64,000 nucleotides of DNA from a virus. A program made the position numbers and the translations under genes. Numbering within the stretch: position 1 is the stretch's first letter; each line of letters opens with the position of its first letter. This document shows positions 1 through 64,000 of this stretch, one piece after another. The notes beneath the pieces are model-generated. The model saw only the letters and a list, made by a program, of their open reading frames with translations. It was not told the DNA's origin and did no database searches. The DNA is taken from positions 20,710 through 84,709 of the IMG/VR virus record IMGVR_UViG_3300035183_000841. The stretch is one strand, 5' to 3'.

Positions 1-12
1 GAGATCTTCTGA

Positions 13-327
13 ATGGCTGAACCTATCGGAGAATACCTATGCAAGAAGTGCGGCAAGATGCCGATAGATAATCCGTCTGCCGTGGTCATCACGTTCCCCG
101 AAGGGCTTAAGATGCCTGTCGCCGAGATAAAGTGCCACGGATGCGGCTCGAAGGTCCGTTCCGAGCTCACTTGGGAGGATGCCATCTTGTTCGATCAGGC
201 GGGCGTCACCGTGAGGGGCTTCTCATTCGTAAGAGGGCCAGCACTCACCCAAGAAGAGATAGATTCATTCATCGCGAACTTCGACCGGGAAGTCGAACGA
301 TTCTTGGATATCTGTAGCCGCAAATGA
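13..327 (+). CDS. Small zinc-ribbon protein
   Basis: This 104-residue protein has two CxxC pairs, C10/C13 and C41/C44, spaced as in a treble-clef or zinc-ribbon fold, followed by an acidic helical C-terminus. Its function is unknown; it could bind nucleic acid or another protein. No clear Shine-Dalgarno precedes the ATG, and too little upstream sequence is visible to judge the promoter. It overlaps the next gene by 4 nt (ATGA), so the two are probably translationally coupled. Many similar tiny CxxC proteins occur in this genome. Confidence 0.7.
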   Translation: MAEPIGEYLCKKCGKMPIDNPSAVVITFPEGLKMPVAEIKCHGCGSKVRSELTWEDAILFDQAGVTVRGFSFVRGPALTQEEIDSFIANFDREVERFLDICSRK

Positions 328-1304
328 TCGACTCCATCGCTATCTACATGGTTCCACCATCACAGGGGCCCGTGGATGGGTACTCCTACGCTGGTCTGAA
401 GATGGTCGAGGCACTGAAAGCACTAGGGTACTCGACCCCATGGCGCGATGATGATGCTCCCGTTTCGATCTCTTTCTGCCAGCCGGAATGGTATTCCCAT
501 GCGCAGTCTCAGTTCCGTATCGGATACACCCCATGGGAATCCACCGTGATACCGAAATGGTGGCCCCAACACATGAACGAGATGGATCTCATCTGGACCA
601 CTTCGAAGTTCTGCAAGGAAGTATTCGAAGACAATGGGGTTACGACCGAGATCCTCGTGGTACCGCACGGGATCGACATCAATGAATTCACACTATCACC
701 TCGCAAGGAGGAAGATACCTTCTATTTCCTCCATATAGGAGAACCGGCGACCAGGAAGGGCGGGCAGATGGTCGTCGATGCGTTCTGCAAGGTCTTCGCC
801 GATGACGATTCGACCAGGCTCATCATCAAGGCGAACGGATGGGCCGAGTGTCGGCTCCGCGAGCCGTTCGGGCCGGTCGATACTCACCCGAGGATAGAAC
901 TGATAAAGGAACTTCTGAACATCCACGAGTTAAACGCCCTTTACCACCGCTGCCATGCGCTGATCTACCCATCGAACGGAGAAGGGTTCGGACTTATCCC
1001 GTTCCAGGCCATCGCCACCGGTATGCCGACGGCAGCGGTCGTATGGGGGGGCATAGCGGAGTTCGGCGAGTACTGCATCCCTATCGATTACAAGGTGGGG
1101 TCATCCGGCCACAGCTACCATCTCGGCGATTGGGCGCATCCAGACTTCGACAGCCTCTGCGAGGTGATGTATGATATCCGGCACCGGTACTCAGACTATG
1201 CAAGGGATGCCTACGATAACGCATTGGACGTTAGGAGGGAGTGGCAGTGGAAAGATATCATAGAGAACGCATTGAACATCAGTCTTTCTAAAGGCAAATC
1301 CTGA
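324..1304 (+). CDS. Glycosyltransferase, GT-B fold (GT4-like)
   Basis: The 326-residue protein has the features of a retaining GT4-type transferase. These are an N-terminal Rossmann half, a linker with VVPHGID, a FLHIGEPATRKGG segment, and the C-terminal nucleotide-sugar motif EGFGLIPFQAIATGMP. In that motif the usual second Glu of the EX7E signature is Gln. It probably moves a sugar from a nucleotide donor to an unknown acceptor. A sugar aminotransferase, a GNAT enzyme and a GT2 transferase lie within 5 kb, so the group may build and attach a modified sugar to virion protein, DNA or host surface. The start codon overlaps the preceding stop. Confidence 0.85.
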   Translation: MIDSIAIYMVPPSQGPVDGYSYAGLKMVEALKALGYSTPWRDDDAPVSISFCQPEWYSHAQSQFRIGYTPWESTVIPKWWPQHMNEMDLIWTTSKFCKEVFEDNGVTTEILVVPHGIDINEFTLSPRKEEDTFYFLHIGEPATRKGGQMVVDAFCKVFADDDSTRLIIKANGWAECRLREPFGPVDTHPRIELIKELLNIHELNALYHRCHALIYPSNGEGFGLIPFQAIATGMPTAAVVWGGIAEFGEYCIPIDYKVGSSGHSYHLGDWAHPDFDSLCEVMYDIRHRYSDYARDAYDNALDVRREWQWKDIIENALNISLSKGKS

Positions 1305-1336
1305 CCCCCTCAGGGGACGGGAGTATACTTTCCCTC
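1301..1336 (+). promoter_or_regulatory. Putative promoter of the nucleotide reductase gene
   Basis: A TATACT -10 box lies at 1324-1329 inside the palindrome AGTATACT, in an otherwise non-coding 74-nt gap. The -35 region (about 1301-1306) is poor. A small CCCC/GGGG hairpin precedes it and may end transcription of the glycosyltransferase gene. The same TATACT hexamer recurs at 12443 and 13033. The call rests on sequence only. Confidence 0.45.
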
Positions 1337-1378
1337 ATCTTCGGTTGATTCGAGTAAACCATTCAGGAGGTGCTTCAG

Positions 1379-4132
1379 TTGTCTTCACCGCAACTTACGG
1401 AACAAGCTATCAGGGTATTGGAGGAGAGGTATTTCGATAAGGACGAGAACGGGAACATCATCGAGGATTGGGAAGGTCTTTCACGAAGGGTCGCCAGAGC
1501 TATAGCTTCTATCGAGTCCAGGTACGGGGTTGACCCGAGGCCGTGGGAGGAGTCGTTCTTCGACGCGATCTACAACCTCCGTTTCGTGCCGAACAGCCCA
1601 ACACTGTTCAATGCTGGATCGCGTGGCGGGCTCGGGCTGCTGAGCGCCTGCTTCGTTCAGGTGCCCGACGATTCACTTGACTCTATCATGTTGCATGCTT
1701 GGCGTTCGGCGAAGCTGTTCCAGGCTGGCGCTGGAGTAGGGTATAACTTCTCCAACCTGCGGGAAGAAGGGGCCATGGTCCGTTCTTCCATGCGTCCATC
1801 CTCTGGAGCGATCTCCTTCATGTACCACATCTTCAACTCCATCGGCGAGGTCGTGAAGCAGGGCGGTCGTCGGCGCGCAGCGATGATGGGTCTTCTGAAC
1901 GATGACCACCCAGAGATCGAGAGGTTCGTCACGTTCAAGAATCATGAATCTTCACTTACGAACTTCAACATCTCGGTGTTCGCCTCCAACCGGTTCATGG
2001 AATCCGTTGAGAAGAACAAGCCGTGGCACCTCCTGGGTAGAACCAGCGGCAACGTTGTGAAGACCATCTCTGCGAAGGCGCTGATGGAGCAGATCGCCGA
2101 GAACAACTGGAAGATGGCCGAACCCGGGATGATCTGGCGCGACGCCATCAACCGGTACAACCCACTAGCTCATCTCGGCGAGAAGTATCAGATCAACGCG
2201 GTGAATCCATGCGTCAGTGGAGACACCCGCATCCTGACCTCCCATGGTTATGTGCCGATACGTTCGGTGGTGGGGACCAAGGTGGAGGTCTGGAACGGCC
2301 AGCAGTGGTCGAAGGTTACCCCTAAGGTGACGGGTAGGAACCAGGACATGCTGAAGGTCACGCTGAGCGACGGCTCCCAGCTGCGATGCACCCTGTACCA
2401 CGGGTTCCACATCTGGGATGAGTCTCGTCCGTTCAGCCGGAGCACCCCGGTCCTGGTGGAGGCCAAAGACCTCCGTCCGGGCATGAAGCTGTGGAAGTAC
2501 CAGATGCCCGTCATCGTAGAGGGCGAAGAGGTCGATACATCCGTCGCCTACACCCAGGGCGTGTACGCCGGGGACGGCTATCTCGCTAAGGATCGGCAAC
2601 AGCCGTGGGTGTACCTGTACGGGGAGAAGACGAACCTGCTGGACGGGATGGTGTACAGGTACCAGCACACTTCCGATAAATCACGCAGGGTAGAGGTCTG
2701 CCTCGATAGGGATGTGATCAAGGAGAAGACCTTCGTACCGTTCAACTGGTCTCTCGACGCCAGGTTGGCATGGCTTGCTGGGCTGATCGATACCGACGGG
2801 ACCATCACTCGAGATGGGAGCATCCAGATCGGAAGCATCAACAAGGAGTTCCTTGATGAAGTGAGGCTGATGCTTACCACGATGGGTGTTCGGGCTAAGG
2901 TGACGTTCATGCGTTCCGGCGGTCCTCGTCGGATGCCCGATGGTCATGGGGGGACGAAGGAGTACGAGACCAAAGACTGCTACCGTTTGATCATCGCGGG
3001 GTCTGATGTCGTCACCCTCCGCCAGTACGGGCTCAGCGACTTCCTCCGCAGGGTGGACGTGCGGAACGTCTCCTGCAACCGCAGCGCCACCCAGTTCGTC
3101 CGCGTCGTCTCCGTAGAGCCGGATGGATTCGAGGAGGAAGTGTTCTGCTTCAATGAGCCGATCAATCACACCGGCACGTTCAACGGAATAGTCACGGCGC
3201 AGTGCTCCGAAGCTACCCTTCTCAATTTCGGCAATTGCTGTTTGGGGAGCATCAACCTCGTGAAACACTTGCATGGCAAGGAGATCGACTGGGATGCGCT
3301 TGAAGCGACCACCCGTCTCGCCGTGCGGTTCCTCGATGATGTCATCGACGCCGACAACCATGTCGCGCCGGAGTTCGAGAAGGCCGCGAAGGATGTGCGC
3401 CGTATCGGCATCGGCGTAACCGGTTTCGCAGATGTGCTCGTGATGATGGATATCGTCTACGGCTCCGAATCCTCGTTCCGGGTGGCTCATGAGGTAGCTT
3501 CGTTCCTGAACCGGATCGCCGTTGATGAGTCGAGCAAGATCGCGATGGAGAAAGGACCGTATCCGCTGTGGGACAAGAGCCTTCACAAGGACATGGGGCT
3601 CGTCCTTCGGAACATCTCGCTCCTTTCCATCGCACCAGAGGGTTCGAGGTCCATCATCACCAACACCTCGCCTTCGATAGAGCCGAACTTCGGCAGGGTT
3701 ATAGTGAGGACCAACAAGGGGATCGGATCAGGAACGTTCCCCCATCCGCTCGCATCGAACCCGGCGTTCCGGACGACCTACGAGGTCCCGTTCTGGGCGC
3801 ACATCAAGATGCAGTCCGTGTGGCAGAACGCGATGAACGAGAATATGGTCGGTCAGGCGATAAGCAAGACGAACAACGCGCCGAAAGACATAAGTCCTGA
3901 CGAAATGGCAGAAGCGTATCTCGAGGCATGGCGGATCGGATGCAAAGGGCTCACCGTGTATCGGGACACCAGTCGAGATGCGGTTTATTACGAGCATAAG
4001 GATGATGAAGTCCGGGACGAACACGGCAGGCTCGTGCTAGAATGCGCTACCGGTGTATGTGACATAGGTATGGCGAAGCCTCCTGTAAGGGCATTCAAGG
4101 AGCACGATGACGCAAAGGTATTACGGGGATGA
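1379..4132 (+). CDS. nrdJ: Class II (B12-dependent) ribonucleotide reductase with intein
   Basis: The enzyme reduces ribonucleotides to deoxyribonucleotides for phage DNA synthesis. Recognisable parts are NSPTLFNAG, LSACFV (C91, first redox Cys), IGVTGFAD, SIAPEGSRSIITNTSP and a C-terminal GLTVYRDTSR followed by a CX4C pair, the arrangement of adenosylcobalamin-dependent NrdJ enzymes. The reading frame includes a 331-residue intein (residues 278-608) placed directly before the cysteine of NPCSE, the thiyl-radical site. The spliced enzyme would be about 586 residues. I chose TTG at 1379 because AGGAGG (1365-1370) gives 8-nt spacing; an in-frame GTG at 1370 overlaps that ribosome site. No cobalamin riboswitch is evident upstream. 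The 3' end overlaps the GNAT gene. Confidence 0.92.
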   Translation: MSSPQLTEQAIRVLEERYFDKDENGNIIEDWEGLSRRVARAIASIESRYGVDPRPWEESFFDAIYNLRFVPNSPTLFNAGSRGGLGLLSACFVQVPDDSLDSIMLHAWRSAKLFQAGAGVGYNFSNLREEGAMVRSSMRPSSGAISFMYHIFNSIGEVVKQGGRRRAAMMGLLNDDHPEIERFVTFKNHESSLTNFNISVFASNRFMESVEKNKPWHLLGRTSGNVVKTISAKALMEQIAENNWKMAEPGMIWRDAINRYNPLAHLGEKYQINAVNPCVSGDTRILTSHGYVPIRSVVGTKVEVWNGQQWSKVTPKVTGRNQDMLKVTLSDGSQLRCTLYHGFHIWDESRPFSRSTPVLVEAKDLRPGMKLWKYQMPVIVEGEEVDTSVAYTQGVYAGDGYLAKDRQQPWVYLYGEKTNLLDGMVYRYQHTSDKSRRVEVCLDRDVIKEKTFVPFNWSLDARLAWLAGLIDTDGTITRDGSIQIGSINKEFLDEVRLMLTTMGVRAKVTFMRSGGPRRMPDGHGGTKEYETKDCYRLIIAGSDVVTLRQYGLSDFLRRVDVRNVSCNRSATQFVRVVSVEPDGFEEEVFCFNEPINHTGTFNGIVTAQCSEATLLNFGNCCLGSINLVKHLHGKEIDWDALEATTRLAVRFLDDVIDADNHVAPEFEKAAKDVRRIGIGVTGFADVLVMMDIVYGSESSFRVAHEVASFLNRIAVDESSKIAMEKGPYPLWDKSLHKDMGLVLRNISLLSIAPEGSRSIITNTSPSIEPNFGRVIVRTNKGIGSGTFPHPLASNPAFRTTYEVPFWAHIKMQSVWQNAMNENMVGQAISKTNNAPKDISPDEMAEAYLEAWRIGCKGLTVYRDTSRDAVYYEHKDDEVRDEHGRLVLECATGVCDIGMAKPPVRAFKEHDDAKVLRG
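2210..3202 (+). other. Intein in NrdJ, with LAGLIDADG endonuclease
   Basis: The 331-residue in-frame insertion begins with Cys (CVSGDTRIL, block A) and ends GTFNGIVTAQ before the +1 Cys. It therefore ends in Gln rather than Asn, with no penultimate His. Blocks YTQGVYAGDGY and WLAGLIDTDGT are the two motifs of a dodecapeptide homing endonuclease. Gln-ended inteins are known in some ribonucleotide reductases and can splice. The insertion separates NP from CSE of the active site, so the unspliced enzyme should be inactive. Both endonuclease acidic residues are present, so the intein may still be mobile. Confidence 0.93.
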
Positions 4133-4655
4133 GACGTATTGGTTCCGCCCTGTAGAGGAATCTGACCTCGAAGTACTGACAGAGCATAGGAACGACTTCG
4201 AGACTTGGACCAAGCTAACATCGCCCCTGCCCGTGATGGCTCATCGGCAGGCCAGATGGCTCGAGTCTTTAGGCCATGAAAATATGTATTTCATAGGCCA
4301 CTACAGAGAGGACGGCATGAGCCTGCTTCGGCTCACCGATATCGACTGGGCGAACCGTCATGCCGCCGTAGGGCTGGATGTGTTCAAGCCGTACCGTGGG
4401 TTCGGCCACGCGAAACCACTCTTCGCCCTGCTCTGTAGGTATGCCATACGGGAACTGGGGATGCACAGGCTATGGCTCTTGGTGCTCGAAGACAACATCG
4501 CCGCCCAACGGGTCTATCGTTCGGTGAACTTCATTGAGGAGGGACGGTTCAGACAGCACATATTCAGGCACGGGAAGTTCAAGGATTACGTATTGATGGG
4601 AGTATTGGAGGAAGAATTCGATGATTCAGCAATTCAAAGTTCATATGAATCCTGA
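4107..4655 (+). CDS. GNAT-family N-acetyltransferase
   Basis: This 182-residue protein resembles RimJ/PseH-type acetyltransferases. It has an N-terminal FRPVEESDLEVL strand-helix, a central GLDVFKPYRGFGHAK acetyl-CoA loop, and the C-terminal LLVLEDNIAAQRVYRSVNFIEEG segment typical of the family. It probably acetylates an amino-sugar or a protein amino group using acetyl-CoA. The adjacent DegT aminotransferase overlaps it by 35 nt, which suggests that the two act on the same amino-sugar, as in bacterial PseH/PseC-type pathways. The acceptor is an inference. The gene begins inside the end of nrdJ. Confidence 0.85.
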   Translation: MTQRYYGDETYWFRPVEESDLEVLTEHRNDFETWTKLTSPLPVMAHRQARWLESLGHENMYFIGHYREDGMSLLRLTDIDWANRHAAVGLDVFKPYRGFGHAKPLFALLCRYAIRELGMHRLWLLVLEDNIAAQRVYRSVNFIEEGRFRQHIFRHGKFKDYVLMGVLEEEFDDSAIQSSYES

Positions 4656-5733
4656 GGCCGTCAACAAGGTGAGAACCGTTCTCGGTTCCGGCTACATCGG
4701 CCAGGGATCCCGCGTCGAGGAGTTCGAGGAGCGGCTGAAGGAGAAGCTTGGTTTCAGTTATGGGGTAACGGTGAACTCAGGGACGGCCGCACTCACGCTC
4801 GCGCTCCGATTGATCGGGGTCGGGCCGGGGGATTCGGTGGTGAGCACCCCGATGACCTGTTTGGCTACCAATGCCGCTATCACGCTCACCGGGGCAGACA
4901 TCGTATGGGCTGATATCGATAAGTACGGCAACATCGATCCCGAGTCGGTAAGTGAGTCGATAAGGCCGAACACGAAAGCGGTCATGGCTGTCGACTGGGG
5001 TGGTATCCCTTGCGACTTCGATGCGCTTCGGAAGGCGATCGATGCAGCTCCGGCGAGAGGCACCCACGATATCCCGATCATCCAGGATGCTGCCCACGCC
5101 TTCGGTGCGACGTACCATGGCCGTCCCGTCGCTGCATGCGCCGACTACACCGCCTTCTCTTTCCAAGCCATCAAGCACCTCACCACCGGTGATGGGGGGT
5201 TGCTCGTCGTCCCCGCGTCCCAGTACAAACGGGCTAAGCTGCTCAGGTGGTACGGACTCGATCGCACTTCCGGGGACAGGATGCGATGCCTCCAGAACGT
5301 CTATGAGATCGGCGATAAAATGCACATGAACGATATCGCCGCCGCGATAGGGCTCGGAAATCTCGAGTCCGTCGATGAGGTCGTGGCCAAACACCGCGAG
5401 AACGCCAGGTACTACAACGACATCTTCTCGCTCTACGGCGGACTGGTGGAAGTCCCACCAGGTGACGTAGATCCCTCTTACTGGATATACACCATCCACG
5501 TACCGGAACCAGCGGATTTCGAGCAGTTCATGTTCCACAACGGCGTCTCGGTATCGAGAGTACACAACCGGAATGACAACTACACCGCCTTCGAAGCATA
5601 CTGGAAGCCGCTGCCGAACCTAGATAAGTGGTTCTCCACCATGACCTGTATCCCCGTCGGGTGGTGGCTGACCGTCGAGGACCGTAGTCGAATCACTGAG
5701 CTGGTTATCCGCTACATCACTCCGAGCTGGTGA
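4621..5733 (+). CDS. DegT/DnrJ/EryC1-type PLP sugar aminotransferase
   Basis: This is a fold-type I PLP aminotransferase of 370 residues. The motif TVNSGTAALTLALRL binds the cofactor phosphate, VDWGGIPCD follows, IIQDAAHAFGATY carries the PLP-binding Asp, and SFQAIKHLTTGDGG holds the Schiff-base lysine (K185). Members transfer an amino group to a keto-sugar bound to a nucleotide. A GGAGG-like site precedes the ATG. Together with the acetyltransferase just upstream and two glycosyltransferases nearby, it points to synthesis and attachment of an N-acetylated amino-sugar. The sugar and its target are unknown. Confidence 0.9.
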   Translation: MIQQFKVHMNPEAVNKVRTVLGSGYIGQGSRVEEFEERLKEKLGFSYGVTVNSGTAALTLALRLIGVGPGDSVVSTPMTCLATNAAITLTGADIVWADIDKYGNIDPESVSESIRPNTKAVMAVDWGGIPCDFDALRKAIDAAPARGTHDIPIIQDAAHAFGATYHGRPVAACADYTAFSFQAIKHLTTGDGGLLVVPASQYKRAKLLRWYGLDRTSGDRMRCLQNVYEIGDKMHMNDIAAAIGLGNLESVDEVVAKHRENARYYNDIFSLYGGLVEVPPGDVDPSYWIYTIHVPEPADFEQFMFHNGVSVSRVHNRNDNYTAFEAYWKPLPNLDKWFSTMTCIPVGWWLTVEDRSRITELVIRYITPSW

Positions 5734-5734
5734 T

Positions 5735-6190
5735 ATGAAAACCAGGTTCGTCGATAAACTCATCGGTATGGCTTCGTCTGTGGACGGGCGGTACCGTCTT
5801 GCAGCTATGGTCTATGACGACAAACACAACCCGATATCGTTCGGGACAAACTCCTATGTGAAGACCCATCCCGTCCAAGCGGCGCTGACCGGAGCGCAGA
5901 AGATCTTCATCCATGCTGAGATACAGGCACTGCTTCGAGCTTCCGGGAGACAAAGTAGAGGCATCTTGGTCGTGCGTGTGAACAAACATGGGCTTGCCAT
6001 GGCGAGGCCGTGTCGTGCCTGTTATTGGGCCATCATCGTTTCTGGGCTAAGTGAGATTATGTATTCAGATGAAACTGGTTCTATCATGAAAGAGTATGTC
6101 GATAGACCTGATGAGATTCAAGGTAGGATTCGTATGTTTAACGGTCGGCCATTGGGATCTCATGTACGACCACATGAGGAGTTTGTATGA
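5735..6190 (+). CDS. Cytidine/deoxycytidylate deaminase-like protein
   Basis: The 151-residue protein has the zinc site of the cytidine deaminase superfamily: HAE at residues 60-62 and PCRAC at 92-96. The Glu would be the proton shuttle. The second motif lacks the usual two-residue PCxxC context of dCMP deaminases but keeps both cysteines. A second, clearer dCMP deaminase lies at 48789, so this copy may act on another base, nucleoside or RNA. It follows the aminotransferase by 1 nt, and its end overlaps the GT2 gene by 95 nt. Confidence 0.75.
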   Translation: MKTRFVDKLIGMASSVDGRYRLAAMVYDDKHNPISFGTNSYVKTHPVQAALTGAQKIFIHAEIQALLRASGRQSRGILVVRVNKHGLAMARPCRACYWAIIVSGLSEIMYSDETGSIMKEYVDRPDEIQGRIRMFNGRPLGSHVRPHEEFV

Positions 6191-6752
6191 GTGCTGGCCC
6201 CATCCAAACAAAGAGGTTTACATCGTACCGAATCTCGACTTCCGGTTATCTGTTTCCGGCGCACTTAACAAGGGCTTCCGTTGGGCCTTGCGGGATGGAT
6301 GCGACTACATCGTCTACGCCGCTGACGATGTGATCATCAAGGGTGACGACATCGAGCGGCTCCTCACGACGCTGATAGAGGAGGATAAGTGGGTCGTCTC
6401 CCTACAGCTCGGTGGGCTTGCGTTCTTCGCTATCAATCCGGTTGTCTTCGATGAAGTGGGATACTGGGATGAAGGGTTCTACCCGGCGTACTTCGAAGAT
6501 AACGATTGGTACTACCGCATCAAACTGAAAGACCCGAACAGGTACAAAGAGATACCCGGCCAATCGGTCCATCTAGAGAGTGTCACCTTGAAGCGGATGA
6601 GCCCGCATGAAGTGGAGAAGCATCATATCAATTTCCGCCGTAACCGAGACAGGTACATCGCCAAGTGGGGCGGAGAGCCTTACCATGAGACGTTCACCGT
6701 TCCATGGAACGGCGCGGAACCACCTGGTTGGGCGGTAGGAGATACAGCATGA
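6096..6752 (+). CDS. Glycosyltransferase, GT-A fold (GT2-like)
   Basis: The 218-residue protein has the GT-A elements VGFVCLTVGHW near the start, the metal-binding YIVYAADDVIIKGDD (DXD-like) in the middle, and YFEDNDWYYR, the acceptor/catalytic segment of GT2 enzymes. It likely transfers a sugar from a nucleotide donor. Two starts are possible, ATG at 6096 or ATG at 6111; neither has a good ribosome site, and 6096 gives a 95-nt overlap with the deaminase gene. It probably belongs to the same sugar-modification set as the GT4, DegT and GNAT genes. Confidence 0.8.
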   Translation: MSIDLMRFKVGFVCLTVGHWDLMYDHMRSLYECWPHPNKEVYIVPNLDFRLSVSGALNKGFRWALRDGCDYIVYAADDVIIKGDDIERLLTTLIEEDKWVVSLQLGGLAFFAINPVVFDEVGYWDEGFYPAYFEDNDWYYRIKLKDPNRYKEIPGQSVHLESVTLKRMSPHEVEKHHINFRRNRDRYIAKWGGEPYHETFTVPWNGAEPPGWAVGDTA

Positions 6753-7120
6753 TTAACGATCAGGAACGTGCATTCATACGCCGCATCAACAGAACTCGAC
6801 TATTGCATGGCCTCCCGAGACTGAAGCACGCACCGGACCAGGTATTCATCAACGCTCAGAGGCATAGCAAGAAGATGCTCGCGGAGAACCGTTTGTACCA
6901 CAGCGACCCGCTCTCGACCGCCGTTGAAGGTGTGGACGTATGGAAAGTCGCGAGGGAGAACGTAGGTGTCGGCCTGTCTGTTCGGTCATTGCACAGGGCA
7001 TTCATGGCATCTGAATACCATCGCCAGAACATCCTCGCTCGTGACGTGAGCAAGGTTGCCGTCGGCATCGCCTTCGGTGACGAAGGGCAACTTTGGGTTA
7101 CGGTCATCCTGTATGGATGA
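6749..7120 (+). CDS. CAP/SCP-domain protein (YkwD-like)
   Basis: The 123-residue protein matches the CAP (SCP/PR-1) fold. HSKKMLAENRLYHSDP carries the first His, ARENVG is the HENV-like segment with Glu, and SEYHRQNILARDVSKVAVGI is the final signature. No signal peptide is seen. The function of phage CAP proteins is not known; related bacterial proteins are secreted. The start ATG at 6749 overlaps the preceding stop (ATGA) and has GGAG 8 nt upstream, so it is preferred over the longer frame from 6704. Confidence 0.75.
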   Translation: MINDQERAFIRRINRTRLLHGLPRLKHAPDQVFINAQRHSKKMLAENRLYHSDPLSTAVEGVDVWKVARENVGVGLSVRSLHRAFMASEYHRQNILARDVSKVAVGIAFGDEGQLWVTVILYG

Positions 7121-7152
7121 TTAGCCGATTTCTGGCTAAATCTTGCCTTTTT
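7121..7152 (+). terminator. Putative terminator after the sugar/CAP cluster
   Basis: TTAGCC (7121-7126) pairs with GGCTAA (7134-7139) around a 7-nt loop, followed by a short T-rich run near 7147-7151. The stem is modest and directly follows the CAP gene stop. The rest of the 84-nt gap is AT-rich and shows no convincing promoter. Confidence 0.45.
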
Positions 7153-7204
7153 CATCGAGAAACACTACGATTTCATCAGAAAATTCCTAAAAATGGAGTG
7201 ATTT

Positions 7205-7522
7205 ATGTCGAAATTATGGGTTCCACCCAACCAGACCTTCATCTGCTTATGGCTCGATGAGAACGGCAGATATGTGGTCAACGAAGATGGTGAGTTCCTC
7301 TGTGCGGAGTCCAAACGGATGGGTGATCCAGAGGTCGAGAAGAACATGAGGGCCGCTGCCAGGTACTACGGCATCGAAGGCGGTCAGCCGGTGTGGCGGC
7401 GCGGTCGGAAGGTCACGCATATGGAGTATGACACCCAGATGGAGCGACTCCTGGCCGGGCAGATCCCCGATGAGCGCGAGGCCATCGAAGCCGCAAAGGA
7501 GATTATGAAGGATGATGGATGA
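7205..7522 (+). CDS. Hypothetical protein upstream of portal
   Basis: This 105-residue protein is not recognised. It has an aromatic N-terminus (LWVPPNQTFICLWLDENGRYVV) and a charged helical C-terminus. TGGAG lies 7 nt before the ATG. It overlaps the portal gene by 11 nt, so it is probably cotranslated with it and may be a small head or packaging accessory; that role is inference from position. Confidence 0.65.
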   Translation: MSKLWVPPNQTFICLWLDENGRYVVNEDGEFLCAESKRMGDPEVEKNMRAAARYYGIEGGQPVWRRGRKVTHMEYDTQMERLLAGQIPDEREAIEAAKEIMKDDG

Positions 7523-9074
7523 TTTCAGTGAAGGATTCGTAGAGATCGACCTGGACATCCTAAGTACGCACTCCATCCAGAAAACTGGATTCGATGACCC
7601 ATTCTTCAAAATTCATATTGATGGACTTCCTGATGAGCTTCGCAAGGATATCTCTAAGCTAGAGAAACAGGCAGCACGAGAGGCGAAATCTAAGTCTCTA
7701 GATGCCGAAGCGCTCACCGCATACGATGTCTTCCAGCTCGTGCCTCCGCCATACAACCTGGAGGCTCTCGCCAAGCTCTACGAGAAGAACGCGGCCCACA
7801 ATGCGGCGGTGACCGCTAAGGCCATCAACATCTGTGGTCTCGGGTACGACATCATCAACTCTCCGGAAACCGAGCTGAAGATAGAACGTCTCCAGGGGAG
7901 CAAACAGAAACTCGAGAAGCTCACGACTGAGCTGAAGAAGGAGCGGATACGGCTTCAGCGACTCCTCGAAGAACTCAATGACGATGACGAGTTCTCGGAG
8001 ATTATGGTGAAGATATGGACAGATGTAGAGTCCCTAGGCAATGGGTACCTAGAGATCGGGCGGAACCTTTCCGGCAAGATAGGGTATATCGGCCATATCC
8101 CGGCCCACACGATACGGATACGAGCGAACAGGGACGGGTTCATCCAGGTCGTTGGAAATAGGTACGTATTCTTCAGGAACTTCCGTGATTTGGAAACACC
8201 TAACCCCCTGAAGAACGACCCAAGACCGAATGAGATAATCCACTTCAAGAAGTATTCTCCTAACTCAACCTATTACGGGATCCCCGACATCATCGCTGCC
8301 ATGCCAGCGGTTATGGGCGATGCGATGGCGAAGGAATACAACATAGACTATTTCGAGAACAAGGCTGTCCCGAGGTACGCCTTCATCACCAAAGGGGTCA
8401 GGTTGTCCCAGGAGGCCGAACGTACGCTGAAGGAATATTTCAGGACAGAACTCAAGGGCAAACATCACGGAACCCTGTACATCCCACTCCCAGCTGGAAT
8501 GAACCAGAACGTCGATGCCCGATTCGAGCCCATCGAGGTACGACCTCAGGAACAGTCATTCGTAACCTTCATTAAGGAATCCAGGCTCGAAGTCCTTATG
8601 GCTCACCGTGTTCCGCCGCCCAAGGTGGGCATCTACGAGGACACGAACCTCGCCGTCTCACGGGACGCCGACAGAACGTTCAAGGAGCAGGTCTGCCGAC
8701 CGGAACAGCGGCGGCTGGAAAAGAAGATGAACATCTTCTTCCAAGAACTATCAGGTTCAAGAGCATTCCGACTCAAGTTCAAGGAAGCAGACATCATCGA
8801 TGAGGATGTCCGCAGTCGGTTCCATGACCGATACCTGCGCACCAGGGTCCTCAAACCGAACGAGGTCCGCAACGCGCTCGGGTTCCCGTCCGTCCCCGAA
8901 GGTGAAGACTTCCTCCCCGTGCCCGGAACGGTGTCGGCGGGCAACAACCCGGTCGGACAGGCAGAGGGTAACCGCAGGAAGACCTCCGACAGGCTCCGTC
9001 CGACCGATGGCGGGCCCCTCCAGGCCGAACGCGGGGCGGAACAAGATCGGGGCGCCCCTGAGAGGAGACGATGA
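7512..9074 (+). CDS. Portal protein
   Basis: The 520-residue protein has the portal core. There is an N-terminal arm, a helical segment with YNLEALAKLYEKNAAHNAAV, a stem preceded by a coiled coil (residues about 115-160), WTDVESLGNGYLEIGRN, IIHFKKYSPNSTYYGIPD and the wing/crown region with VLMAHRVPPPKVG. This arrangement is typical of PBSX/HK97-type portals. Twelve copies would form the packaging channel at one capsid vertex, docking the terminase and later the connector. The C-terminal 60 residues are Pro/Gly/charged-rich and probably disordered. Gene order portal, protease, capsid supports the call. Confidence 0.9.
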   Translation: MMDDFSEGFVEIDLDILSTHSIQKTGFDDPFFKIHIDGLPDELRKDISKLEKQAAREAKSKSLDAEALTAYDVFQLVPPPYNLEALAKLYEKNAAHNAAVTAKAINICGLGYDIINSPETELKIERLQGSKQKLEKLTTELKKERIRLQRLLEELNDDDEFSEIMVKIWTDVESLGNGYLEIGRNLSGKIGYIGHIPAHTIRIRANRDGFIQVVGNRYVFFRNFRDLETPNPLKNDPRPNEIIHFKKYSPNSTYYGIPDIIAAMPAVMGDAMAKEYNIDYFENKAVPRYAFITKGVRLSQEAERTLKEYFRTELKGKHHGTLYIPLPAGMNQNVDARFEPIEVRPQEQSFVTFIKESRLEVLMAHRVPPPKVGIYEDTNLAVSRDADRTFKEQVCRPEQRRLEKKMNIFFQELSGSRAFRLKFKEADIIDEDVRSRFHDRYLRTRVLKPNEVRNALGFPSVPEGEDFLPVPGTVSAGNNPVGQAEGNRRKTSDRLRPTDGGPLQAERGAEQDRGAPERRR

Positions 9075-9202
9075 GTGGTGAATCTTGCGGATATCACTGT
9101 CCGGTATGTAACCATTGCTGCGCTTACGTATTGAAGATTTCCGGGCCACAGATAGAGTTGGAGTGTCAACGTTGCGGATGGAGATGGGCAGTAGAGATTT
9201 GA
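9071..9202 (+). CDS. 43-residue zinc-ribbon protein between portal and protease
   Basis: The ATG overlaps the portal stop (ATGA), and the frame encodes 43 residues with two clusters, CPVCNHCC and CQRCGW, plus a further Cys at residue 6. This is a compact zinc-ribbon. GAGGAGA lies just upstream of the ATG. Its role is unknown, but its position inside the head operon and the coupled start support it being real. Confidence 0.7.
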   Translation: MSGESCGYHCPVCNHCCAYVLKISGPQIELECQRCGWRWAVEI

Positions 9203-9242
9203 CATTTGCCTTTTTACTTTAGATGTTTCATCTTCATATTGA

Positions 9243-11330
9243 ATGCCGTACCGTAACGTTGCCGAAGCGGAGAAGAAAAATCCAGGCATCCGCGGACTTT
9301 CGCCCAAGGCGAAACGCGCCTGGGTGGCAGCATTCAACTCGGCCAAAGCCGAGGGAAAAGACGACGAGGCAGCCGCGAAGATCGCCTGGTTCGCGGCGAA
9401 GAGGGTTATGACGAAGATACAGGTACAAGATGACAACCTAGCGATAGGTATCCCATTCGAAAAGATCGACATCAAGAACAGGACGGTAGAGGGTTTCGCG
9501 ACCCTAGATAACATCGATTCATCTGGAGAGATAGTTGATTTCGAAGCTTCCCGACAGGCTTTCCGTAACTGGCTCGGCAATATCCGCGAGATGCACGGCC
9601 CGAAAGCCGTTGGGAAGGCACTCCACGTCGAGGAACGCGACCGGGAAGTCGATGGGAAGAAGTACCGTGGCATGTACGTTAAAGCGTATATCTCCAAGGG
9701 CGCCCAAGACACCTGGGAGAAGATCCTCGACGGGACACTGAAAGGGTTCTCGCTCGGCGGTCGTGTGCTCGAGAAGCGGCCGGAGATCATAAAGTCCGAC
9801 AATGATATCTACGCACGCCGCCAGGTCATGCGGATCACGAAATACACCCTCGGTGAGCTATCGGTGGTGGACAATCCGGCGAACCCGCTTGCCCTGTTCG
9901 ACGGGGTAGAGCGCACATCCCTCGTGAAGTTCGCCGATGGGGCCCTGGAGGCGACCGATGTCCTGGCCGATGACGCTCCCATCGAGCGGTTCATCTTCTA
10001 CTGCGATACGTGTGACGTAGCCAAGGTCGTCTCGGACGTTTCCGATGCGGAATGCCCGACGTGCCCGGAAACCATGATCCACGTGGCGACCACGTACGAG
10101 CGGCCCGATGAAGGAGATATCCGCAAGATGGTGGAAGAGTTCAAGGATAAACTGAGCAAACTACAGGAAGAGGCCGTGGATGATACCGGCAAGGTCACGA
10201 AAGCATCCGTCAACTATCGCGTCGCCGACGGCGGATATTCGTGCGCCGGATGTATGCACTACCTCCAGAACCTCGGCAAATGCGAGAAGGTTGAGTACGA
10301 CATATCCGCGAACTACGTCTGCGATCTCTTCGAGAAACGCGCAGAGCCAGAAGAGATCGAGCCTATCGAGGTGTACGGCAACGTCACCCAGAAATCAGAG
10401 ATGACGGAGGAGGTGTCTCCCCTCATGGACGAGGAAGCCGAAGTGATCGAGAAGCGGGAGTTCTCGGATAAGGAACGTAAACGACTCGCTCGACAGGGGC
10501 TGGCGTTGCCGGATGGGAGTTACCCGATCGTTACGGTAGAAGACCTACAGAACGCCATCCGCGCATACGGTCGAGCCAGTGACAAGGAGAGGGTCAAGCG
10601 TTGGATCATCCGAAGGGCTCGTGCTCTGGGCAGGACGGATCTCCTGCCAGACGAGTGGAAGGTGTCCATGTCGAAGTCTGAAGATCCGGACTTGCAAATG
10701 AACTCTACAGATGATACTAATCTAGTTACTATTTTGGATGAGTTCATAAACGAGATAGTGAACAGGATAAACAAATCTGCCCCTCAGGCTGAACGGGGAG
10801 GTGATCTGGAAACGGTGGATAAGGATTCCCTATCTAGGATTCTGGACATCCTCAAGTCCGCCATCGGCAATGTTGAGGACATCCTTACGAAGGCCGGTAT
10901 CACTCGTCTGAATGATGAGGATGCCGCTGAAGTGGACCACGTTGAGGATGTATCGTTGCCCGCTGCGTCTGCCGACGCGGCCCCAGGAAAGGTCGATACG
11001 GACGGCGTTGGGGCAACCCAGGAGACGTTTGCCGAAACTCCTGGAGAGACGAACGTTCTCCCGCATGCCTTCGGCAAGGCCGAGGGTTCTGATGAGGAGA
11101 CGGAGAGTCTCGTGAAGGCGGTCATCACCGAGGAGATCGGCAAACTTGCAGGGAAACTGGACACCGCTTTCGAGGCTATCGAACAGCGTTTCTCTGAGTT
11201 CGCAGAGCGCATGGAGAAGCTTGAGAACAGCGGTGCTGGTAAGAAGTCTAGCGAAGTAAATGTCTCAGAAGAACTGAAGAAGTCCCGCGATTCGTTCTGG
11301 GGTGGAAAGTTCTTCTCGGGGGATATCTAA
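9243..11330 (+). CDS. ChaB-domain / capsid maturation protease fusion (XkdF-like)
   Basis: The 695-residue protein appears to be a fusion of several domains. Residues 1-55 resemble ChaB (MPYRNVAEAEKKNPG, KIAWFAAKR). Residues about 60-220 are a prohead protease of the HK97/XkdF type, with His in ALHVEERD and the nucleophile Ser in KGFSLGG. A zinc-ribbon (CDTC...CPTC) and a four-Cys segment (CAGCMHY...CEK...CDLF) come next. Residues about 400-475 (FSDKERKRLARQGLALPDG...GRTDLLP) resemble a helical domain often fused to phage head proteins. The Glu/Ser-rich, coiled C-terminus could be the scaffold, since no separate scaffold gene lies before the capsid gene. No ribosome site precedes the ATG. A TTGACA lies at 9199, but no good -10 follows. 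Confidence 0.8.
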   Translation: MPYRNVAEAEKKNPGIRGLSPKAKRAWVAAFNSAKAEGKDDEAAAKIAWFAAKRVMTKIQVQDDNLAIGIPFEKIDIKNRTVEGFATLDNIDSSGEIVDFEASRQAFRNWLGNIREMHGPKAVGKALHVEERDREVDGKKYRGMYVKAYISKGAQDTWEKILDGTLKGFSLGGRVLEKRPEIIKSDNDIYARRQVMRITKYTLGELSVVDNPANPLALFDGVERTSLVKFADGALEATDVLADDAPIERFIFYCDTCDVAKVVSDVSDAECPTCPETMIHVATTYERPDEGDIRKMVEEFKDKLSKLQEEAVDDTGKVTKASVNYRVADGGYSCAGCMHYLQNLGKCEKVEYDISANYVCDLFEKRAEPEEIEPIEVYGNVTQKSEMTEEVSPLMDEEAEVIEKREFSDKERKRLARQGLALPDGSYPIVTVEDLQNAIRAYGRASDKERVKRWIIRRARALGRTDLLPDEWKVSMSKSEDPDLQMNSTDDTNLVTILDEFINEIVNRINKSAPQAERGGDLETVDKDSLSRILDILKSAIGNVEDILTKAGITRLNDEDAAEVDHVEDVSLPAASADAAPGKVDTDGVGATQETFAETPGETNVLPHAFGKAEGSDEETESLVKAVITEEIGKLAGKLDTAFEAIEQRFSEFAERMEKLENSGAGKKSSEVNVSEELKKSRDSFWGGKFFSGDI

Positions 11331-11353
11331 AAAGGAGGTGAATCAGTAAAAAA

Positions 11354-12340
11354 TTGGACACTAGCGAACTGCTTCAGAAGGTAGTCGATACAACGCTAGT
11401 TGGCTCCGGCGGTGGCGGTATCCTCAACCCGGAACAGGCAGACCGATTCATCGACTACATGGTCGACAACGGCGTCCTGACGAAGGAAGCCCGTGTCGTT
11501 CGGATGAACGCTCCGGTGAGGGAGATTGACCGTATCGGACTAGGGACCAGGCTAGCCCGACTCGCAACGGAGAACGTCGATGATGGCGTCAACGCTGCCC
11601 CTACGTTCTCGAAAATCGCTCTCCAGACCGTGAAGATCCGTCTCGACTGGCGACTCACATCTGAATCACTGGAGGACAACATCGAGCGAGATGACCTTGA
11701 GGACCACGTTGCACGGATGATGGCAACCCAGCTCGGCAACGACCTGGAAGACCTGTACATCAACGGAGATGTGGCCAGCTCGAACGCACTGCTCAAGGCA
11801 CTCGATGGGTGGCGGAAGCTGAGCCTCAACAGCGCCCATGTCGTCGGCAACCCGTCTCAGAGCGGCACGTACAAGCTCTCTAAGGAGACCTTCAACGCTG
11901 CTCTCAAGGCGATGCCGAACAAGTACATGCAGCGCAGGGCTGACCTACGGTGGTACACCGGGTCCGGGGTCCTTCAGGACTTCCTGAACGGGCTGACCGA
12001 CCGGTCGACACCTCTCGGTGACGCCGTAATCTTCGGCACTCCCGGCGGGACCCAGGGTGGCGGCCTAACTTCGATTCGCCCCTTCGGAATCCCCCTCGTG
12101 GAGGTCCCTCTGTTCGACTCAACGCTGAGCGGCACCTACTCCGGTGCTTCGGGGAACCACAGTTACGTAGAGCTGACCTTCCCGCAGAACCGTATCGTGG
12201 GCATCCAGCGCGAGATCAAGGTCTACCGCGAGTTCATGCGGCGCACCGATGCCGTCGAGTTCACCGTCTACACCCGTGTAGCGGTGGCGACGGAAAATCT
12301 CGACGCCCTCGTGTACGTCAAGGATGTCAAGCTCCAGTAA
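11354..12340 (+). CDS. Major capsid protein (HK97 fold)
   Basis: The 328-residue protein follows the protease and has the features of an HK97-fold major capsid protein: an N-terminal helix, an acidic spine helix around LESLEDNIERDDLEDHVARMMATQLGND without long interruptions, a glycine-rich loop (GTPGGTQGGG) and a C-terminal RIVGIQREIKVYREFMRR strand. It assembles the icosahedral shell. The start is odd. A perfect AAAGGAGGTGA (11331-11341) precedes it, but the first usable codon in frame is TTG at 11354, 12 nt after that match; ATC at 11342 directly abuts it. TTG is chosen with reservation. Confidence 0.88.
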   Translation: MDTSELLQKVVDTTLVGSGGGGILNPEQADRFIDYMVDNGVLTKEARVVRMNAPVREIDRIGLGTRLARLATENVDDGVNAAPTFSKIALQTVKIRLDWRLTSESLEDNIERDDLEDHVARMMATQLGNDLEDLYINGDVASSNALLKALDGWRKLSLNSAHVVGNPSQSGTYKLSKETFNAALKAMPNKYMQRRADLRWYTGSGVLQDFLNGLTDRSTPLGDAVIFGTPGGTQGGGLTSIRPFGIPLVEVPLFDSTLSGTYSGASGNHSYVELTFPQNRIVGIQREIKVYREFMRRTDAVEFTVYTRVAVATENLDALVYVKDVKLQ

Positions 12341-12383
12341 CCGAACCGGGATAGCCTAGAGGCTAGATAAAAACAGCAAAGGT

Positions 12384-12419
12384 AAGTACGGCGGCAAGTC
12401 AGATCTTGTCGCCGTACTT
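12384..12419 (+). terminator. Stem-loop after the capsid gene
   Basis: A 15-bp stem (12384-12398 with 12405-12419, one G-U pair) closes a 6-nt loop. It follows the capsid stop by about 45 nt. There is no U-run after the stem, which resembles the U-less terminators described for actinobacteria. It could equally protect the capsid mRNA 3' end. Confidence 0.7.
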
Positions 12420-12439
12420 TCATCTAGCTGGCGCGACCA

Positions 12440-12448
12440 TGCTATACT
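12440..12448 (+). promoter_or_regulatory. Extended -10 promoter for the 12540 gene
   Basis: TGCTATACT at 12440-12448 is an extended -10 element (TGN plus TATACT). The -35 region is weak. The predicted +1 (12455) coincides with the first base of a long inverted repeat. The element sits between a terminator and the next gene, the right place for a promoter. Confidence 0.65.
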
Positions 12449-12454
12449 GACCAT

Positions 12455-12520
12455 GCAAGAGGGAACCCTCTCGCTCCTGCGTTGCGGGGGCGACTGGCCG
12501 GAGAAGGGGTTCCCTCTTGC
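12455..12520 (+). promoter_or_regulatory. 5'-terminal mRNA hairpin (leader)
   Basis: A perfect 14-nt inverted repeat, GCAAGAGGGAACCC (12455-12468) and GGGTTCCCTCTTGC (12507-12520), would fold the first 66 nt of the transcript. It ends about 8 nt before the TGGAGG ribosome site. The inner 38 nt are GC-rich and may fold further. Its position exactly at +1 suggests mRNA stabilisation or translation control. Confidence 0.7.
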
Positions 12521-12539
12521 TCATTTCTGGAGGTACACC

Positions 12540-13016
12540 ATGCGAGAAGACCTGGAGAAGCGGCTGCTCGGGATTAAGCCACGGTTCTTCGCTGGCATCG
12601 ACTACCCGAAGTCATCCCTCATGGTGTTCGGGTTCGAATGCGGGGACGGGTGGTTCCATCTTATAGAGGAACTGCTCCTTGCCGCGAAACAACGAGTCGA
12701 AGCCGGCGGATGGGGGTCATTCAGGGTCGTCCAGGTTAAAGAGAAGTTCGGTGGGCTGAGGTTCTACTACGAGGGCGGCGATGAGCATTTCGCCGGTATG
12801 GTGGAGATGGCGGAAAGGTTGAGCTTCCGTATATGTGAGGCATGCGGAGCGTGGGCTACTGAGACGAGGATAGCTCGTGACCCCGAAACAGGAGAACCTA
12901 GAGGTTATTGGGTCGCAACGCTGTGTGCCGAACACCACCGAATGAGGGATTCCGGGCTCAAGAGAGGAGAGGTGCCCAGCTCGGCCGCTCCAGCGTTCGA
13001 ACAGGGGAACGATTAA
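12540..13016 (+). CDS. Hypothetical protein with CxxC pair
   Basis: The 158-residue protein is not assigned. It has conserved-looking blocks FGFECGDGWFHLIEEL and VVQVKEKFGGLRFYYEGGDE, and a CEAC...C...H pattern (SFRICEACGAW, TLCAEHH) that could bind zinc. Similar proteins with the VKEKFGGLRFY segment occur widely in phages, with unknown function. TGGAGG lies 7 nt before the ATG at 12540, so the longer frame from 12453, which runs through the leader hairpin, is rejected. It has its own promoter and a structured leader. Confidence 0.7.
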   Translation: MREDLEKRLLGIKPRFFAGIDYPKSSLMVFGFECGDGWFHLIEELLLAAKQRVEAGGWGSFRVVQVKEKFGGLRFYYEGGDEHFAGMVEMAERLSFRICEACGAWATETRIARDPETGEPRGYWVATLCAEHHRMRDSGLKRGEVPSSAAPAFEQGND

Positions 13017-13029
13017 GTCGTAGGCTCCT

Positions 13030-13111
13030 TGATATACTGGCCGCGCCTTCCGAATGGAAGAGCCCCTCTCCCTGGGGGCGGGATGGTATCGTGGCCCGTC
13101 ATCCCGCCCCC
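13030..13111 (+). promoter_or_regulatory. Extended -10 promoter followed by hairpins, no gene of its own
   Basis: TGATATACT at 13030-13038 is an extended -10. The predicted transcript begins near 13045. It could fold CTTCC-GAAT-GGAAG (13047-13060) and a perfect 11-bp stem, GGGGGCGGGAT (13074-13084) with ATCCCGCCCCC (13101-13111). No ORF follows before the next promoter at 13147, so the product may be a short RNA of about 100 nt or an extra leader. The hairpins may also terminate the upstream gene. Confidence 0.5.
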
Positions 13112-13146
13112 TCCTCCTCAGAGGGTTGCAATAAGTATGTAAGTGG

Positions 13147-13247
13147 TGCTAAAATGAATATGCAATGGGGCGTCTTTATGGGGCCTTTGGTGCGGTTGTC
13201 GTCCCCGAACGCCTCTGCCGTGTCGGAGGCCCCATATGGACGCCCCA
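13147..13247 (+). promoter_or_regulatory. Extended -10 promoter plus nested leader hairpin
   Basis: TGCTAAAAT at 13147-13155 is an extended -10, and +1 would be near 13162. The leader contains nested perfect inverted repeats: TGGGGCGTC (13166-13174) with GACGCCCCA (13239-13247), and inside it ATGGGGCCT (13178-13186) with AGGCCCCAT (13227-13235). The structure ends about 9 nt before the ribosome site ACAGGAGGG of the next gene. Confidence 0.65.
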
Positions 13248-13265
13248 AGTTAAGACAGGAGGGCT

Positions 13266-13577
13266 ATGGAAATCTTCGAAGTGCCGGAAGGCAGTTGGTA
13301 TGATGAATCTAGTTTCACCGTCTCCAGCGATGGGGCGGTGTTCGTGTGGGGCAATAACCGTGTCCTTGGTTACGCCCCCCTCATCTCTGCCATAGATTCA
13401 GAGGAATACATCGAATCACTGGAGCAGTCGAAAATCCAGTACCGTTCCGATCTCAAGCCGATGATGTGGATCGACCTTACTGGCAAGACTTGCTCGATAT
13501 GCGACGCACCTGCGGCGAGTTTCATCCGGTTCGATGACGGAGATTACGAGTACTTCTGCGAACGTTGCTCGTGCTAA
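13266..13577 (+). CDS. Hypothetical protein with C-terminal CxxC motifs
   Basis: The 103-residue acidic protein has CSICDAPAASFIRFDDGDYEYFC at its C-terminus followed by CSC, giving a CxxC...CxxC zinc-binding arrangement. The N-terminal part (FTVSSDGAVFVWGNN) looks like a small beta domain. The function is unknown. AGGAGGG lies 6 nt upstream of the ATG, and the gene is the first after a structured leader. Confidence 0.65.
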   Translation: MEIFEVPEGSWYDESSFTVSSDGAVFVWGNNRVLGYAPLISAIDSEEYIESLEQSKIQYRSDLKPMMWIDLTGKTCSICDAPAASFIRFDDGDYEYFCERCSC

Positions 13578-13590
13578 GGAGGGAGTGGGC

Positions 13591-13986
13591 ATGGCGAAAG
13601 ACGCTGTAACCAGCGAAGATGTTCGTCCCCGGAGGGGCGATGCTGAGAAAGTCCTTGGAGGCCCCCCACCAGAAGAGGATGCCGATGTGGCTGGGACCAA
13701 CGTCGGCGCTGACACCGTAGAGGCCATCCAGGAGATGGCGAAGAAGGAAGAACAAAAGCTCCGTCAAGAGCAGACCAGGAAAGTTCTCGAAGAAGCTGCG
13801 CTACCTGGTCGCGTCTTGCTGAAGATGGAGCGCAAGAACTCTTCCTGGACCACCCGTTCCGGCGTGATCTTCACCCAGGAACACCCCTTCCAGCTCGTCC
13901 CCGAAGAAGAGGTCGAGGAGTTGGTGCGCGAAGGTGGTTTCCGCAGGGCAGATCCCCAAGAGGTCGTCTACTTCTACGCGTCATAA
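13591..13986 (+). CDS. Hypothetical head-region protein
   Basis: The 131-residue acidic protein has a Pro/Gly/acidic N-terminus, a coiled middle (residues 45-75) and a small beta-rich C-terminal domain (SGVIFTQEHPFQLVPEEEVEELV...GGFRRADPQEVVYFY). That C-terminal pattern is common in small phage head-associated proteins, but I cannot name it. AAGGAGGG (13576-13583) is spaced for ATG 13591. Confidence 0.6.
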   Translation: MAKDAVTSEDVRPRRGDAEKVLGGPPPEEDADVAGTNVGADTVEAIQEMAKKEEQKLRQEQTRKVLEEAALPGRVLLKMERKNSSWTTRSGVIFTQEHPFQLVPEEEVEELVREGGFRRADPQEVVYFYAS

Positions 13987-14005
13987 GCACAGAAAGTCCA
14001 TAGCC

Positions 14006-15118
14006 TTGAACATCGAGCAGAACATCAACGGGCATATAGTTCATACCGTTACGAGCTATGATGAATACCTCCTGGAGGGAATCGTCCAGAAGTACGGTTT
14101 GAATCATCGGGTCCTCAGGGCGAAACATTCCGACTTCGGGATAGAGGAGATAGCCGCTCTTCTGCCTGGCTATTCGAAGGTCCTCAGCGTGAAGACCGAT
14201 ACCGAACACGCTATCTTCCTCCACAAGAACAACGAAGAGTTAGTGAACGTCTACATCACGCCATCTCGGATGGTGAACCTCGTCGTCTGCGCCGTAGATA
14301 GTCGCGCAGAAGACATCATGAACCGTCTCTTGGGGCACCTACCGAGCCCGGTGGTCGGCGATGATAGCGTCCTCGTGAGGTTCTGGCATCTAGGGAGGTA
14401 CGCGGAATCCTACGACAGACGGATCGAGGTCCCGTCATTCGACTCGATAGTGCATAATTATGCGAAGTCTACGACTAGGCCAGCGCTGGAAGCACTTTTC
14501 AAGCGCTTCCTCCCAGATGCGGCGCAAGGGGGCAAACTCATCTTGTGGCACGGCGATCCTGGCACAGGGAAGACATATGCCCTGAGAGCGCTCGCCAGGG
14601 AATGGCGGGATTGGTGTAGGTTTCACTATATCCTTGACCCGGAGAACTTCTTCGGGTCAAACGCCTCCTACATGCTCGAAGTCCTCTTGCAGGAACATTT
14701 CGAAGACGACCTGTGGAAACTCGTGGTTTGCGAAGATACCGGCGAGCTCCTTTCCAGGACCGCTAAGGCCGAAACTGGTCAAGGGTTGTCGAGGCTCCTG
14801 AACCTCTGTGATGGGCTCATCGGGCAGGGCTTGAAGATCCTCATCCTGATTACTACCAATGAAGATCTGGGGCGCCTCCATCCAGCGGTGACGAGGCCGG
14901 GCAGATGCGTGGCCGATATCACGTTCCAGCCGTTCCAAGACAGTGAGGCTGCGGAGTGGTTGGAGGCGCATGGCGTTCCTCATGACGGCCATCGCCCCAG
15001 ACTTCTTGCTGAACTTTATGATATTATAAACAAGCAACAAATCAGAGATGACACCCCGGTGAAGCCTGTAGGGTTCGCACCGATAGACCTCACCGAGATG
15101 GTTATGGAGAAACGATGA
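14006..15118 (+). CDS. AAA-family ATPase
   Basis: The 370-residue protein has a Walker A motif HGDPGTGKTYALRAL, a Walker B-like LVVCEDTGELL, a sensor-1-like ILITTNEDLGRLHPAVTRPGR and an arginine-finger region. This is an AAA+ remodelling ATPase. The N-terminal about 170 residues are a separate domain of the kind found in bacterial DUF5925-type proteins. The target is unknown; chaperone-like or proteolysis-adaptor roles are possible. TTG at 14006 is chosen, since the upstream frame (from 13934) only overlaps the preceding gene. Its stop overlaps the next small gene. Confidence 0.75.
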   Translation: MNIEQNINGHIVHTVTSYDEYLLEGIVQKYGLNHRVLRAKHSDFGIEEIAALLPGYSKVLSVKTDTEHAIFLHKNNEELVNVYITPSRMVNLVVCAVDSRAEDIMNRLLGHLPSPVVGDDSVLVRFWHLGRYAESYDRRIEVPSFDSIVHNYAKSTTRPALEALFKRFLPDAAQGGKLILWHGDPGTGKTYALRALAREWRDWCRFHYILDPENFFGSNASYMLEVLLQEHFEDDLWKLVVCEDTGELLSRTAKAETGQGLSRLLNLCDGLIGQGLKILILITTNEDLGRLHPAVTRPGRCVADITFQPFQDSEAAEWLEAHGVPHDGHRPRLLAELYDIINKQQIRDDTPVKPVGFAPIDLTEMVMEKR

Positions 15119-15225
15119 ATATCGGAGAATTCGAAAGGGAGATCTGGGTGCCTGAACCAGAAGATGTTCCAATGCTTATCCCAGACAAGGAAGACGAACG
15201 AGAGAAAGAACCAGTTCCTGTATGA
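15115..15225 (+). CDS. 36-residue Pro/Glu-rich peptide
   Basis: This tiny ORF starts in an ATGA overlap with the AAA gene. The product (EFEREIWVPEPEDVPMLIP...) is acidic and proline-rich and resembles short disordered peptides conserved in other actinobacterial phages. The coupled start and its place in a tightly packed small-gene run support it. The function is unknown. Confidence 0.5.
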   Translation: MNIGEFEREIWVPEPEDVPMLIPDKEDEREKEPVPV

Positions 15226-15344
15226 GGAGAAAGAAGAATCAAGACCCTCGAGAGTTAGAGAAGAGGGTCAGTGACCTCATCGAAAGAGTGAAGGCGATAA
15301 GAGAATCAGTGAAGGAGTTGATTGAACTTGTCAGCGGTAGATGA
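15222..15344 (+). CDS. 40-residue helical basic peptide
   Basis: This ORF starts in an ATGA overlap with the previous one and encodes a single amphipathic helix rich in Lys, Arg and Glu (LEKRVSDLIERVKAIRE), a probable coiled coil. The function is unknown. Support comes from coupling and the absence of any other gene here. Confidence 0.45.
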   Translation: MRRKKNQDPRELEKRVSDLIERVKAIRESVKELIELVSGR

Positions 15345-15471
15345 GATAAAGCCCTGTGACAGATGCGGCGGTAAAGATTTCCCAGTATATCCTTGTCTCT
15401 GCGGCAAAGAGTTTTGCGCTTGGTGTGATTTCAGGCATTCCGATTGGTGTTTGATCCTGCATGACCGCTAG
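15328..15471 (+). CDS. 47-residue zinc-finger protein
   Basis: A TTG start 9 nt after AAGGAG (15312-15317) opens a 47-residue frame with CDRCGG, CLCGKEFCAWC and a His/Cys tail, seven cysteines in all. The pattern resembles a cross-brace or AN1/RING-like zinc finger. The function is unknown. It overlaps its upstream neighbour by 17 nt. Confidence 0.55.
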   Translation: MSAVDEIKPCDRCGGKDFPVYPCLCGKEFCAWCDFRHSDWCLILHDR

Positions 15472-15473
15472 CT

Positions 15474-15551
15474 ATGTTGGATATAGCACTTATCGTACTC
15501 TTACTGCTGGTTGTGCTATGGCTCGGGTGCCTAGGCTGTGATGGACAGTGA
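15474..15551 (+). CDS. 25-residue membrane peptide
   Basis: The ORF encodes one hydrophobic helix (ALIVLLLLVVLWLGCLGC) with two cysteines near its end, so it is probably a single-span or lipid-anchored micropeptide. It is flanked by coupled small genes. The function is unknown; a lysis or membrane role cannot be excluded. Confidence 0.4.
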   Translation: MLDIALIVLLLLVVLWLGCLGCDGQ

Positions 15552-15724
15552 AGATCTACCTAAGTGGTGATACTAGAGATTCGATATTGAGATGCGAATG
15601 GTGTGGTCGCGAACTTGACCATATCCCCCCGATGGAAGCTCCTGAAACCATCTGTGGTCCATGTATGGCGAGACTAAGATTTACCCGTAACATAGGTGAG
15701 CCTAGGGATGAGAGGAATCGGTAA
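15548..15724 (+). CDS. 58-residue zinc-ribbon protein
   Basis: A GTG start overlaps the preceding stop. The product has CEWCG and CGPCMARL, a two-pair zinc-ribbon. The function is unknown. It belongs to the run of tiny cysteine-motif genes at 15115-15854. Confidence 0.5.
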   Translation: MKIYLSGDTRDSILRCEWCGRELDHIPPMEAPETICGPCMARLRFTRNIGEPRDERNR

Positions 15725-15728
15725 TCTG

Positions 15729-15854
15729 GTGATTACTTACATACTTACCGTCATCATATTCACGACGCTCGCATGGGTCTTCTTCAACCTTCTGGAGCGA
15801 TTCGCTCGATGGTGGGATGCCAGGAAGGATGACATCCCTAGGACCGATGATTAG
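15729..15854 (+). CDS. 41-residue single-span membrane protein
   Basis: The product has one transmembrane helix (ILTVIIFTTLAWVFF) followed by a charged tail. GTG at 15729 is used; ATG at 15708 is in frame and would add seven residues. The function is unknown. Confidence 0.45.
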   Translation: MITYILTVIIFTTLAWVFFNLLERFARWWDARKDDIPRTDD

Positions 15855-15908
15855 TCCCGTTTCACCAAACTACAAACCAAACTACAACTGGTACATGATA
15901 GCCAGTGT

Positions 15909-15927
15909 TAGTCTTATGATAAGACTA
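15909..15927. promoter_or_regulatory. Perfect palindrome, possible operator
   Basis: TAGTCTTAT and ATAAGACTA are perfect 9-nt inverted arms around a single central base, in the 173-nt gap before the HNH gene. A one-base loop cannot form a good RNA hairpin, so a DNA-binding site for a dimeric regulator is more likely. It lies about 55 bp upstream of a promoter. Confidence 0.45.
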
Positions 15928-15981
15928 TGTTGTGACTCGTTGCATCAAGAGCGGGCCATGAGCATCTCGCACAAATCGATG

Positions 15982-16010
15982 TTGAGTTGTGGGCCAACAT
16001 GGCATAAAAT
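15982..16010 (+). promoter_or_regulatory. Promoter of the HNH gene
   Basis: TTGAGT (15982-15987) and TAAAAT (16005-16010) are separated by exactly 17 nt, a good sigma-70-type pair. The start would be near 16017, about 11 nt before the ATG. The rest of the 15855-16027 gap holds only the palindrome listed above. Confidence 0.6.
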
Positions 16011-16027
16011 GGTAAGGATATTTAAAT

Positions 16028-16321
16028 ATGACACACGCATCGCCATGTCAAATCCATCGTTACCATAGTCCGCACGTCGTCGATACCGATGTGCATCATA
16101 TCGTGCCTCTTTCCTGGGGTGGTCCCAACATCCCTTCTAACAAAGTTTCCATCTGCCCGACCGGGCACCGCAACGTGCATGAACTTCTACGTGAATACGC
16201 TGAGTTTGGTGGAACTCCGCCGTGGGAGATTAGATGTCGGTTCTCGGTGGCAGAGAGAGAACTCGCCCAGCGAGGATGGGATGGATACATAAAACTGGAA
16301 AATGAAATCTTGGCGCATTAA
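16028..16321 (+). CDS. HNH nuclease-like protein
   Basis: The 97-residue protein has the HNH signature VDTDVHHIVPLSWGG...NKVSICPTGHRNVHELL: paired histidines, a central Asn and a C-terminal His. An N-terminal CQIH may bind zinc. HNH proteins near terminase and head genes often assist packaging; others are homing nucleases. Here it sits between the capsid and connector genes with its own promoter. Confidence 0.75.
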   Translation: MTHASPCQIHRYHSPHVVDTDVHHIVPLSWGGPNIPSNKVSICPTGHRNVHELLREYAEFGGTPPWEIRCRFSVAERELAQRGWDGYIKLENEILAH

Positions 16322-16324
16322 TCT
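16296..16324 (+). promoter_or_regulatory. Candidate leaderless promoter of the connector operon
   Basis: TGGAAA (16296-16301), a 17-nt spacer and TAATCT (16319-16324) are followed after exactly 6 nt by the GTG start at 16331. This TANNNT-N6-start layout recurs at four other genes here. No ribosome site precedes the GTG. Confidence 0.5.
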
Positions 16325-16330
16325 GATTGC

Positions 16331-17224
16331 GTGCAGATATACTACCAGTCAACTTCTTTCTTAAGATTTACTATCATCGTAGATTCACAGCCCGCCGATG
16401 CAGACATCATCGCTGGGCAGTACCAGGTTTTCGCCACCGTTAAGAAAATCCCTGATGGCACCATCATCATCAGCGATGAGGCGACCGATCGTGAGTCGCT
16501 CGGTGTGTACCTGTTAACGCTCCCGCCGTCGAAGACATCGACGCTCGGGCGTTACCAGGTGACCTGGACGTATACCGTCTCCGGAGTCACGAACACGAGG
16601 ACGACATTCTACGAGGTCGTCGTCGCTCATGTGACCGCATCGGAGATACGCTCTGAGGTTCCTGAGCTTGCGAACAAGACCGACGACGAAATCTACCGGA
16701 AGGAACGACTGGCCAGGCAGATAATCGAGACGTACTGCAACCAGCGATTCACTTTCGAACTCGGGAAGACCTACAAGGTGCTCGGTACCGGCAGGAACAC
16801 GCTCCTGCTTCCGAACCGGATCTTCACACTCACCAGCGTGAAGGCCGGCGCAGATACGGTTGAGGATATCACGGCATACGTCGAGATACATGACGACTAC
16901 CACCTAAGGTGGGCACAAGCCCCCTGGGGGGTAGATCTTGCAAGGGAGTTCTTCGATACCTATCTGTTCAAGAAGAATGAGGTATACCGGGTTACCGGTG
17001 ATTGGGGGTGGCAGTACGTCCCCGAAGAGGTGAAGTTGGCCACGATATATCTAATCAAAGACTATTTCACCGACGATTACGTCCTCAGGCAACATGGGAT
17101 CATAAGTGCGAACATAGGAGATGAGTCTTACCGGTTCGCCGACGAGTTGTGGCCGAGCACGGGGAACGTTGATGTAGATGCGCTCCTGTCGAACTACGTC
17201 AGACCTCGCGTAGAGGTGATCTAG
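16331..17224 (+). CDS. Head-tail connector (adaptor) protein
   Basis: The 297-residue protein has an N-terminal beta domain (residues 1-100; RFTIIVDSQPADADII, GRYQVTWTYTVSGV) fused to a C-terminal helical adaptor part (ASEIRSEVPELANKTDDEIYRKERLARQIIETYCNQRF, VKLATIYLIKDYF), the pattern of HK97 gp6/SPP1 gp15-type adaptors. It should bind the portal ring and join the stopper. Three more neck genes follow without gaps, consistent with the role. Confidence 0.7.
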   Translation: MQIYYQSTSFLRFTIIVDSQPADADIIAGQYQVFATVKKIPDGTIIISDEATDRESLGVYLLTLPPSKTSTLGRYQVTWTYTVSGVTNTRTTFYEVVVAHVTASEIRSEVPELANKTDDEIYRKERLARQIIETYCNQRFTFELGKTYKVLGTGRNTLLLPNRIFTLTSVKAGADTVEDITAYVEIHDDYHLRWAQAPWGVDLAREFFDTYLFKKNEVYRVTGDWGWQYVPEEVKLATIYLIKDYFTDDYVLRQHGIISANIGDESYRFADELWPSTGNVDVDALLSNYVRPRVEVI

Positions 17225-17575
17225 TTGAGGTCCTATACGCCGTACCCATTCCTCATCGATGTCTACAAGAAGACCATCGACTACGACGATTCCGGACAGA
17301 GCGTAGAGGTCTGGACGCTCGACAGGACGGTGAAGGTCAACTACATGCCGGCCCGAGGCGAGGAACGTCTCGTCGGGAGAGTGCAGAACCCACACAGCTA
17401 CACGATATGGACTGAAGATACCGATGTCTCGGTGACCGATCAGCTCCGGAATCTCCGCGATGCGGGTGGGAATCTCGTCGAGGAAGGGGCGCTGAATGTG
17501 ATCTCGGTCAAGAAGTTCCCGAGGCTCGGCAAGGTCAGACATTGCGAAATCAACGCACAGGTGATACTTGACTGA
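17225..17575 (+). CDS. Head closure (stopper)-like protein
   Basis: The 116-residue beta-rich protein begins with a TTG directly after the adaptor stop. Its layout (LIDVYKKTIDYDDSGQSVE, VNYMPARGEERLVGR, SYTIWTEDTDVSV) and position between the adaptor and a gp10-like gene match head-closure proteins of the SPP1 gp16 type. The assignment rests on order and size. Confidence 0.55.
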   Translation: MRSYTPYPFLIDVYKKTIDYDDSGQSVEVWTLDRTVKVNYMPARGEERLVGRVQNPHSYTIWTEDTDVSVTDQLRNLRDAGGNLVEEGALNVISVKKFPRLGKVRHCEINAQVILD

Positions 17576-18189
17576 TGGCGAACTTCATCATCAACAAGAG
17601 AACCAATGAAATCCTATACCGGGCGACCACCGGCCCCTTCAAGGGGACTTACGTCCGTATCAAGAATGCCGACATCCTGGGTAAAATCGCCAAAGCGAGC
17701 AACCTCACCACGAGGTATCTGGCCAGAGATGCCGCCAACGCTGCGTTCGATCTCTACGATTCGTGGTCACGTAGGATGCCGGAACCGGTGAAGGGTAAGT
17801 TCGTCATAGACGTTTCCCCTAGTTCAGACCAAAGATACCTCGTTCAAGCCACCGTCCTTCAAGAACCAGGTGAGAGACGACCGAAGAGTAGGGCCACCGT
17901 CTTCGTGGACAAATCCGGCAGGGTGATGCGCGGTAGGAGATACCGCAATCTACGCGAAGCTCCTTCGATCAGTCTTTACGTGGCTCGTGAACTGCACATC
18001 GCACTCGAGGCGGCGATGGTTGAGGTGCAAGAGGCATCCAGAGAGCGTGTGCAGAGAACGATCAGAGAAGCCATGCAAGAGTTCGGTGTTAAGATGGGTG
18101 GCAGAATCCGTGCCCCCATAGGCGGGATCGAATTCGGCGGGAAATACTATAAGGGAGGACAATACCTACCCGTCAAACAATGGCGATAG
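17575..18189 (+). CDS. HK97 gp10-like neck protein
   Basis: The 204-residue protein starts 1 nt into the previous stop. It is basic, with helical ends and a beta middle, and a long C-terminal helix (residues 135-170) then a Gly-rich tail. Position and composition suggest the tail-completion/gp10-like family. The function is inferred from gene order only. Confidence 0.5.
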   Translation: MANFIINKRTNEILYRATTGPFKGTYVRIKNADILGKIAKASNLTTRYLARDAANAAFDLYDSWSRRMPEPVKGKFVIDVSPSSDQRYLVQATVLQEPGERRPKSRATVFVDKSGRVMRGRRYRNLREAPSISLYVARELHIALEAAMVEVQEASRERVQRTIREAMQEFGVKMGGRIRAPIGGIEFGGKYYKGGQYLPVKQWR

Positions 18190-18692
18190 TAAACAACAAG
18201 GTAAGCGCACTTCGCAAAAGGACATCGACGAAGTCATATTCGGTAGAGGTGAAGGTCAACAAGCCAGACTTCACCGAAGCCGTGTACATCCTCAACGATT
18301 ACCTGATGTCCGATGCGCAACTGAAGAATCTGATGGGTGGTCCGTTCGTAATCCAACCTATGGTCATCGATGCTCCTTCCGGTGGGCCGAGCACCCCGTA
18401 TATTAGGTACGTGTCCCTCCCCGCGATAGGCCCGATATGGAGGGTGAGAGCCGATATCGTCAGATACTACATAGGTAGTAAGAGCTATAAAGAATCTGGG
18501 AAGATCCAGGAAAGGTTGAAGGAGTTACTCATCGTAGATGACTCCCTCCCACCTTTCCCTCTGAAAAATGACAAATTCAAGATACAGTCGATAGACTTCT
18601 TAGGCGGCACAGCCCCTACCGGCCCCGACCAGGAAGAAGGCGTGATGGAGCGTGGTGTGAACGTTGCGATAATATACACCGTGCTATCATGA
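18180..18692 (+). CDS. Tail terminator-like protein
   Basis: The 170-residue protein overlaps its upstream neighbour and lies immediately before the tail tube gene, the usual place of the tail terminator. It has an alpha/beta pattern (FTEAVYILNDYLMSD, IGPIWRVRADIVRYYIG, GVNVAIIYTVLS) consistent with that fold. The assignment is positional. Confidence 0.5.
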   Translation: MAIVNNKVSALRKRTSTKSYSVEVKVNKPDFTEAVYILNDYLMSDAQLKNLMGGPFVIQPMVIDAPSGGPSTPYIRYVSLPAIGPIWRVRADIVRYYIGSKSYKESGKIQERLKELLIVDDSLPPFPLKNDKFKIQSIDFLGGTAPTGPDQEEGVMERGVNVAIIYTVLS

Positions 18693-18748
18693 TATTGACT
18701 TTTAGATACTCACACGACAAACTATGATTGCCAAGGAGGTGAACCAGG

Positions 18749-19288
18749 ATAGCAGTCACAATCAACAACATCATCGTGGGTGCGGGGAACCTCTTCATTT
18801 CCGCCAAGAACGTTGCGCTTGAGAGCCTGAGCGCCGCTGCCCGTGAGCCGTATCACGTCGGGGCAACGGTTGATGGCGTGGAGATCGCATATGAGCCGGA
18901 TTACACGGATATCGTCGTAGACCAACTGAAGGACGCCGCCATCATCTTCCAGAACGGTTTCCGGGTGACGGTTAGGACCCAGCTCGCCGAAGCGACCCTC
19001 GCGAACCTGAAGATGGCATGGGGCATGCCGGACTCTGCGCTTACGTCCAACAAGCTCAGCATCGGCGTTCCGCCGGACGAGCCAACAGAGAGGAAGCTCC
19101 TCGTCATAGGACGCAACCCGCAGGACTTCGAGCGGAGGTACTTCGCACGTCGAGCGGTAGCTGTAGACACATCATCGCACATGCTCAGACGGGCCGAAGC
19201 GACGCTGTTCCCCGTCGCCTTCCGCCTCCTCGGCGATCCTGCATACACCGGCTCCGAGTACGGGTACATAGAAGACGCAACCTCATAA
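18749..19288 (+). CDS. Major tail (tube) protein, apparent AUA start
   Basis: The 179-residue protein lies between the terminator-like gene and the tail chaperones, the position of the tail tube. It starts ATA GCA GTC ACA, read as MAVTINNIIVGAGNL, a typical tail-tube N-terminus. An AAGGAGGTGA ribosome site (18733-18742) ends 6 nt before the ATA. The next conventional start, GTG at 18776, would be 33 nt from that site and would cut nine residues from the first strand. Two stem-loops follow the stop. Tail tube is expected to be among the most abundant virion proteins. Confidence 0.75.
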   Translation: MAVTINNIIVGAGNLFISAKNVALESLSAAAREPYHVGATVDGVEIAYEPDYTDIVVDQLKDAAIIFQNGFRVTVRTQLAEATLANLKMAWGMPDSALTSNKLSIGVPPDEPTERKLLVIGRNPQDFERRYFARRAVAVDTSSHMLRRAEATLFPVAFRLLGDPAYTGSEYGYIEDATS

Positions 19289-19290
19289 CG

Positions 19291-19360
19291 GCACTCGGCT
19301 ACCACTCCCTCCTTTCCCTCCCGAGTGCAAAGAAGGGGCGACCGCCCGGTCGCCCCTTCT
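19291..19360 (+). terminator. Tandem stem-loop terminator after the tail tube gene
   Basis: GCACTCGG (19291-19298) pairs with CCGAGTGC (19321-19328). A second hairpin, AGAAGGGGCGACC (19331-19343) with GGTCGCCCCTTCT (19348-19360), has a 13-bp stem and a GCCC tetraloop. No U-tract follows. The rest of the gap to 19529 holds a promoter at 19461 and no supported ORF. Confidence 0.75.
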
Positions 19361-19460
19361 CCTATGACCAGATTCGCTTTGGATGTTATCGGTGTGGATA
19401 TCGGACATTTACCGGATGTATGTCAGCACTGACGCAACCTGGACTTTTCATCGCTGTTAC

Positions 19461-19469
19461 TGCTAACAT
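19461..19469 (+). promoter_or_regulatory. Extended -10 promoter of the tail chaperone/tape measure genes
   Basis: TGCTAACAT matches the TGNTANNNT form seen elsewhere in the window. It lies 60 nt upstream of the chaperone start and downstream of the terminator. The -35 region is weak (CTGGAC-like, long spacer). Confidence 0.5.
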
Positions 19470-19529
19470 TAGATCGACGAATACAGCTGAGAGGGCCTCG
19501 AACAGGTCCGGCGAAGGAGGTTGTGTGTG

Positions 19530-19853
19530 ATGAGTAACAAAGATCATGTAGCAAGGATAGAGTCGGCTATCGAATTCGCCGACGGGAAGGTTCGAACGGT
19601 AAAACCACTCACAATCAAGTCTCTACGTAAGTTCGTCAAGGTTATCGAGGGCCTTAACGTCGGCCCTGATACGCCGATGACCGATGAGACGATCGACAAG
19701 ATGGTAGAAGCGGCTACGATAGCGCTGGAGCAGATTGACCCAGAGCTCGCCCGCGACAAAGAGGCGGTGGAGTCTGCCCTGGATATGGACGTTTTCCAGA
19801 AACTCATGACGGTGGCGATGGGTAATCGCCTGATGGACCCAAATCAAGGGTAG
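19530..19853 (+). CDS. Tail assembly chaperone (gpG-like)
   Basis: The 107-residue acidic helical protein precedes the tape measure gene and ends with a slippery site, as for lambda gpG-type chaperones. It binds and protects the tape measure protein before tube polymerisation. GAAGGAGG (19513-19520) is 9 nt from ATG 19530; an in-frame TTG at 19521 is disfavoured. A -1 frameshift near its end makes the longer GT form. Confidence 0.8.
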   Translation: MSNKDHVARIESAIEFADGKVRTVKPLTIKSLRKFVKVIEGLNVGPDTPMTDETIDKMVEAATIALEQIDPELARDKEAVESALDMDVFQKLMTVAMGNRLMDPNQG

Positions 19854-20167
19854 AGGGGGGAGGAACGAAGTTCGAGGACATCCCGCTAGCGAAGTTCGAA
19901 TCGGAGGTCTTCTGCGAGGTCGGGGCGTGGAAGAACTATGAAGAACTCGAGGAATATATGACCATGGATGAGCTTTTCCTGGCTTATGAAGCAGCTGCGG
20001 AACGCCAGAAGCGGCTCATGAAAGTCGTGGCTGCTGCACTTGGAGCGCCCTACGACGAAGGTAGTTCTTCTTCAGAGTCTTCCGGATACCCCCCGGGAAC
20101 GTTCGTTGATGACAAGGGCAACGTGGCACAACTATTCGGTTACAGGAAGGTGGACAAGATTGAATAG
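19530..20167 (+). CDS. Frameshifted tail chaperone (gpGT-like)
   Basis: Reading the G frame to CCA AAT at 19839-19844 and then slipping by -1 on CCCAAAT (19838-19844) gives a fused product of about 212 residues. The T frame is open from the slip site to 20167. It adds FEDIPLAKFESEVFCEVG and an acidic Ser-rich tail ending QLFGYRKVDKIE. No good independent start is seen for the T part; an in-frame ATG at 19958 would lose its first 38 residues. Location, order and frame direction match the conserved G-GT arrangement. Confidence 0.75.
19838..19844 (+). other. -1 ribosomal frameshift slippery site CCCAAAT
   Basis: The heptamer fits X XXY YYZ in the zero frame (C CCA AAT) and lies 6 nt before the G-frame stop (19851-19853). 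Pairing in both sites is preserved after a -1 slip (CCC AAA). No obvious strong pseudoknot is seen downstream, but a G-rich run follows at 19855-19863. Confidence 0.7.
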
Positions 20168-23100
20168 GCCGGTCATCGGCCACACGCAATCCGGCAAACC
20201 GGTATATCCGATAGCCGGAGGAGCGGTATCGGATAACCAGATTACGGTCGAGGTCCAGTTCTCTGCGGATCTCGGTAACCTTGAGCACGCACTCAGAACA
20301 GCCAACGCTCAACTGAACCAGTTGTCCATGACCAATGCGAGGGTCATGCAGACGACCGGCAAACTCTTGCCCACCCTTTCCGACCAGATCCTCGTCCTAA
20401 AGGCATTGGCTTCTGAGGGAGACAAGACAGCGAAGACACTTATAGATGTTGCCCACTCTCAGGGAGCCTTTTATACCGCCTTCTCGGGTAACGTCAAACA
20501 GAACCTGGCAGCTCTATTCAGGAGCAGGACTTCTTACAAAGAGTTCACCAAGCAACTCCAAGCGGACTTCGCGAGAACTGCAGTCATCAGCAACCAGGCC
20601 GGGCAAGCGCTCACGACGGTTGCCGACGATATAGCTCTTCGGTACCGGCTGATGGGCCAGGTCATGGTCGAGAACATCGACCGTGCCGCCACGAAGATGA
20701 TCACGCTGGGTAAACAGGCCCAGTGGGTTGGTCGTCAGCTCATCGTCGGTGTAACCGCTCCCGTCACCGCCGCCTTCTACATGCTGAGCAGAGAAGCCCT
20801 GCAATTGTCCAGGGCAGAAACGGAACTCGTCAAGTTCATGATGGGGACCGGTGAAAGCGCTTCCGAGGTGGCTGCGCGCATCAAGAAGGAGCTTATACCG
20901 CAACTTCAGCAAGTCTCGGTAGAACTTGGCGTTGCACAAGAAGAGACCGTCAACCTGGCGGCTTCGTGGGTTGCAGCCGGTTTCGATAATGAAGCCTTGC
21001 TCGTTCAGATAACCAAACTTACAGAGCAACTCGCAGCTCTGACCCAAGGCGACCTCGAACTGGCTGATGCTCAGGAACTCGTTAGGTCAATCATGGCTAC
21101 CTTCTTCGACCAGACCGAAGAAGGGGTGAGACAAACCGAGGAGGCGCTGCACCAGCTCCAGCTCATCCAATCAATCACTTCGCTGCAGATGGCTGACATG
21201 GCCAAAGCGTTGCCGCTCGTATCGTCGGTGGCGAAGACACTTAGTCTGAGTGTATCCGAGATTGCAGCGATGCTGGCCGGTATGCGCCAGCTCGGTGTGC
21301 AGGCTCCGGTAGCGGCGAACGCATTGAAGTTCGGACTAGCGAGACTGGTTGAACCTACTGAAGAAGCGAAAGCATCATGGGAGGCCCTCACAGGCACCGA
21401 TCTCGGCAAGATCCTGTTCGAGGGTGGCGAACCGCGAGGGCTAGCCGCCCTTCGCGACATCTTCAACATCCTTTCGAAGCTGAACTCAGAGCAAAGGACC
21501 CAGATGGCTGCGCTGCTGTTCGGTGCCCGGCAGTATGACCGATTCCTGAAACTCATACAGGCGATGAAGGACCCAACGTCCGACTTCGCCAAGGCCATGC
21601 TCGCCGTGCAAGACCAGACGAAGGCCGACTCTTTCTGGCAGGAGCAGCTGAACGCCGTCCTCGATTCCGCAGTGAAGAAATGGGAGCGGTTCAAGGTTCA
21701 GATCCAGGTATTCGCGGCTAGACTTGGTGAGATAGTCCTCCCCCAGATGGAGAAGGTCATCAAGGGGTTCCTCAGGATGCTCGAAGTCATCGACAAGCTG
21801 CCAGATTCGGTGAAGAGGCTTGCCGTGACCATAGCTTCACTCGCCGCCGCGATGGGTCCGCTCATCTACTCCATGGCGTTCATCAAACAGATCATCCCGG
21901 GCAACATCATCAAGATCCCTGCGTTCATCGGCAGGAAGATATTCGGTGTTCGTGGCGTCGAAGCTCCTGAAGCTACAGTTCCCGGGATAGCTGGTTTGGT
22001 CCTTGAGGGCGTACCCTTGCTCGGACAGCCGATCACTGCAGCAGAACTAACGATAGCTAAAGAGATGCAAGTTAGAGAGATAGCCAAAAAACTTGCATCT
22101 GCAGTGCCTGGAGCGAATATCTCGCGGAAGATCTTCGAACTTCCGACCAGCACGTTGGTTGCTGCTGCTGGAGGCAAAGCACTCACTAAAGAAGAACTTA
22201 GGCCATTAGCATATACCCTCTTTAGGGAGACTGAGTCTGGCAAGAAGGTGATGCTTTCATACAACAAGATAAAAGAAGCGCTTGGCATCACCATAGCTGA
22301 GGCTACATCGTCAGGGATAGCCTCAGGCGCGACCGCAGCGGCAACCACGAAGAAAGGCTTTTTCAACAGCATACGATCTGTGTTCAGTACCGCCACTGCT
22401 GCGGGGATGGAAGACGCGACGAAGAACCGCACGTTCATAGGCAGATTCTTCGCCAACATGCAGAGCGGATTCAGGGGTCTATTCGGAAGTTTCGAGACGA
22501 ACGTTGTCGCTGGTACTGGCGCTCAAGGCGCAGGGAGATTCGCTAAGATACTGCTCCAATTCACTTCTGCTTTACCGAAGATAATCCTACTTGTCACGGT
22601 AGCGATCGGCGTGATGGCGCACTGGCGCCAGATATGGGAAGGACTTGCCCCTTCGATCACCAAGGTGATCAAGATCCTCTCCGGAACCTTCACGAGGATA
22701 GCCGAGACAATCACGAGAGCCATCAAGGGGGCCGGTGACGGAGCGAAATCAACCAAAGAGATTTGGGTCGAGTTCGGCCAAGTTGTCGGAATGATGTTGG
22801 AGGGGATTGCGAAAAGAATCGACGAACTCTCCAAAGCCTTTGGACCACTCATCGGGTGGTTCGTCCGTATCGGTAAGGTCGCATTCGAAGCCATAGCTCC
22901 TATATTCAACTTGCTCTCCGGCGATTTCAAGGGGTTCATCACCGGCATCACCAGGGCCGGGAAGGGTATCGATGCTATCACCCGATCCATCGGCTACATG
23001 GTGGCCATCCTCACGGTCGCATACACCGCTTGGAGGGTTTACAACAGTCAACTTGTTCAAGCAACACTTGGCACGTTCGGGTTAACGGAGGCAACGGTAA

Positions 23101-25895
23101 GTCTCGGTACTGCCTTGAAGGGCCTCAATTTCTCAGGATGGTTGGCGATGTTCAGCTTGGTAGCGGCCGGGATCGAGTTGATCATCAACCTGTTCCATAA
23201 GAACGACCAGACCGCACAAGAACTCGCAAAAAGTCTATCTGAACTCACTGACGAGTTCGCTGATTTCATCAACAAAGCCAAGCAGCTCACCTCAGAAGAT
23301 GATCTATCACAGTTCGCAGAACTAGCGGCTCAACAGTTCGACACCCTCAAGAAGAAGATCGGTGATCTCGCAGTTGAGTTCGGAAAACTCAGACCAGTCC
23401 CGCCACTTATGGATCGGGTCATCGCAGCGACAAACGTCTTGATCCCGCTTATGGCCGATCTTAATGAACTTACTGCTGATCAGCTCAAGATTACGCAAGA
23501 TGTTTTCGCACAGAAACTCAAAGAGGTCGGCCTTGAGAGGCGGATGACAGCCGAGATTATCAATGAGCTCAAACTTCGCAGAGCAGCACTTATCGCTCAG
23601 AGAGATGAGATCGTTAAGAATGCACAAGCCTCTATCTATGATGACGAAAGTAGATCCAAGTTCACCGGTGAGGTACTGAAGAAGCAACTATCATTCATAG
23701 ATAGCCAACTCGATCAAATCGATAAACTCCTCGAAGAGCAGAACATCAAACTGCAACGCTTGAACATCCTGTTGCCAGTCTTCACGAGGCTGAACAAGAC
23801 AGCGTTCGAAAGCGCTTGGGCTGATAAGTTCAACGAGTCCATATCTTCGACATATTCACTGCTTGATAAGGCGAAGTTCGCCATCGAAGGTATGGGAGGA
23901 GCCGCCGATAAGACGAAGAAGAGCATGGAGGATCTCAAGGATACCCTTGCGAATCAGCTCGGCGATGTGATTGACCGGTTCGTATCTGCCGTCCTGGAGT
24001 CTTTCGATAGGCAGACCGAGTCCATGGTCGATGCCATGCAGGCCAGGATAGACAAGGTTTCGGAGTTCTACGACAAACAGATCGAGAAGATTAATGAACT
24101 GAACGACAAAGAGGACTGGCTCCAACAGCAGAGGGAGTACCGCCAGCGCCGGGAAGAGCTGCTTCGTCAGATGGAACTCAACTCCGCCATCGCCGCACTG
24201 GAACGCCGCAAGGCCATCGCGATGGGCCAGTTCGACGAAGCGAAACTCATCTCCCTGCGCGCACAAGCCGACCGTGAGGCTTCTGAGCGACAGCTCAAGG
24301 AACTCGATGAACAACACAAACGTGATGTCATCCGCAGGCAGCGCGAGTTGCGCATCAAGGAACTCCAGGCGGAGAAGGAACGCAAGGTTGCCCTCCTCGA
24401 AGCGCAGCAGGAACAACTACAGAAGATGCGGGATGCCCAGCGAACAGTCCTGCAGAACATGCTCGATGACCTCACTGAGTTCGGTGCTCGCAACAAGAAA
24501 GAGTGGATGAATCTCAGGGATGAGATCCTCAAACTCGTCGACAACTACGGCATCAACCTGAACGAGATCAACAAGACCCATATGGAGGTATTCGGGCGCA
24601 ACCTGGCTCAAGAGTTGCGCGATGCCTTCCATGATGCGCAGATAGAAGCATCTCGAAGTGCCGAACAGACAGGCAAGACGATCGGCAACTCATTGGCCGA
24701 AGGTGTGTCGCAGAGCGAGGCGTTGAAGAAAGTCGATGAGATGTTCCAGAAGGTCAAAGAGTACGAACAGCGCATCAGGATGCTCAAGGCCAAGGGGATA
24801 CTCGATGAGGCAACCGCAACCCAGTTGTGGAACAAAACACTGGCCGGCATCAAGAAAGACATATACGAATTAACCCATCAGACATTCCACACAGGTGGCT
24901 TCGTTGGTGGCCGTGGAGAGGTTCCGGCCATACTCGAAAGCGGAGAATACGTCCTCCGTAAAGAAGCAGTTCAAGCCATCGGCAAGGCGCGGCTCGATCA
25001 GATAAACGACAACGAGCCGAGACGATACCACTTCGGTGGCTTGGTGAGAGCTTCATCTGCATATCTCACTTCAGGTATCGGTCAGATGATGAGCCTGTTC
25101 GGGTTCTCCGCCGGGCAGAGGATCGGGACCGGACTTGGCGTATACCTCATCAAAGCTCTGGTCGAGAATATCGCCGCGAGAGCTGGTGAGGCAGTGAAAA
25201 ATGTTGCAGTGCAAACGTTCAAGGGGAGGGGGCCGTTCAGGACGTTCCCTATCGCTGGAACGAGGAATTACAGTTACTCCGATACGTTCGGCGCACCAAG
25301 ACCTGGCGGTAGGACGCACCAAGGTATCGACATCATCGCACCGATGGGCACGCCGGTGGTCGCTACCTTCCCGGGGTTCATAGAGAGGGTACCGAACGAA
25401 CTCGGTGGACTTGCGGTTCATGTAAGAGGCTCGAGGGGTTACACGTACAATGCTCACTTCAGTAAGTATGGCAAGTCCGGTAGGGTAGGAACAGGGGATG
25501 TCATCGGATACGTGGGGCAGACCGGTAATGCCAAGTATTCGGTGCCTCACCTCCACTTCGAGTGGCACCCCAACAACGGCCCAGCAGTCGACCCGTACCA
25601 GTATCTGAGAGCCGTTGACCCGAAACTGAACCCGAAGATGCACACCGGCGGTATCGTGAGGTTCAACACCCCAGCCATGCTTCACTCAGGAGAGACGGTC
25701 ATCCCGGCAAGCGTGACGAAGGCTCTGTCTCGTGCAGGTAGCCAGCCTCCTGTGGTGAACGTGAACGTGACGATTGAGGGTGACATCTACGGAGACGAGA
25801 ACTCTTACCGCAGGCTCTATGAAACGCTCGAGCGGGTCGGTAACAAGGTTGCACGGCAAAGGGGGGTGGATAACGTCTACCTGACGATCGGTTAA
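20160..25895 (+). CDS. Tape measure protein with C-terminal M23 peptidase domain
   Basis: This is the longest gene, 1911 residues. The N-terminal half is helical with a TP901-type core (QAQWVGRQLIVGVTAPVTAAF, SASEVAARIKKELIPQL), several hydrophobic segments (residues about 220-240, 600-630, 820-840) and long coiled coils at residues 1280-1500. The C-terminal part has a LytM/M23 zinc endopeptidase fold with H1720, D1724 and H1797-x-H1799 (THQGIDIIAP; PHLHFEW). It should set tail length and cut peptidoglycan during DNA entry. The start is TTG at 20160, overlapping the T-frame stop and preceded by AGGAAGG. Twin HTGG segments flank the peptidase. Confidence 0.92.
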   Translation: MNRPVIGHTQSGKPVYPIAGGAVSDNQITVEVQFSADLGNLEHALRTANAQLNQLSMTNARVMQTTGKLLPTLSDQILVLKALASEGDKTAKTLIDVAHSQGAFYTAFSGNVKQNLAALFRSRTSYKEFTKQLQADFARTAVISNQAGQALTTVADDIALRYRLMGQVMVENIDRAATKMITLGKQAQWVGRQLIVGVTAPVTAAFYMLSREALQLSRAETELVKFMMGTGESASEVAARIKKELIPQLQQVSVELGVAQEETVNLAASWVAAGFDNEALLVQITKLTEQLAALTQGDLELADAQELVRSIMATFFDQTEEGVRQTEEALHQLQLIQSITSLQMADMAKALPLVSSVAKTLSLSVSEIAAMLAGMRQLGVQAPVAANALKFGLARLVEPTEEAKASWEALTGTDLGKILFEGGEPRGLAALRDIFNILSKLNSEQRTQMAALLFGARQYDRFLKLIQAMKDPTSDFAKAMLAVQDQTKADSFWQEQLNAVLDSAVKKWERFKVQIQVFAARLGEIVLPQMEKVIKGFLRMLEVIDKLPDSVKRLAVTIASLAAAMGPLIYSMAFIKQIIPGNIIKIPAFIGRKIFGVRGVEAPEATVPGIAGLVLEGVPLLGQPITAAELTIAKEMQVREIAKKLASAVPGANISRKIFELPTSTLVAAAGGKALTKEELRPLAYTLFRETESGKKVMLSYNKIKEALGITIAEATSSGIASGATAAATTKKGFFNSIRSVFSTATAAGMEDATKNRTFIGRFFANMQSGFRGLFGSFETNVVAGTGAQGAGRFAKILLQFTSALPKIILLVTVAIGVMAHWRQIWEGLAPSITKVIKILSGTFTRIAETITRAIKGAGDGAKSTKEIWVEFGQVVGMMLEGIAKRIDELSKAFGPLIGWFVRIGKVAFEAIAPIFNLLSGDFKGFITGITRAGKGIDAITRSIGYMVAILTVAYTAWRVYNSQLVQATLGTFGLTEATVSLGTALKGLNFSGWLAMFSLVAAGIELIINLFHKNDQTAQELAKSLSELTDEFADFINKAKQLTSEDDLSQFAELAAQQFDTLKKKIGDLAVEFGKLRPVPPLMDRVIAATNVLIPLMADLNELTADQLKITQDVFAQKLKEVGLERRMTAEIINELKLRRAALIAQRDEIVKNAQASIYDDESRSKFTGEVLKKQLSFIDSQLDQIDKLLEEQNIKLQRLNILLPVFTRLNKTAFESAWADKFNESISSTYSLLDKAKFAIEGMGGAADKTKKSMEDLKDTLANQLGDVIDRFVSAVLESFDRQTESMVDAMQARIDKVSEFYDKQIEKINELNDKEDWLQQQREYRQRREELLRQMELNSAIAALERRKAIAMGQFDEAKLISLRAQADREASERQLKELDEQHKRDVIRRQRELRIKELQAEKERKVALLEAQQEQLQKMRDAQRTVLQNMLDDLTEFGARNKKEWMNLRDEILKLVDNYGINLNEINKTHMEVFGRNLAQELRDAFHDAQIEASRSAEQTGKTIGNSLAEGVSQSEALKKVDEMFQKVKEYEQRIRMLKAKGILDEATATQLWNKTLAGIKKDIYELTHQTFHTGGFVGGRGEVPAILESGEYVLRKEAVQAIGKARLDQINDNEPRRYHFGGLVRASSAYLTSGIGQMMSLFGFSAGQRIGTGLGVYLIKALVENIAARAGEAVKNVAVQTFKGRGPFRTFPIAGTRNYSYSDTFGAPRPGGRTHQGIDIIAPMGTPVVATFPGFIERVPNELGGLAVHVRGSRGYTYNAHFSKYGKSGRVGTGDVIGYVGQTGNAKYSVPHLHFEWHPNNGPAVDPYQYLRAVDPKLNPKMHTGGIVRFNTPAMLHSGETVIPASVTKALSRAGSQPPVVNVNVTIEGDIYGDENSYRRLYETLERVGNKVARQRGVDNVYLTIG

Positions 25896-25897
25896 CC

Positions 25898-26314
25898 ATG
25901 GCCATATCACTTCCCAAGGGATCACTGATAACGATCAACTCCACACAACTGAGCGAGCACAACAGAAGTGCGATGCAGTTGCAGCGGGAGATATTGAAGT
26001 CCGACCAGAGAACGGTCACTGGCGTGATGCGTAGGTATTTCATCGGCCAGAAACGCCGGATAGCGATATCGTGGGAACGGCTACCCGCACTCGACAGCCA
26101 GACCGTAGATGGGAAGACCGGTAGGAATTCGCTGAAAGCCCTCTACGAAGCTAACATCGGCAATACTGTGACGGTATCCTATTACGAGGTTGACTCTAAC
26201 AACAATCAGACGCAGGTGACGTTTACCGGATTCATCGATTCATATGAAGAGACGCTGCTGAAACGCTACAGTTCTCAGCTTTGGGACGTGAGTATAACCT
26301 TAGTGGAGCAGTGA
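25898..26314 (+). CDS. Minor tail protein (distal tail/tip-like)
   Basis: The 138-residue beta-rich protein starts 2 nt after the tape measure stop. It has IAISWERLPALDS and a C-terminal YEETLLKRYSSQLWDVSITLVEQ strand typical of tube-like or distal tail folds. Its position directly after the tape measure suggests a hub or distal-tail component. No motif allows a firmer call. Confidence 0.5.
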   Translation: MAISLPKGSLITINSTQLSEHNRSAMQLQREILKSDQRTVTGVMRRYFIGQKRRIAISWERLPALDSQTVDGKTGRNSLKALYEANIGNTVTVSYYEVDSNNNQTQVTFTGFIDSYEETLLKRYSSQLWDVSITLVEQ

Positions 26315-26317
26315 TGT

Positions 26318-29047
26318 GTGATGCAATCGATAAGTGCAAACCTTACGAGCGCTCTCGGCGCTGGAGTTCTTTCTCCGAAAACCCGTATCGTTATGCATCT
26401 ATCGAACAACCGCACAGGCTCCCCTACCGTCACCGCCGATACCGACAAGAACAAGGTAGCGATAGTTGACGGTTGGTACGTCCCTTCCATGAAGTTCGCG
26501 AGAACCGATTCGGAATACCTCACTGACGACTGGGCTAGGATATGGCCGATGGATGTCGGCACGAACACGAAGGTGCCATGGACCAGCTCATCGAATCCAC
26601 CCACCACCATAACCGTCGACTACGGTCAACCGGTGAACTGCAACAAGATACTCATCAGCACTGACCCATTCGTCGATCGGGCCACCCAGATAACGGTGCA
26701 GATAGATAAAGGTTCCGGGTTCCAGACAATCGCCAACAACTATTCGCCTAGCGGGTACCTGACTGAACTATACCTGCAATCATCTGATGGGAACACCTGG
26801 AGCGATACAGTCAACAGGAACTATCTGACGCAGATCTATAAAGTCAGAGTAACCATCAATGCAACAGCATCTGGATACCCCGTCCAGGTCTATGAGATTG
26901 ATGCCATGATCGAGGCAGATATATCTGATGATGTACTATCCTGGACCATAAATAAAGACAGAGACATCTCTTCCCAAACAGCATCACCTATCGGGATGAG
27001 CAATGCCAATTCTGCATCGATAACGCTCGACAACTCATCGAATAAGTACAACAACGAGTCATCTCAGAGCCCATACAAGGACATGCTATACCCGAACGTC
27101 AGGTTCGATATATGGCTCGGTTTCAAACTCCCAGATTCCTCATACGAATATGTGAAACAGGGGGTTTTCTACGCAGACTCTTGGGATATGTCCAACGACA
27201 CATCTCAGGTCAGCGTTTCATGTCGAGATGGCTCGAAATTCCTGCAAGATTACAAAGTAACTTCGATCCTGTATGAAAACTGGCAGATAAGTGACATCAT
27301 GCGCGATATCACGGAACGAGCTGGCATAAAGGATAAAGCCATCGACACTTCCCTATCGCTAGATATCACGAGACCAGAAGGTGATCATGTAGATATCATC
27401 GATGTCGAGGACACCGTATGTATCCCGAAACGCCATACCGTTTGGACCGTGGATGACCAAACCTACTGGCAGTTCCTGCAAGAAATCGCACTTGCAGATC
27501 TAGGGTCATTCTATTTCGATGAGACCGGCACTTTCGTGTTCCAAACCAAAGAGTGGATGAAGAAAACCACGGTGAACCTCACCTTAGATCAGGATGTACA
27601 CATCATCTCCGCCAAGCACAGGAACGAGATCGTGAAGAACAGCTTCAGCATCGAGTACACGATACCGAAAGTGACAGATCACAGCGTCGGCCTTTGGGAG
27701 GCCGATGATCCCACCATCCTCGATGCAACGACCCTTGGAGGTTCCATCGCCGCGAGTAACACCGTTATCCCAGCCGGTGATATCAGCGACTGGCCAAAGA
27801 AGGGCTACATCAAGATAGACGACGAGATAATCCGTTACGATAACAGAACCGACAGTGCTTTCTACAACTGCGCTAGGGGAGAACTGCATACCAATCCTGC
27901 TAGCCACTCTGGTGGTAAAACGATATATGAGATAAGGAAGTTCGAGGTCGAATTCTCACAAGCCCCGGCAACAGATGTCGCGATCCTTTTTACGAATGAG
28001 GTGTACACAGACATCATCGCAACCAACTTCGGTCCGTTCAAGGGTGAGTTCTACCTCCTGAACAACAACAGTGGCCTTACCATCGTTGAAGGTGCGCACG
28101 TCGAAACCGCGCTAGATGGACTTCCAGAGTTCCTCATCATCTACGGCAGGGCGATAGACGACCAAGAACCGCAAACGATAAACGTTCGAGACGATACATC
28201 GATACGCAGATGGGGAGAACAAGAGTTCGTGATATCGTTACCATGGGTGCAATCAGAGATACACGCTAAAACACTAGCCGATTTCATGGTTGACGTGTTC
28301 AAGAAGCCCGTAGTATTCATCGATGCCGAAGTGTTCGCCATACCGCACCTGCAGATCGGTGATATCGTCAAGATCAACTATCCACGACTCGGAGTTCAGT
28401 CCAAGGCTTTCCATGTGGTGGGGATCACCATATCCGGCGGAGTGCCAGCAATCTCGCAGAGCCTAAGACTGAGGTCGGTGACGGTACATGACATGACGAC
28501 GTATGACATTATCACGAAGCCGCACTCAGTCGATGCTCTCTTAAAGGCGAGGAAGACAAGATCGGCCGCTATCGATGCCTACATAAACAAGAGATCCGTA
28601 AAGGTATCTATAGATTCATCGATACTGTTACGCGCAAGGACATCACACTATATCGACGCATATGTGTCCAAACCTACTGTTTCCCACTCGATAGATGCAT
28701 TCATACCTTCATACAACAAGGTTATACATAACCTGATAACCCAGATCACAGCCGCAAATAAGATTACCTGCAATGTTTTCTCGAGCACCAAGAAGACGAT
28801 CAATATCACCGGCGATGTTTCTTCTGCAATCCAAAAGACAAGCAAGATTAACCACTTAATGGACTCGAGCACCAAGAAGACGATCAACATTAACAACTCA
28901 ACGAACTCGGACATCAAGAAGACGACCCAGACCAACCACTCAATGAACTCGGACATCAAGAAGACGATTAAGACCAACCACTCAATGAACTCGGGCATCA
29001 AGAAGACGACCCAGACCAACCACTCAATGGACTCCATGATATCATAA
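26318..29047 (+). CDS. Large baseplate/tail-tip protein with C-terminal tandem repeats
   Basis: The 909-residue protein has a carbohydrate-binding-like N-terminal jelly roll (residues about 40-200), a gp27-like hub region (DDVLSWTINKDRDISSQ...FYADSWDMSNDTSQVSVSCRD; YFDETGTFVFQTKEW) and a central insert with KIDDEIIRYDN. At the C-terminus are SIDAY-type repeats and then six 14-residue repeats. It is probably the central tail hub that carries fibres. A GTG at 26318 is followed at once by ATG at 26321, and either may be used. The repeat tail is absent from typical hub proteins. Confidence 0.75.
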   Translation: MMQSISANLTSALGAGVLSPKTRIVMHLSNNRTGSPTVTADTDKNKVAIVDGWYVPSMKFARTDSEYLTDDWARIWPMDVGTNTKVPWTSSSNPPTTITVDYGQPVNCNKILISTDPFVDRATQITVQIDKGSGFQTIANNYSPSGYLTELYLQSSDGNTWSDTVNRNYLTQIYKVRVTINATASGYPVQVYEIDAMIEADISDDVLSWTINKDRDISSQTASPIGMSNANSASITLDNSSNKYNNESSQSPYKDMLYPNVRFDIWLGFKLPDSSYEYVKQGVFYADSWDMSNDTSQVSVSCRDGSKFLQDYKVTSILYENWQISDIMRDITERAGIKDKAIDTSLSLDITRPEGDHVDIIDVEDTVCIPKRHTVWTVDDQTYWQFLQEIALADLGSFYFDETGTFVFQTKEWMKKTTVNLTLDQDVHIISAKHRNEIVKNSFSIEYTIPKVTDHSVGLWEADDPTILDATTLGGSIAASNTVIPAGDISDWPKKGYIKIDDEIIRYDNRTDSAFYNCARGELHTNPASHSGGKTIYEIRKFEVEFSQAPATDVAILFTNEVYTDIIATNFGPFKGEFYLLNNNSGLTIVEGAHVETALDGLPEFLIIYGRAIDDQEPQTINVRDDTSIRRWGEQEFVISLPWVQSEIHAKTLADFMVDVFKKPVVFIDAEVFAIPHLQIGDIVKINYPRLGVQSKAFHVVGITISGGVPAISQSLRLRSVTVHDMTTYDIITKPHSVDALLKARKTRSAAIDAYINKRSVKVSIDSSILLRARTSHYIDAYVSKPTVSHSIDAFIPSYNKVIHNLITQITAANKITCNVFSSTKKTINITGDVSSAIQKTSKINHLMDSSTKKTININNSTNSDIKKTTQTNHSMNSDIKKTIKTNHSMNSGIKKTTQTNHSMDSMIS
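28778..29029 (+). repeat. Six tandem 42-bp (14-residue) repeats in the hub gene
   Basis: Six consecutive 42-nt units encode the pattern S-x-x-K-K-T-x-x-x-N-x-S (for example NSDIKKTTQTNHSM). The last three differ from each other at only a few positions, while the first three have diverged. The gradient suggests recent expansion at the 3' end. The reading frame is kept throughout. Confidence 0.9.
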
Positions 29048-29051
29048 AGAC

Positions 29052-29357
29052 ATGACTAGGAGGAAGTCGGACAAACAGAGGTCGGACGAGATAACTGAGC
29101 GACTACACAGCATACTTCGCCCTAAAGTCCAACTGATAGAAGATGCTGCATGCGAAGACGGCCAGACATCCATACCTCCTCAAGAAGAAGATGACGAGGG
29201 GTCTGGTATAGACTATGATCTTGTGCCCCCAACGCTCACCGTTGTTTCAGAGACTATGAAGTGCAAACATAAGAAAGACTGGGTAAACATCACTGTCAGC
29301 TATGACGCGGTAGATGATTTTGAATATGAATTCGAAATAATCGAGGCTGATCTCTGA
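29052..29357 (+). CDS. Acidic protein ending in half an FN3 domain
   Basis: The 101-residue protein has a charged N-terminus, an acidic low-complexity linker and a C-terminal PPTLTVV...WVNITVSYDAVDDFEYEFEI, which looks like strands A-C of a fibronectin type III domain. The reading frame stops there, and the next gene begins with what look like the remaining strands. It is probably a tail-tip component; see the neighbouring gene. Confidence 0.6.
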   Translation: MTRRKSDKQRSDEITERLHSILRPKVQLIEDAACEDGQTSIPPQEEDDEGSGIDYDLVPPTLTVVSETMKCKHKKDWVNITVSYDAVDDFEYEFEIIEADL

Positions 29358-30553
29358 TGTCTATAGAGTACAAGACGTTCAAGAGACTCGATTTCGATAC
29401 CAGGTATTTCATCAGGGCTCGAGTGAAGTATAAAGGCAAGGTCAGTCCATGGCTCGAACCACCCCTCGATTACACGACTATGAAGAGGACAGATGTCCCC
29501 GCCCCGACCGGGGTCTCCCTCTCTTTTGACCGCAAGGAGAAGAACAGGCATAACCCTATCCGCTGCATCGTGACATGCGACGAGGTTAAAAACCACTGCG
29601 GTGATGATGTCGATTACTACGTATTCCAACTGTGGAGATGGGATCCCGTAAATTGGTCTCTACTCGACACTGAGCCTGTGCAAAAGGCGAAGGTCGAGGC
29701 AAAAGATGAGGATGCCAACACGACCGTGAAGGCGATATTCACCAATGTCAGACAGAAAGGTTGGTACGTAGCCAGGGTTAGGGCCATCTCTGATCGACAC
29801 AGGAGTAAATGGTCTGCCTTCTCTTCTCCAGGAAGCGCATCCGACTCAGTGGCACCCCCTACACCGTTGAACGTCACTATCCATGACAAGGCGACGAACA
29901 GGATTGTCATCGACTGGGACGCGCCATCAGACGATAACGATAGCGAACAGATACACCCGGATATAGCTTATTTCCAGATACAGCTATCTACTTCAAGTGG
30001 ATTTTCCAGTATCTATAAATTCGATAGATACCATATCGGGACATCTAGGTCATGGAAGATCAGAGAGTCCGATCTAGGCGAGACTTTCTACGCAAGAGTT
30101 AGATCGGTAGATGGTTCAGGGAACAAATCGAGCTGGGTTCCGGCTACCATTATCGGAAACAGCTCACCAAGCGCAACACCAGATGGTGCCACCGTCGGGA
30201 CCGGCAAGACCATCCTCACCTTCACGATAGCAGGAGATGCCCAGGTCAAGGTCTACAAGCCACGAACCCGGGCGGAGGAGGACATGACTATCAAGAGGGT
30301 CACCGGCGACTTCGATGATGTGCCGACGGGGGCGGATCTCATCATCGACATCCTGGTCGGAGGTGTGTCTATCTTCAGTTCGCAAGCGAACATGTTGCAC
30401 ATCCAGGATGGCGGTGACGGTAAAGGAACGACTACCGCGATAGCCAACCCGAATATCTCCGAAGGTCAGTCGATAAAGGTCTCGGTTGTTCAGGTGGGCA
30501 CGAACCAGCCTGGCGGAAACGGTACAGTGCGGCTCGTGTGTACTACGAGGTGA
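29357..30553 (+). CDS. FN3-domain tail protein
   Basis: The 398-residue protein begins MSIEYKTFKRLDFDTRYFIRARVKY, the second half of an FN3 domain, and follows the preceding stop in a TGATG overlap. Two further FN3-like units follow (residues about 50-160 and 165-270; FYARVRSVDGSGNKSSW), and then a C-terminal beta domain (TGKTILTFTIAGDAQVKVY) similar to adhesion-type modules. It probably forms part of the tail tip or fibre. Confidence 0.75.
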   Translation: MSIEYKTFKRLDFDTRYFIRARVKYKGKVSPWLEPPLDYTTMKRTDVPAPTGVSLSFDRKEKNRHNPIRCIVTCDEVKNHCGDDVDYYVFQLWRWDPVNWSLLDTEPVQKAKVEAKDEDANTTVKAIFTNVRQKGWYVARVRAISDRHRSKWSAFSSPGSASDSVAPPTPLNVTIHDKATNRIVIDWDAPSDDNDSEQIHPDIAYFQIQLSTSSGFSSIYKFDRYHIGTSRSWKIRESDLGETFYARVRSVDGSGNKSSWVPATIIGNSSPSATPDGATVGTGKTILTFTIAGDAQVKVYKPRTRAEEDMTIKRVTGDFDDVPTGADLIIDILVGGVSIFSSQANMLHIQDGGDGKGTTTAIANPNISEGQSIKVSVVQVGTNQPGGNGTVRLVCTTR

Positions 30554-30556
30554 TGG

Positions 30557-30883
30557 ATGGTGAGGACGAAGTATTGCCTCCGGGCCCAGTCTGCGAGTTT
30601 CGGACCGTGGCCCCTCACGTTGGGCTTGAGCGAAAGCAATACGACGGTGAACTCGTTCCTGCGGGTATCCCTGTACGTTCTCACGGCGCAGGACGCCATC
30701 CGTGGCTTCATCTACGACGGCAGCAAGTCCTGTCACGTCATGACCCCCAGCGACACCCGGACTTATTTCGGCCACGACCAGGCATACAACTACACACTAC
30801 GCTTGATCACATGGTGGTCGGCCGAGTCATTCAGCGGGATTAGCGGCGGGGAGCTACAGGTCGTCCAGGAGAGGGTGGGATGA
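30557..30883 (+). CDS. Hypothetical tail-fibre region protein
   Basis: The 108-residue protein lies between two tail-tip genes and overlaps the next start (ATGA). It is beta-rich (TLGLSESNTTVNSFLRVSLYVLTAQDAIRGFIYDG). A competing frame at 30538-30843 is proline/histidine-rich and unlikely. The local base composition is more GC-rich than the flanking tail genes, as is the next gene, suggesting joint acquisition. Confidence 0.6.
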   Translation: MVRTKYCLRAQSASFGPWPLTLGLSESNTTVNSFLRVSLYVLTAQDAIRGFIYDGSKSCHVMTPSDTRTYFGHDQAYNYTLRLITWWSAESFSGISGGELQVVQERVG

Positions 30884-31818
30884 CGACCTACAGCTGGCAG
30901 ATACTCCCGTCCCTAGGCTCCTACACCGACTACTCCGATGCCTACGCGATTAACGACTCCGGTAGGATCGTGGGGATTTCGTACCTGGGGAACACAGCGA
31001 ATGCGGTCGCGTGGGATCCAATCTCCGTCGTGAACGCGCTCACATCGGGGCAGAATAGCGCCGCGACGGACGTAAGCTCTAACGGGCACATCTGCGGTCA
31101 GGACAACTTCGGCCACCCCTGCGTGTGGACCTCCCTGGCGGCCAGCCCCATAATCCTCGATGACGGCGGGTATGGGAGCTGGGTCAACCCTCTCGGGATT
31201 AACGGGAGCGGGCAGGTGGTGGCCTTTAACACGCTCTCCAGCTCGCAGTACGGCTGGCTCTGGCCCACCTACGGGTCCACCCATCAGCTCTTGAGCCCTT
31301 TGCCTGGGACGACGAGCTCCGCCGCCTACGCGATTAACGACTCCGGCAGGATCGTGGGGATTTCGTTCCCGAACAATACGCCCACGTACTGGGAAGCCTC
31401 CGATCCCGCCACTCCCTACGCCCTGCCAATCGGGTCGGCGGATGTCGGCAACGCCAATAACATCTCGCCGAGCGGGATCATCTGCGGGAGCGTGCGGATC
31501 GGAGGTGTGTTCTACGGAGCGCTGTGGACGCCCCCCGGATACGCGCTCACCGTCCTTCCGGGATACAACAGCATCTGCTACGGCGTGAACGACGCCGGCG
31601 TGGCCGTCGGGGAGAGCGGTGGGCACGCCTGCGTCTGGGAAGGGGGACTGCTCACCTTCCTGCCCGAGCCTGTCGACGCACCGAACTCCTACGCCGGCGA
31701 GATCAACGCTGACGGCTGGATCGTCGGCCAGGTGGCGGATGCCAACTACAACTACCACGCGACCCTTTGGAGGCCGCAGACTTCCGATCTCTCCGGCTGG
31801 GGCATCATCCTGGTCTGA
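30880..31818 (+). CDS. HAF-type repeat protein, probable receptor-binding protein
   Basis: The 312-residue protein consists of about six repeats of the form A-x-x-I-N-x-S/D-G-x-I-V-G followed 15-25 residues later by A-x-x-W (AYAINDSGRIVGIS, CYGVNDAGVAVGES, AGEINADGWIVGQV). This is the extracellular HAF repeat, likely a beta-propeller. It lies among tail-tip genes, so host binding is the best guess. Base composition is higher in G+C than its neighbours, suggesting transfer. A 42-bp segment is nearly identical in two places. Confidence 0.75.
   Translation: MTTYSWQILPSLGSYTDYSDAYAINDSGRIVGISYLGNTANAVAWDPISVVNALTSGQNSAATDVSSNGHICGQDNFGHPCVWTSLAASPIILDDGGYGSWVNPLGINGSGQVVAFNTLSSSQYGWLWPTYGSTHQLLSPLPGTTSSAAYAINDSGRIVGISFPNNTPTYWEASDPATPYALPIGSADVGNANNISPSGIICGSVRIGGVFYGALWTPPGYALTVLPGYNSICYGVNDAGVAVGESGGHACVWEGGLLTFLPEPVDAPNSYAGEINADGWIVGQVADANYNYHATLWRPQTSDLSGWGIILV
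30941..31366 (+). repeat. Near-identical 42-bp direct repeats within the HAF gene
   Basis: The segments 30941-30982 and 31325-31366 differ at a single base, while the rest of the repeats are much more diverged. Both encode YAINDSGRIVGIS. The identity implies recent duplication or gene conversion between repeats. Confidence 0.85.
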
Positions 31819-31863
31819 ACTTGGTTCTGAGTTCACCCTCGACAAGAACCATGTGCCCCTAGA

Positions 31864-31889
31864 TTGTCATAATGACTGTGAGGTAATAT
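31864..31889 (+). promoter_or_regulatory. Candidate leaderless promoter
   Basis: TAATAT (31884-31889) is followed after 6 nt by the ATG at 31896. TTGTCA at 31864-31869 gives only a 14-nt spacer, so the -35 is uncertain. No clear ribosome site intervenes in the 77-nt gap. Confidence 0.45.
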
Positions 31890-31895
31890 ATAGAT

Positions 31896-32390
31896 ATGCC
31901 TTTCAAACCAGTGCAGTGGCAGGAACTAGAAGTAATCAAAAGTTCCAAACTTAACGACATGGTGAACAACGACGAGTTCCTGTGGCGTCGTAAGGTATCC
32001 GGTTCCGTCCGGAATATAGATCGCGATGGGAACCCTAGGGCCGTTCCTCGATACCTGAATGAGGGGCTCGTGATGTGCGCCGGGTACAACGAGTTCACTC
32101 CAGGAGCCTCATTCCCAGAAGATTCCAAGGATGGTAAGAGGAAGGTTACACCTGTCTTCGAACGGGAGTTCAAGTTCCCGAAAGATACCTTCGACCCAGA
32201 GTTCAAACCCATAGTGATATGCACGGTCGGCACCAAAAACGGCATAAGGAAGATAACCTGGACCATCAAAACAGTATCTTCTTCTAGATTCGTGATAACT
32301 ATACGTGAACTAGCAGCTTCAGCCAGCTTCGAAAGAGACATGGAGTACTTCGTCAATTGGATTGCCATGGGGGTAGGTCTGCTGCCATGA
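31896..32390 (+). CDS. H-type lectin-like tail protein
   Basis: The 164-residue protein has a domain (residues 65-160) with FEREFKFPKDTFDPEFKPIV, a central strand pair and FERDMEYFVNWIAMG at the end. This pattern resembles H-type lectin domains found in phage tail proteins. A sugar-binding role in host recognition is likely. The same domain appears in the next gene. Its start is the first after a candidate leaderless promoter. Confidence 0.6.
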   Translation: MPFKPVQWQELEVIKSSKLNDMVNNDEFLWRRKVSGSVRNIDRDGNPRAVPRYLNEGLVMCAGYNEFTPGASFPEDSKDGKRKVTPVFEREFKFPKDTFDPEFKPIVICTVGTKNGIRKITWTIKTVSSSRFVITIRELAASASFERDMEYFVNWIAMGVGLLP

Positions 32391-33577
32391 GATTCAAGGA
32401 AGATGTGACTTGGTACCCTGGCAAACCCGTAACGCTCGAGAGCCTCACCGATATGTACTTCAATGATCTTGCCTTGATGTACGGTAAGCTTGAGTGCAAA
32501 CTCAGCAATATCGACCCTTCAAACTACGAGCGCAGATCTAACAAATGGATCATCAATAAGATCGCCACCTATTCCAATCAATTATCGATAACACCAGGTG
32601 CCGATCTTGGATACGACTCAGATGAACACGCATATTTCACGAAAGAGCACGAGTTCCCGCCAGAGTACTGGCACAAACGATACTTGCCTGTAGTCACCAT
32701 AACCCCAGTAGGGAACCCGACGATTCCGCAAACGGTAACCATCAATAACGTGACACCAAGCAGGATCACCTATACTGTGTTCGTACCAGAGAAGAGGACG
32801 ATAGAGCGAGACAGGGAGTTCAATCTGTCTATCTTCGCCGTAGGTGTCAGGGGAGAAGATTCGATAATCCTCGATTCTGATATCAATCATACCCCTGGGC
32901 CGCCAGATACCGGACTGCAGGTTTGGTACGACGCCCAGTCACTTTCCGGATACTCGAACGGACAATCGGTGCCGTCTTGGCCAGATCTTTCTGGGCATAG
33001 CGGAGCGGCTACGCAACCGACAACAACGGCTCAACCCACCTACCTCTCGTCTGGCATCAACGGTCGTCCGGCCCTGAAGTTCGATGCGAACCAATATTTC
33101 AACATGCCATCCGTTGATTCGGTCAAGGTCCTGGAAGAGTGCACGATTGCAGCCGTAGTACTAGACAGGATGGATGTCGCGGATAGCACCCGTACTTTCA
33201 TAGAAAGGACCCAATCGATACGGGCTATACATGCTACATCTCCACTACGCTGGAAATACGAGGTGGCGAAATCGTCATCCCTATTTGTATCGGTAATCGG
33301 CCCAAATGTGCAAGCCAACACCCCTATCCTGTATATCGGCAATCACTCTGTCAATGACGGTGAAATCAATCTAAGGATAAATGGGATAGACCAAGGGACG
33401 AAAACCGGCTTGACAGAAATAAATTCAGGGACATCTTGGCAAATTGCTCGGCGTGACTCAACTGCCTTCGGCGCGTTCACGATAGGAGAAATACTGGTCT
33501 ACAAGCGCAGACTTACTAAGAACGAGATAGAAGACCTAGAGTATCATCTGGCCAATAAGTGGGGGTTGTCGATATAA
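32387..33577 (+). CDS. Receptor-binding protein with H-lectin-like and LamG/ConA-like domains
   Basis: The 396-residue protein starts in an ATGA overlap. Residues about 60-165 repeat the domain of the previous gene (FTKEHEFPPEYWHKRYLPVV, IERDREFNLSIFAVG). Residues 185-396 form a concanavalin-type jelly roll (GLQVWYDAQSLSGYSNG, WPDLSGHSG, RPALKFDANQYF, FTIGEILVYKRRLTKNEIEDLEYHLANKW). Both modules bind glycans in known proteins, so this is a good candidate for the primary adhesin. It ends exactly where the opposite-strand genes begin. Confidence 0.75.
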   Translation: MRFKEDVTWYPGKPVTLESLTDMYFNDLALMYGKLECKLSNIDPSNYERRSNKWIINKIATYSNQLSITPGADLGYDSDEHAYFTKEHEFPPEYWHKRYLPVVTITPVGNPTIPQTVTINNVTPSRITYTVFVPEKRTIERDREFNLSIFAVGVRGEDSIILDSDINHTPGPPDTGLQVWYDAQSLSGYSNGQSVPSWPDLSGHSGAATQPTTTAQPTYLSSGINGRPALKFDANQYFNMPSVDSVKVLEECTIAAVVLDRMDVADSTRTFIERTQSIRAIHATSPLRWKYEVAKSSSLFVSVIGPNVQANTPILYIGNHSVNDGEINLRINGIDQGTKTGLTEINSGTSWQIARRDSTAFGAFTIGEILVYKRRLTKNEIEDLEYHLANKWGLSI

Positions 33578-33877
33578 CTAGTCGTCTTCTGTCTCTAACC
33601 CAGACAGGATCTCTATACATAAATCGCACGTTATCTGACTTTCCTGATCAAGTGGATGTAGAATTGCGGGGTCAATATCTCTACCCCACATATAGGTCAA
33701 CGTAAACCCACATAAAGTTTGCGGGACAGACACCATCCAGGTTGTGCTATCGATATTCTGTGTTCCAAAACACAGATGGGAAAATCCGTCCACGACATTG
33801 AAAACCCACATAAACCCCTTCAAAGTTAAGTAGTTAATCTCATGCTCTTTCAACGTGATGCCATTCTTAATGGCCAT
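33578..33877 (-). CDS. Small CxxC protein, family A member 1
   Basis: The 99-residue protein carries a pattern shared with three others in this block: HLC early, TLCG in the middle and a C-terminal ITCDLCIEIL. The cysteines probably bind zinc. The N-terminal half looks beta-rich. The function is unknown. It is the last gene of the leftward block and abuts the rightward stop with no terminator between them. Confidence 0.6.
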   Translation of the reverse strand: MAIKNGITLKEHEINYLTLKGFMWVFNVVDGFSHLCFGTQNIDSTTWMVSVPQTLCGFTLTYMWGRDIDPAILHPLDQESQITCDLCIEILSGLETEDD

Positions 33878-33886
33878 CCCAGACCC

Positions 33887-34084
33887 TCAAGGGATGATAA
33901 GGGTTTCTTTGCCGCAATATCTGCAACGCACCTCGAAACGTCCAACGGTTTCCCACAGATGCCCCCAAGGCCATGACCAGAAACAGGCCCGTGAAGCTAA
34001 TCGCTGTTCCCTCATGTATCGGCGCTCCATCCTACGACACTCACGTATCTCATCAACCATCTGTCGCTTCGTACGCTCTACCAT
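33887..34084 (-). CDS. Small basic protein with a CxxC motif
   Basis: The 65-residue protein is Arg-rich and helical (VERTKRQMVDEIRECRRMERRYMREQR) and ends VRCRYCGKETLIIP. AGTAGGGAG precedes ATG 34084, so the longer frame from 34126 is rejected. It may bind nucleic acid; the function is unknown. Confidence 0.6.
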   Translation of the reverse strand: MVERTKRQMVDEIRECRRMERRYMREQRLASRACFWSWPWGHLWETVGRFEVRCRYCGKETLIIP

Positions 34085-34094
34085 CACATACTCC

Positions 34095-34277
34095 CTACTG
34101 CTTCCTCTTAGCCCGAAGCGCGGCATCGATCAGGTATTTGTTATAAGACTTCTCCTTGCTTCCACTCTCCAAGATCTTCAATTCACGGATGCGCTTCGCA
34201 CACAGACGGCAGGTACTGAACTTGTCCATGCCGTGCTCGATAAGCCTATCGCCGACGAGATGCGTGATGGTACCCAT
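34095..34277 (-). CDS. 60-residue CxxC protein
   Basis: The protein has TCRLCAKRIREL followed by a basic C-terminus. GGGAGGTGAG lies 6 nt before the ATG, strong support for translation. The function is unknown. Confidence 0.65.
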   Translation of the reverse strand: MGTITHLVGDRLIEHGMDKFSTCRLCAKRIRELKILESGSKEKSYNKYLIDAALRAKRKQ

Positions 34278-34302
34278 CGCTACTCACCTCCCAACTTATC
34301 GC

Positions 34303-34524
34303 TCACTTCGGCCAACACCTCCCCTTGTGACAACGCTCGTGCGCGTGCCTCCGGTATTCCGCGTGACACAGCCTTATGCATTCCGACGAGCGGTGACACA
34401 ACTCGAAGGCGGGACCCCCGTAGTTGTCGAACAGAACCCACAGGGACATACCGCCCATGAAGAGCAGCAGGGGGACACCCATCACCAACAAAATCCCGAT
34501 GGCTTCATCATCCACTAATCTCAC
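34303..34524 (-). CDS. Membrane protein with Cys/His-rich tail
   Basis: The 73-residue protein has one transmembrane helix (GILLVMGVPLLLFMGGMSLWVL) and a C-terminal tail with four Cys and five His. It starts within the end of the preceding gene. The function is unknown; it could belong to the lysis group upstream. Confidence 0.5.
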   Translation of the reverse strand: MRLVDDEAIGILLVMGVPLLLFMGGMSLWVLFDNYGGPAFELCHRSSECIRLCHAEYRRHAHERCHKGRCWPK

Positions 34525-34817
34525 TCCCTAGCTATTTCGTTTTTCTTAAGCACGAAGTCCACACAAATATCACATGTTATCGGCATATCGGTCCTTAACG
34601 GGTTATTGAATAATTGTGACATATCAAGCAGTGCCGTAAATATCGACAGCACCTTTACCCCGCATACCGTTGCTCTACAATCCTTATTAAAGAGGTGGAT
34701 ATTGTCTAGACTAGACACGTAGTAGATATATCCAGCTAAAGTATAGAATACGACTTCTTCCTCTGTCAGATAGATACGCGGTCTATCATTCCCGAACTTC
34801 GTCTGTGTCGACGACAA
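34521..34817 (-). CDS. Small CxxC protein, family A member 2
   Basis: The protein shares the family pattern of 33578-33877: IHLF..., TVCGVKVLSIF and a C-terminal ITCDICVDFVL. TTG at 34817 has AGGAG about 7 nt upstream and gives 98 residues, matching the length of member 1; a longer frame starts at 34853. It overlaps its upstream neighbour. The function is unknown. Confidence 0.55.
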   Translation of the reverse strand: MSSTQTKFGNDRPRIYLTEEEVVFYTLAGYIYYVSSLDNIHLFNKDCRATVCGVKVLSIFTALLDMSQLFNNPLRTDMPITCDICVDFVLKKNEIARE

Positions 34818-35223
34818 CCTCTTGCTCCTCGAACGGAAGCAGCTCCACTCCATATAGGACAGGATGGTTCTCCCTAAACCTCCCGGTATTTATGATACTA
34901 CCGTCAGGGAATACCCACGATATACACTGCACGTTCTTCCCGTTCACCGTCTGTTGCCAGCCCACCATATGGATCGTCCAGTTCTTCTCCCCGGTGATGC
35001 CGGACATCGAATGCCGCTTACGGTAAATCAGGCGCTGCCCCGGATCGAGGGCATATGCGATAACGGTGAAGTCTTTCCCCTTCAGGCGAAGGTGGAACTC
35101 CGACACTCTCTTCCTGTCAATATCCTCGTAGCGGTTCTCCGTACCGTCTGGCTCGTGCTGGCGCAAGATGGACCCGTCAGCATAAACCGCAATCCACTCC
35201 AGATTGTCCATTTCATTACTCAT
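34786..35223 (-). CDS. Hypothetical protein
   Basis: The 145-residue, beta-rich protein begins MSNEMDNLEWIAVYADGS and contains YEDIDRKRVSEFHLR and CISWVFPDGSII. Similar proteins with DGS and YEDIDR segments occur in phages without known function. No ribosome site precedes the ATG, but a -10 box lies 6 nt upstream, suggesting a leaderless mRNA. Confidence 0.6.
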   Translation of the reverse strand: MSNEMDNLEWIAVYADGSILRQHEPDGTENRYEDIDRKRVSEFHLRLKGKDFTVIAYALDPGQRLIYRKRHSMSGITGEKNWTIHMVGWQQTVNGKNVQCISWVFPDGSIINTGRFRENHPVLYGVELLPFEEQEVVVDTDEVRE

Positions 35224-35229
35224 ATATTC

Positions 35230-35238
35230 ATGATACCA
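35230..35238 (-). promoter_or_regulatory. Extended -10, candidate leaderless promoter
   Basis: On the minus strand TGGTATCAT is followed after exactly 6 nt by the ATG at 35223. The predicted first transcribed base is the A of the start codon. Confidence 0.5.
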
Positions 35239-35249
35239 GATTCCCCAGA

Positions 35250-35624
35250 CTACTTGGGTATCTCATCGTATGTTACATCGAAATGTGAGATAGCCCATGC
35301 GAAAAGCGCTAGAAGACAGCCCAATGAAAATGGCCTATGGAATCCTAGCCATGTCGCTCCTATGGAACCCGTGAAGAAACCTATCAGCGTTACTATAAGC
35401 CATCTTGGCAGGAAGAACGCGGAAACATAGGTAAGCGGGGGCAATCTGTCCCCCTTATGGAGGAGCGCCACCCCTTCTGGTATGCCGAACCCGATTGCGG
35501 CTGCTACCGCCCATGCCCGGAATGGAACGAAGAACGCTGAGACTAGAAGGGATGCAGCGATAATCCCCCACATGAATATCCACCATCTCGCCCACTGTGA
35601 GGGGCGTTCACTCCACCTCTTCAT
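35250..35624 (-). CDS. Multi-span membrane protein, holin candidate
   Basis: The 124-residue protein has four predicted hydrophobic spans (IFMWGIIAASLLVSAFF; FRAWAVAAAIGFGIPEGVALL; WLIVTLIGFFTGSIGATWL; LGCLLALFAWAISHF). It lies two genes downstream of the endolysin in the same transcription direction. Many phages group holin and endolysin genes, so a holin role is plausible but unproven. Confidence 0.6.
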   Translation of the reverse strand: MKRWSERPSQWARWWIFMWGIIAASLLVSAFFVPFRAWAVAAAIGFGIPEGVALLHKGDRLPPLTYVSAFFLPRWLIVTLIGFFTGSIGATWLGFHRPFSLGCLLALFAWAISHFDVTYDEIPK

Positions 35625-35824
35625 TCTGAGAACCCGTTCACCCCACGGACCTTACGCAGCCAAGCCCGCATCTTCCGGGCTTCCCACCAGATTCGCAACC
35701 TCGATGGCTTCTGCTGTTTCTGCCGTTCACAACGGCAGAACTCTGGGGGCACAACTAGACCGTCATTGATCTCTGCCAATGACCAGTGACCACATTCTCC
35801 CCGTACCGAAACTACCCAATTCAT
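35621..35824 (-). CDS. 67-residue hypothetical protein
   Basis: The protein has CGHWSLAEIN and CRCERQK in its N-terminal half, a possible metal site, and a basic helical C-terminus. It overlaps both neighbours by 4 nt and so belongs to the endolysin operon. The function is unknown. Confidence 0.55.
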   Translation of the reverse strand: MNWVVSVRGECGHWSLAEINDGLVVPPEFCRCERQKQQKPSRLRIWWEARKMRAWLRKVRGVNGFSE

Positions 35825-36066
35825 GGCACAGCAGTTCTACTTTTCTTGTTTGGATGTTGCCTAACAGTATTCTCTACCCGCTCCAGACGGTCAACGACCT
35901 TCTCTAGTGCAACCCTGACCTCTGTCAGGGCTTCGGTATGGGCGCTCATATGATTCCCTAGGAATCCTAGTGTGTCATTCATCGTCCTGCGCAGAGTTCT
36001 CGCGACGTGTATAAGTCCGATGATGGCAGCGACACCTACCGTGATATCACCCCACTGTATCACCAC
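35821..36066 (-). CDS. Single-span membrane protein with coiled coil, lysis-associated
   Basis: The 81-residue protein has one N-terminal span (ITVGVAAIIGLIHVA) and a long C-terminal amphipathic helix (ALTEVRVALEKVVDRLERVENTV). This layout is common for small holin-like or lysis-accessory proteins next to actinobacteriophage endolysins. The start is one of two adjacent GTG codons (36066 or 36063) just after the endolysin stop; GCGAGGTGA serves as ribosome site. The longer frame from 36246 is rejected. Confidence 0.6.
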   Translation of the reverse strand: MVIQWGDITVGVAAIIGLIHVARTLRRTMNDTLGFLGNHMSAHTEALTEVRVALEKVVDRLERVENTVRQHPNKKSRTAVP

Positions 36067-36067
36067 A

Positions 36068-36727
36068 TCACCTCGCACATGGTGGAACCCCCGTGGCAAG
36101 TGGGAATCCAGAAACATGGATATGGTCGGTATGCGGGTCGATGCCGCCGTAAGCGTGCCACCCTTCGCTCCTTGTCCATATCCTCCTGTTGTAGATGACC
36201 TCTGCGACATCGAGGACATCGTAGTTCTTAACCAAGAAGTCAGCAATATCCCCCATCAGTGTGTCATGATGGATATCCCAAGCATTCTTGAATGCGTGCT
36301 GGCTCCAATTCGATGAGCCGGCTATATGGCGGCAGTTGTAGATGCCCCAGCTCTCTACGCCATGGAACTGATTAACGACCGTCCCGTAAATCTTATCTAT
36401 CGCCGGGGTTCCTATCGTGTCAGCAACGACGACGAGGTTTATCTCGACTTTCCTAATCTCCCAGACCGCACCGTCAGAAGACTTGATGCGATACATAGTC
36501 CCAACATCGACCTTGGGGAGAACTTCTCTTAACCTCCCAATGATATCGCTGAGCGGTTTCGGAGTACTCCACCTACCTTCGCCTCGCTTCAGTCGGAATT
36601 CTGGTTCATGCTTCGAGGCTCTATTCTGGAGGATGTCGAGGACCCGCTCCTTCTTGGCGGGTTTCGTCCACTTCCCGTCCGGCACATTCCGTAGGCGGTA
36701 ACGGGTCTGGATAAGAGAGTCACTCAT
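36068..36727 (-). CDS. Endolysin, M15-like peptidase
   Basis: The 219-residue protein has a C-terminal zinc peptidase domain with SQHAFKNAWDIH (His and Asp ligands) and PHTDHIHVSGFP (HxH), matching M15/D-Ala-D-Ala-type or L-Ala-D-Glu endopeptidases. It should cut peptidoglycan cross-links at lysis. The N-terminal 100 residues (VPDGKWTKPAKKERVLDIL, YRIKSSDGAVWEIRKVEI) may bind the wall. ATG at 36727 is taken, since a good promoter puts +1 on that A; GTG at 36733 is in frame. Confidence 0.8.
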   Translation of the reverse strand: MSDSLIQTRYRLRNVPDGKWTKPAKKERVLDILQNRASKHEPEFRLKRGEGRWSTPKPLSDIIGRLREVLPKVDVGTMYRIKSSDGAVWEIRKVEINLVVVADTIGTPAIDKIYGTVVNQFHGVESWGIYNCRHIAGSSNWSQHAFKNAWDIHHDTLMGDIADFLVKNYDVLDVAEVIYNRRIWTRSEGWHAYGGIDPHTDHIHVSGFPLATGVPPCAR

Positions 36728-36733
36728 ATTCAC

Positions 36734-36761
36734 ATTGTAGCAACTATATTTTCACGTTCAA
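36734..36761 (-). promoter_or_regulatory. Leaderless promoter of the lysis operon
   Basis: On the minus strand TTGAAC (36756-36761), a 16-nt spacer and TACAAT (36734-36739), with an upstream TGC, are followed after exactly 6 nt by ATG 36727. It is the best-formed example of the leaderless pattern in the window. Confidence 0.7.
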
Positions 36762-36977
36762 CAAATCGAGCAAGAGTGATGGCCCTTTATATTCCTCCAA
36801 GCGACAGCGAAGCCCCTCGCGTCTTACGCGCTGGGACTCCGCTTGTGCTTTGTGCCTTGACGAACTAGGACGTTTACGTTTCGTCGTACTGCCAAGTGAG
36901 CTGTTCTGCTGTCGTGACTCCGGGTCCGGCGGTCGAGACAACGGCGACCTGGTAGATGACGAAGTCCCCGAAGTCAC
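36744..36977 (-). CDS. Doubtful basic ORF
   Basis: The 77-residue frame overlaps the end of the 36874-37419 gene. Its 3' part (KRKRPSSSRHKAQAESQRVRREGLRCRLEEYKG) looks like a real small basic protein, but no good start is seen after 36874 and the N-terminal part is low-complexity. It also overlaps the lysis promoter. It may be a broken or late-starting gene. Confidence 0.25.
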   Translation of the reverse strand: MTSGTSSSTRSPLSRPPDPESRQQNSSLGSTTKRKRPSSSRHKAQAESQRVRREGLRCRLEEYKGPSLLLDLLNVKI

Positions 36978-37419
36978 CGGTCGTCGATCCGATTGAGCCG
37001 TTCACCGATAGCGGCGAAGCGGACGTGTACTGGAACGCGTTTGTGGCAGTAGTCGGGCTCAACGCCGATGTGTAGTTCGCAGAAGTGAGCTGGTTGCCGC
37101 TCGTACCGACAGTGCCGCTAGCCTGCACATACGCGCTACACGTCGCAACGTTGAGCGAAATACCTGTCCCCATCGAGTTCGTGCCGTCCGTGTACCACTT
37201 GATGTTGTTGATCGCCGTTGATGGAGCGGATGTTGCAGACAGCCTCGTGGCCACCCAGAACGAGTAGTTCGTACCGGAAGAAGGCACCGGGATAGGGTTG
37301 TTGGTTCCAGGGTTCGGGTCATCAGCCGTTGCCGCCCTGTTGGTTGTCCCGGTGATGTCGGTCTTCGTTGGAGAAGCGCTCGAACCGGTCCACCTCATTA
37401 TTTTAACTGTTGCTGCCAT
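36874..37419 (-). CDS. Virion-like beta protein of unknown function
   Basis: The 181-residue protein is Ser/Thr/Ala/Gly-rich with few charges (GTTNRAATADDPNPGTNNPIP, SYSFW-like strands). This composition is typical of beta-sandwich virion or fibre proteins, yet the gene lies in the lysis/replication strand away from the tail genes. GTAGGAAGAG lies just upstream of the ATG. It might be a capsid decoration or secreted protein. Nothing firmer can be said. Confidence 0.6.
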   Translation of the reverse strand: MAATVKIMRWTGSSASPTKTDITGTTNRAATADDPNPGTNNPIPVPSSGTNYSFWVATRLSATSAPSTAINNIKWYTDGTNSMGTGISLNVATCSAYVQASGTVGTSGNQLTSANYTSALSPTTATNAFQYTSASPLSVNGSIGSTTGDFGDFVIYQVAVVSTAGPGVTTAEQLTWQYDET

Positions 37420-37587
37420 CTCTTCCTACATCAACTCCTAGTTGCAAGATTTATTTATCTTGGGTGACTCCACACCTCCACATGAGGCTAAACGATATTC
37501 GACTACAAGGCAATACCCGTGTGGAGCGGTCGTTCATGAGAGATACGATATTCAAATCGCTATCGTTTGAGCGATAATTTTAAATCT
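37420..37587 (-). promoter_or_regulatory. Structured leader of the 37419 gene
   Basis: This 168-nt gap contains, on the minus strand, an ATCGCT/AGCGAT hairpin just after the upstream gene stop (possible terminator), an inverted repeat CTCCACAC...GTGTGGAG spanning about 50 nt, and a CAAGAT/ATCTTG stem close to the ribosome site. No clear -10 box was found. Confidence 0.35.
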
Positions 37588-38016
37588 TCAGCCTCTAAAC
37601 CGCAATAGAGGCAGAGGTTTAGCGGCGCAACCACGGTGATTCTTCGTGGTTATCCCTATCCGCTCTAGACATACGTCGCATATATCATCGCCAACTCTCA
37701 GATGGCGGAAACTCACGAGACAATCTCTGTACCCCGAATCGTCGTAGAGCCTCGTCAGTCCAGTAAAAGTGCTGACCTTTATGAGGAGATCTGCCTCACT
37801 ATTTGCTAGATCGATACTTTTGATTGAAGTCGGGATGATGTAGACCATCATATAGCGCACACCGCACAGGGTATCTATGGCCAGATCATTTCTTGTTGAT
37901 AGATGCGCTTTACGATCAGATAACCACGCCTTGAATGTCTTAATCTTGCGCTTAATGACCATGTACCGCTCATCCCTGAACTTGATATAGACAGCCTCTG
38001 CTTCGCAGATGCGCAT
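37588..38016 (-). CDS. Small CxxC protein, family A member 3
   Basis: The 142-residue protein shares the family pattern: AHLSTRND, DTLCGVRYMM and DDICDVCLERIG. The N-terminus is longer and basic. GAGAGGAGA lies 5 nt before the ATG. It follows the two tRNA genes, and its function is unknown. Confidence 0.55.
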   Translation of the reverse strand: MRICEAEAVYIKFRDERYMVIKRKIKTFKAWLSDRKAHLSTRNDLAIDTLCGVRYMMVYIIPTSIKSIDLANSEADLLIKVSTFTGLTRLYDDSGYRDCLVSFRHLRVGDDICDVCLERIGITTKNHRGCAAKPLPLLRFRG

Positions 38017-38037
38017 GACATCTCCTCTCGGGAGGGG

Positions 38038-38110
38038 TGGGGCGAGTGGGGATCGAACCCACGACCGTCGGATTAAAAGTCCGCTGCTCTGCCAACTGAG
38101 CTACCGCCCC
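38038..38110 (-). tRNA. tRNA-Lys (UUU)
   Basis: On the minus strand a full cloverleaf is seen: a GGGGCGG/TCGCCCC acceptor, D-arm GCTCAGTTGGCAGAGC, anticodon loop CTTTTAA (anticodon UUU), and T-arm GTGGGTTCGATCCCCAC. No encoded CCA follows. Confidence 0.95.
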
Positions 38111-38118
38111 CTCCATGC

Positions 38119-38195
38119 TGGTTGGGCGCCAGGGAATCGAACCCTGCTCCAGATGTTTATAAGACATCCGCCAGCTACCAGCTAGCATGCGCCCA
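38119..38195 (-). tRNA. tRNA-Ile (UAU), reads AUA, with encoded CCA
   Basis: On the minus strand the acceptor TGGGCGC/GCGCCCA, a four-pair D-stem, anticodon stem GATGT/ACATC with loop CTTATAA (anticodon UAU) and T-arm CAGGG-TTCGATT-CCCTG are complete. Discriminator A and CCA (38119-38121) are encoded. Most bacteria read AUA with a lysidine-modified CAU tRNA instead. Position 8 is A rather than U. Confidence 0.93.
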
Positions 38196-38200
38196 TAAGT

Positions 38201-38295
38201 GGCGAGGACGGGAGTATGTGGCGCATTCGCTTACCTTCCCCAAGGGTCTATATTCTTTTGTAAAGAAGCCTCCCGCCCTCGCCGAGAGGATTCTA
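38201..38295 (-). promoter_or_regulatory. Promoter and 5'-terminal hairpin before the tRNA genes
   Basis: On the minus strand TAGAAT (38290-38295) is followed after 6 nt by GGCGAGGGCGGGAG (38283-38270). This pairs over 14 bp (one G-U) with CTCCCGTCCTCGCC (38214-38201) around a 55-nt loop. The predicted +1 is the first base of the hairpin, as at 12455. The tRNA genes follow directly. Confidence 0.6.
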
Positions 38296-38934
38296 CCCGA
38301 CGGACAAATCCCGCTCCATCGCTAAACAAATCTCTAGAGCAAGCTCTCTCGGTATCTTTGCTTTTATCTCAGATGGGGTTCTACTTTGGACGCCTGTCAA
38401 TGACCCCCTAGGAGCCCTTACATGGCAAGGGTCTCCATTACTACAGATAGGTCTGGGGGCCCAACTTTTAGGGAACCCTCCCCAAAGGTCGGTCGGCTTC
38501 ATGTACTTCAGCCCGTACTGGCAGTAAGTTACAGTAACCCTATCGAACCTGGCCATCATAGGAAGTTTCCTGAGCTTAGCCCTGGGGTTCTCTATAACGA
38601 AGAATCTAGGAGACATCTGTTCGATAAGATTTATTGTCTTCTCGACCAGCTTAACTGCATGTGCAGCTTCCGGCGTCTTCGGGGAATGGGGGTTCGGGTC
38701 ATCCGGTCCGGTCCAGTTCCGCCCAATCCGAAGAACCGAAAACGCCTCGCACGGAGGGCTAGCGAGGATCGCATCTGGCCTCCATGGGAAATCCTCTGGT
38801 TCTACTTCCAAGATGTCAGCAACGATATCAGGGTGGAACTTCGGATCTATATCGAGGGTGATAACTTCATGCCCGCGCTCTAGAAACGGCTCACTCCACC
38901 CCTTGAGACCACAGAAAAGGTCTATAACATTCAT
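38293..38934 (-). CDS. DNA (cytosine-5) methyltransferase
   Basis: The 213-residue protein has the C5-methyltransferase order: NVIDLFCGLKGWS (motif I), VITLDIDPKF (II), ILASPPCEAFS with the catalytic Cys (IV) and FFVIENPRAKL (VI, ENP in place of ENV). At 213 residues it lacks a sizeable target-recognition domain, so its specificity may be low or partner-given. Likely role: protecting phage DNA from restriction. It is coupled to the gene upstream. Confidence 0.85.
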   Translation of the reverse strand: MNVIDLFCGLKGWSEPFLERGHEVITLDIDPKFHPDIVADILEVEPEDFPWRPDAILASPPCEAFSVLRIGRNWTGPDDPNPHSPKTPEAAHAVKLVEKTINLIEQMSPRFFVIENPRAKLRKLPMMARFDRVTVTYCQYGLKYMKPTDLWGGFPKSWAPRPICSNGDPCHVRAPRGSLTGVQSRTPSEIKAKIPRELALEICLAMERDLSVG

Positions 38935-38936
38935 GG

Positions 38937-39224
38937 CTACTCGACCTTTAGATACTTGTTGTCCAATACTCCCAATATCTGTTTCGACTTCTTCTTCCCG
39001 AGATAGACGCCATAGACGGATATAGTATACGAGAAGTTCTCTTGGTCTTTGTTGTACTCCCAGTACAACTGCGGCAGGATGTCGATTACCGGCACATACC
39101 CCCTCTCACGCATATCCTCGATCAACCTATCTTCCAGCTCTTTACGGATACGTAGGATCGCCTCGCCGTCTACTGCAACGCCATCTATTGAGAATCTCTT
39201 TATGTTCCTCGTTACGATAGACAT
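38937..39224 (-). CDS. Hypothetical protein downstream of DnaB
   Basis: The 95-residue protein (MSIVTRNIKRFSIDGVAVDG...) has a helical middle (LRIRKELEDRLIEDMRERG) and beta ends. GGAG lies 9 nt before ATG 39224; the longer frame from 39464 runs inside dnaB and is rejected. The function is unknown; it is likely cotranscribed with dnaB. Confidence 0.6.
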   Translation of the reverse strand: MSIVTRNIKRFSIDGVAVDGEAILRIRKELEDRLIEDMRERGYVPVIDILPQLYWEYNKDQENFSYTISVYGVYLGKKKSKQILGVLDNKYLKVE

Positions 39225-39243
39225 GTATATGTACTCCGATAAT

Positions 39244-41520
39244 CTACCAATCGTGGACAGTAAAGACCCCAGCGTCCCAATCCCAAGTCGCCTTGAATGC
39301 AAACAGCTCTGACCTCCTGGACTTCTTAGCTTCAACCGTGACAAGTTGCCCAGATCTGAACAATGATAGAACCAAGTCACTGTCGTAGGCAAGCTGTTTG
39401 CTCCAGGCCACCTCATTGAGTTCCGGTGCTCTACTGTCATGACCTTCCTCCATGGTAACAGCAACTATATCTATGATCGGGATACCGTATCTTACTGCCA
39501 TCCTTTTGAAATCCTTAGACAGGTTACGGTGTCTTTCTGTTTCAGAACTTCCTCTTCTTGAATCACTAATGAGAGCGTGGTAATCGCAATTATGGCTCAT
39601 ACCGAAATCGGTCAGATAGGTATGACTGTTCGTCTGGATCGGGACGAATACATCCTGTCCGATGGGCGTCACGCTTTTCACCCTCGTCCATAGGAAACCC
39701 GAGTCTATGAAGGCAGACCTCATCCCGTTTCCGGCATCATCATAAGAGACAAGTGCATACGTCTGCTTCGTTTCTGAAACTATCCCGTTCGGGAACTCTC
39801 TTATACCTGGAGCCGCCGACTTGTATATGGAAGAGGAAACCCCCAGCCTAGCCAATATCCTTCTCAGTGCCAGTAATCCAGGAAGATGGACGCTAACGAT
39901 GCTCCTCCTCCTGTCTGTGTCTCTTGAACCGTCGGCGGCGAAGTACCCGTCTACAAGTGCCCTCTGATATGTGAAGTCGATCCTCTCCACCCAATCGGGA
40001 GGACACTTCATAGAGTTCCCTACCCTCCAGGTCCTCAACCACCTAGCCAATGCGACGTTGCAGAAACTTACCTTTTTGCACCCATTCAACTGGCGCACAA
40101 GGTACTTCTTGTTGCTGAGTAACGACGTGATCCTTTCGAATGTTTCTGTGTCGTTATCCGCTATAGAGACTTCAACTCTGTTTTGGTTGAGATTGCCGTC
40201 TCCCCACCAATACCCGAAGAACCACCACCAATCTTTATCATAGAATTCATCTGGAACGTATTTGATGACTTTGCTTCTTATCTTATTTTCTATTGGTTGC
40301 GGTTCAATCACCTCGTAATCTATCGGGAACCCTATGTAATGCGAAGAAGTCAGATCCTTGGCCTCTACCCAACCGTCTACGCCTCGTATGTTCAGGTATG
40401 AGTCAGCGATGTCTGGATTCTCTTTCAGATAGTCTTTACCACGCGATTTCCAATCAAGTATCCTATTCACGATCCTAATCCTTTCTTTGAAATCTACGAA
40501 TCTAGCCCAATAACGATGCTCATGGGTGACTATCTCGCTGAACGGTATACCCCTGAGTCGCACCTCAACGCCTTCAGATACTCGCTCTATTGCTGTTGGA
40601 TGTTCCTCAACACGCATCCACTTGCCTTCATCGAAGATCATCGTGCCTTTCTTATGGCAAACAACCATATCCGGCCTATATTGTTCAATCTTCATTTGAA
40701 TTGTTGTTTGTGTTATCTCATCAAGACCTTCATTCGTAACTATCCAGAACGGCTGTTTACCAGGATAGGTCTTGGCAGCCCAATCTTCGTACGAGTCTAT
40801 GTTGATGTTCCTGGCGTTTATGAGTCCGGTGTTCGATAGCGAACCGCCGCCCAGTAGCGTGTCAACCCGATACCCGATCTGTATATCGTCCATCTCCAAT
40901 GACACATACATCGGCTTGTACCCCATCTTCCATGCATGGGTAGCCAGGTACGTAGCGAACCATGTCTTCCCACTACCGGTCCATCCCATGATGACGATGA
41001 AGTCACCCTTCTGCCATCCGCCGAAGAGGAGGTCGAGCTGCGGGATGCCGGATGGGATGCCGAGGATTTGCTTCCCGTTGTCGGACAACTCGGCCCTTTC
41101 CCGGAGGGAGTTCACCCTCAACCAATATTCGTTCGCAAGATCTCGGTCGCGGACGACATCGGTCTGATATCCAAGGACTGAAGACTTGGCGAAGATGTAT
41201 TCTAGAGCTTCTCTTGGGTTTTCTTCGAGCATCCTCGAAGAGTTGACGAGTAAGTCTTCGATCCTGAATCTGAGGTACTCGTTGTTCACCTCATCGATCA
41301 GGTATTCGAGCGTAGCCTCAGTATGCTCAGGGTCGAAGTCAGGGAACTTATCTTTGATTATATCGAGGGTGGGCGAAGTGCGATACTTCATGTAATAGTT
41401 CTCGATGAAGTTCCATATGTCCTTATGGAACTGTATCGAGTTGGCCACCTTCCCGTTTATGGCCTTCGTGACATCGCGCTCTTCTAGGACCTTCGTGATA
41501 AGTGCAGCTTCAAGATTCAT
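39244..41520 (-). CDS. dnaB: Replicative DNA helicase (DnaB-like) with intein
   Basis: The 758-residue frame encodes a RecA-fold helicase (spliced length 401). The N-terminal helical domain covers residues 1-130, Walker A is MGWTGSGKTWFA near residue 180, and YVSLEMD follows. The Walker B strand PDMVV-CDYHALI is interrupted by a 357-residue intein. The C-terminal part carries EEGHDSRAPELNEVAWSKQ and the DSDLVLSL arginine-finger region. It unwinds DNA ahead of the split PolIII encoded on the other strand. Its start overlaps the preceding small gene by 11 nt. Confidence 0.9.
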   Translation of the reverse strand: MNLEAALITKVLEERDVTKAINGKVANSIQFHKDIWNFIENYYMKYRTSPTLDIIKDKFPDFDPEHTEATLEYLIDEVNNEYLRFRIEDLLVNSSRMLEENPREALEYIFAKSSVLGYQTDVVRDRDLANEYWLRVNSLRERAELSDNGKQILGIPSGIPQLDLLFGGWQKGDFIVIMGWTGSGKTWFATYLATHAWKMGYKPMYVSLEMDDIQIGYRVDTLLGGGSLSNTGLINARNINIDSYEDWAAKTYPGKQPFWIVTNEGLDEITQTTIQMKIEQYRPDMVVCHKKGTMIFDEGKWMRVEEHPTAIERVSEGVEVRLRGIPFSEIVTHEHRYWARFVDFKERIRIVNRILDWKSRGKDYLKENPDIADSYLNIRGVDGWVEAKDLTSSHYIGFPIDYEVIEPQPIENKIRSKVIKYVPDEFYDKDWWWFFGYWWGDGNLNQNRVEVSIADNDTETFERITSLLSNKKYLVRQLNGCKKVSFCNVALARWLRTWRVGNSMKCPPDWVERIDFTYQRALVDGYFAADGSRDTDRRRSIVSVHLPGLLALRRILARLGVSSSIYKSAAPGIREFPNGIVSETKQTYALVSYDDAGNGMRSAFIDSGFLWTRVKSVTPIGQDVFVPIQTNSHTYLTDFGMSHNCDYHALISDSRRGSSETERHRNLSKDFKRMAVRYGIPIIDIVAVTMEEGHDSRAPELNEVAWSKQLAYDSDLVLSLFRSGQLVTVEAKKSRRSELFAFKATWDWDAGVFTVHDW
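39589..40659 (-). other. Intein in DnaB, with LAGLIDADG endonuclease
   Basis: The insertion begins CHKKGTMI and ends GMSHN before the +1 Cys of CDYHALI, a standard His-Asn/Cys splice junction. Blocks FGYWWGDGNL and LVDGYFAADGS are the two dodecapeptide endonuclease motifs. It lies next to the Walker B aspartate, so the helicase should be inactive until splicing. Confidence 0.93.
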
Positions 41521-41857
41521 CTATCTTGAATTCCCCCATCTTGCGCCTAGTCTTTTCCAATAGTTCCTCAACCCTTTTCTTCGCGGCATCTTCATTTTCT
41601 GATGCTCGCAAGCACTCATCTATCTTCTCTATGAAGGACCATAGATCATGCTTAGTCCTGGTCCTGAAGTAGTACTCCAGCGCCCTACCGACCTCGCTAA
41701 CGGTATAGTGTTCACCGACCCTTTCCGCTGCTCTCACCATCGGCCAGTTGACGAGATACTTGCTGCCGTGAGCGTACTCGTACTGGTCGATGAACATCTC
41801 AACGATCCTCTTCGAGGCATTGGTTCTCTTCTTGCTCGATTTGGATCCCGTAGACAT
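41510..41857 (-). CDS. Helical protein upstream of DnaB, possible helicase loader
   Basis: The 115-residue protein is basic at the N-terminus and helical throughout (EMFIDQYEYAHGSKYLVNWPMVRAAERVGEHYTVSEVGRALEYYF). Position immediately before dnaB and a winged-helix-like middle suggest a replisome loader or organiser. ATG at 41857 lies in a TGATG overlap. No motif proves the role. Confidence 0.45.
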   Translation of the reverse strand: MSTGSKSSKKRTNASKRIVEMFIDQYEYAHGSKYLVNWPMVRAAERVGEHYTVSEVGRALEYYFRTRTKHDLWSFIEKIDECLRASENEDAAKKRVEELLEKTRRKMGEFKIDES

Positions 41858-42093
41858 CACTCGTTCATTATGCTTTCGGCCCGCTCCACGGCGTTATCGA
41901 CCTCCCGCTCGACGACACGCCAAGCCCTGTCCCACGCCTGTTCATCCGACTCATCGGGACGCCTGGTGATGGACACGGAAGAGCCGAAACTGATCGATGA
42001 ATAGTTCGGTAGCCCTTTCTTGAATTCGAGATGGACAGTGATCTTGTCTCCGGGATCAGTGAGATCGATGTCCTTTGCAGATTTCTTCGGCAT
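41857..42093 (-). CDS. Hypothetical acidic protein
   Basis: The 78-residue protein has a beta N-terminal half (DKITVHLEFKKGLPNYSSISFGSSVSITRR) and a C-terminal helix (AWDRAWRVVEREVDNAVERAESI). AAGGAGGGA lies upstream of ATG 42093. Similar small proteins occur near phage replication genes. The function is unknown. Confidence 0.6.
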   Translation of the reverse strand: MPKKSAKDIDLTDPGDKITVHLEFKKGLPNYSSISFGSSVSITRRPDESDEQAWDRAWRVVEREVDNAVERAESIMNE

Positions 42094-42245
42094 CAGTTTT
42101 CCCTCCTTACCAATAGTTCTTCGTATTTGTCTACCTTCATGAAAACAGTTCTGCCGCAATTGATACACAACAGCTCGACATCATCCCTGCTGTCAGATTC
42201 AACCTTGACGACGAACCCCTTGCACCGATTGCACCTTAGAGACAC
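42093..42245 (-). CDS. 50-residue zinc-ribbon protein
   Basis: A GTG start overlaps the stop of the IMPDH-like gene (TAGTG), and the stop overlaps the next ATG (TGATG). The product has CNRCKGFVV and CINCGRTVF, a clear two-pair zinc ribbon. The perfect coupling on both sides supports it. The function is unknown. Confidence 0.65.
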   Translation of the reverse strand: MSLRCNRCKGFVVKVESDSRDDVELLCINCGRTVFMKVDKYEELLVRREN

Positions 42246-43405
42246 TATGCTTTATCACCCCTGAACACCATGTGGGGTAGAGCCTCTACCGCCCCATTAT
42301 AAGTCACCTCGATGAGCCGATCCATCTCATGGACATCATCGATAGAGCCGCAACCCATGTAGGCCAGTCCAAGACGTATGCCTTTCACGAAATCGGCGAA
42401 CGTCTTCTCGAAATCATAGTCGATATCGAGCAGGAACTCCTCCCCCTCTACGGCATAATCGACTTCCCCCTTATCCTTCAGAGCCGAATCGGAGGCCATC
42501 CCCCTGAATACCTTCTTCTTCACGATACGTTCGCCGAAATCTATCTCGGTAACCCCCTTCTGCAACAACTCACCTGTATCGGTACCTTTAACCGGAGCGA
42601 CCATGGAGCGCACCACACTGTTGAGATTCGACTTCTCTCCGGTATTCACTAGCATGACCGGCCCCGCCGAAACTGGGTACGGAGCCAGTACGCCTCCCAG
42701 CATCACCGCATCAGCTCCGGCCGCTATCGCCTTCACGGCATCGCCACTCGTGCGGATACCGCCATCAGCAACTATCACAACCTGACTATCTAGATGATCC
42801 CTCGCCCTGGCTGCATCCATGATCGCCGTTATCTGGGGAACACCTACACCAGCTACTTTCCTGGTCGTACAGGCACTCCCTCCTCCGATGCCGACCCGCA
42901 GCACATGAGCGCCAGCCTCTATATAGTCACATGCCGCCTCGTAAGTGCATATATTGCCGGACATCACGATGACATCATGGCCAAGACCGACCAGCTTGTC
43001 CGTCCTGTCCAGAGCGGCTTCGGTATGCCCGTGAGCGACATCGATGGTGATGAGGCTAGCCCCAGCCTCGATGAGACTCAATGCACGTTCCCACGAGTCG
43101 CCGTTCACGCCGACAGCCGCACCAACATAGAACCCCTCATCGGCCAATGTCTTCACAATCTCTACCTGGGTGTCGATGGCACAGTACCGATGTACTACCC
43201 CGATCCCCCCATTCGACGCAATGAACCTAGCCATGCTATAGCCGGTTACGGTGTCCATGGGAGAAGAGAGGATGGGGATATCCAGAACCAGCTCCCAGTC
43301 TGAAGCGCGACCGATATCTACAGAGACATCTACATCACGCCAACCAAGAAGATTGGAGCGAGCCGGAACACAACTTACATCGTCAAACGTCAGAGCTCGC
43401 TTCAT
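42245..43405 (-). CDS. IMP dehydrogenase / GMP reductase family enzyme
   Basis: The 386-residue TIM-barrel protein has ALTFDDVSCVPA, ILSSPMDTVTG, the catalytic loop GIGGGSACTTRKVAGVGVPQ with its Cys, VIVADGGIRTSGDAVKAIAAGA and VFRGMASDSA. There are no CBS domains. The loop matches both GuaB and GuaC, so direction is open: IMP to XMP (raising GTP/dGTP) or GMP to IMP. With RNR, deaminases and a nucleotidase elsewhere in the window, it probably shifts purine pools for phage DNA synthesis. Its start overlaps a small membrane-protein gene. Confidence 0.88.
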   Translation of the reverse strand: MKRALTFDDVSCVPARSNLLGWRDVDVSVDIGRASDWELVLDIPILSSPMDTVTGYSMARFIASNGGIGVVHRYCAIDTQVEIVKTLADEGFYVGAAVGVNGDSWERALSLIEAGASLITIDVAHGHTEAALDRTDKLVGLGHDVIVMSGNICTYEAACDYIEAGAHVLRVGIGGGSACTTRKVAGVGVPQITAIMDAARARDHLDSQVVIVADGGIRTSGDAVKAIAAGADAVMLGGVLAPYPVSAGPVMLVNTGEKSNLNSVVRSMVAPVKGTDTGELLQKGVTEIDFGERIVKKKVFRGMASDSALKDKGEVDYAVEGEEFLLDIDYDFEKTFADFVKGIRLGLAYMGCGSIDDVHEMDRLIEVTYNGAVEALPHMVFRGDKA

Positions 43406-43613
43406 CTGTGTTGTCCTGTCCTTCTTGTGCCGTATAGTTTTCCACTATCTCCTTCAGCATCTTCAGTATGTTCACGTATCCCGTTACCTCGCCGAGGATA
43501 CGTCCTCTCTCCAGTAGGGACTTCATCGCTCTACGCGCATAAACCAGAGCGACAACTAGGAATAGGTTGAGTGTTACAGAAGCAGACAGCAACAACAATT
43601 GCAGGTTATCCAT
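43383..43613 (-). CDS. Small single-span membrane protein
   Basis: The 76-residue protein has one N-terminal span (LLLLSASVTLNLFLVVALVYA), then a helical and acidic tail. It overlaps both neighbours. The function is unknown. Confidence 0.55.
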   Translation of the reverse strand: MDNLQLLLLSASVTLNLFLVVALVYARRAMKSLLERGRILGEVTGYVNILKMLKEIVENYTAQEGQDNTDEASSDV

Positions 43614-43818
43614 CTTTACCCTCCATAAACTTAGCTAGGTCATGAGCCATATCTGACATGATTTCGAACCCCTGAACGAGCACCAGACGGAGGTCCCTCG
43701 GCAAATCGTGCCGACCCCTCAGTGTCTCAGCGATTTCATTCAGTTCGAAGTGATAACTCAGTATATCTCCCACTTCGCGTGTCTTATGATTTCTGCTCCT
43801 CGTATATTCCTGTGACAA
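43606..43818 (-). CDS. Small helical protein
   Basis: The frame encodes FELNEIAETLRGRHDLPRDLRLVLVQGFEIMSDMAHDLAKF, an amphipathic helical region. A TTG at 43818 lies just after GGAGGT and is chosen; ATG 43830 is in frame. Both overlap the end of the upstream gene by 60-73 nt, so the true start is uncertain. Confidence 0.45.
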   Translation of the reverse strand: MSQEYTRSRNHKTREVGDILSYHFELNEIAETLRGRHDLPRDLRLVLVQGFEIMSDMAHDLAKFMEGKDG

Positions 43819-44363
43819 TTGAACCTCCATTCTAGATATTCACAAACCTCTAGTGCGTCCTTCCCTTTCCACTGCAGATAAGCGTTATCGTGGTACGGCA
43901 AGAACGAACCCCCGTAAATCTGACTAACTTTATGTAGGCCATCGATATTCACCGAGCCTATCCTGATGTACGGATACCCCCTTTCGACATCCACATCACC
44001 GAGTGAATCTATAAGGCTTCTCATATACTCCTTCCTCATCGACAGTGATGTCGATATACATCTCGGCACGTTCCAGTTCCTACGAGTGAAATCTACGAAT
44101 CCCATATCATTCAGCATGAGGTAAAGTTCTTTCGAATAGAAGGAGACATATGCACCATTCCTCATATACTTCTCGTGACCCAGAACCAGAATCCTATCGA
44201 GGAGATTTTTCATATCCGCTATCTGGTTCAATGTGAAAGTGAAGCGGTACCCGGCTCCTCCACGTCCGCCGGGATGTATCCGGAACCCCCCCTCAACCTG
44301 GGCGTAAACACCTATACGGAGGAGGTCTAGATCGCTAACCTTGGCTATCTTTCCGCGTGCCAT
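43758..44363 (-). CDS. LAGLIDADG-like homing endonuclease, possibly degenerate
   Basis: The 201-residue protein has two half-sites that resemble LAGLIDADG helices: RIGVYAQVEGGFRIH (Glu in the catalytic position) and YMRSLIDSLGDVDVERG, followed by YIRIGSVNIDGLHKVSQIYG, typical of the second half. A C-terminal CEYLEWRFNCHRN resembles free-standing endonucleases. Key acidic positions are shifted in the second motif, so activity is doubtful. It sits between membrane-protein genes. Confidence 0.5.
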   Translation of the reverse strand: MARGKIAKVSDLDLLRIGVYAQVEGGFRIHPGGRGGAGYRFTFTLNQIADMKNLLDRILVLGHEKYMRNGAYVSFYSKELYLMLNDMGFVDFTRRNWNVPRCISTSLSMRKEYMRSLIDSLGDVDVERGYPYIRIGSVNIDGLHKVSQIYGGSFLPYHDNAYLQWKGKDALEVCEYLEWRFNCHRNIRGAEIIRHAKWEIY

Positions 44364-44557
44364 AGTGACATGTGTGGAGAGGTTATCAGTGCTATAGCGA
44401 ACAGGACCAACACTGAGTCGAAGAAACCGATGGCCGGTACAGCCGGGAACACCATATGCAGTAGCATGAAACCCGCCATGGTGCTTGCAGCAGAAGCAGC
44501 AACAAGTGCTGCCAGTACAGCCCCTAACAGTAGCGCTTTTATGAAGAGCATCTTCAA
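44345..44557 (-). CDS. Two-span membrane protein
   Basis: The 70-residue protein has two hydrophobic stretches (FIKALLLGAVLAALVAASAAS and AIGFFDSVLVLFAIALI). It overlaps both neighbours by a few bases. The function is unknown; a holin-like size and topology is noted, but it is far from the endolysin. Confidence 0.5.
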   Translation of the reverse strand: MKMLFIKALLLGAVLAALVAASAASTMAGFMLLHMVFPAVPAIGFFDSVLVLFAIALITSPHMSLWHAER

Positions 44558-45372
44558 TCCTTCACGAAACGTAGTTCCCCATGGGTATCCACCAGTATCT
44601 GGTGCCTTTCCGAGGACAGACTAACATATGGAGCGCCATCAGGTGTAGGGGAATACTGAGCGGCCCGGCTATAGTCAGGCTCACTGATGAACGACCCAGT
44701 ACGCACCAGATGGATGAGCTTGCGCTTCTCTTCTCCATCAATCACCCGCTTCTTCACGACGAGCTTCTCTCCGAGGAAATGGTTGTTGCCCATCGCCAGG
44801 ACATCGGCATCGTCATACACCACTAGCCTCTTCTCTAGCTCATGGTACGGATTCTGTGCCGCCGAGTACCCATGGAAGATCGCGAACGTGTAAGTATTAT
44901 TCCCGACACCGAGCTTCACATACCCACCATGGCGGTTGTAGAAGCAACCGAACTCTCGGGCTACGAACTCCATGATGTCGATGGATGTTTTCTTCCAGAC
45001 ACGCAGGTCATGGTTACCGGATATGGTCATGACGATGCGGTCCCTGAACGGCCAGAAATACTCGATGACCTTTTCGACCTGAGAGTGAGGGTTCATGACC
45101 TGCTCCCACACGCTCTGCTCTATCCTGCTCGGTAGCGCGACTTCCATCAGGTCACCCAGAAGGAGTATGTAGGCGTTCAACTTTTCGGCCAGCGCGAGAT
45201 GTTCTAGGAATAAATCTTCTCTGAACGACTCTGCGCCTATATGGATATCGGAAAACATGAACACATGAGCCCATCCCTGCTTGTCTGGAGTCAGCTTGAC
45301 GAAGGGGATTTCGGAGCCTTTGTGTGTTTTACAGACCTTGTTCGGTTTCGGGGGTGCGATATAGTTGCTCAA
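44554..45372 (-). CDS. Calcineurin-like metallophosphoesterase
   Basis: The 272-residue protein has the five-block dinuclear metal site: FSDIHIG, LLGDLMEV, SGNHDLR, IFHGYS and GNNHFLGE (the last block is usually GHTH). This suggests a phosphodiesterase or nuclease of the Mre11/SbcD/YfcE superfamily. It may act on DNA ends or on cyclic or cap-type nucleotides; the substrate is unknown. It is coupled to its neighbours. Confidence 0.82.
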   Translation of the reverse strand: MSNYIAPPKPNKVCKTHKGSEIPFVKLTPDKQGWAHVFMFSDIHIGAESFREDLFLEHLALAEKLNAYILLLGDLMEVALPSRIEQSVWEQVMNPHSQVEKVIEYFWPFRDRIVMTISGNHDLRVWKKTSIDIMEFVAREFGCFYNRHGGYVKLGVGNNTYTFAIFHGYSAAQNPYHELEKRLVVYDDADVLAMGNNHFLGEKLVVKKRVIDGEEKRKLIHLVRTGSFISEPDYSRAAQYSPTPDGAPYVSLSSERHQILVDTHGELRFVKD

Positions 45373-45636
45373 TCAGATCAAACCTCCAACATATCGTTTA
45401 CATAATCTGCACTTACTGTTGCTGTTCACCCATGATACCCTTTTCGGATTCCAGTACGACATCGATCTGAACAGTCCACAGACCGACACGTACTCCGGCT
45501 CTTCGAATGTTCTGTATTGTTCTACCACACACAAGTGAACGGTGTTATCGTACCAGCTCATCAGAGCGATGGGATTGAACATCGCATGCATGACTCTCTT
45601 TTCGGTTATGGATGGTTCACGTGTCTTTTTACTCAT
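45373..45636 (-). CDS. Small CxxC protein, family A member 4
   Basis: The 87-residue protein fits the pattern of the three other members: [18 protein letters not shown] and a C-terminal [10 protein letters not shown]. The function is unknown. It overlaps the HNH gene end. Confidence 0.55.
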
Positions 45637-46009
45637 CAGAAATGCCTACGAATCTGCCCGAGCTGTCTCGCACGAATCGACCGCTCCGGCGCCGCTGCGT
45701 TTTCCTGATCTTCGCCTTCATGCTCATCGGGAGACTTGCCCCGATCTTGTGAATCTTAGAGTGCTCATTCTTAGTGCATAACCAAAGGTTCTCTATCCTG
45801 TTGTCATCTTTTATCTCATCTATGTGATGAACCACTTCATCCGGATCGAGGTAGCGCCCCAGGTAGTCCTCCATCACGAGACGATGTTCGAGGACCCATC
45901 CATCCCGTTGCGCGAAAGGATGTTCGGGGCACCACCGCTCGACGTATCCCCGCTCGTCGTACCGGCGAGGTCGAGTCGACCATTCGATCTTTTGCCAATC
46001 GTTCTTCAT
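45629..46009 (-). CDS. HNH homing endonuclease
   Basis: The 126-residue protein has the HNH_3-type core [40 protein letters not shown]...HSKIH, with paired His, Asn and a final His, and a basic tail. It is probably a free-standing homing endonuclease. Its start is divergent from the rightward genes and shares a CATG with an ATG on the other strand. A minus-strand TAGAAT (46017-46022) lies 9 nt upstream. Confidence 0.85.
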
Positions 46010-46058
46010 GCGACTCCGATTCTACACCAAGTCGCCCGATACGTCTCAGAATCTCGGC

Positions 46059-46232
46059 ATGAAAGGATGGGTGTTCTGCCGGCTATGCGGCAGGCCGCTG
46101 CCGCCGTACATCGACGACGACATCTGCGGGACTTGTCGCGGCAAACAAGAACCGGTAAAGAAGGTTAAATCTTTGTGGGTTTTCCGTGAAATTTCCCAAC
46201 AAAAGCCCCGAAGTGTGCTACTGTCCCTATAA
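46059..46232 (+). CDS. Small zinc-ribbon protein
   Basis: The 57-residue protein (MKGWVFCRLCGRPLPPYIDDDICGTCRG...) has CRLCG and CGTC pairs. ATG 46059 lies exactly 6 nt after CAGAAT, fitting the leaderless layout; a longer frame starts at 46008, on top of the divergent HNH start. The C-terminus is basic. The function is unknown. Confidence 0.55.
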   Translation: MKGWVFCRLCGRPLPPYIDDDICGTCRGKQEPVKKVKSLWVFREISQQKPRSVLLSL

Positions 46233-46262
46233 GGGACTAAGGGACTAAGGGACTAAGGGACT
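46231..46262 (+). repeat. Four tandem AAGGGACT octamers
   Basis: Four perfect copies of AAGGGACT are arrayed head to tail. The first copy can also pair with GTCCCT just upstream. The array lies at the start of the long non-coding stretch before primase. It may be an iteron-type binding site or a replication slippage product. Confidence 0.85.
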
Positions 46263-46684
46263 AAAGCCGATGGCCGAAGTCTCGTTGGCTCTAAGAGCCA
46301 ACGGCTTAATATGCCGACTGAATAACGTTAAAAGAGGTTATATTGTCTATATTCTCTACGGTCTTACGAAATCATCCCCCCCTTCGGGGGGGATTTAAGA
46401 AAGAGATTAAGAAAATCCTAAAGTCCTGGGCGTCTGTACCCTTCAAACTCCGCGGCAACCGGGCTTTCGGCCATCTAGAAAAAAGAAACAGAATTTCTCT
46501 TCTTGAATCTCTATGGCCAACGGCCTTATGGGCTGTGTATGTGTTAACTCTCTATTCACGGAAGACAAATAAGGCCGCCATCATGAAACTCTTTCTGGTT
46601 TTCCTTGCCGCCCAAACAACGGCTTTCAGGACGAAACCCCAGCGTAGAAGGGGTGAGTTAAACATTAAAATCGGTGAGGACTCG
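46233..46684 (+). other. Non-coding region before primase, candidate origin or control region
   Basis: About 450 bp with no credible gene. It contains the octamer array, a perfect hairpin CGTTGGCT-CTAAG-AGCCAACG (46283-46303), three dispersed CAACGGC(C)TT words (46299, 46518, 46617), AT-rich tracts, a TTATATTGTCTATATT segment (46338-46353) and a C-run/TTCG/G-run hairpin (46376-46392). An open frame from 46343 runs into primase, but its translation looks non-protein-like, with poor codon composition. The position between divergent blocks and next to primase fits an origin or long leader. Confidence 0.5.
46376..46392 (+). terminator. C6-TTCG-G6 hairpin
   Basis: A run of C pairs with a run of G around a UUCG loop, one of the most stable RNA tetraloops, followed by ATTTAAG. 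It could terminate or attenuate transcription ahead of primase, or protect an mRNA 5' end. Confidence 0.6.
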
Positions 46685-47668
46685 ATGCTCTCATTGCTGG
46701 ATGAGCTAGGTATATCTGTTAAAGGAGAAACTTCTACGCATTTCATCGCTTATTGCCCGTTCCATAACAATACCGATACCCCGGCTTTCAACATCGACAA
46801 ACGTCTTGGGGTCTGGAGGTGCTGGAATCCAGATTGCGGATCGTCCGGGACATTGGTAGCGCTAATCATGCGTATCGTTGGAGGTTCTGAAGCCAAAGCA
46901 CGAAGGATGATTGTCCGGCATGCCAGAGGAAAGGTAAGGTCGGCACGACGGATTGAATCCGAGCCTGACGACCTCAGCACTGATTCGATAGATGAAGAAT
47001 CTCTACTGAAAAATCTCAGACGAGATATCTCGAACCTCACGTACCTCGTGGAGAGAGGGTTCACCGAGAAGACCATCCGCGACTTCGAGGCAGGCTGGGA
47101 CGGCGAAGCGATCTGTATGCCGGTGCGTGATGAACAAGGACGACTGCTCGGACTCACGCGGAGGATTGTGAGCGGGAACGGGCCGAAGTATAAAGACAAT
47201 GATTTACCGAAAAGTAGGACCTTGTTTAACATCGATAAAGTCATCGATTCTCGAGAGGTCGTAGTAGTTGAAGGGCCGTTCGATGCGATGAAGGTTCACC
47301 AGGCAGGGTTCCCGGTCGTTGCCACGATGATGGGCGGACTTTCTGAAAGGCAGAAACGGTTGCTACTTAAACACTTCGACACGATTGTCATATTCACCGA
47401 TAACGATGAGGCCGGACGTAGGCTAGGCAAGCTCGTAGAGGACTCCTGCGCAGGTAAACGCATATATTGGGTCCCTTACCTGTACCCCGTAAAGGACCCC
47501 GGCGAGATGGATGATGAACAGATACGCGACTGTATCTCGAAAAAAATTCCCGCCTTCCTACTCAGGATGGGTAGGTATGGTAAGATGGGGACAAATCCCG
47601 AAAGGAGTGATATTGGATATGTCGAAGGGCACATTGACAGGGCTAAAGGCTCTGAAGAAGCTAGCTGA
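46685..47668 (+). CDS. dnaG: DNA primase (DnaG-type)
   Basis: The 327-residue protein has a CHC2-type zinc-binding domain at the N-terminus (AYCPFHNNTDTPAF, GVWRCWNPDCGSSG) and a TOPRIM domain (VVVVEGPFDAMKVHQAGFPVVATMMGG; VIFTDNDEAGRRLG). It makes RNA primers for phage replication together with the DnaB encoded on the opposite strand. It is shorter than bacterial DnaG and lacks the helicase-binding C-terminal domain. The start is ATG 46685 with GGTGAGGA upstream; the longer frame is rejected. Confidence 0.88.
   Translation: MLSLLDELGISVKGETSTHFIAYCPFHNNTDTPAFNIDKRLGVWRCWNPDCGSSGTLVALIMRIVGGSEAKARRMIVRHARGKVRSARRIESEPDDLSTDSIDEESLLKNLRRDISNLTYLVERGFTEKTIRDFEAGWDGEAICMPVRDEQGRLLGLTRRIVSGNGPKYKDNDLPKSRTLFNIDKVIDSREVVVVEGPFDAMKVHQAGFPVVATMMGGLSERQKRLLLKHFDTIVIFTDNDEAGRRLGKLVEDSCAGKRIYWVPYLYPVKDPGEMDDEQIRDCISKKIPAFLLRMGRYGKMGTNPERSDIGYVEGHIDRAKGSEEAS
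47578..47586 (+). promoter_or_regulatory. Extended -10 promoter before the SSB gene
   Basis: TGGTAAGAT lies inside the end of the primase gene, with +1 predicted near 47593 and a strong AAAGGAGTGA ribosome site 10 nt further on. It could give separate high expression of the ssDNA-binding protein. Confidence 0.4.
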
Positions 47669-48233
47669 GACAGGCTCAGAGAGACAGGATTCCTTCCTGA
47701 AGCTCAAAGACGGACAGTCTGTAACGATAAGGTTCCTACAGGAACTAGATGAAAGTGGAAAGTATTACGATGAATCACGTGGGCTCGCTGTGACGGTGTT
47801 TGAGCATCTCGATCCCGACAACCCATCCATCCGTTTCCTTTGCACTGCAGAGGAAGAAGGCAAGTGCGTAGGCTGCGAGCGTGTTGTCGTCTCGAACAGG
47901 TGGAAGCGGCGTTCCAGGATATTCATCAATGCATGGGTGGAAGAACTCCAAGCCACGAGGATTGTTGCGAGCGGGTTTTCCCCTAAAGGTATCGGCGGAG
48001 CGCTCATCGAGTATGCAGAGGACTTCAAGACCCTCTGTGACCGGAACTATAAGCTTAAGCGGAACGGAGAGGGCTTGAAGACGACGTACACCCTCCTTCC
48101 CCGCGAGGTATCCCAGTTCGATGTGGCCTCCAAGCCAATCATCGATCTGTCGCAGTTCACCAAGTACCGCACTTATGACGAGTGCCTCGCTATGGTGCAG
48201 GGCCAGAAGCAAGGAGATTCCTCTGGTTGGTAA
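47619..48233 (+). CDS. Phage single-stranded DNA-binding protein
   Basis: The 204-residue protein has an OB-type beta segment (FLKLKDGQSVTIRFLQEL), a zinc-like CTAEEEGKCVGCERVV insertion and RIFINAWVEE, the arrangement of gp32-like phage SSBs. It ends with an aromatic/acidic-flanked tail. AAAGGAGTGA (47601-47610) serves either ATG 47619 or the in-frame TTG 47613. It lies between primase and nucleotide genes. Confidence 0.75.
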   Translation: MSKGTLTGLKALKKLAETGSERQDSFLKLKDGQSVTIRFLQELDESGKYYDESRGLAVTVFEHLDPDNPSIRFLCTAEEEGKCVGCERVVVSNRWKRRSRIFINAWVEELQATRIVASGFSPKGIGGALIEYAEDFKTLCDRNYKLKRNGEGLKTTYTLLPREVSQFDVASKPIIDLSQFTKYRTYDECLAMVQGQKQGDSSGW

Positions 48234-48796
48234 TCTGCGTCGATATCGACGGGGTACTTGGTGATTTAGCCACTCCAGTGGGGGGTGAGCTCCTGAAGGC
48301 CCATGGGGTTCACCTCCCACCGGAGATTTCGTGGGAGGACCTACGGGACTTCCTCGCATCGAACAACATCGGTCATAACTGGATCAGGAAGTTGTTATCT
48401 GATGAGTGGTTCTGGGCAAGGGTGCCCCCATTCACAGAAAATATCGAGGCGGTACAGGCGTGGATAGATGCTGGACATGATGTCCACATACTCACTTCGC
48501 GGCCGCAATCAAGCATGATTCCGACGAGAGCGTGGTTGGCCAAGAACGGGGTGATGACCACGAAGGTCGCCTTCTATCCAGCCATGAAGAAATACGAATA
48601 TATGCAGAAAGTAGAAGCGGATTTCATCGTGGAGGACCTTTTCTACGAGGCATATAAGTGCTCTGCTTTCGGGTTCAGGAGTTATGTCGTCAGAAGGCCA
48701 TACAACGTGGAATTCGAAGAACGTATAATCAATAAACTATGTTCATTCATAGACACTTTGTGGGACATAGACCTGAACGAGGTGCGATATGAGTGA
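48227..48796 (+). CDS. HAD-family 5'(3')-deoxyribonucleotidase-like protein
   Basis: The 189-residue protein starts VICVDIDGVLGD, the HAD nucleophile motif with two aspartates, and continues with HILTSRPQSS (motif II Ser/Thr) and FIVEDLFYEAYKC (motif IV). This matches NT5C-type phosphatases that dephosphorylate deoxynucleoside monophosphates. It may remove host-type or unwanted dNMPs. TTG 48227 follows AAGGAG and overlaps the SSB stop. Confidence 0.78.
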   Translation: MVICVDIDGVLGDLATPVGGELLKAHGVHLPPEISWEDLRDFLASNNIGHNWIRKLLSDEWFWARVPPFTENIEAVQAWIDAGHDVHILTSRPQSSMIPTRAWLAKNGVMTTKVAFYPAMKKYEYMQKVEADFIVEDLFYEAYKCSAFGFRSYVVRRPYNVEFEERIINKLCSFIDTLWDIDLNEVRYE

Positions 48797-49277
48797 TATC
48801 AACGAAGATCTCTATTATCTGGGTCTAGCGAAATACGTTTCGCAGAGGGGGACATGCCCGGCCAAAAAAGTTGGTGCTGTCTTGGTGGACAAGGCAAGGG
48901 GGGTCGTCCTATCTGTGGGGGCTAACGGCGCTCCCGAAGGAACTGCTTTATGCGGGGAAGAATGTGCCACTAGAGAGGTCGGCGAGAATTCGAAAGCCTG
49001 TAGGGCGATACATGCGGAAGTTATGGCTATCATCAATGCGGCCAGACTAGGTGTCTCCGTAGATGGTGCTTCAGTGTATGTGACTATATCTCCTTGCCAA
49101 TCATGTGCTAGGATACTTATCCAGTCAGGTATAAAGGAAGTTGTCGCATCTGCGCATTCACCATATACGAAGGCGCTCGACCTCCTTTCAGAAGCTGGAG
49201 TTAAGGTTCGTATCCTTTCTGGGGTCAGCGTGCCGAAGCTGCGGGTGATCCCCGTCACTCAAATAGTGGAAGAATGA
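48789..49277 (+). CDS. dCMP deaminase (ComEB-type)
   Basis: The 162-residue protein has KYVSQRGTCPAKKVGAVLV, an extra zinc motif (CGEECATRE), the catalytic IHAEVMAI and SPCQSCARI zinc sites. It converts dCMP to dUMP for dTTP synthesis. Context with the nucleotidase, RNR and replication genes agrees. It overlaps the previous gene by 8 nt. Confidence 0.9.
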   Translation: MSDINEDLYYLGLAKYVSQRGTCPAKKVGAVLVDKARGVVLSVGANGAPEGTALCGEECATREVGENSKACRAIHAEVMAIINAARLGVSVDGASVYVTISPCQSCARILIQSGIKEVVASAHSPYTKALDLLSEAGVKVRILSGVSVPKLRVIPVTQIVEE

Positions 49278-49450
49278 TAAAAACAGTTCCATACGTAGAG
49301 GCAGTGAAGATAAAGCCACCGATATGGACGAGTGACGAGAGGTGGTGCTCCTGTCTCGTATGCGGCCGATTCACCGGGATTGCGATGGTGAAGCTGTGCG
49401 GCCGGATAGATTGCCAGAACATCTATTGGGAGAAGGAATCAGATGAGTGA
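49274..49450 (+). CDS. 58-residue zinc-ribbon protein
   Basis: The ATG overlaps the deaminase stop (ATGA), and the gene ends 8 nt into the polymerase gene. The product has CSCLVCG and CGRIDC. The coupled arrangement supports it. The function is unknown. Confidence 0.6.
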   Translation: MIKTVPYVEAVKIKPPIWTSDERWCSCLVCGRFTGIAMVKLCGRIDCQNIYWEKESDE

Positions 49451-50732
49451 TTTCGTCCATCTGCACGTTCACACCATGGGGTCGTTGCTCGATGGCTTCG
49501 CAACGCCAGAAGAGGTCGCCGCACGTGCCAATACACTAGAACAGCCAGCAGTCGCCATCACGGATCATGGATCGTTGGCTTGCACTGTAAAGTTCTATGA
49601 GGAGTGCCGTAAAAACGGTGTCAAGCCGATCATAGGTGTCGAGGCGTATCTCGCCGATGACATGTCTTCGCGCAACAAAGAAGATGCCATCTACCATATC
49701 GGCTTTTTAGCGAAGAACAACGAGGGACTCCAGAAACTTTTTCGCATATCTGAGGCAGCATGGAACATTGGATTCTACAAGAAACCTCGTGTTGACTTGG
49801 ATTTCTTGTCATCACTCTCTTCAGGCAAAGAATCAGACTTGGTGGCTCTAACCGGATGCGTGGATGGCATTTTGAGTCGATCTCTTGCAGGAGATACGCC
49901 ATATACCCCACAGGATGTGATCGAGAAACTATCCTTATTCGAGCATCTATTCGTGGAGGTACAGCCGTGGAACCCCCCCGAATTGAACGAAGCATTACTT
50001 GCAGTAGCGGATTCTAATGGGCTGCAAGTAGTTGTTACGGCTGATGCACACTACGCTGACAAAGATGACAAGGTGGCTGCTGAGGTTGGGTTGCTCCTCT
50101 CTCAGGTGTCTTCTTTCAAGGATAGTGATAGGGAAAGAGCGATGGGGTTATTCACGGAGTCTCGCAGGTACGACCTTATGGAGAGGATAAACTTCTTGTG
50201 GCCCAATCGCAGGTTGCGGTTCGATAAATATGACAACTACCTGTTGTCTAGGACAGAGATCGAAAAATTCATGGTCGGTATGGGCATCGACAGGACGGAT
50301 ATCTACGACAATACCGTTGCGATAGCCGATCTCTGTGATGTTGAACTCGCCCTGGGCGGGAACAATCTGCCGCGATTCTCGAAGATGACCGACTCTGCTG
50401 AGTTCCTGAAAGAGGTTGCGTGGGAACGATTCGAGAAGTTGGGACTTGGTGAAGAATACGTGTCAAGGTTGGAAGATGAGCTGGACATCGTTATCAAATC
50501 CGGATTCGCAGACTATTTCTTAATCATCTGGGATATGGTGCATGCGAGTAAGACGAACGGCATCATGGTTGGGCCTGGACGCGGTTCTGTCGGCGGCTCA
50601 CTTCTCGCATATGTCCTAGGCATCACCGAGGTCGATCCTATAAAGTTCAATCTGATCTTCTGGAGGTTTCTGAATCTTGAAATCCAATATGACCCGAAAT
50701 TTAGAGAGATTAAGCTTTCTCGAACTGCTTGA
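49443..50732 (+). CDS. dnaE: DNA polymerase III alpha, N-terminal half (PHP and palm start)
   Basis: The 429-residue protein begins with the PHP domain (FVHLHVHTMGSLLDG; AITDHGSLACTVKFY; GVEAYLADD; VVVTADAHYADKDD) and continues to the palm glycine loop VGPGRGSVGGSLLAYVLGITEVDP. It stops after IFWRFLN plus about 18 unrelated residues. The catalytic aspartates of family C polymerases are not in this chain; they lie in the next ORF. Two chains must combine for activity, unless a -1 frameshift joins them. Confidence 0.88.
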   Translation: MSDFVHLHVHTMGSLLDGFATPEEVAARANTLEQPAVAITDHGSLACTVKFYEECRKNGVKPIIGVEAYLADDMSSRNKEDAIYHIGFLAKNNEGLQKLFRISEAAWNIGFYKKPRVDLDFLSSLSSGKESDLVALTGCVDGILSRSLAGDTPYTPQDVIEKLSLFEHLFVEVQPWNPPELNEALLAVADSNGLQVVVTADAHYADKDDKVAAEVGLLLSQVSSFKDSDRERAMGLFTESRRYDLMERINFLWPNRRLRFDKYDNYLLSRTEIEKFMVGMGIDRTDIYDNTVAIADLCDVELALGGNNLPRFSKMTDSAEFLKEVAWERFEKLGLGEEYVSRLEDELDIVIKSGFADYFLIIWDMVHASKTNGIMVGPGRGSVGGSLLAYVLGITEVDPIKFNLIFWRFLNLEIQYDPKFREIKLSRTA

Positions 50733-53043
50733 CCTGGTTAAGAAGTCAGAAAGAACGGTGCTTGACCCGAAATGGGTCGAGGATGAGTTGCTCGCAATAC
50801 GGGTTCTCGGCGGAGCAGAGGCGATGTTGCGATTGCTGCGGTCTGGGAAGAAATACACGAACGACTCAGGATCGTCCGTCGCTTATCTCATCGGGATAAC
50901 CGACTACGCACCGACCGGGCCAGCGGCGATTATCAACCAGGGGAGGGTCGAGCCTCCAGATATCGACCTAGACTTCGAAGATGCTAGACGTGATGAAGTT
51001 AAAGAATATCTCCGGCGTCGATGGAAGAACGTAACGAACATATCGGTATTTACGAAGTTCTCGTCGAGGAACCTCGTTAGGGATATCTCCAGGGCATTCG
51101 CCGTTCCGATTGATGATGTTAACAGGGTATGCAAGCAGTTCGAGGATATCGATACGTTCCTCTATTCTCACGATACGAAGTGGTTCAGAGATAAATACAG
51201 CGAGGTTGTCCATCTCGTTAAACGATTCGAGGGTAGATGGAGGCAGAGCGGCGTCCATGCAGCAGGAGTCGTGGTGGCCGGTAAAATGCTGACCGATATC
51301 CTGCCTTTGGAGTCTCGAGCCCAGCATGGACGTGAGCGAGTCCCTTGCGCTGCATACGATATGGAGGATTGCGCCAAGGTCGGTCTCATCAAGATGGATA
51401 TCCTCAGCTTGGAGATCCTTACCTGTATAAGGGAATGCCTCGACAAGATTAAGGAACGGCACGGCATAGAGGTAAACCTTCAGGACATACCTCTTGATGA
51501 CGAGACGGTGTTCAGGGAGCTATCGGAAGGTCATACCGTAGGAGTATTCCAAGCTGAAGCCGCCCCTCTTACGAAACTCATGAAAGAGATGGGCGTCGAC
51601 TCGTTCGCTGATATCGTTCTAGCGACTTCACTGGTAAGGCCAGGGGCACTCCTCACGGTGGGGGATTCGTGCATAAGGAGGAAGAAGGGGCTCGAGGAGA
51701 TTACCGAGATACACCCGATACTGACAGAGATCACGAAAGATACGTACAACCTCTTCATATTCCAGGAGCAACTCATAGAAGCACTCGTTAAGGTGGGCGG
51801 GTTCTCCTGGTCGGATGCAGATAAAGTTAGGAAGATCATCGGCAAGAAACAAGACCCAGAAGAATTCAAGAAATACGAAAAGAGGTGGCTTGAATCTGCC
51901 TCGAAGACACTCGGAAAGACTACATCTAAGAAACTATGGTCTGACTTTGAGAAGTTCTCAGGCTACGCCTTCAATAAAGCACATGCTACCGCATATTCGT
52001 TGATAACGTATCGCTGCATGTGGTTGAAAGCGCACTTCCCAGTGGAATATATGTATGCATTGTTCAAACATGAAACGAAGAGGGAAAAACTCACCACTTA
52101 TTACATGGAGGTGAAGCGTCTCGGAATAGAACTGTTGCCGCCAGACGTGAATAAGTCGGACACGTCCTTTTCCCTGGAAGGAGATTCCATACGTTATGGA
52201 CTGATGAACATCAAAGGGGTCGGCGCTGTCGCTGCAGAAGAGATCATCGCTAATCGACCTTATCAGTCTGTCGATGACTTCATCGCAAAGGTCGCCAGGA
52301 GGAAATGCACATCTGCAGTTGTCGCTCGTCTTCAAGAGGCTGGAGCGTTCTCGGAGATAGGGCATCCTGGTGATGAGCGTAAGGCGTATGAACTGCTCGG
52401 CATCGTAGACCTAGATGAGCTAGACATCCCCTTCGAAACCGTCGGTATCGGTGATATCGATGGGGCTGGGATTGTGAAAGCGATCGTCAAAGAAGTGAAG
52501 AAGTATTCGGACAACACCAGGATAACCATAGAAGATCAGTCTGGGTCGATGACGGTATATGTCGACTCCGGTGTCGTCGATGAGGATGCGGTCATCATCG
52601 GCTTGGTTTGCGGAAACAGGCTGGCCGGCTTCACTTATCTTGCTGACTACCAACAGAGGAAACGGGCCGGGCTGCCCCTCACTCCATTCGAACGGCTCTG
52701 TGAGGGAGATATCTTCTCAGAGGACGAGAAAGAGTTGTATAATCACGGTATCGGAAAACTCACCGACGCAAAGGCACTGGTCGCACCCCTGTCGGTGAGG
52801 ACATTCAAAACCAGGAAGGGTGAGTACATGGCCAGGGCCATAGTGACCGATGGGGAAAACGTAGAAGATATAGTGATATTTCCAAGCCAATACAAGAAGG
52901 TAGCCGCTTGGCTACAGCCGTATACGAAGATATGCATCAAGACAACCAGAACGGATAGCGGAGATCTCACCCTTGCCGATGATGGCCTCATCCTGGCCTC
53001 CAGGATTCTAGAGCTGAAGAGGGGGCAGGATGGGCGAACTTAG
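50677..53043 (+). CDS. dnaE: DNA polymerase III alpha, C-terminal half (catalytic palm, fingers, HhH, OB)
   Basis: The 788-residue protein carries the family C active site EPPDIDLDFEDARRDEVKEYL, HAAGVVVAG, the third acidic region KVGLIKMDILSLEIL, and then GVFQAEA, FQEQLIEALVKVGGFSWSDAD, YAFNKAHATAYSLITYRCMWLKA, a helix-hairpin-helix (IKGVGAVAAEEI) and a C-terminal OB fold. TTG at 50677, with TGGAGG 10 nt upstream, starts it inside the first half-gene. Its first 90 residues include SSVAYLIGITDYAP, which echoes LLAYVLGITEVDP of the first half. Confidence 0.9.
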   Translation: MKSNMTRNLERLSFLELLDLVKKSERTVLDPKWVEDELLAIRVLGGAEAMLRLLRSGKKYTNDSGSSVAYLIGITDYAPTGPAAIINQGRVEPPDIDLDFEDARRDEVKEYLRRRWKNVTNISVFTKFSSRNLVRDISRAFAVPIDDVNRVCKQFEDIDTFLYSHDTKWFRDKYSEVVHLVKRFEGRWRQSGVHAAGVVVAGKMLTDILPLESRAQHGRERVPCAAYDMEDCAKVGLIKMDILSLEILTCIRECLDKIKERHGIEVNLQDIPLDDETVFRELSEGHTVGVFQAEAAPLTKLMKEMGVDSFADIVLATSLVRPGALLTVGDSCIRRKKGLEEITEIHPILTEITKDTYNLFIFQEQLIEALVKVGGFSWSDADKVRKIIGKKQDPEEFKKYEKRWLESASKTLGKTTSKKLWSDFEKFSGYAFNKAHATAYSLITYRCMWLKAHFPVEYMYALFKHETKREKLTTYYMEVKRLGIELLPPDVNKSDTSFSLEGDSIRYGLMNIKGVGAVAAEEIIANRPYQSVDDFIAKVARRKCTSAVVARLQEAGAFSEIGHPGDERKAYELLGIVDLDELDIPFETVGIGDIDGAGIVKAIVKEVKKYSDNTRITIEDQSGSMTVYVDSGVVDEDAVIIGLVCGNRLAGFTYLADYQQRKRAGLPLTPFERLCEGDIFSEDEKELYNHGIGKLTDAKALVAPLSVRTFKTRKGEYMARAIVTDGENVEDIVIFPSQYKKVAAWLQPYTKICIKTTRTDSGDLTLADDGLILASRILELKRGQDGRT

Positions 53044-54040
53044 CTTGGAAGAACTCATCAACCAGGTCAACGAGATAAACAGGAAGTTCGGCCAGAAAGT
53101 CATCGGTACCGGATCTGAATACAGCATACCAGCAAGAGTGCCAACGGGTTCGCTATCCTTGGACCATGCGTTGGGTGGCGGGTGGCCGGCTGGTCGATTC
53201 GTAATGCTTTGGGGGAATAGGTCTAGCGGGAAAAGCACACTCTGTTTGCGCAGCATAGCTGAAGCCCAGAGGGCCGGGATGAGGCGATGCCTCTATATCG
53301 ATGCAGAGAAAGGGTATGACGCCACTTGGGCGGAGAAGAATGGTGTCGATACAGAGTCGTTGTTGGTGATGAGGAAGAACAATCTCGACGACATCCTGTC
53401 CGCCACGAAAGATCTACTACAGAACAACATGGTCGATGTCATAGCACTGGATTCGATAAATACCATAAATTCACCGAAGTTCTTCGAAGAAGAGAACAAC
53501 TCTATAGGCCAGAACGCACGGGCTGTTGGTGAACTCCTTTCGAAGTGGAACGCCTGGAACCAGGATGCGCTGATAATCCTCATATCCCAGGCCAGGAACA
53601 AATTCGCCGGAACGATGGTGTTCGCTGATCATGGAGGAGGGCTTGCGGCAGAGCACTTCCCATCCGTCATCGTGAAACTATTCTCAGGTAAAGACAAAAC
53701 GTCATTCCTATACGAGAAGAAGAATGTCGGGGGCAGGGTCATAGAAGTTAAGATAGGCCAGATGATCAAATGGGAGATAACGAAGTCGAAGGTATCGAAC
53801 CCATTCTTGTCTGGACAGTTCCCTCTGTATGCAGATGGTAGACGCGATGACTCTATCGAACTCATCGACTTGGCCTTGAAATGCGGTGTGGTTGAAAGGG
53901 CTGGTAGTTGGTTCAAGATCGGTGACGAGAAGTTCCATGGCGAAAACGATCTGAGGAAGTTCATACAGGAGAACCAATCAGTATCTGAAGAGATCAAAAA
54001 GAAGGTGTTCGATGTTGAAGTTCCTCAAGAAGAAGATTGA
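53030..54040 (+). CDS. recA: RecA-like recombinase
   Basis: The 336-residue protein has VPTGSLSLDHALGGGWPAGR, Walker A GNRSSGKST (residues 62-70), LYIDAEKGYD, Walker B VDVIALDSINTI and LIILISQARNKF. It promotes strand exchange for recombination-dependent replication or repair. It starts 14 nt inside the polymerase gene end and is followed by resolvase-like nucleases. Confidence 0.9.
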   Translation: MGELSLEELINQVNEINRKFGQKVIGTGSEYSIPARVPTGSLSLDHALGGGWPAGRFVMLWGNRSSGKSTLCLRSIAEAQRAGMRRCLYIDAEKGYDATWAEKNGVDTESLLVMRKNNLDDILSATKDLLQNNMVDVIALDSINTINSPKFFEEENNSIGQNARAVGELLSKWNAWNQDALIILISQARNKFAGTMVFADHGGGLAAEHFPSVIVKLFSGKDKTSFLYEKKNVGGRVIEVKIGQMIKWEITKSKVSNPFLSGQFPLYADGRRDDSIELIDLALKCGVVERAGSWFKIGDEKFHGENDLRKFIQENQSVSEEIKKKVFDVEVPQEED

Positions 54041-54218
54041 GCAAGAAGAGCCTGAGGAGCAGAAACTACAGGTGCGCAATAAGTTCCAAGCTACTATCCA
54101 GTGCGACGGTTGTGAGTATTGGGGCAAGATGGAGGGTGGGGTTCTTGTGGATGACCCTCAAACCGCAGTGTTCATATGCCCCGAATGCGAATCGCTGAAG
54201 AAAGTGAAGTGGTTTTAG
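54012..54218 (+). CDS. Small zinc-ribbon protein
   Basis: The 68-residue protein has a charged N-terminus, then CDGCEYWGKME and CPECESLKKV. It overlaps recA by 29 nt. The function is unknown. Confidence 0.6.
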   Translation: MLKFLKKKIEQEEPEEQKLQVRNKFQATIQCDGCEYWGKMEGGVLVDDPQTAVFICPECESLKKVKWF

Positions 54219-54508
54219 TGAGCGAGGCATCGGTAGCGAAGAAGATTGGGGCCAAAAAGGTCAAGAACTCGGGGCGCGGCTTGAGGAAGGGCGACATGAT
54301 CAAAGGCAGGGTCGTCTTCGACCTCAAAGAGGTCGAGAGGTCTTTCTCACTGAATAAGTCTGTATGGGCCAAGGTATGTACTGATGCATCCACGTATGGA
54401 TGGGAATACGTCCCGGTTTTATTGGTCGAGTTCAAAGATGGGATGAGACTGGTAGTGATGGATTACGATGATTGGGAGGAAGGATGGCAGATCCGAGGTA
54501 TCTCGTGA
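54218..54508 (+). CDS. PD-(D/E)XK nuclease-like, possible Holliday junction resolvase
   Basis: The 96-residue protein has KNSGRGLRKGD (Asp), VVFDLKEVERSFSLNKSVWAKV (D-x-K in place of E-x-K) and YVPVLLVEFKDGMRLVVMD, an arrangement like small archaeal-type or phage PDDEXK resolvases. GTG 54218 overlaps the previous stop (TAGTG); ATG 54176 is an alternative. Its neighbours RecA and a RuvC-like protein fit a recombination role. Confidence 0.55.
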   Translation: MSEASVAKKIGAKKVKNSGRGLRKGDMIKGRVVFDLKEVERSFSLNKSVWAKVCTDASTYGWEYVPVLLVEFKDGMRLVVMDYDDWEEGWQIRGIS

Positions 54509-54762
54509 AGAAGGCGGTCGAGCGTCTCGATGCGGTTATCGACTCGCCGATGGTGCCAAAAGAAGAGTTGGTACCCATGATGAATGAGCTGGCGGCGATA
54601 GTAGGGCACCTCTACTTGGCGGCCCATGATGCAGAGAACAAGGAGGAGGCTAGGAAGATAAAGGATCTCATCAAGGGATTAGAGGGGCTTATAGGAACGC
54701 TGAAGTATCAGTACAGGTCATACACAGATTTCAAAAACTACTGGGCCGGGGAGGCAGAGTGA
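54484..54762 (+). CDS. Helical hypothetical protein
   Basis: The 92-residue protein is almost all helical (YLVKKAVERLDAVI, NKEEARKIKDLIKGLEGLIGTLKYQYRSY). GGGAGGAAGG precedes ATG 54484. The function is unknown; it lies in the recombination gene run. Confidence 0.6.
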   Translation: MADPRYLVKKAVERLDAVIDSPMVPKEELVPMMNELAAIVGHLYLAAHDAENKEEARKIKDLIKGLEGLIGTLKYQYRSYTDFKNYWAGEAE

Positions 54763-54959
54763 TATTCCTGTGGGTTCTGGTATCTCCGGAAGGGGTTAGG
54801 TGCTTCCTGTCAGAAAGCATAGCTATTCATGAGATGAATAATTATGCAGAAAAGCACGGATATGTAGTTTACTCCTCAGGCAGGGAAGATTACCTATACG
54901 CCGGACCAGAACCGGGAGAAGAAGTCGCGACCCTAAACTACGTGAAAGTAGAGATGTGA
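54759..54959 (+). CDS. 66-residue hypothetical protein
   Basis: A GTG start overlaps the previous stop. The product has a hydrophobic first strand (FLWVLVSPEGVRCFLS) and an alpha/beta pattern. The function is unknown. Confidence 0.55.
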   Translation: MIFLWVLVSPEGVRCFLSESIAIHEMNNYAEKHGYVVYSSGREDYLYAGPEPGEEVATLNYVKVEM

Positions 54960-54960
54960 T

Positions 54961-55734
54961 ATGTCGCTAGAAAGAATCCTAAAAAGGCACGATAAGAGAT
55001 TCGTAACCCATAAGTCAGACAAAGTCAGAACAGCTCCGCCAGGGGGTACGGCTGATAGCTTGAAGAAGTCGATCGACTCGTATCTGCTCGAGAGGAATGC
55101 TCCTGTCTTCAAGAAACTGAATGGGTTCCACCCTTCTTACAACCAGGTATGCCCAAGATGGTGGTATCTGATGTTCAAGGGGGTCGAAGTGACTCCCAAG
55201 ATTGATGCGAGGTTGTACCGGATCTTCGATAATGGCCATCTCATGCATGAGCGTATATGCGGTTACCTCAAAGAGATGGGGATATTGGTTGACAGGGAGA
55301 TACCGATAAAACTGGACACCCCTGTGCCGATAGTTGGGACTGCAGACGGGGTGATCGATTGGGACGGATATAAACTCATCGAGTTGAAAAGTATATCCCC
55401 AGAGGGTTTCCAGTTCAGGAAATACTACAACAAGCCCAAGCCCGAGCATAACGCACAAGCTCAGGTATATCTCCGAGCACTAAAGCTCGAGAATGGGTTC
55501 GTCATCTACGAATCGAAGGGGAGTCAGGAACTCCTGATATTCGAGATCGAGCGCGATGATTCTGAGTTCGAAAAAAGGGCTAAGGTTTGGTCTAAAGCGT
55601 ATGACTATATCCAGAGGGATGTCTTGCCTTCTCGGCCGTACAAACGGGATTCGTCTCATTGCTCAGCGTGCGATCTTGAGAAATACTGCTGGGAGGTGTT
55701 GCCAGATAGCGACCAGAAAGATAGTCATACGTGA
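54961..55734 (+). CDS. Cas4/RecB-like nuclease with Fe-S cysteines
   Basis: The 257-residue protein has a first Cys in YNQVCPRWWYL, then HERICGYL, GTADGVIDW (Asp), LIELKSI (E-x-K), a QxxxY motif (HNAQAQVYLRA) and CSACDLEKYC near the end. This is the Cas4/AddB-type 4Fe-4S PD-(D/E)XK exonuclease arrangement. It likely processes DNA ends in recombination with RecA. No CRISPR array is nearby. Confidence 0.85.
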   Translation: MSLERILKRHDKRFVTHKSDKVRTAPPGGTADSLKKSIDSYLLERNAPVFKKLNGFHPSYNQVCPRWWYLMFKGVEVTPKIDARLYRIFDNGHLMHERICGYLKEMGILVDREIPIKLDTPVPIVGTADGVIDWDGYKLIELKSISPEGFQFRKYYNKPKPEHNAQAQVYLRALKLENGFVIYESKGSQELLIFEIERDDSEFEKRAKVWSKAYDYIQRDVLPSRPYKRDSSHCSACDLEKYCWEVLPDSDQKDSHT

Positions 55735-55984
55735 TGAGATTATCACTTGCGCATTACCAGAGTGTGGAAAGAAGTTCAAGAAACGTTCACATAACAGCAA
55801 ATACTGTTCTCAGGAATGTTGTCGAGTTGCAACCAACAGGAAGATCCTGCAGAGATATCACGAGAACAAGAAACGCCCGAAACCTGGTCGGACATGCAAA
55901 ACCGATGGGTGCGGGACCATCCTATCTGTTTACAACAAAAGCGAGTACTGCTACAGATGCGCTGAGGATATAGGGTTGTTATGA
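55706..55984 (+). CDS. Zinc-finger protein with apparent AUA start
   Basis: The 92-residue protein reads MATRKIVIRDEIITCALPECGKKF from ATA at 55706 and contains three zinc-type clusters (CALPECGKKF...YCSQECC, CKTDGCG, YCYRC). GGGAGGTG (55691-55698) is well spaced for the ATA. No ATG, GTG or TTG occurs in frame between that site and the first cysteine; earlier starts would overlap the Cas4-like gene by up to 180 nt. The function is unknown; the HNH-like Cys spacing suggests nucleic acid binding. Confidence 0.65.
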   Translation: MATRKIVIRDEIITCALPECGKKFKKRSHNSKYCSQECCRVATNRKILQRYHENKKRPKPGRTCKTDGCGTILSVYNKSEYCYRCAEDIGLL

Positions 55985-56223
55985 GTGCTGAAGATGAGGT
56001 GGAGAAGATCTTAGCGATGCGGGTCTTCGTCCGCACCATCATGAGGATGCGCTTCGGGTCGCACTCCTTCCGTTTCGATGATTGGTGGTGCGATCTTTGC
56101 AAGATAACCATCGGTGCATCTTCGGTTAGGGGAGACAGCATGAAGTACTATAGGAAAGTGATATGCCACTACAAATACGTCCATAATGAGCAGTTCGCTT
56201 TGGCCCTCTTGGTGAACGCATGA
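55981..56223 (+). CDS. Hypothetical protein with CxxC motif
   Basis: The 80-residue protein has FDDWWCDLCKITIG and a C-terminal CHYKYVH, a possible C2CH zinc site. It overlaps both neighbours by 4 nt. The function is unknown. Confidence 0.6.
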   Translation: MSAEDEVEKILAMRVFVRTIMRMRFGSHSFRFDDWWCDLCKITIGASSVRGDSMKYYRKVICHYKYVHNEQFALALLVNA

Positions 56224-56792
56224 AGAAAGCGGTTCAATCAGTGGCGAAGAGGTACGACAGGGTCATCGGTATCGATGTCTCGACGAAACTCATAGCTGTT
56301 ACTGTAGTTGATCGTGGTGAACCACTTGCTCTCGTGTCCGTTGGTCTCCCACGGGGAGATATCAATTTGAGACTTTCATATGCCAGGAAATGGTTCTCGA
56401 TCGTCCTCGATGTGTATAAGCCTGGCGCTTGCTACATCGAGGCACCGATATTGGTACAGAACCCGCTCGCTACGAAGCATCTTGCCTACATGGTCGGCAT
56501 CCTCTTCGGTGAATGCCTCGAACGAGGCATAGAAACAGCAGACGTGCCCCCTATGGAGTGGAAAAGCCATATCGGGTATCGGGCTATATCGAAGCAAGAG
56601 CGTGAGAGGGTGCTGTCGGAATATGGAGAGACTGAGGGACGGAAGGAGTTGCGCAAGATCAGGAAAGCGCAGGTGCAGGAGAAACTGAAGGATAGGTATC
56701 CGATGTTCGCTAAACAGCTCGAATCGGACGACTTGGCCGATGCTCTAGGTATCGCATTGTACTGTTGGGAGAAACTAGGCAAACACAACTAG
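56220..56792 (+). CDS. RuvC-like Holliday junction resolvase
   Basis: The 190-residue protein has the RNase H-fold acidic set: VIGIDVSTKLIAVTVV (Asp19), CYIEAPILVQNP (Glu) and SDDLADALGIALYCWEKL (paired Asp). It should cut branched DNA before packaging. It starts in a 4-nt overlap and ends the recombination run. Confidence 0.85.
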   Translation: MKKAVQSVAKRYDRVIGIDVSTKLIAVTVVDRGEPLALVSVGLPRGDINLRLSYARKWFSIVLDVYKPGACYIEAPILVQNPLATKHLAYMVGILFGECLERGIETADVPPMEWKSHIGYRAISKQERERVLSEYGETEGRKELRKIRKAQVQEKLKDRYPMFAKQLESDDLADALGIALYCWEKLGKHN

Positions 56793-56816
56793 TCAAAAAA
56801 TGGGGAATGGACTAAA

Positions 56817-57170
56817 ATGGAGGACGTGGAGCACAAGGTGCCAGACGAGGTAACGGTCCCGAACAGCATAAAGATCGGGCCGTATAGGTATCAAGTTAAG
56901 GTGACTTCGCTCGACCCATTCGGTGCTGGGGACATCAACTACGGGATCACGCAGCGAGAACACCAGGTAATCCTGCTTGAAGAAGAACAGGCTGATGACG
57001 CCATGGCTGACTCGCTGCTGCATGAGGTGTTGCATGCGATCATATTCGTATCTGGTTATAACGAGATGAACAATGATGAAGAGGAGGATCTGGTAGCACG
57101 CATATCACCATTCCTCCTCAGTGTTATCAGGGATAATAGGGCATTTATAAGGTTCCTGATGGGTAGGTGA
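56817..57170 (+). CDS. HEXXH metallopeptidase-like protein
   Basis: The 117-residue protein has SLLHEVLHAIIF, the HEXXH zinc motif, preceded by a small beta domain (IGPYRYQVKV, VILLEEEQ). Similar short phage proteins resemble the ImmA/IrrE or SprT-like folds. The substrate is unknown. It follows a 24-nt gap with GGGGAATGGA as a weak ribosome site. Confidence 0.65.
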   Translation: MEDVEHKVPDEVTVPNSIKIGPYRYQVKVTSLDPFGAGDINYGITQREHQVILLEEEQADDAMADSLLHEVLHAIIFVSGYNEMNNDEEEDLVARISPFLLSVIRDNRAFIRFLMGR

Positions 57171-57177
57171 TTCCAAC

Positions 57178-57369
57178 TTGAAGATTTATGAGGACAGAGA
57201 TTGGCTGTTTGAACAATACGTGAAGCAAGGTAGGACGGCGAAAGATATAGCCGATGATGTAGGCGTCACAGAGATGACGATATATAACTGGCTCAAGAAG
57301 TTCGATCTTTTGAGATACAAAGGAAAAGGAAGAAGTCTCGGCCGAAGAGTAATCAAAAGGGATTGGTAA
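57178..57369 (+). CDS. Helix-turn-helix protein
   Basis: The 63-residue protein has a resolvase/Hin-type HTH (YVKQGRTAKDIADDVGVTEMTIYNWLKKFDLL) and a basic tail. It starts at TTG 57178 after GGGTAGGTGA. It could be a regulator or a DNA-targeting partner of the methyltransferase genes downstream. Confidence 0.65.
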   Translation: MKIYEDRDWLFEQYVKQGRTAKDIADDVGVTEMTIYNWLKKFDLLRYKGKGRSLGRRVIKRDW

Positions 57370-57470
57370 ACAAGGCATTCCTGAGGGGGTGCCGACTTGG
57401 AAACTCTCATTTCGGATGTGATGGGAAACGAGATTCGGACATAGGAAGCAGATCGAGGATAGGATTTTGA
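57363..57470 (+). CDS. Possible 35-residue ORF
   Basis: The TTG-started frame fills the gap between the HTH gene and the next ORF, and its stop overlaps the next TTG by 4 nt (TTGA). The product has two cysteines (RGCRLGNSHFGCDG). Support is weak. Confidence 0.3.
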   Translation: MVNKAFLRGCRLGNSHFGCDGKRDSDIGSRSRIGF

Positions 57471-58090
57471 GATTCATACCATGGTCACAGGTTTACGTTG
57501 AGCCGTTAGGCGGTGTTGATTCATTGTTCTTCCGGATGAAGCCGCGCCCAGTTGAGGTGTTCAACGACGTAGACGGGTGGCTCATAGATTTGGTTCGATT
57601 GTTGCAAGATCCCGAGTCAGAGGTGGTCTTCCGTCAGCACTTGATCTCTGGCGGATACGATACCCATGACCTCGACATCAATCGGTCACTTGAGATATTC
57701 AGGTTCCAAACTGGTGGAGTATCGTTGCCATCATTCGATGACGATTGGCGAAGGGTCTACGCATTAGATAGAACTACTGTTGCTTCTATCGAGATGTTTA
57801 GCAGATGGTTTGACATCATCTCTCACGTACAGGTTGATTCTCGTCCAATACTTGATGTTATTGCTTATTGGGATGGTGATGATACGACTCAGTACGTAAA
57901 TATACCATGCGGTAGAACCTGCGATGAGTATCTGTTGAGAGCCATCATGTCGTGCGATGGCAAGATTGTTATGTCGACTTGTTGTGATGGCAACGATTAC
58001 GAAGACCTCTTAAGTGCTGGCTGGGTGAAGGTCAGCCTTAACGAGCAGGTGAACATCTACCGCAATCCGAGGGCTGTTGAAGATGGTTGA
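57467..58090 (+). CDS. Degenerate D12-type methyltransferase paralogue
   Basis: The 207-residue protein aligns by eye with the intact methyltransferase directly downstream. YVEPLGGVDSLFF matches YVEPYGGAASVLL, VEVFNDVDGWLIDLVRLLQDPE matches VYSDLDWRIVNLLKTIQDPD, and DGDDTTQYVNIPCG matches DSDDTTVFLDPPYV. Both end RNPRAVE. It lacks the N-terminal WYGGKG AdoMet motif, and its DPPY box has become NIPC, so it should be inactive. The frame is intact, so it is probably expressed and may serve as a partner, inhibitor or DNA-binding decoy. The start is TTG 57467. Confidence 0.75.
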   Translation: MRFIPWSQVYVEPLGGVDSLFFRMKPRPVEVFNDVDGWLIDLVRLLQDPESEVVFRQHLISGGYDTHDLDINRSLEIFRFQTGGVSLPSFDDDWRRVYALDRTTVASIEMFSRWFDIISHVQVDSRPILDVIAYWDGDDTTQYVNIPCGRTCDEYLLRAIMSCDGKIVMSTCCDGNDYEDLLSAGWVKVSLNEQVNIYRNPRAVEDG

Positions 58091-59003
58091 TGTGAATGCC
58101 GCATTCGGATCGAAATGGTTCAAAGAGCAGAGATTGCCCGGCCCTGTCCTATGGTACGGCGGGAAAGGCTCCTGGAACTTGCCAAGGATATTGAAGGTTC
58201 TCCCCATCACCAGCACATATGTTGAGCCTTACGGCGGCGCAGCATCGGTGCTCCTTTCTAAGGATCGCTCAGACCTTGAAGTCTATAGCGATCTCGACTG
58301 GCGGATAGTGAACTTGCTCAAGACCATCCAGGACCCGGATCGTTTCAGGCTCCTATACCATAGGGTTTTCTATACCCTCTATTCGAGGAGCGAGTTCGTC
58401 CGTGGTCTGGAGGTCATGAAAGACCCATCGGCAAGTGATGATGATAAGGCATGGGCTTTCTTCGTAATCCAGAACCAGGGGTATGGGGGAATATCGCACC
58501 TACCGGGCCATTGGGGGCGCGCCTTCACGGATGACAAAGGTGTAGCGAAGAAGGTAAGGACGTACACCATACGGATAGACAGACTCCCTCGTCAGCATGA
58601 GAGGTTGCAGGGGGTCGAGATTTTGAACAGGGACGCCATCGAGGTGATGCTCGAATACGATAGTGATGATACGACCGTATTCCTGGACCCTCCATATGTC
58701 CCAGATACGCGAGTTAATAAAAAAGTCTATCATATAGACCAACCAATAGAACACCACGAACTCCTGGTGGACACCATATTGAAACTCAGGTCGGCCGTCG
58801 TGCTCATCGGGTATGAGCATCCCGTCTATACCCCACTTGAAGATGCTGGGTGGGAGAAGATACCATTCAAGTCTTATGCGAGTGCAGCGGCGAGGAACCG
58901 TGGGACGAAAACAGTTGGCAAGGGTGCTCTGCTCAAGCATGCTTCTCGGATAGAGACGATATGGAGGAACCCGAGGGCTGTAGAGTTGAAGCCATTGACA
59001 TAA
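58083..59003 (+). CDS. DNA adenine methyltransferase (D12/Dam class)
   Basis: The 306-residue protein has VLWYGGKGSWN (motif X/I), YVEPYGGAASVLLS, EVYSDLDWRIVNLL (II-like) and TTVFLDPPYVPD (catalytic DPPY), plus a target-recognition region between them. It methylates N6 of adenine at an unknown site, likely protecting phage DNA from restriction. It overlaps its degenerate paralogue by 8 nt; TTG 58077 is an in-frame alternative start. Confidence 0.9.
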   Translation: MVDVNAAFGSKWFKEQRLPGPVLWYGGKGSWNLPRILKVLPITSTYVEPYGGAASVLLSKDRSDLEVYSDLDWRIVNLLKTIQDPDRFRLLYHRVFYTLYSRSEFVRGLEVMKDPSASDDDKAWAFFVIQNQGYGGISHLPGHWGRAFTDDKGVAKKVRTYTIRIDRLPRQHERLQGVEILNRDAIEVMLEYDSDDTTVFLDPPYVPDTRVNKKVYHIDQPIEHHELLVDTILKLRSAVVLIGYEHPVYTPLEDAGWEKIPFKSYASAAARNRGTKTVGKGALLKHASRIETIWRNPRAVELKPLT

Positions 59004-59031
59004 CCACACTTCATATGGGAATATTCAAACG

Positions 59032-59598
59032 ATGGGTGCCAAATCTTCTCTCGATAAGATGAACGACTTCGAAAGGGCCGAGAAGGTCTACATGATCGCC
59101 AGGCTCTACATGCAGGGCAAACCGAAGGTGTCGATAGCAAAGGAACTTGATATCCCACTTAGCACCGTGGAGAAGGCCATCAAAGAGTGGGATGAATACA
59201 TATCGATGCGCGCAGAAGCCGACCCCGACATCATGGAGAAGTTCACCGAGAACGTCTTCAGGTTCGATGAAGAGATAAGGATGATCAATGAGCAGGCATG
59301 GGAAGTCGTGAGGTTGGCCGAAGAGAATGGCGCCATGTCAACGAAACTACAGGCTCTTCGTTTGGCGAAAGACCTCATGGAGACCAAGGCTCGGCTCTTC
59401 CAGCTTATGTCCCCGCGACTCGAATCCGGGTACATCGAGCGGACCAAGAAAGTTGAGCGCGTTAACTCAATTTTGTCGGAGATAATCAGGACTACCATAA
59501 GTAACTGCCCCAGATGCTCTGACCTCGCTTGGTCGCAGTTGCAGGATGCCTGGCGTAACCAACCAGAGCTTAGTGATGGAGAAACGCTAGACAGATGA
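59032..59598 (+). CDS. terS: Terminase small subunit
   Basis: The 188-residue protein has an N-terminal HTH (YMQGKPKVSIAKELDIPLSTVEKAIKEW), a central helical oligomerisation region and a C-terminal tail with CPRC. It lies immediately before the large terminase, overlapping its start by 4 nt. It should recognise the packaging site and stimulate the large subunit. Confidence 0.82.
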   Translation: MGAKSSLDKMNDFERAEKVYMIARLYMQGKPKVSIAKELDIPLSTVEKAIKEWDEYISMRAEADPDIMEKFTENVFRFDEEIRMINEQAWEVVRLAEENGAMSTKLQALRLAKDLMETKARLFQLMSPRLESGYIERTKKVERVNSILSEIIRTTISNCPRCSDLAWSQLQDAWRNQPELSDGETLDR

Positions 59599-61853
59599 CC
59601 ATGCGTAGATTCGGCGGGAACATAACGCTTGAAGACTTCAGGTCTTTGCTCCAGAAGGAGGAGTTCGAGGAAGAGCCGGTCGATCTGCATAGGTTCGTGA
59701 CGGACCCGTATTTTTTAGGGCTTAAACCACTGTCTCCTGTACAGGAGCAGATCGCGTCGAAGATGACCCAGATCTTCCTCCCCCACACACTAGAGAAGAT
59801 GCATGGGAAGAAGGAAGCGCAACAGATCTGGGAGTCCACGGTAAATGAGGTTATATGTCAGATCGGCAAAGGTGGGGGGAAAGATTGGTGCTTCGCGTAT
59901 GAAACCGAAATAATCACCAAAGACGGGATAAGGAAGATCGGGGATGTGGCGAACACCGTTCAGACGCTGCTGACTTCGCAGGGATGGAAAGAAGCTAAGG
60001 TCCTCGAGACGAGTGTGCTTCCGATATGGAAGTTGGTTGTGAAACGGGGCGACGAAACGAAAGAGATCCACACGACCAGATATCACAGATGGTTTGCGAC
60101 TAAGACCTTAGATAGGGCCAAGAGGAAGTTCGAAGAGACTTACACTTGCGACTTGGTGCCGGGTAGTTGGTTACAGGTTAACTATGAGCATCGCGATATC
60201 CATCCTGGCCCAGAGGCTCACTGGAAGGTGGTATCGGTCGAGGAAACGGATAGGGTTGAACAAACATATTGCCCGGACGTTCCAGAGATACATAACTTCA
60301 CCTTAGAGGGCAATATATTGACCGGCAATACCCTTCGTATAGCGTTCGCCAGGATCATCTATCTGATGCATTGCTTAAGGGACCCACTTGACTATTACGG
60401 TATCGGTCATGGGGAGTACATCGACCTCCTGAACATCGCTCTGAACTCCGAGCAGGCACAACGGGTATTCTTCGACCCATTGAAGAACTTGCTCATCGCC
60501 AGCCCGTATTTCCAGAAGAAGGGGTTCATCCCGATGAGCAAGAAGATCGAGTTCATGGAGCGACCCATCAGGTGTTTCTCTGGCCACTCTGAGGCTGAGG
60601 GGTGGGAGGGGTATAACCTGATTGCGGTTACGTTGGACGAGATCTCCGCATTCAAAACTCAGGATGACTCTTCCCACACCCAAGAATCCGTGAAGTTTTC
60701 TGCTAAGGCCATCTACGACATGGCGAGGCTGTCGGTCATCTCGCGTTTCCCCCAGGTCGGAAAGGTTGCGCTGCTTTCGTTCCCGAGGTATGAGAACGAC
60801 TTCATCCAGCAACGGTACGATGGGGTGATAGAGAGGAAGATCACGAGGAAGGTGACGAAGGATCTCGGCCCGATAACGGTATGGTGGGAAGATGATGAGA
60901 TCCTCGAGTATCGAGAACCGAGGGTATGGGCTATAAAGTGCCCCACTTTCGTATCCAATCCCACCAAGAAACCAGAAGATTTCACCTCCGACTTCATACG
61001 TGACCCGGTGAATGCGAACGCACGCATCCTTTGCCGGCCACCGAAGATGGCGGAAGCGTATTTCCGCGATCCATATAGGGTCATGGCCTGCTTCCATAAA
61101 CACGATGAATCTTGTACGGATAAGTATTGCGTTCGGTCGCCGTTCGACGAGGAAGGGCGTCTGCCTCCTATGTTCCGGGATAAAGATGACAGCGCAGCAC
61201 CGAGGTTCATCCATATCGACCTCGGCCTTAACCGCGACAGGTCTGCGCTGTGTATGGTTCACTGTGAAGGATTCATGAAAAGTGAAACGGATGGGCAGAT
61301 AATGCCTGTGATACGGATGGACCTCATCAAGTATTGGGAAGCCCCTCCGAACGGCGAGATAGACTTCAATGACGTTCGCAGATTCGTGTTCATGCTGAAC
61401 GACAGGTTCAATGTGGCGATGGTGACGATGGACAGGTGGCAGAGCGTCGATACGAAGAACATCTTCATGAACAAAGGCATCTACACGGAGTTCATGGTGG
61501 TGAAGAAAGACCACTACGATACGCTTTCCACCTCCATCTATGATGGGCGTCTTCGTGCGTATTACCATCCCATCCTCGTCGATCAGGAACTCCTGAAGTT
61601 GCAGCTCATCAGGGGGAACAAGGTCGATCACCCAAGGAAGGGGTTCAAGGACGGAGCCGACTCCTTAGCTGGCGCTGTATATACCTGCACTGTGAATACT
61701 CCGGTCGAGGAGGTCATCGATATCGACATCCTCGGTACTACGCAATCTGTCAAACGCGACGAAGAGGAGAAGGAGAAGCGAGAGGAACACGTCCAGGAGA
61801 AAGAGATGCCGGATGACATAGAAGAGTATCTCGGCGGGATGGGGTTAATCTGA
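59595..61853 (+). CDS. terL: Terminase large subunit with mini-intein
   Basis: The 752-residue frame (605 after splicing) has an ATPase domain whose Walker A, QIGKGGGKDW-TLRIAFA, is split by the intein, then Walker B LIAVTLDEISAF and the coupling motif. The C-terminal RNase H-like nuclease has IHIDLGLNRDRSAL, VTMDRWQS and FKDGADSLAGAV acidic residues. It translocates DNA into the prohead through the portal and cuts concatemers. The C-terminus is a charged helix. A large minus-strand ORF across it is a shadow. Confidence 0.93.
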   Translation: MTMRRFGGNITLEDFRSLLQKEEFEEEPVDLHRFVTDPYFLGLKPLSPVQEQIASKMTQIFLPHTLEKMHGKKEAQQIWESTVNEVICQIGKGGGKDWCFAYETEIITKDGIRKIGDVANTVQTLLTSQGWKEAKVLETSVLPIWKLVVKRGDETKEIHTTRYHRWFATKTLDRAKRKFEETYTCDLVPGSWLQVNYEHRDIHPGPEAHWKVVSVEETDRVEQTYCPDVPEIHNFTLEGNILTGNTLRIAFARIIYLMHCLRDPLDYYGIGHGEYIDLLNIALNSEQAQRVFFDPLKNLLIASPYFQKKGFIPMSKKIEFMERPIRCFSGHSEAEGWEGYNLIAVTLDEISAFKTQDDSSHTQESVKFSAKAIYDMARLSVISRFPQVGKVALLSFPRYENDFIQQRYDGVIERKITRKVTKDLGPITVWWEDDEILEYREPRVWAIKCPTFVSNPTKKPEDFTSDFIRDPVNANARILCRPPKMAEAYFRDPYRVMACFHKHDESCTDKYCVRSPFDEEGRLPPMFRDKDDSAAPRFIHIDLGLNRDRSALCMVHCEGFMKSETDGQIMPVIRMDLIKYWEAPPNGEIDFNDVRRFVFMLNDRFNVAMVTMDRWQSVDTKNIFMNKGIYTEFMVVKKDHYDTLSTSIYDGRLRAYYHPILVDQELLKLQLIRGNKVDHPRKGFKDGADSLAGAVYTCTVNTPVEEVIDIDILGTTQSVKRDEEEKEKREEHVQEKEMPDDIEEYLGGMGLI
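59889..60329 (+). other. Mini-intein in the terminase P-loop
   Basis: A 147-residue insertion begins CFAYETEIITKDG (block A) and ends PEIHNFTLEGNILTGN before +1 Thr of TLRIAF. No endonuclease blocks are present. The penultimate residue is Gly instead of the usual His. It sits directly after GKGGGKDW, so the ATP site is absent until splicing. Confidence 0.92.
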
Positions 61854-61854
61854 A

Positions 61855-62115
61855 TTGGCACCGAAGTGGATGGAGAAAGCATTATGCGCTGAACTTGACA
61901 TACCGCTGAATCACTTCTTCGATGATTACCTCAGATCATTGGAGGTGTTCAATCAGGTAAACGACTTATGTATGGAGTGTCAGGTTAGGGATATATGTTT
62001 CCGTTATGGAGAAACGACGAAATCGACCGGCGTTTGGGGGGGTAAGTGGCTCTCGTTCGGCCAGGTGGTACAAGTAGAACTCGATTATGGAGATGGAGAT
62101 GCCGAAGAAAAATAA
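61855..62115 (+). CDS. WhiB-like iron-sulfur regulator
   Basis: The 86-residue protein has the WhiB layout: ALCAELDIPLNHFFDD (first Cys), NDLCMECQVRDICFRYG (CxxC...C) and GVWGGKW, the diagnostic turn before the DNA-binding tail, here acidic rather than basic. WhiB proteins bind a 4Fe-4S cluster and sigma-A in actinobacteria; phage versions can repress host genes or cause superinfection exclusion. The start is TTG right after the terminase stop. Confidence 0.82.
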   Translation: MAPKWMEKALCAELDIPLNHFFDDYLRSLEVFNQVNDLCMECQVRDICFRYGETTKSTGVWGGKWLSFGQVVQVELDYGDGDAEEK

Positions 62116-62341
62116 AGGAACCGTATTGATGTGTCCGAAGTGCGGCGGTACCGTTACGATGTACATCAGGCACAAAGGGGCCTGGTGTTCACGTCCTGGT
62201 TGTGTAGATCGTAAGGGGTACATGCAGCCGATGGTAGAAGTCGAGAAGAAACCCAGTGGGAAGAAAGATGATGCTGTAGGAGAGCTTGGTTTATCCGGGT
62301 ATCTGAAGTCGTATCCCAAGGATGGGGGTAAGGAGGGGTAA
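62099..62341 (+). CDS. Zinc-ribbon protein
   Basis: The 80-residue protein has LMCPKCGGTVTMY and WCSRPGCVDRKG, then a lysine-rich tail. ATG 62099 has GGAG 6 nt upstream; ATGs at 62087 and 62093 are in frame. The function is unknown. Confidence 0.6.
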   Translation: MPKKNKGTVLMCPKCGGTVTMYIRHKGAWCSRPGCVDRKGYMQPMVEVEKKPSGKKDDAVGELGLSGYLKSYPKDGGKEG

Positions 62342-62706
62342 TGACGATGTACGAGTACCTTGAGTACACCGGGTCATCCGGCACGAATACGTATTACAAC
62401 TACCCGTATTACAGATACATATCTGATGACAACTCTACATATCCGTACACATCAACTCCAACATACCCGCCTCAGAATACGTATTCGTATTCCGAATATT
62501 CGAGGGTGCTGCAGAAACTCCAAGAGGTGTTGAGTAGGCTGGATATCCTCGAGAAGTCGTTCATCGACATGTCCAGACTGATCTGGGACATGGCTTCGGA
62601 GGATTGCATATCAGGTGGTGATTGTGGAAGTTGTCTTCCGTGTCGGGCTCGTGAGGCTATGTCTGACGTGGTTTTCGCTAAGATGATCGATGGGCTGAAA
62701 AGTTGA
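62341..62706 (+). CDS. Tyr-rich protein with coiled coil and Cys cluster
   Basis: The 121-residue protein has a Tyr/Ser/Pro-rich N-terminus (residues 1-50), a coiled-coil helix (SRVLQKLQEVLSRLDILEKSFI) and CISGGDCGSCLPC. It overlaps the preceding stop (TAATG). The function is unknown; the Tyr-rich tail suggests a flexible or virion-associated segment. Confidence 0.6.
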   Translation: MTMYEYLEYTGSSGTNTYYNYPYYRYISDDNSTYPYTSTPTYPPQNTYSYSEYSRVLQKLQEVLSRLDILEKSFIDMSRLIWDMASEDCISGGDCGSCLPCRAREAMSDVVFAKMIDGLKS

Positions 62707-62732
62707 CAAAAAATCTTTGTCATAGATAATAT
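62703..62732 (+). promoter_or_regulatory. Strong consensus promoter
   Basis: TTGACA (62703-62708) with a 17-nt spacer to ATAATA, or 18 nt to TAATAT, is the closest match to a sigma-70/sigma-A consensus in the window. It lies right at the end of the preceding gene and before a 55-residue zinc protein. Confidence 0.75.
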
Positions 62733-62743
62733 CTCTTGATGAT

Positions 62744-62911
62744 ATGGCCAGAACGAGATGCTATATGTGCGGAGAAGTTAAGTTCAACGCCTACTTCTAC
62801 CGCCGTAAAGATAGGAAGGCCGTTCATCAACCATGTCGTTCATGCGCTAAAAAGATTGCAAGGGAACGATATTGGAAAAAGAAAGGGGGAGGTGAAGATA
62901 TAGATGGCTAA
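62744..62911 (+). CDS. 55-residue zinc-finger protein
   Basis: The ATG is about 12 nt after the -10 box of the strong promoter. The product has CYMCGEVKFNAYFYRRKDRK and CRSCAKKIARERY, the short C2C2 arrangement common in phage genomes and at the N-termini of Endo VII-like nucleases. It overlaps the next gene by 8 nt. The function is unknown. Confidence 0.65.
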   Translation: MARTRCYMCGEVKFNAYFYRRKDRKAVHQPCRSCAKKIARERYWKKKGGGEDIDG

Positions 62912-63131
62912 CGTAGTTGCATTCAACGCCCAGGAGGCCGGCGATGTCCTGTGGTGGAGACCACTTGGTTCCGATACCGCTGTCGTATATAAGTACGTGT
63001 GCCCGGTAGACTCTCACAAGGTTCTCGCTGCGGTACGACTCGGTTACAACTCTTCCGGTACTCAGGTCGATACCGCGAAGTGCCCTGTCCATGACGTTGC
63101 CCTCACCGGGGAGACGGCGGTCGCCCTGTAA
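62904..63131 (+). CDS. 75-residue hypothetical protein
   Basis: The beta-rich protein has VYKYVCPVDSHKVLAAVRLG and KCPVHDVALTG, giving two Cys-Pro-Val segments that may bind metal. GGGGGAGGTGA serves as ribosome site. A strong stem-loop follows. The function is unknown. Confidence 0.6.
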   Translation: MANVVAFNAQEAGDVLWWRPLGSDTAVVYKYVCPVDSHKVLAAVRLGYNSSGTQVDTAKCPVHDVALTGETAVAL

Positions 63132-63155
63132 CCTTCGATAGCGCCAGATCGGTTA

Positions 63156-63193
63156 CGGCGAGGCATACCTCTTTATATGGGGTAGCCTCGCCG
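63156..63193 (+). terminator. Terminator
   Basis: CGGCGAGGC (63156-63164) pairs with GCCTCGCCG (63185-63193), extended inside by TACC/GGTA, and is followed by GATTTTAA. It closes the small-gene run started by the 62703 promoter. Confidence 0.7.
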
Positions 63194-63239
63194 CCGATTT
63201 TAATAACGAGATTAAGTTCGCCAAATGGTCTTGATTGCT

Positions 63240-63248
63240 TGCTATGAT
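63240..63248 (+). promoter_or_regulatory. Extended -10 promoter
   Basis: TGCTATGAT fits the TGNTANNNT form and lies 35 nt upstream of the next GTG start, just after the terminator. The -35 is weak. Confidence 0.55.
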
Positions 63249-63282
63249 GGGTGGTGTGTTGGATGCCATGAAAGGAGGAAGG

Positions 63283-63633
63283 GTGCCAGAGCAAGATATC
63301 ATCCCTATCGATCCGGAGCATCTACCGGACCGGAAGACCAGGCGGCGTAGGTCAGCTCAGGTGGAGCGGCTAGTGAAGATCCTCGTCGATTCTGCCGATA
63401 GTGGGTCATGGTATTGCGTGCCAGAAGTTGCACCCGAGAAGAAATCTGCCTGGATGGGTAAGATTGGCTACGCAGCGAAGATTGCCGGTAGAGAGGTTGA
63501 ATCGTTCTACGTACATCCAGACAACGCTGGCAAATATACCCCTGGTCTGTACTTCAGGGGGCATCATGTGGGGGATGCTCCTCCGCGTGGTCGCCGCAAG
63601 AAGGTTTCAGAGTTCGAATTTTTCAGAGGTTGA
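63283..63633 (+). CDS. Hypothetical protein
   Basis: The 116-residue protein is basic at its N-terminus (RKTRRRRSAQVERLV) with a C-terminal YFRGHHVGDAPPRGRRKK. The segment VERLVKILVDSADSGSWY looks like a helix-turn-strand. GTG 63283 is chosen because AAAGGAGGAAGG ends just upstream; the longer frame from 63235 runs through the promoter. The function is unknown. Confidence 0.6.
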   Translation: MPEQDIIPIDPEHLPDRKTRRRRSAQVERLVKILVDSADSGSWYCVPEVAPEKKSAWMGKIGYAAKIAGREVESFYVHPDNAGKYTPGLYFRGHHVGDAPPRGRRKKVSEFEFFRG

Positions 63634-63636
63634 TCT

Positions 63637-64000
63637 ATGTCTGTATATAGAGGACCAGCAGTCATCTACGAAGGTCAAGGGCTCCCCCCTTCTAGGGCAC
63701 ATGAAGGGATGCGGTGGGTGCTCGTATTGAATAGGTACGAGCGCGATAACCTCCTTTGGCTCCTGAACCTACTCGGGTATGGGAAAGCCGGTGTTGAACC
63801 GTTCACGATAGCGAACACAGGGGATTGGGTCGGCGAGATTGCGATGATGCTGGCTGATCCTGACGACTATTCACTAGACGCAGAGGAGAGCGGTAAACCT
63901 AACCTCCGTACAGAAAGGGTTGTTAATCTGTTAGATAGCTGGGTTGCCAGGAAAGTTAGAGAGAAGTTTTCAGAGATTGATAGGAGTTATCATGACCGAG
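63637..64000 (+). CDS. Partial hypothetical gene at window end
   Basis: An ATG-started frame of 121 codons runs off the window without a stop (MSVYRGPAVIYEGQGLPPS...). It contains RWVLVLNRYERDNLLWLLNLLGYG and a helical C-terminus. An AGGAG followed by ATG at 63991 suggests that the next gene begins there, so this one probably ends just outside the window. The function is unknown. Confidence 0.55.
   Translation, partial: MSVYRGPAVIYEGQGLPPSRAHEGMRWVLVLNRYERDNLLWLLNLLGYGKAGVEPFTIANTGDWVGEIAMMLADPDDYSLDAEESGKPNLRTERVVNLLDSWVARKVREKFSEIDRSYHDR

Follow-up and report, generated by a model that had tools for sequence, protein, structure and literature searches.

The infC gene of Escherichia coli begins with AUU, a near-cognate start codon that holds expression low and is autoregulated through IF3. 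In Staphylococcus aureus, infC, ccpN and citZ have AUA starts with extended Shine-Dalgarno (SD) sequences that were verified by initiation profiling and reporters, and the AUA reporters tested gave about 10–30% of AUG expression (PMC13009471). For E. coli, a value of at most about 1% of AUG is quoted for an AUA start (PMC12864459, citing Hecht 2017), and an rpoS mutant in which ATG was changed to ATA kept about one fifth of its protein (PMC12864459). No example of a phage AUA start was found in the literature, as covered by open-licence papers; the zinc-finger gene described here would add a phage example to an arrangement, AUA with an extended SD, that is already known in Staphylococcus.

The window, i.e., the whole stretch of 64,000 nucleotides analyzed, comes from a virus record of 84.7 kb (G000) and belongs to a tailed phage that is a relative of the actinobacterial Stanwilliamsviridae. 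Three genes on the plus strand form a block: a cas4-like nuclease gene (54961–55734; PHROG 1706, E = 8.6e-35, with Pfam Cas_Cas4 and PDDEXK_1 just under cut-off), the zinc-finger gene (55706–55984; 92 codons plus stop from the proposed AUA) and a gene for a RuvC-like resolvase (56220–56792; PHROG 159, E = 1.3e-20). In Streptomyces phages of the Stanwilliamsviridae the same three families follow one another in this order; in contrast to the window, however, the zinc-finger gene of these phages has a TTG or GTG start that coincides with the Cas4 stop or lies near it, and no N-terminal extension. In the window, the last 29 nt of the cas4-like gene (55706–55734) are shared with the zinc-finger gene, in another frame. 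We propose that the zinc-finger gene very probably starts at the AUA at 55706, aided by an extended SD. Like S. aureus ccpN, infC and citZ, the gene would combine an AUA start with an SD of unusual length and suitable spacing, but unlike these profiled bacterial genes it belongs to a phage, has its proposed start inside the upstream gene and is described here by sequence comparison. It would resemble E. coli infC in that a near-cognate start holds expression low, although the codon is AUA and not AUU, and no IF3 loop is indicated for the zinc-finger gene.

The frame is open from ATA 55706–55708 as far as TGA 55982–55984. ATA GCG ACC AGA AAG at 55706 reads I/M-ATRKIVIRDEIITC..., and the predicted product is M-ATRKIVIRDEIITCALPEC..., in which the cysteine pattern suggests two zinc-binding knuckles. 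A profile search matched PHROG 10853, a zinc-finger family, to residues 14–86, the cysteine region (E = 2.7e-18). The protein had no match in a Pfam search and matched no solved structure, nothing was found in phage records searched at the DNA level, and scans of genome contigs gave no host or prophage relatives. The ATA and the SD are kept in three further contigs: L002, whose DNA is 99.99% identical to the window and which is probably the same phage, and L003 and L004, which have diverged by 5%. The codon after the ATA is GTG in L003, and the alanine is not conserved there (Val).

Homologous cas4/zinc-finger pairs occur in two layouts. In type I (56 contexts, those of the Streptomyces phages and of most relatives sampled), the start of the zinc-finger gene precedes the first cysteine by 1–4 codons and falls at the Cas4 stop or close to it. 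Type II comprises 44 distinct contexts, in which the zinc-finger gene begins within the 3' end of cas4 and has the same frame relation as in the window. The type I homologues at first sight speak against the ATA, but the closest Cas4 relatives show the type II layout, and in a Cas4 tree the window clade falls within the type II side (100/100), its sister being a 114.9-kb contig (G001/L184). As anchor for start offsets we used the tryptophan codon of the conserved CW motif in Cas4 (TGG 55690–55692, plus strand), and type II contexts with the first cysteine at least 37 nt after this TGG were classed as having a long N-terminus, which gave 17 contexts besides the window. A canonical start lies exactly 13 nt after the tryptophan codon in 11 of these 17 (TTG in 8, ATG in 2 and GTG in 1), and the ATA of the window stands at the same offset, a match in distance count, gapped DNA alignment of the stretch being ambiguous by ~3 nt (about one codon). 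Type II pairs in IMG/VR such as L226, L236, L256 and L257 share with the window the start 13 nt after the CW codon, the frame relation and the N-terminal extension, but differ in having a TTG or GTG start and a weaker SD. The GTG of L003 is at offset 16, like a TTG in L246 and L252; because L003 groups with L004, the GTG is most simply a derived change, although that branch is short. With GTG as the next codon, AUA may therefore not be the start in L003. In the sister phage, AGGAGGTTAATGATTTAA (L184:3751–3790) stands just before the zinc-finger frame and contains an SD with ATG-ATT-stop in that frame, followed by TTG TTG; ATG-ATT-stop is possibly a minigene with reinitiation.

A start equivalent to that of type I would lie at AUU 55739 (or AUC 55742) and would be reached by termination-reinitiation at the Cas4 stop (55732–55734). 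AUU is a known rare start codon, and just this place is where type I relatives have their NTG starts, which overlap the Cas4 stop or lie near it. The window is, however, type II by both frame and Cas4 tree, the SD energy at 55739 is only −2.4, the codon varies between ATT and ATC, and the better reinitiation sites, GTG 55731 and ATG 55734, are out of frame. Furthermore, some type II relatives have residues that correspond to the D-E just before the AUU, although this is suggestive only. Taken with these points, initiation at 55739 is unlikely. The overlap of the cas4 and zinc-finger frames could also be read as a Cas4–zinc-finger fusion produced by programmed frameshifting, for which a start codon would be unneeded, and in the tail assembly chaperone gene of the same genome the downstream frame does lack a start, with a C CCA AAT heptamer at 19838–19844. 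This fusion is nevertheless highly improbable: it needs a +1 shift, inspection of 55690–55734 revealed no known +1 slippery motif, and ordinary start codons are present there in every type II relative that is not of the window clade.

Substitution patterns in the zinc-finger frame provide a further view of where the gene begins. Changes at codon position 3 account for 11 of 13 substitutions relative to L003 and 9 of 11 relative to L004. Upstream of the ATA in the same frame, L003 has 2 codons changed synonymously and 6 nonsynonymously, compared with 11 and 2 downstream (Fisher p = 0.018), and in L004 three of the four changed codons upstream are nonsynonymous (p = 0.08 for the upstream–downstream contrast). 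Given the nonsynonymous excess upstream and the third-position changes downstream, coding constraint therefore begins near the ATA, and the comparison identifies the zinc-finger gene as a real gene, under purifying selection downstream of the ATA but not upstream. That the gene is unexpressed, or the ATA a recent defect, is scarcely credible, since the same ATA occurs in contigs of other metagenomes and purifying selection has acted after divergence. A start at TTG 55676, the nearest canonical codon upstream in frame, or farther upstream, would be permitted by a frame that is open upstream to 55538. The TTG precedes the SD, however, no SD was seen by inspection for such a start, zinc-finger-frame constraint is absent upstream of the ATA and in type II relatives the start follows the CW codon, all of which make an upstream start very unlikely. 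Hence the AUA start put forward in the original prediction is supported by the offset of 13 in type II relatives, by the Cas4 tree and by selection from near the ATA.

The extended SD GGGAGGUG (55691–55698, plus strand) overlaps the Cas4 codons W-E-V, for which its letters double. The spacing to the ATA is 7 nt from GGGAGGTG at 55691–55698 and 9 nt when counted from GGGAGG, which is the distance originally claimed and lies within the 3–11 nt range of other genes in the genome. With a duplex energy of −13.6 kcal/mol, this SD is the strongest in the type II set, the starts of the type II relatives ranging from −2.4 to −9.5. An energy of −13.6 or lower is found before 13 of 21,795 internal codons of the genome (0.06%; ~0.0006 per codon) and before none of its 382 internal ATA codons; the SD-ATA arrangement at 55706 exceeds chance. 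The motif alone is weaker evidence than the pairing energy and is not rare enough to decide: GGAGGTG is present 23 times on the plus strand, roughly nine of these inside genes with no evident start. No special unpairedness is predicted for the SD of the zinc-finger gene, and accessibility is uninformative. Frame inspection confirmed the earlier statement that there is no ATG, GTG or TTG in frame from the SD to the first zinc cysteine, the nearest canonical codon downstream being codon 90, and the zinc-finger gene showed no competing start preceded by an SD.

We infer the following course of initiation at AUA 55706. Ribosomes would bind the extended SD, embedded in the last cas4 codons, and this long SD would hold the 30S subunit such that initiator fMet-tRNA accepts the near-cognate AUA, yielding fMet-ATRKIVIRDEIITC... 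The weakness of the start codon is probably offset by the strong SD, with the result that the zinc-finger protein would be made at a low level that is set mainly at initiation. A phage-encoded initiator tRNA reading AUA was considered and rejected. The features sought were a mismatch at 1–72 and three G-C pairs in the anticodon stem, but the phage tRNA-Ile (anticodon UAU; 38119–38195, minus strand) pairs U1 with A72 and has the anticodon stem GAUGU/ACAUC, features by which it is classed as an ordinary elongator. A tRNA-Lys(UUU) is encoded at 38036–38110 (minus strand). AUA is used at 17 per 1000 codons and ATT at only 5.

The original prediction further held that two AUA genes with strong ribosome sites argue against chance. 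The companion, the first AUA-Ala gene of that prediction, encodes the major tail protein (18749–19288, plus strand) and is preceded by the SD AAGGAGGTGA (18733–18742, plus strand; −14.1 kcal/mol). The ATA of this gene falls on Met1 of the homologous tail protein of well over 100 phages. Most of the matches, to phages of Streptomyces, Rhodococcus and others, have residue 1 as their first position, which is also where the annotated CDS begins in each of the three Streptomyces phages inspected. An SD of the GAGGTGA type is kept in most relatives of the tail gene, and the starts in 54 IMG/VR homologues are ATG in 52, TTG in one (the sister contig) and ATA in one (the window clade). The alignment of this ATA with Met1 supports the companion gene independently. 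The genome scan for SD-ATA openings that had been proposed as a check gave only two convincing cases among the called genes, 18749 and 55706. A third apparent site, L097:1673, is an artefact with an out-of-frame ATG after the same SD, and ATA 18162 was rejected as a start on account of its too short spacing and a downstream ATG. The start-less frame 19826–20167 was likewise set aside, a −1 frameshift being the likely explanation of that frame. In this tail assembly chaperone pair (19530–20167), the heptamer is situated in the first frame just before TAG and the second frame has no canonical start near the overlap, a pattern that makes a −1 programmed frameshift likely.

It is conceivable, though doubtful, that this phage lineage joins AUA starts to near-perfect SDs in particular genes, those of the major tail protein and the zinc-finger protein, as a translational throttle that answers infection-specific changes in initiation, for example in the level of IF3. 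Gene finders restricted to ATG, GTG and TTG miss AUA starts, so both the zinc-finger and the tail gene would be mis-started by them. A tail protein gene and a replication-block gene that would each use AUA with a near-perfect SD would offer natural phage test cases for SD rescue of, or regulation through, a near-cognate start, and the comparison of start offsets across overlapping gene pairs is a general way to recognize such starts.

The terminase large subunit frame (59595–61853) has an apparent intein-like insert (CFAYETEI... to ...HNFTLEGNILTGN), and a DNA polymerase III alpha-like protein appears to be split in two overlapping frames, 49443–50732 and 50677–53043, near the catalytic PDIDLDFED motif.
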